Source: Magnetospirillum sp.
Lineage (GTDB): Bacteria > Pseudomonadota > Alphaproteobacteria > Rhodospirillales > Magnetospirillaceae
Assembly: GCA_020217035.1 (NCBI GenBank)
Contig: JAIWOG010000074.1
Span: 1 to 10,000 of the forward strand
Direction: 5' to 3'
Length of the DNA stretch: 10,000 nt
Part shown: piece by piece, positions 1-10,000 of the stretch
Layout: each line of letters begins with the position of its first letter
Numbering within the stretch: position 1 is the first letter of the stretch
Translations under genes and position numbers: made by a program
The notes under the pieces: generated by a model
Told to the model about the DNA's origin: nothing
The model's database searches: none
The model's input: only the letters and a program-made list of their open reading frames with translations

Positions 1-1455
1 ATCGACCCCGACCAGATCACCGAACGCAAGCCCACCAAGGGCGAAGTTCCATTCTACCGCGAAAACGGCCAGGCCGTCCCCCGCGGCATCAAGGGCTTGT
101 TCAGAAACCTCAAATGGTGGGCCGCCGGCATCTTGCTGGCGTGGTGGCACCTGGGTCCGTTCCTGCGCTGGGACCGTGGCGAAGGGGCGCCGGACCAGGC
201 CATCCTGCTCGACATGGCAGGCCGCCGGGCCTATTTCTTCGACATCGAGATCTGGCCCCAGGAAGTCTATTACGTCACCGGGCTGCTGTTGATCGCCGCC
301 ATATCGCTGTTCCTGATGAGCGCCTTGGCCGGCCGCATCTGGTGCGGATTCCTGTGCTGGCAGACCGTCTACACCGATTTGTTCCAGAACATCGAACGCT
401 GGGTCATCGGCGAACGCACCGCGCGGATCAATTTCCAGCGGGCGCCGGCCAGCCCCGGCAAGATCGCCAAGCAAGCCGTGGTCTACGCCGCCTGGGCCGC
501 CATCTCGGCCGCCTGCGGCATCGGCGTGACCCTGTGGTTCGGCGACGCCTTCCAGATGCTGGCCGACATCTTCACCCTGAACGCGCCGCCGGCCACCTAT
601 ATCTTCATCCTGATCATCGGCGGCTTCTGCTTCCTGTTGGGCGGCTTCGCCCGCGAGCGCGTCTGCGTCTACATGTGCCCCTATTCGCGCTTCCAGGCGG
701 CCATGTTCGACGAGCATTCGTTGATCGTCAGCTATGAATCCTGGCGCGGCGAACCGCGTGCCCCCGCCCCCAAGGATCGCAACTTCGAAGGTCGCGGCCA
801 TTGCGTCGATTGCAAGATGTGCGTCCAGGTGTGCCCCACCGGCGTCGACATCCGCTTCGGCAACCAGTTGGCCTGCATCGGCTGTGGCTTGTGCATCGAC
901 GCCTGCGACCAGATCATGGACAAGTTCGGCCTGCCCAAGGGGCTGATCTCCTATGATTCGGCGGTCAACCTGGCGGCCCGCGAAGACGGCAAGCCCGCGC
1001 CGGGCATCAAGCCCATCCGCCCCCGCACCGTGTTGTATGGCGGCCTTTTGGCCATCGTCGGCGGCGTCATGCTGACCGGCCTGCTGACGCGCTCCACCAC
1101 CGAGGTCAACGTTCTGCACGAACGCGCCCCGCTTTTCGTGGAAATGTCCGACGGCAGCGTGCGCAACGGCTACAATTACAAGATCCTGAACATGGTGCGC
1201 GAGACCCGCACCTACGTGCTGAAGACCGAGGGTCTGGCCGGCGCCACCTTGGACATGGTGGGTGGTGCCGCCGAGGTCAGCGCATTGGAATTGCCGGTGG
1301 AACCGGACCAGGTGGGCAATTTCCGCATCTTCGTCAACGTCCCCGCCGCGTCGCTGACCGGCCGGTCGTCGGACCTGACCTTCGTGCTGGTGGAAAAGGG
1401 CAAGGACGGCAAGCCGATCCGCAGCAAGACCCTGTTCGCCGGTCCTGATAAATAA
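1..1455 (+). CDS. ccoG: Cytochrome c oxidase accessory protein CcoG (FixG/RdxA family), 5' end cut by window
   Basis: Membrane-bound polyferredoxin needed to assemble cbb3-type cytochrome oxidase. Family members are linked to Cu(II) reduction for the copper centre. The reading frame is open to base 1, so the gene begins upstream; the TTG at 97 is not the start, because the 32 codons before it also fit the family's N-terminus. Visible residues (base 1 = residue 1): a first helix with LRWDRG after it; helix 2 ending in WCGFLC (C115, C119); a further helix pair; C222-x3-C226-P followed by YSRFQ; two 4Fe-4S motifs at C268/C271/C274/C278 and C292/C295/C298/C302; a helix near 340-360; then a C-terminal periplasmic immunoglobulin-like FixG_C domain. 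Stop TAA at 1453. Oddity: the first cysteine pair is CxxxCW, where I expect CxxxCP. A strong terminator follows at once, so ccoHIS are not directly downstream; ccoNOQP may lie upstream, which cannot be seen here. Confidence 0.95.
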   Translation: MDPDQITERKPTKGEVPFYRENGQAVPRGIKGLFRNLKWWAAGILLAWWHLGPFLRWDRGEGAPDQAILLDMAGRRAYFFDIEIWPQEVYYVTGLLLIAAISLFLMSALAGRIWCGFLCWQTVYTDLFQNIERWVIGERTARINFQRAPASPGKIAKQAVVYAAWAAISAACGIGVTLWFGDAFQMLADIFTLNAPPATYIFILIIGGFCFLLGGFARERVCVYMCPYSRFQAAMFDEHSLIVSYESWRGEPRAPAPKDRNFEGRGHCVDCKMCVQVCPTGVDIRFGNQLACIGCGLCIDACDQIMDKFGLPKGLISYDSAVNLAAREDGKPAPGIKPIRPRTVLYGGLLAIVGGVMLTGLLTRSTTEVNVLHERAPLFVEMSDGSVRNGYNYKILNMVRETRTYVLKTEGLAGATLDMVGGAAEVSALELPVEPDQVGNFRIFVNVPAASLTGRSSDLTFVLVEKGKDGKPIRSKTLFAGPDK

Positions 1456-1469
1456 AACAGGCCCTTTAG

Positions 1470-1506
1470 AAAACCCCGGAAAGCCACAAGTTTTCCGGGG
1501 TTTTTT
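1470..1506 (+). terminator. Intrinsic terminator of ccoG
   Basis: A perfect 13-bp stem pairs 1470-1482 (AAAACCCCGGAAA) with 1492-1504 (TTTCCGGGGTTTT), with a 9-base loop and a run of six T at 1501-1506. It begins 15 bases after the ccoG stop. The A-rich left arm means it could also work on the minus strand. Confidence 0.9.
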
Positions 1507-1510
1507 CTTG

Positions 1511-1544
1511 CCCTGATTTTGGGCTCGTCTGCCCAAACCCAGGG
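1511..1544. promoter_or_regulatory. Long interrupted dyad upstream of the sensor gene, possible activator site
   Basis: The inner arms TTTGGGC (1518-1524) and GCCCAAA (1531-1537) are perfect complements around TCGTCT. The outer arms CCCTG (1511-1515) and CAGGG (1540-1544) also pair, with a 2x2 internal mismatch between. The centre lies about 85 bases before the start predicted from the sigma-54-type element at 1587, in the usual range for an enhancer-binding-protein site. The arms do not match the NtrC or NifA consensus as I know them. It could instead be an RNA hairpin in read-through transcripts. Confidence 0.4.
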
Positions 1545-1586
1545 CGTCCATAGCTTGTCGCCACGGGATTTCCAGGGCTTGGCGCA

Positions 1587-1602
1587 CGGCACAGCGATTG
1601 CT
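1587..1602 (+). promoter_or_regulatory. Probable sigma-54 (-24/-12) promoter
   Basis: CGGCAC-N5-TTGCT matches the sigma-54 consensus TGGCAC-N5-TTGC(A/T) with one mismatch in the -24 box. The invariant GG (1588-1589) and GC (1600-1601) are exactly 10 bases apart. Transcription would start near 1612-1613, leaving a leader of about 23 bases that contains the ribosome site GGAGAG at 1625-1630. A chance match is possible in GC-rich DNA. Position, spacing and the upstream dyad all favour it. Confidence 0.5.
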
Positions 1603-1635
1603 TGTAAGGACGACAGCAACAACCGGAGAGCCATC

Positions 1636-3837
1636 ATGGTGACATCGGGTTCGCCGTTTTCCCGCAAGTCAATCTTGGCCGAATTGGCCAAGGCCGCCGA
1701 AGAGATCGCCGCCGGAGACCGCTTCGTCAAGGTGCCGGTCGTGAATGGCGCCGGGGCCGAGGCCCGGCTGGCCCGCGCCATCGAGGCCATGCGCCGCGCC
1801 TTGATCGAATCTGACGCCGCCATCGCCGAGCAGGAAGCCGACCGCGAGGTGCAGGAACAGCGCCGCCGGTCCACCGAAAACTTCGTCGCCAAGTTCGAAA
1901 CCACGGTCAGCGGCGTGCAATCCAGCCTGTCCCACGCCGCCGCCGGCATGCGCGACGCCGCCGGCGCCTTGGCCACCCAGGCCGGCACGGTGGCCGAGAA
2001 AAGCGCCGAGGTGGAAAAGGGCGCGGCGGTGGCCACCCAGGAAGCGGCGGTGCTGGCAGAAGCCGCCGGCCAGCTTGACCAGTCGCTGGGCGATTTGGAA
2101 GGCCGGGTGGCCCGCGCCGCGCAGGTCATCGCCCAGGCGGTGGACATGGTCGATTCCGCCGACAGCACCATTCGCGGCCTGTCGGAGGCCGCCGGCCGCA
2201 TCGGCGGCATGGCCCACACCATTTCCGACATCGCCGGCCAGACCCGCATGCTGGCGCTGAACGCCACCATCGAGGCGGCCCGCGCCGGAGAGGCCGGCAA
2301 GGGCTTCGCCGTGGTCGCCGCCGAGGTGAAGAGCCTGGTGGCGGAAACCGAAAAGGCCACCGCCGCCATCGACAGCCGGGCCGGCGACATCCGCCAGGCC
2401 ACCGACCAGGCGGTCGCCGCCATGAACGCCATCGGCCAGTCCATGCACGAGGTCAACGAATTGGTGGCCGCCGTCGCCGCCACCATGCATCAGCAAAGCG
2501 CCGCCAGCCGCGCCATCACCGACGGCGTCCGCCGCACCGCCGACGAGGCCGATGCCATGAGCGCGTCCATCCGCGAAGTGGCCGACGCCACCGTGCGGAC
2601 CCGCGCCGAGGCAGCCGGCGTGCGCGAAGCGGCCGGCGAGTTGGGCCGCCAATCCGACACATTGGGCCAGGCGGTGACCACCTTCTTGGACGATTTGGAC
2701 CACGGCGCCATCCGAATCGGCATCGTCCATTCGCTGTCGGGCGGTTCGGCGGTCGGCGAAAAGCCGCTGAAGGACGTACTGCTGGCAGAAATCGAGGCGC
2801 TGAACGCCCAGGGCGGCCTGCTGGGCCGTCCGGTCGAGGCACTGCTCTACAACCCGCGATCGGATGCCGGAAAATACGCCGAATTGGCCGAAAGAGCGCT
2901 GTCCGAGGACAGGGTGCAGGCGCTGTTCGGCGCCTGGTCGTCCACCTCGCGCAAGGCCATGCTGCCGGTGCTGGCCCGCCATGACGGCTTGCTGTTCTAC
3001 CCCTCGCAATACGAAGGGGCGGAATCCGACCCTCGTGTCGTCTATTGCGGGGCGCCGCCCAACCAGCAATTGCTGCCCGCCGTCGAATATCTGACAAGCC
3101 CGCAAGGCGGCGGCTTTGACCGCTTCTATCTGGTGGGCAACGACACCCTTTACCCGCGCCTGACCCACAAGGTGCTGACCGACGATCTGCGCCGACGCGG
3201 CGTGCCCGCCTCGGCGCTGCGCGAGACCCTGTTGCCGGTGGGCGCCGACGACTGGTCCAAGGTGGTGGCCGACATCCGTGCCTTCGCCCGGACCGGCGGC
3301 GGCAAGACCCTGGTGGTCAGCACCGTGGGCGGCGATTCCAACTTCCATTTCTTCCGCCAGTTGGGCGGCTCGGACGTGCCGGTGTTGACGGTGTCCATCG
3401 GCGAGGCCGAGGCGGCGCTGCTGGACCCCAAGCTGCTGGCCGGCCACATGGTGGCGTGGAACTACCTGATGAGCGTCGATACCCCGGAAAACCAAGACTT
3501 CCTGGCCCGATGGCGCCGGCGCGGCGGCGACGCCAAGGCGGTGGTCAACGACGCCATGGAAGCGTCGGTGATGGCGTTGCGCCTGTGGGCGCAAACGGTC
3601 CAAGCCTGCGGCAGCCCACAGGCCGCCCAGGTCCGTGCCGCGTTGCCCGGCCAGAAAACCCGGTCGCTGACCGGGTTCGACGTCAGCGTCGATCCCACCA
3701 ACAACCACCTGCACAAGCCCTGCCTGCTGGGCCGCATGCAGGCGGACGGCACCATCTCGATCCTGTGGCGGTCCAGCGGATTGATCGCCCCCGAGCCGGG
3801 CACCCCCCCGGAAGCCTTGCCCCAAGCCGCCGAGTGA
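1636..3837 (+). CDS. Soluble chemoreceptor: HAMP-like + MCP signalling domain + C-terminal UrtA/AmiC-type ligand-binding domain
   Basis: A 733-residue predicted chemoreceptor that would signal through CheW/CheA. ATG at 1636 is chosen for GGAGAG five bases upstream; the frame runs open to a TTG at 1519 inside the dyad and promoter region, which is implausible. Residues about 13-60 resemble a HAMP domain (AEEIAAGD, then LARAIEAM). Residues 60-350 are alanine-rich coiled coil with the MCP hairpin tip at 199-238, including [18 protein letters not shown] and [14 protein letters not shown]. Residues 359-715 are a type 1 periplasmic-binding fold of the Peripla_BP_5 kind: [28 protein letters not shown] and GAPPNQQ resemble urea-transport UrtA and amide sensor AmiC. 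There is no signal peptide, membrane helix or CheR-binding C-terminal pentapeptide, so the ligand domain should be cytoplasmic, as AmiC is. The likely ligand is urea or a short amide, by inference only. The His-rich gene at 3897 lies 59 bases downstream and is probably co-transcribed. Confidence 0.9.
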
Positions 3838-3896
3838 GTTGACTTGCCCACCCGTCCATGCCAGTTTCCGGCAAATGCCCGTAACGGAGAGAAACC

Positions 3897-4040
3897 ATGT
3901 CCGCTGTGCTGCAAGGGGTGATTCTGCTGCTGGTCGGCTCGGCCGTCGTTTACGGCCTGCTGATGTGCGTCGGCTCGGGAAAGGCCGCCGGCGGCCATGG
4001 CCACGGCCATGACAGCCACGGTGGGCACGGCCACCACTGA
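3897..4040 (+). CDS. 47-residue single-helix membrane protein with histidine-rich tail, function unknown
   Basis: ATG at 3897 has GGAGAG at 3886-3891, five bases upstream, and the frame ends with TGA at 4038. This is the same ribosome-site layout as the gene before it. Residues 4-26 form one hydrophobic helix (LQGVILLLVGSAVVYGLLM). Residues 32-47 are glycine/histidine-rich, with eight His among the last 14 residues plus one Asp. Such tails commonly bind Ni, Zn, Cu or Co; binding here is inferred. Lys29 is the only clear positive charge, so orientation is uncertain but weakly favours a cytoplasmic tail. It sits between the chemoreceptor gene and an intrinsic terminator. I recognise no named family. 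A chance frame is unlikely given the ribosome site, the helix and the terminator six bases after the stop. Confidence 0.75.
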   Translation: MSAVLQGVILLLVGSAVVYGLLMCVGSGKAAGGHGHGHDSHGGHGHH

Positions 4041-4046
4041 TCTTGG

Positions 4047-4075
4047 AACCCCGGCCCGGCGCCGGGGTTTTCTTT
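4047..4075 (+). terminator. Intrinsic terminator after the small His-rich gene
   Basis: Perfect arms AACCCCGGC (4047-4055) and GCCGGGGTT (4061-4069) enclose the loop CCGGC, followed by TTTCTTT through 4075. It closes the unit formed by the chemoreceptor and the small membrane protein. Confidence 0.85.
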
Positions 4076-4101
4076 GCCCCGTGACACAACGTTTAATTTT
4101 A

Positions 4102-4130
4102 TTAACACCTGTTATTTTACCCGTTTTAAT
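4102..4130 (+). promoter_or_regulatory. Sigma-70-type promoter of the decarboxylase gene
   Basis: TTAACA (4102-4107) and TTTAAT (4125-4130) are separated by 17 bases. Each matches its consensus (TTGACA, TATAAT) at five of six positions. The surrounding 4088-4140 is the most AT-rich stretch in the window, directly after a terminator. The start would fall near 4137, giving a leader of about 45 bases. Other register choices in this AT-rich block are possible. Confidence 0.5.
4103..4114. promoter_or_regulatory. Small palindrome over the -35 box, possible operator
   Basis: TAACA-CC-TGTTA is a perfect 5+5 dyad covering most of the proposed -35 hexamer at 4102-4107. Its position suits a repressor or activator site, but short dyads arise by chance in AT-rich DNA. 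Confidence 0.3.
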
Positions 4131-4181
4131 AATAGCCAATTTCGTGTCATCATCCTGGCCTTGGCATCAGGGAGGCGGACC

Positions 4182-5426
4182 ATGACCGAAGACAAGACCA
4201 TCGCGAAACTGCGTCATGGCGGTTGGCTGCCACGGGCCGAAAATGCCCTGGCGGCCTTTCGCGTCGAGATCGAAGCGGAAGTGGCGGCCCATCCGGACCG
4301 GCCGTTGGTGCGCCCGGTTCAGGCGCTTTACGACACCATCATGGACCATCCGCTTTACCGCATGCACCTGACCCAGGCCATCGAGCAGGCCCGGACCAGC
4401 GGCCACCAACTGGGTTATGCCGACATCCATGGGCTGATGCGGCGGATCAACGCGGTGATGCGCTATGCGCCGCCTTATTCCACCTCGGAACTGGTGGGCT
4501 GCCCGCTGAACGCGTTGTTGGACTGGCCCATGTGCATGCCGTCGGGCTTCGCCTTCTTCCAGTTCCCGGAAATCAACGCCCGCCTGCGCGACGTGCTGAA
4601 TTACTGGAGCGACTTCCTGTCCGGCCCTGATTCCCGGCATTACCTGACCACCCAGAATCCCAAGGGTTGGTTCAGTTCCAACGCCGCCACGAACGTGGAC
4701 ATGACGCTGTTCGTCTGCGACCCGGCCCTGCCCCATTACGGCTACAAATCGTGGAACGATTTCTTCACCCGGCGGTTCAAACCGGGAATGCGCCCCGTGG
4801 CCGAACCCGACAACCCGCTTCTGGTGACGTCCGCCTGCGAATCGACACCTTTCGCCCTGCAACGGGGTGTCAAGACCCAGGACCAGTTCTGGATCAAGGC
4901 TCAACCCTATTCGCTGTTCGACATGTTCAGCGCCGACCGCAGCGACCTGGCCCAGCATTTCACCGGCGGCACCGTCTACCAGGCGTTCCTGTCCGCCTAT
5001 AACTATCACCGCTGGCACGCCCCGGTGGCCGGCACGGTGGTGGACGCCTATCTGGTACCCGGCACCTATTACGCCGACGCGCCGTCGGAAGGGTTGGATC
5101 CCGCTGGTCCCAACAATTCCCAGGGCTTCATCACCGCGGTGGCGACCCGCGCCGTGATGGTGGTCGACACCGGCAACACCCATCTGGGCAAGGTAGCGAT
5201 GATCTTCGTCGGCATGGCGGAAATCTCGTCTTGCGTGTTCAGCGTCAAGGTCGGCGACCAACTGAAGAAAGGCGACGAGATTGGATATTTCCAATATGGC
5301 GGTTCGACCCACTGCCTGATCTTCGACGCCAGCGTGACCCTGGACTTCATCCCGCCCCAGCCCTATGGCGAGGACGACAACCAGATCGTCCCGCTGAACT
5401 CGGCCCTGGCGCGGGTGAAGGGGTGA
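4182..5426 (+). CDS. Phosphatidylserine decarboxylase superfamily protein with PsiD-like N-terminal extension
   Basis: A 414-residue pyruvoyl-dependent decarboxylase homologue. ATG at 4182 has GGAGG at 4171-4175; the frame is open back to 4074, but that part is the terminator and AT-rich promoter. Residues about 10-150 match my memory of the extension (PF12588) found before the catalytic domain in fungal tryptophan decarboxylase PsiD and bacterial relatives. The catalytic domain follows: WNDFFTRRFKPG (191-202), YNYHRWHAPVAGTV (273-286, catalytic-type His), and GGST (373-376). In this family the proenzyme cleaves itself before Ser375, which becomes the pyruvoyl group. Where classical enzymes have SPADG, this one has SACES (217-221), so the Asp is replaced. 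There is no membrane anchor. Substrate could be phosphatidylserine, tryptophan or another amino acid; the extended N-terminus argues against an ordinary Psd. It converges on the carbamoyltransferase, 14 bases away. Confidence 0.85.
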   Translation: MTEDKTIAKLRHGGWLPRAENALAAFRVEIEAEVAAHPDRPLVRPVQALYDTIMDHPLYRMHLTQAIEQARTSGHQLGYADIHGLMRRINAVMRYAPPYSTSELVGCPLNALLDWPMCMPSGFAFFQFPEINARLRDVLNYWSDFLSGPDSRHYLTTQNPKGWFSSNAATNVDMTLFVCDPALPHYGYKSWNDFFTRRFKPGMRPVAEPDNPLLVTSACESTPFALQRGVKTQDQFWIKAQPYSLFDMFSADRSDLAQHFTGGTVYQAFLSAYNYHRWHAPVAGTVVDAYLVPGTYYADAPSEGLDPAGPNNSQGFITAVATRAVMVVDTGNTHLGKVAMIFVGMAEISSCVFSVKVGDQLKKGDEIGYFQYGGSTHCLIFDASVTLDFIPPQPYGEDDNQIVPLNSALARVKG

Positions 5427-5440
5427 TTCCAGCGTGACCT

Positions 5441-7072
5441 TCAGTCCCGGATCAGCATTTTCTCGCCGATCACCATCATTTCAGCGGGCGTTGTCTGCCA
5501 GAAACGCAGAGCGTCATCAGGAGTTTCCACCAACGGTTCGCCATTGACGTTCAACGACGTGTTCAGCAAAACCGGCACCCCGGTCCGTTCGCCCAGCAAT
5601 CCCAGCAACCGATAGATCGCTGGATTGCTGGAGGCAGTCACCGTCTGCAAGCGGGCAGTGCCGTCCACATGAGCGATAGCCGGCAGACGCTGGGGATCGC
5701 GGGTCTTGGCGGTGAACAGCATGAACGGGCTTTCATGCTCCCATTCAAACCATTGGCTGGCATCCTCGGCTCGAACCATGGGGGCGAAGGGGCGAAACCA
5801 TTCTCGACGCTTGACCTTGAAATTCAAATGATCACGCATGTCTGGATTGCGGGCGTCAGCCAGGATCGACCGATTACCCAGCGCTCGCGGGCCAAACTCG
5901 GCTCGGCCGCGACACCAGCCCACCACCTTGCCGGCGGCGATGCCATCCGCCACCACGCCCAAATCCAACGGCAGACCCGTGTCGATCTCGTCATAAGACC
6001 GGCCCAAATAGGCGACCTCTTCGGGCTGGTAGTGCACGCGGGCTTCATTGATCACATGATGGCTCAGAAACAAAGCCGCTCCCACCGCGGTTCCGTCGTC
6101 ACCACAGCCCGGGAACAGGCCGAGGCGCTGGAAAGGCGTGCGCTGCAAGATGGCCGAATTGGTGTTGCAGTTCAAAAACGACCCGCCGGACAAGCACAGA
6201 TTGCCGTCATTGTAGCGTTTGGTGCGTTCGAACAAGGTGTTGGCCGAGGCGACCATGGTTTCCTCGAACACGTATTGCAGTGAAGCGGCGATGTCCATGC
6301 TGCGTTGGCTGTCGCTTTCCGGGGCGGGAAACTCCACATGCGGCGCCACTTCGGCGAAATCCGACCACATCAGGTCGATGAAGCGCAAATCATCAGGCTG
6401 GGCCGGGCGGTCATAAAAGGATCGTCCGTATTCCCGCCAGTTATCCACCGCCACCGGCAAGGGCTTGCCATAGGACGCCAGCCCCATGGTGGTGCCCGCC
6501 TTGAACAAGCCGTCGCCCAAGCCTAGTTTGCGGGTGAATTGGTGATAGGCATTGCCGATCATGATGCCGGGGCAGTAAAGCGGGTACAGTTTGGTGTCGT
6601 CGCCATAGGCGAACAACGAACACGCTTCCGGCCGAACCATGGAGGAATCGACGCTCATTGCCGCCGATTTCTCGAAATTGCTGGTGTAGAAGGCGCTGGC
6701 GCAATGGGACAGATGGTGTTGGACGAAGAAGGCGCGGATCGGCTGTCCGAACAGGAGCCCTTTGTATTCCTCCACGAAACGACCTTCTGGCATATCCCAA
6801 AGGTTTCGCTTCAGTTCGCCACCACTTACCTTGTCCAACAGCTTCAAGGGGCAATCAGGGCTGTAAGTGTAAACGGCGAAGGCAACAGCGCTGATGTCCT
6901 GACGTCGCACCTGGCCGATATCCAGCACATAATCGATATCCTGCGGACGAATGCCGCTGTCTTTCTTAACCCGGGTCAGACGCTCGCGGGAGATGGCTGC
7001 AACCAGACGTCCATCCTTTACCAAGGCCACGGCACCGTCATGGCCGACATTCACCCCCAGGACAACGCTCAT
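5441..7072 (-). CDS. Carbamoyltransferase, NodU/CmcH/TobZ family
   Basis: A 543-residue enzyme expected to transfer a carbamoyl group from carbamoyl phosphate, via carbamoyl-adenylate, to a hydroxyl on a sugar or secondary metabolite. ATG at 7072 follows GGGGGA three bases upstream; an in-frame TTG at 7087 would add five residues. N-terminal Kae1-like domain: LGVNVGHDGA near residue 5, metal-type HHLSH (H119, H123), LSGGSFLNCNTNS (294-306) and GCGDDGTAVGAA (322-333). C-terminal YrdC-like domain: GRAEFGPRALGNRSILA (389-405), RPFAPMV (427-433) and NTSLNVNGEPLVETPDDA (504-521). Both domains are complete. Oddity: after the HHLSH segment, the DGxGE-type motif I expect reads DSSMVRPE (142-149). GC by eye is about 55%, lower than most of the window. 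It lies 50 bases downstream of parE with no clear terminator or promoter between, so read-through is possible. No neighbour identifies the acceptor. Confidence 0.93.
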   Translation of the reverse strand: MSVVLGVNVGHDGAVALVKDGRLVAAISRERLTRVKKDSGIRPQDIDYVLDIGQVRRQDISAVAFAVYTYSPDCPLKLLDKVSGGELKRNLWDMPEGRFVEEYKGLLFGQPIRAFFVQHHLSHCASAFYTSNFEKSAAMSVDSSMVRPEACSLFAYGDDTKLYPLYCPGIMIGNAYHQFTRKLGLGDGLFKAGTTMGLASYGKPLPVAVDNWREYGRSFYDRPAQPDDLRFIDLMWSDFAEVAPHVEFPAPESDSQRSMDIAASLQYVFEETMVASANTLFERTKRYNDGNLCLSGGSFLNCNTNSAILQRTPFQRLGLFPGCGDDGTAVGAALFLSHHVINEARVHYQPEEVAYLGRSYDEIDTGLPLDLGVVADGIAAGKVVGWCRGRAEFGPRALGNRSILADARNPDMRDHLNFKVKRREWFRPFAPMVRAEDASQWFEWEHESPFMLFTAKTRDPQRLPAIAHVDGTARLQTVTASSNPAIYRLLGLLGERTGVPVLLNTSLNVNGEPLVETPDDALRFWQTTPAEMMVIGEKMLIRD

Positions 7073-7122
7073 GTTTCCCCCGATCAAAGAACAAGCCGCA
7101 GCTTAAACGACGCGATGGTGCC

Positions 7123-9114
7123 TCACACGTCCAGATCGCGGGCGAAGCGGGCATGCTTCTGGATGTAGTGGAAGCGCAGTTCCGGCTTCTTGCCCATCAG
7201 GGTTTCCACCAGGTTGGCCACGTCCTTGGCCTCTTCCTGGTCTTCCTCGGTGCGGCCGGACGGCAGGGTCACCCGAATCAGGCTGCGCTTGGCCGGGTTC
7301 ATGGTGGTTTCCTTCAACTGGGCCGGGGGCATTTCGCCCAAGCCCTTGAAGCGGCTGATTTCCACGTTCTTCTTGCCGGCGAACAGCGTCTTCATCAGCT
7401 CGTCCTTGTGGGCGTCGTCGCGGGCGTAGATGACGGTTTGGCCGTGGGCCAGGCGGTAAAGCGGCGGCATGGCCAGGTACAGGTGCCCCAGACGGATCAG
7501 TTCCGGCATTTCCTGATAGAAGAAGGTCATCAGCAGGCTGGCGATGTGGGCGCCGTCCACGTCGGCGTCGGTCATGATGATGACGCGTTCATAGCGCAGC
7601 TTTTCGGCGTCGAAGGCATCGCGGGTGCCGCAGCCCAGCGCCTCCATCAAATCCTTGACTTCCTGGTTGGCCCTGAGCTTGTCGGCGCTGGCGGACGCCA
7701 CGTTCAGGATCTTGCCCTTCAAGGGCAGGATGGCCTGGGTCTCGCGGTTGCGGCCCTGCTTGGCCGAGCCGCCGGCCGAGTCACCTTCCACCAGGAACAA
7801 TTCGGTGCCGACATTGACCTGACGGGTGCAGTCGGCCAGCTTGCCGGGCAGGCGCAGCTTCTTGGTCGCCGTCTTGCGGCTGGTTTCCTTGGCCGCCTTC
7901 TTGCGCTGGCGTTCCTCGGCCTTCTCGATCAGCTTGGCCAGCAACGCCTTGCCCGAATCCGGGTCGGCCGACAGCCAATGGTCGAAATGGTCCTTGATGG
8001 CGTTTTCCACCAAACGGGTGGCTTCGGCGCTGACCAGCTTTTCCTTGGTCTGGCCCTGGAACTGCGGATCGCGGATGAACAGCGACACCAGGACGCAGGC
8101 GCCGCCCATGACGTCTTCCGCCGTCACCTGGGCCGCCTTCTTGTTGCCCAGCAACTCGCCGTAACCACGCAAGCCCTTGGTCAGGGCATTGCGCAGGCCG
8201 GCTTCGTGGGTGCCGCCCTCGGGGGTGGGCACCGTGTTGCAATAGGTGTTGACGAAGCCGTCCTCGTCGTCGTCGGGCCAGGCCACCGCCCATTCCACCT
8301 GCCCCATGTCGTCGGCAAGCGGCGCGGTGCCGGCGAAGAAGCCCCGCGTGATCAGCGGCCGGTCCTTCATCACGGCGACCAGGAAGTCGGCCAGACCGTT
8401 GGGGAAATGCAGAATATCCTCGGCCGGGATGTCGTCACCGTCATCCACCAGCAGCGGATCGCATTTCCACCTGATCTGCACGCCCCGGAACAGATAGGCC
8501 TTGGAGCGGGCCATGCGGTAAAGGGTGCGGGCCTTCAGGTGCGCCCGGTCACCGAAAATCTCGGGGTCGGGATGGAAGCGCACAGAGGTGCCGCGCCGGT
8601 TCTGCACCGGCCCGACCATGGTCGCCGGCCCCAAGGCCGCGCCCTTGGAGAAACTTTGCCGCCACAATTGACGGTCACGCGCCACTTCCACCACCAGGGA
8701 ATCGGACAACGCGTTGACCACCGATACGCCGACGCCGTGCAGGCCGCCCGACACCTTGTAGGCGTCGCCGCCGAACTTGCCGCCCGAATGCAGCGTGGTC
8801 AGGATGACTTCCAGCGCACTCTTGTCGGGAAACTTCGGATGGGGGTCCACCGGGATGCCGCGCCCGTTGTCGCGCACCGTGGCATACCCCGCCGCGTCCA
8901 GTTCCAGGTCAATCCAACTGGCGTGGCCGGCCACCGCCTCGTCCATGGAATTGTCCAGCACTTCCGCCACCAAGTGATGAAGCGCCCGGTCGTCGGTGCC
9001 GCCGATATACATGCCCGGCCGGCGGCGCACCGGTTCAAGCCCCTCCAGGACCTCGATGTCCTTGGCGGAATATTCGGTGGCTTTGGGGGCGAGTTGCTGG
9101 AACAGATCGGACAT
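7123..9114 (-). CDS. parE: DNA topoisomerase IV subunit B (ParE)
   Basis: ATPase subunit of topoisomerase IV, which with ParC decatenates replicated chromosomes. The 663-residue length is normal for ParE and short for GyrB. GHKL ATPase motifs: VAEVLDNSMDEA (49-60), DNGRG (82-86), GGLHGVGVSVVNALS (123-137), and the transducer lysine in QTKEKL (355-360). TOPRIM motifs: EGDSAG (443-448) and DADVD (516-520); then ISRFKGLGEM (586-595) and a C-terminus ending in RDLDV. KKLRLPGKLADCT (418-430) and the ending favour ParE over GyrB. ATG at 9114 is chosen because homologues start near MSDLF. Another ATG at 9123 in the same frame overlaps the -10 box. Neither start has a Shine-Dalgarno. parC is not in the window. 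No fusion, truncation or missing catalytic residue was seen. Confidence 0.95.
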   Translation of the reverse strand: MSDLFQQLAPKATEYSAKDIEVLEGLEPVRRRPGMYIGGTDDRALHHLVAEVLDNSMDEAVAGHASWIDLELDAAGYATVRDNGRGIPVDPHPKFPDKSALEVILTTLHSGGKFGGDAYKVSGGLHGVGVSVVNALSDSLVVEVARDRQLWRQSFSKGAALGPATMVGPVQNRRGTSVRFHPDPEIFGDRAHLKARTLYRMARSKAYLFRGVQIRWKCDPLLVDDGDDIPAEDILHFPNGLADFLVAVMKDRPLITRGFFAGTAPLADDMGQVEWAVAWPDDDEDGFVNTYCNTVPTPEGGTHEAGLRNALTKGLRGYGELLGNKKAAQVTAEDVMGGACVLVSLFIRDPQFQGQTKEKLVSAEATRLVENAIKDHFDHWLSADPDSGKALLAKLIEKAEERQRKKAAKETSRKTATKKLRLPGKLADCTRQVNVGTELFLVEGDSAGGSAKQGRNRETQAILPLKGKILNVASASADKLRANQEVKDLMEALGCGTRDAFDAEKLRYERVIIMTDADVDGAHIASLLMTFFYQEMPELIRLGHLYLAMPPLYRLAHGQTVIYARDDAHKDELMKTLFAGKKNVEISRFKGLGEMPPAQLKETTMNPAKRSLIRVTLPSGRTEEDQEEAKDVANLVETLMGKKPELRFHYIQKHARFARDLDV

Positions 9115-9121
9115 GGGCGGC

Positions 9122-9149
9122 ATTATAGGAGAGCATTGGTCAGGCGCAA
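9122..9149 (-). promoter_or_regulatory. parE promoter, possibly giving a leaderless mRNA
   Basis: On the minus strand a perfect TATAAT (9127-9122) is followed by GCCGCCC and then the parE ATG at 9114. A start 7-8 bases after the -10 box would be the A of that ATG. A partial -35, TTGCGC (9149-9144), lies 16 bases upstream. The GC-rich discriminator is the kind seen in growth-rate-controlled promoters, which is inference here. Confidence 0.5.
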
Positions 9150-9156
9150 GCGCCTG
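9141..9156. repeat. Perfect 7+7 palindrome between parE and yciA
   Basis: CAGGCGC-AA-GCGCCTG lies in the 85-base divergent gap. It covers the proposed -35 box of parE and sits about 44-59 bases before the yciA ATG. It could be an operator affecting both genes. It has no T-run, so it is not a terminator. Confidence 0.45.
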
Positions 9157-9199
9157 CTGTAGGGTGGCGTCAATTGGATACAACATATTGGGTTTTCGC

Positions 9200-9598
9200 A
9201 TGACCGAGAGTATCGAAACCACCACCGCGCCTCGCGGCCGTCTGTCCATCCGCACGGTGGCCATGCCCGCCGACACCAACCCGCACGGCGCCATTTTCGG
9301 CGGCTGGGTGCTGGCGCAGATGGATTTGGCCGGCGGCACCCACGCCTTTCACCGGGCCAAGGGGCTGGTGGTCACGGTGGCGGTGGATTCCATGACCTTC
9401 CACGAGCCGGTCTTCGTCGGTGACGAGGTCAGCTGCTACACCGAGATCGTGCGTATCGGCAATTCGTCCATCTCGGTGCGGGTCGAAGCCTGGGTGCGCC
9501 GCGACAACCGCGACGAACAGATCAAGGTGACCAGCGCCATGTTCCACTTCGTCGCCGTCAACCCCGACCGGTCCAAGCGCCGGGTGCCGGCGGAGTAA
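9200..9598 (+). CDS. yciA: Acyl-CoA thioesterase, YciA-type hotdog protein
   Basis: A 132-residue single-hotdog thioesterase that hydrolyses acyl-CoA to free acid and CoA in the cytoplasm; YciA relatives act as hexamers with broad substrate range. Visible motifs: RTVAMPADTNPHGAIFGGWV (18-37) followed by the active-site-type Asp in QMD (40-42), VTVAVDSMTFHEPVFVGDEV (58-77), and a C-terminal TSAMFHFVAVNPDR (111-124), all in family order. ATG at 9200 fits the usual N-terminus; the frame is open upstream only through the parE shadow. The ribosome site is weak (TTGGG at 9188-9192), and no convincing sigma-70 promoter was found. It diverges from parE and ends two bases before the opposing gene's stop. 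It probably serves fatty acid or CoA recycling. Confidence 0.92.
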   Translation: MTESIETTTAPRGRLSIRTVAMPADTNPHGAIFGGWVLAQMDLAGGTHAFHRAKGLVVTVAVDSMTFHEPVFVGDEVSCYTEIVRIGNSSISVRVEAWVRRDNRDEQIKVTSAMFHFVAVNPDRSKRRVPAE

Positions 9599-9600
9599 AC

Positions 9601-10000
9601 CTATTTCCCCACCGGCCAGGTGACCTTGAAGCCGGCGACATAGCCGTCGATGATGTCTACGGCGATGGGGAACGGCGCCCAGGTCCACATTTCCGGGCCG
9701 TCCGCCTTGGTCCGGCACCGCTCTCCCGGCAACCCCAAGGTGTCGATCACCTTCTGCTGGTCGTCGCCCAGGGTCAGGCCCGAGAAGGTGGCGGGAATCC
9801 GCATGGGCGGGCCGACCAGTTGCACGGCGACCACCTGCGCGTCGCGATAGGTCACCACGTAATGGGGGCGCAGGGCGCCGCGCTGCTGGATTTCGTAAAG
9901 CCGGGTCTCGGTGAACAGGTCGATGTCGGACTTGGCCACCGGGGCGCCCAGAACATTCTCCACACTGCCCAGGCCGTCGCCCACCGCCACCGCGCCGACC
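9601..10000 (-). CDS. Unrecognised protein, 5' end cut by window; two similar G/D-x-V-LG-P motifs
   Basis: The frame is open to the right edge, so the N-terminus is missing; the GTG at 9990 is internal-looking and should not be taken as the start. 132 residues are visible, ending with TAG at 9601-9603. Two short segments resemble each other: VGDGLGSVENVLGAP (6-20) and LGDDQQKVIDTLGLP (77-91), about 71 residues apart. The pattern of G, hydrophobic, V and LGxP recalls SmpA/BamE or BLIP-like repeats, which often occur in exported proteins, but similarity is too weak to name a family. The C-terminus is aromatic and beta-like (MWTWAPFPIAVDIIDGYVAG). One cysteine (C95) is visible. No membrane segment is seen in this part; a signal peptide would be outside the window. 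It converges on yciA with a 2-base gap. Confidence 0.7.
   Translation of the reverse strand, partial: VGAVAVGDGLGSVENVLGAPVAKSDIDLFTETRLYEIQQRGALRPHYVVTYRDAQVVAVQLVGPPMRIPATFSGLTLGDDQQKVIDTLGLPGERCRTKADGPEMWTWAPFPIAVDIIDGYVAGFKVTWPVGK

Follow-up and report, generated by a model that had tools for sequence, protein, structure and literature searches.

Why would a chemoreceptor carry its ligand-binding domain behind its signalling domain, and inside the cell? In the usual methyl-accepting chemotaxis protein (MCP), the ligand domain lies at the N-terminal end and is periplasmic. The 10,000-nucleotide stretch of Magnetospirillum sp. DNA analysed here (the window) contains, on its forward strand at 1636..3837 (stop codon included), a 733-residue open reading frame with the inverse order: an MCP hairpin followed by a binding domain of the UrtA/AmiC type. 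Judging from its sequence, we consider it likely (probability about 0.7) that this protein is a cytoplasmic chemoreceptor for a small urea- or amide-like intracellular ligand, with a helix shift at the joint between the two domains setting the activity of CheA. Its interest lies in the inverted UrtA-type sensor, the split of its family into anchored and soluble members, the altered pocket and the hosts that lack flagella.

Architecture of the receptor

The inverted order, already claimed in the earlier note, is borne out by the Pfam domain positions: MCPsignal matches residues 160-321 (84.9 bits against a cut-off of 34.6) and Peripla_BP_5 matches residues 359-721 (372.6 bits against 27). The first match, together with helices 41-216 and 218-356 of the predicted structure, defines the cytoplasmic hairpin at residues about 60-356 (1813..2703, forward strand, as are all features of this gene); the model is a monomer with a pTM of 0.65 and a block pLDDT of 73-84 along most of the hairpin, and its relative placement of the domains is uncertain. 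Invariant columns in a 55-row alignment mark the hairpin tip, residues 199-231 (2230..2328), which from knowledge of the family we take to be the region that binds CheA and CheW. The MCPsignal score, the conserved tip and the long antiparallel helices identify the protein as an MCP. Over about residues 93-350 the hairpin aligns without gaps to the second MCP of Methyloligella sp. GL2 (L079), and GL2's own receptor has three residues fewer in this region. The type-1 periplasmic-binding fold is placed at residues 359-721 (2710..3798) by Pfam, solved relatives and the model; its end, previously given as 715, is set nearer 721 because the Peripla_BP_5 match reaches that residue.

Is the N-terminus a HAMP domain? 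The model has a helix at 13-25, a loop and a helix from 41, which fits a HAMP-like segment at residues about 12-58 (1669..1809). PF00672 finds no match in the receptor in a Pfam search with E up to 1, and the nine of 55 aligned proteins that do match HAMP somewhere along their length (E up to 0.01) do not include it; the HAMP-like assignment is fair yet not proven. The highest 19-residue Kyte-Doolittle mean in the whole protein is 1.02, against a membrane-helix threshold of 1.6, and the scan found neither a membrane helix nor a hydrophobic signal segment, hydropathy being the sole basis for both judgements. The sensor is thus predicted to sit inside the cell, after the signalling domain, as had been proposed.

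The ATG at 1636 is accepted as the start because the starts of two relatives (L010 and L011) match it; both have an in-frame stop 10-11 codons 5' and no start in between. In a third relative (L012), the upstream in-frame stop lies 25 codons 5' of the ATG, with two TTG codons in between. GGAG, a likely ribosome-binding site, lies at 1625..1628, 7 bases 5' of the ATG, and also precedes the ATG in all three relatives. A T run comes directly after an inverted repeat, aaaaccccggaaa / ttttccgggg, between ccoG and the receptor, and the two together resemble a terminator (1470..1506). The six neighbouring window frames that were scanned (ccoG, a phosphatidylserine decarboxylase-like gene, a carbamoyltransferase gene, parE, a thioesterase gene and one frame without a family) include no urea or amide gene and no AmiR, and no ABC transporter gene was found in the window. 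The phosphatidylserine decarboxylase-like protein (4074-5426, forward strand) has an extra N-terminal PSDC domain (PF12588) and matches four NCBIfam PSD models, each below its cut-off. The carbamoyltransferase (5441-7087, reverse strand) has a weak NodU match only (181.5 bits, cut-off 1000).

The receptor family and its membrane anchor

Precomputed Pfam annotation gives both domains to all but one of 120 listed proteins, the query included; the exception, P0026 (496 residues), has the binding domain alone. Patterns taken from the query brought up 56 loci, and in 47 of these, including the one on the complete chromosome of GL2, the match covers both domains. Such independent occurrences already refute an artefact of frameshift or mis-assembly joining two genes, in favour of which nothing was found and to which we give a negligible probability. 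The loci are mostly alphaproteobacterial (Magnetospirillum, Pseudolabrys, Pseudorhodoplanes, Methyloligella, Methyloceanibacter, Methylosinus and Beijerinckia among them), and one (L012) is a metagenome bin labelled Stygiobacter. In 385 alphaproteobacterial genomes, with at most eight candidates scored per genome and E up to 1e-30, a junction-spanning match above 250 bits was found in at least four (G000, the window's genome, and G071, G068 and G192). The remaining survey rows mostly begin inside the binding domain and are mostly frames of about 400-600, with a few longer ones (G344, G159 and G288). As far as sequences can tell, this is a distinct, mainly alphaproteobacterial receptor family. 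The names that its members bear in the sources are nearly always those of transporters. These labels, "transporter substrate-binding protein" and "urea transport system substrate-binding protein" among them, are misleading, and the family is therefore largely hidden among transporters; an exception is P0120, whose UniRef name begins "Methyl-accepting transducer". In one Beijerinckia genome (G026, the source of L054) there are nine matches of the UrtA type, of which one lies in a frame of 821 residues.

The description of the receptor as fully soluble holds for the window's protein and for one clade, but not family-wide. Of 116 full-length proteins, the window's included, 76 begin with two hydrophobic helices and 17 with one; 20 have none, and three have an extra, later hydrophobic segment. 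A binding-domain tree of 70 rows unites all 45 receptor rows in a single clade (SH-aLRT 97). The soluble rows cluster; the TM-bearing P0024 and P0025 branch at the base of this cluster, and P0016, which has one hydrophobic helix, falls within it. This was a quick tree without bootstrap and with long branches, using 45 of 61 thinned receptors in hit-list order, with P0226 entered twice. The simplest reading of it would be a single fusion in an anchored ancestor, with the anchor lost before the window's clade arose. A two-helix membrane hairpin would likewise leave the MCP hairpin and the sensor in the cytoplasm.

The binding pocket and its ligand

What does the C-terminal domain bind? Its UrtA/AmiC fold, proposed in the earlier note, is confirmed by sequence match and structure model, and no sign of a different fold or a lost pocket was found. 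Solved relatives include the urea-binding proteins 8tg1 (280 bits) and 7s6e (210 bits), as well as AmiC (134 bits). AmiC, of the Pseudomonas amidase operon (PDB 1pea, 1qnl, 1qo0; we take 1qnl to be AmiC T106N), is 30% identical to the receptor domain; it is free-standing and acts on AmiR, whereas the domain in the window is part of a chemoreceptor. UrtA (TIGR03407; PDB 8tg1, 7s6e, 8hic, 7s6f) has the same fold. Unlike UrtA, the window's receptor is fused to an MCP and has no signal-like hydrophobic segment; it also scores 351.6 bits with TIGR03407, under the curated cut-off of 492.75, and has no urea ABC transporter genes beside it in the window.

Pocket positions were assigned solely by alignment to AmiC and UrtA columns, with AmiC residues 83, 85, 106, 150, 152 and 206 presumed to be the ligand contacts. 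On this basis the pocket is largely conserved: all 120 listed proteins share W434, S436, Y455, Q458, Y459, E460, Q478, W608 and Y610, and most of the residues compared agree with UrtA. Beyond the listed 120, position 478 is changed in P0158 and P0210, and the pocket region of P0231 aligns poorly. Two positions are consistently changed. S457 (codon at 3004..3006, aligned to AmiC position 106) is Ser in all 116 full-length receptors, and G565 (codon at 3328..3330, aligned to AmiC position 206) is Ser, Gly or Thr in 115 of 116, the last having Asn; UrtA has V/I/L and N at these positions. In a set of 69 free UrtA-type proteins, drawn from the query's own search and filtered by a short N-terminal extension and Q458, position 457 is V in 68 and L in one, and position 565 is N in all. 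With this set thinned to 16 and the receptors to 61, 23 of 363 positions separate the two. P0148, a free-standing protein outside the UrtA-type set, has A457 and S565. The residues conserved and the two altered therefore suggest that the pocket is probably in use, and that plain urea is probably not the ligand to which it is tuned.

Could the receptor nevertheless be a genuine urea sensor, which has kept the specificity of UrtA and reports internal urea to the chemotaxis system? The nearest solved structures are urea-binding proteins, the pocket resembles that of UrtA at most positions, and among 31 distinct receptor genomes (with G071 and G007, which have the same coordinates, taken as one) a urease-alpha match above 90 bits occurs in 20, one of these matches being partial, and UrtA over the cut-off in 19. 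The substitutions at 457 and 565 and the low UrtA score stand against it, as do the 11 of 31 genomes without a strong urease match, nine of which also lack UrtA over the cut-off and any match to FmdA/AmdA, the amide genes searched for (G000, G005, G006, G007, G015, G016, G020, G025 and G028). These counts cover receptor genomes alone, and some of the genomes are incomplete drafts; that of GL2 (G016) is complete. In the window's genome the only urease-alpha match is partial and reaches 28.3 bits, which formally passes the Pfam cut-off of 23, whereas strong matches exceed 90; there is no free-standing UrtA over the cut-off and no FmdA/AmdA match. In several of the nine, urease-alpha is matched in part, at 21-29 bits; some of these matches formally pass the cut-off, and we take them to be other amidohydrolases. 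The receptor does not require urease, UrtA or FmdA/AmdA genes. Urea made inside the cell is a possible source of ligand. We regard a true urea sensor, reporting urea from uptake, diffusion or arginine breakdown, as unlikely. That the domain binds nothing and merely stabilises or positions the receptor is very improbable: its UrtA score well under the cut-off would fit, whereas the invariant pocket and a dN/dS of 0.142/0.753 for the domain between two Methyloligella argue against it. GL2 also encodes a free-standing UrtA-like protein (G016:C1:786642-787745; 452-residue frame, 330 bits, under the cut-off).

The genomic neighbourhood was considered as a clue to the ligand and rejected, as no conserved neighbour points to one. 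Frames of the 56 loci, nine of which do not span both domains, and of the window were clustered after simple ORF calling that let in antisense shadows. The commonest neighbours among these 57 sequences are mostly housekeeping genes: a DsbH-like thioredoxin protein (26/57), Rho (18/57), URO-D (15/57), Kinase-PPPase and LysR (12/57 each) and MnmE (10/57). Among 20 neighbour clusters, scanned by one protein each, none is a urease or amidase, and three matched no family. A branched-chain-type ABC ATPase cluster occurs at L045, L059, L061 and L065, of which L045 alone is a receptor locus. At L018:4735-5700, the LysR-type regulator lies less than 1 kb upstream of the receptor, which it might control.

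The idea that the receptor couples urea or amide nitrogen to motility is thus not supported, given two pocket positions that differ consistently from UrtA, a window genome without strong urease, free UrtA or FmdA/AmdA, conserved neighbours that are mostly housekeeping genes, and four receptor genomes without the flagellar families tested. On our preferred reading of a cytoplasmic chemoreceptor, pocket substitutions and gene content suggest that the ligand is a small molecule of the cell interior that resembles urea or an amide and is probably not just urea itself. The second hairpin helix appears to continue almost directly into the domain's first strand, at a fixed spacing. Because the two join so directly, closure of the cleft should move the helix, and would twist or shift it against its partner and set CheA activity. 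A two-lobed domain joined in this way would offer a simple system for studying a C-terminally driven chemoreceptor.

How new is such an arrangement? At least 17 types of LBD at the C-terminal part of chemoreceptors are described in PMC7390727, CZB being by far the commonest; an UrtA-type sensor may already figure in its supplementary figure. Cytoplasmic MCPs with a C-terminal CZB likewise place the sensor after the signalling domain, whereas the sensor in the window is a two-lobed UrtA-type domain. MtpA of Methylobacterium aquaticum 22A is also a cytosolic MCP without a transmembrane region, linked to metabolism; in PMC10613068 the MCP signalling domain alone is reported as detected in it, to which the window's receptor adds a binding domain. 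A literature search by title and start of abstract gave no paper on an MCP-UrtA fusion among the matches listed.

Signalling partners and hosts without flagella

What does the receptor control? Of the 29 receptor genomes searched, 28 have CheA and 25 have FlhA. The window's host has flagellar genes, and its output is probably swimming. FlhA is missing from four genomes (G015, G016, G024 and G028; Methyloligella halotolerans, Methyloligella sp. GL2, Methyloceanibacter marginalis and M. superfactus), of genera that we take to be non-motile; a flagellar rod match is likewise absent from all four and present in all four comparison genomes. All four keep one CheA match each. In the same order they have two, two, three and three matches to MCPsignal; in each Methyloceanibacter the third is the second piece of a broken frame. 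GL2 thus has two MCP genes, for this receptor (L084, 789-residue frame) and for the 419-residue L079. It also has a row of genes for an HPTransfase (chpT-like), cheA (Hpt, kinase, CheW and receiver domains), cheW, a cheY-like receiver, cheB and cheR. The same block, beside the chpT-like gene, occurs in G015, with a break in cheA, and in G028, with further breaks; the HPTransfase of M. superfactus passes NCBI's ChpT model. G001 and G002 also have a GL2-like cheA, as does G000, where a contig end truncates it. In the Methyloceanibacter and Methyloligella drafts, frames of the receptor, second MCP, cheA and neighbours are broken (L051, L085, L088, L067 and L068), through either assembly error or decay.

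In the flagella-less relatives the same receptor would have to feed another output or a relic pathway. Twitching was considered as the output: none of the four genomes has PilT over the cut-off, three having matches under it, which says little because three of three flagellated comparison genomes also lack PilT over the cut-off. A search by title and start of abstract found nothing on chemotaxis in Methyloligella. It is possible, if doubtful, that at least some members of the family serve a Che pathway with a cellular function other than motility. In favour are the four genomes that keep CheA and MCPs without FlhA or rod, the che row on the complete GL2 chromosome, and a receptor dN/dS of 0.196/0.928 = 0.21 between the two Methyloligella, a comparison in which dS near 1 is poorly measured. 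Against it stand the FlhA of the other 25 genomes, the broken frames of receptor (G024), second MCP (G028) and cheA (G015, G028), and a constraint that is not special: receptor dN/dS is 0.30 between two FlhA-bearing Methylosinus, 0.12 between L010 and L011, and 0.35 and 0.39 for each Methyloligella against M. superfactus. Between the two Methyloligella, dN/dS is 0.199/0.920 for the second MCP and 0.320/0.922 = 0.35 for the part of cheA that can be aligned. These values suggest that purifying selection maintains the receptor in hosts without flagella, no more strongly than elsewhere. That the family can feed a non-swimming chemosensory pathway, from an intracellular amide- or urea-like metabolite to a cellular output, is a more speculative claim still, and we think it improbable. 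If true, the receptor would, in GL2 with its lack of the flagellar families tested, be one of only two for a che system beside a chpT-like cell-cycle phosphotransfer gene, and would link the level of a metabolite to a cellular output other than swimming. With two receptors, one che operon and no flagellar match, the Methyloligella set makes such an output directly testable.
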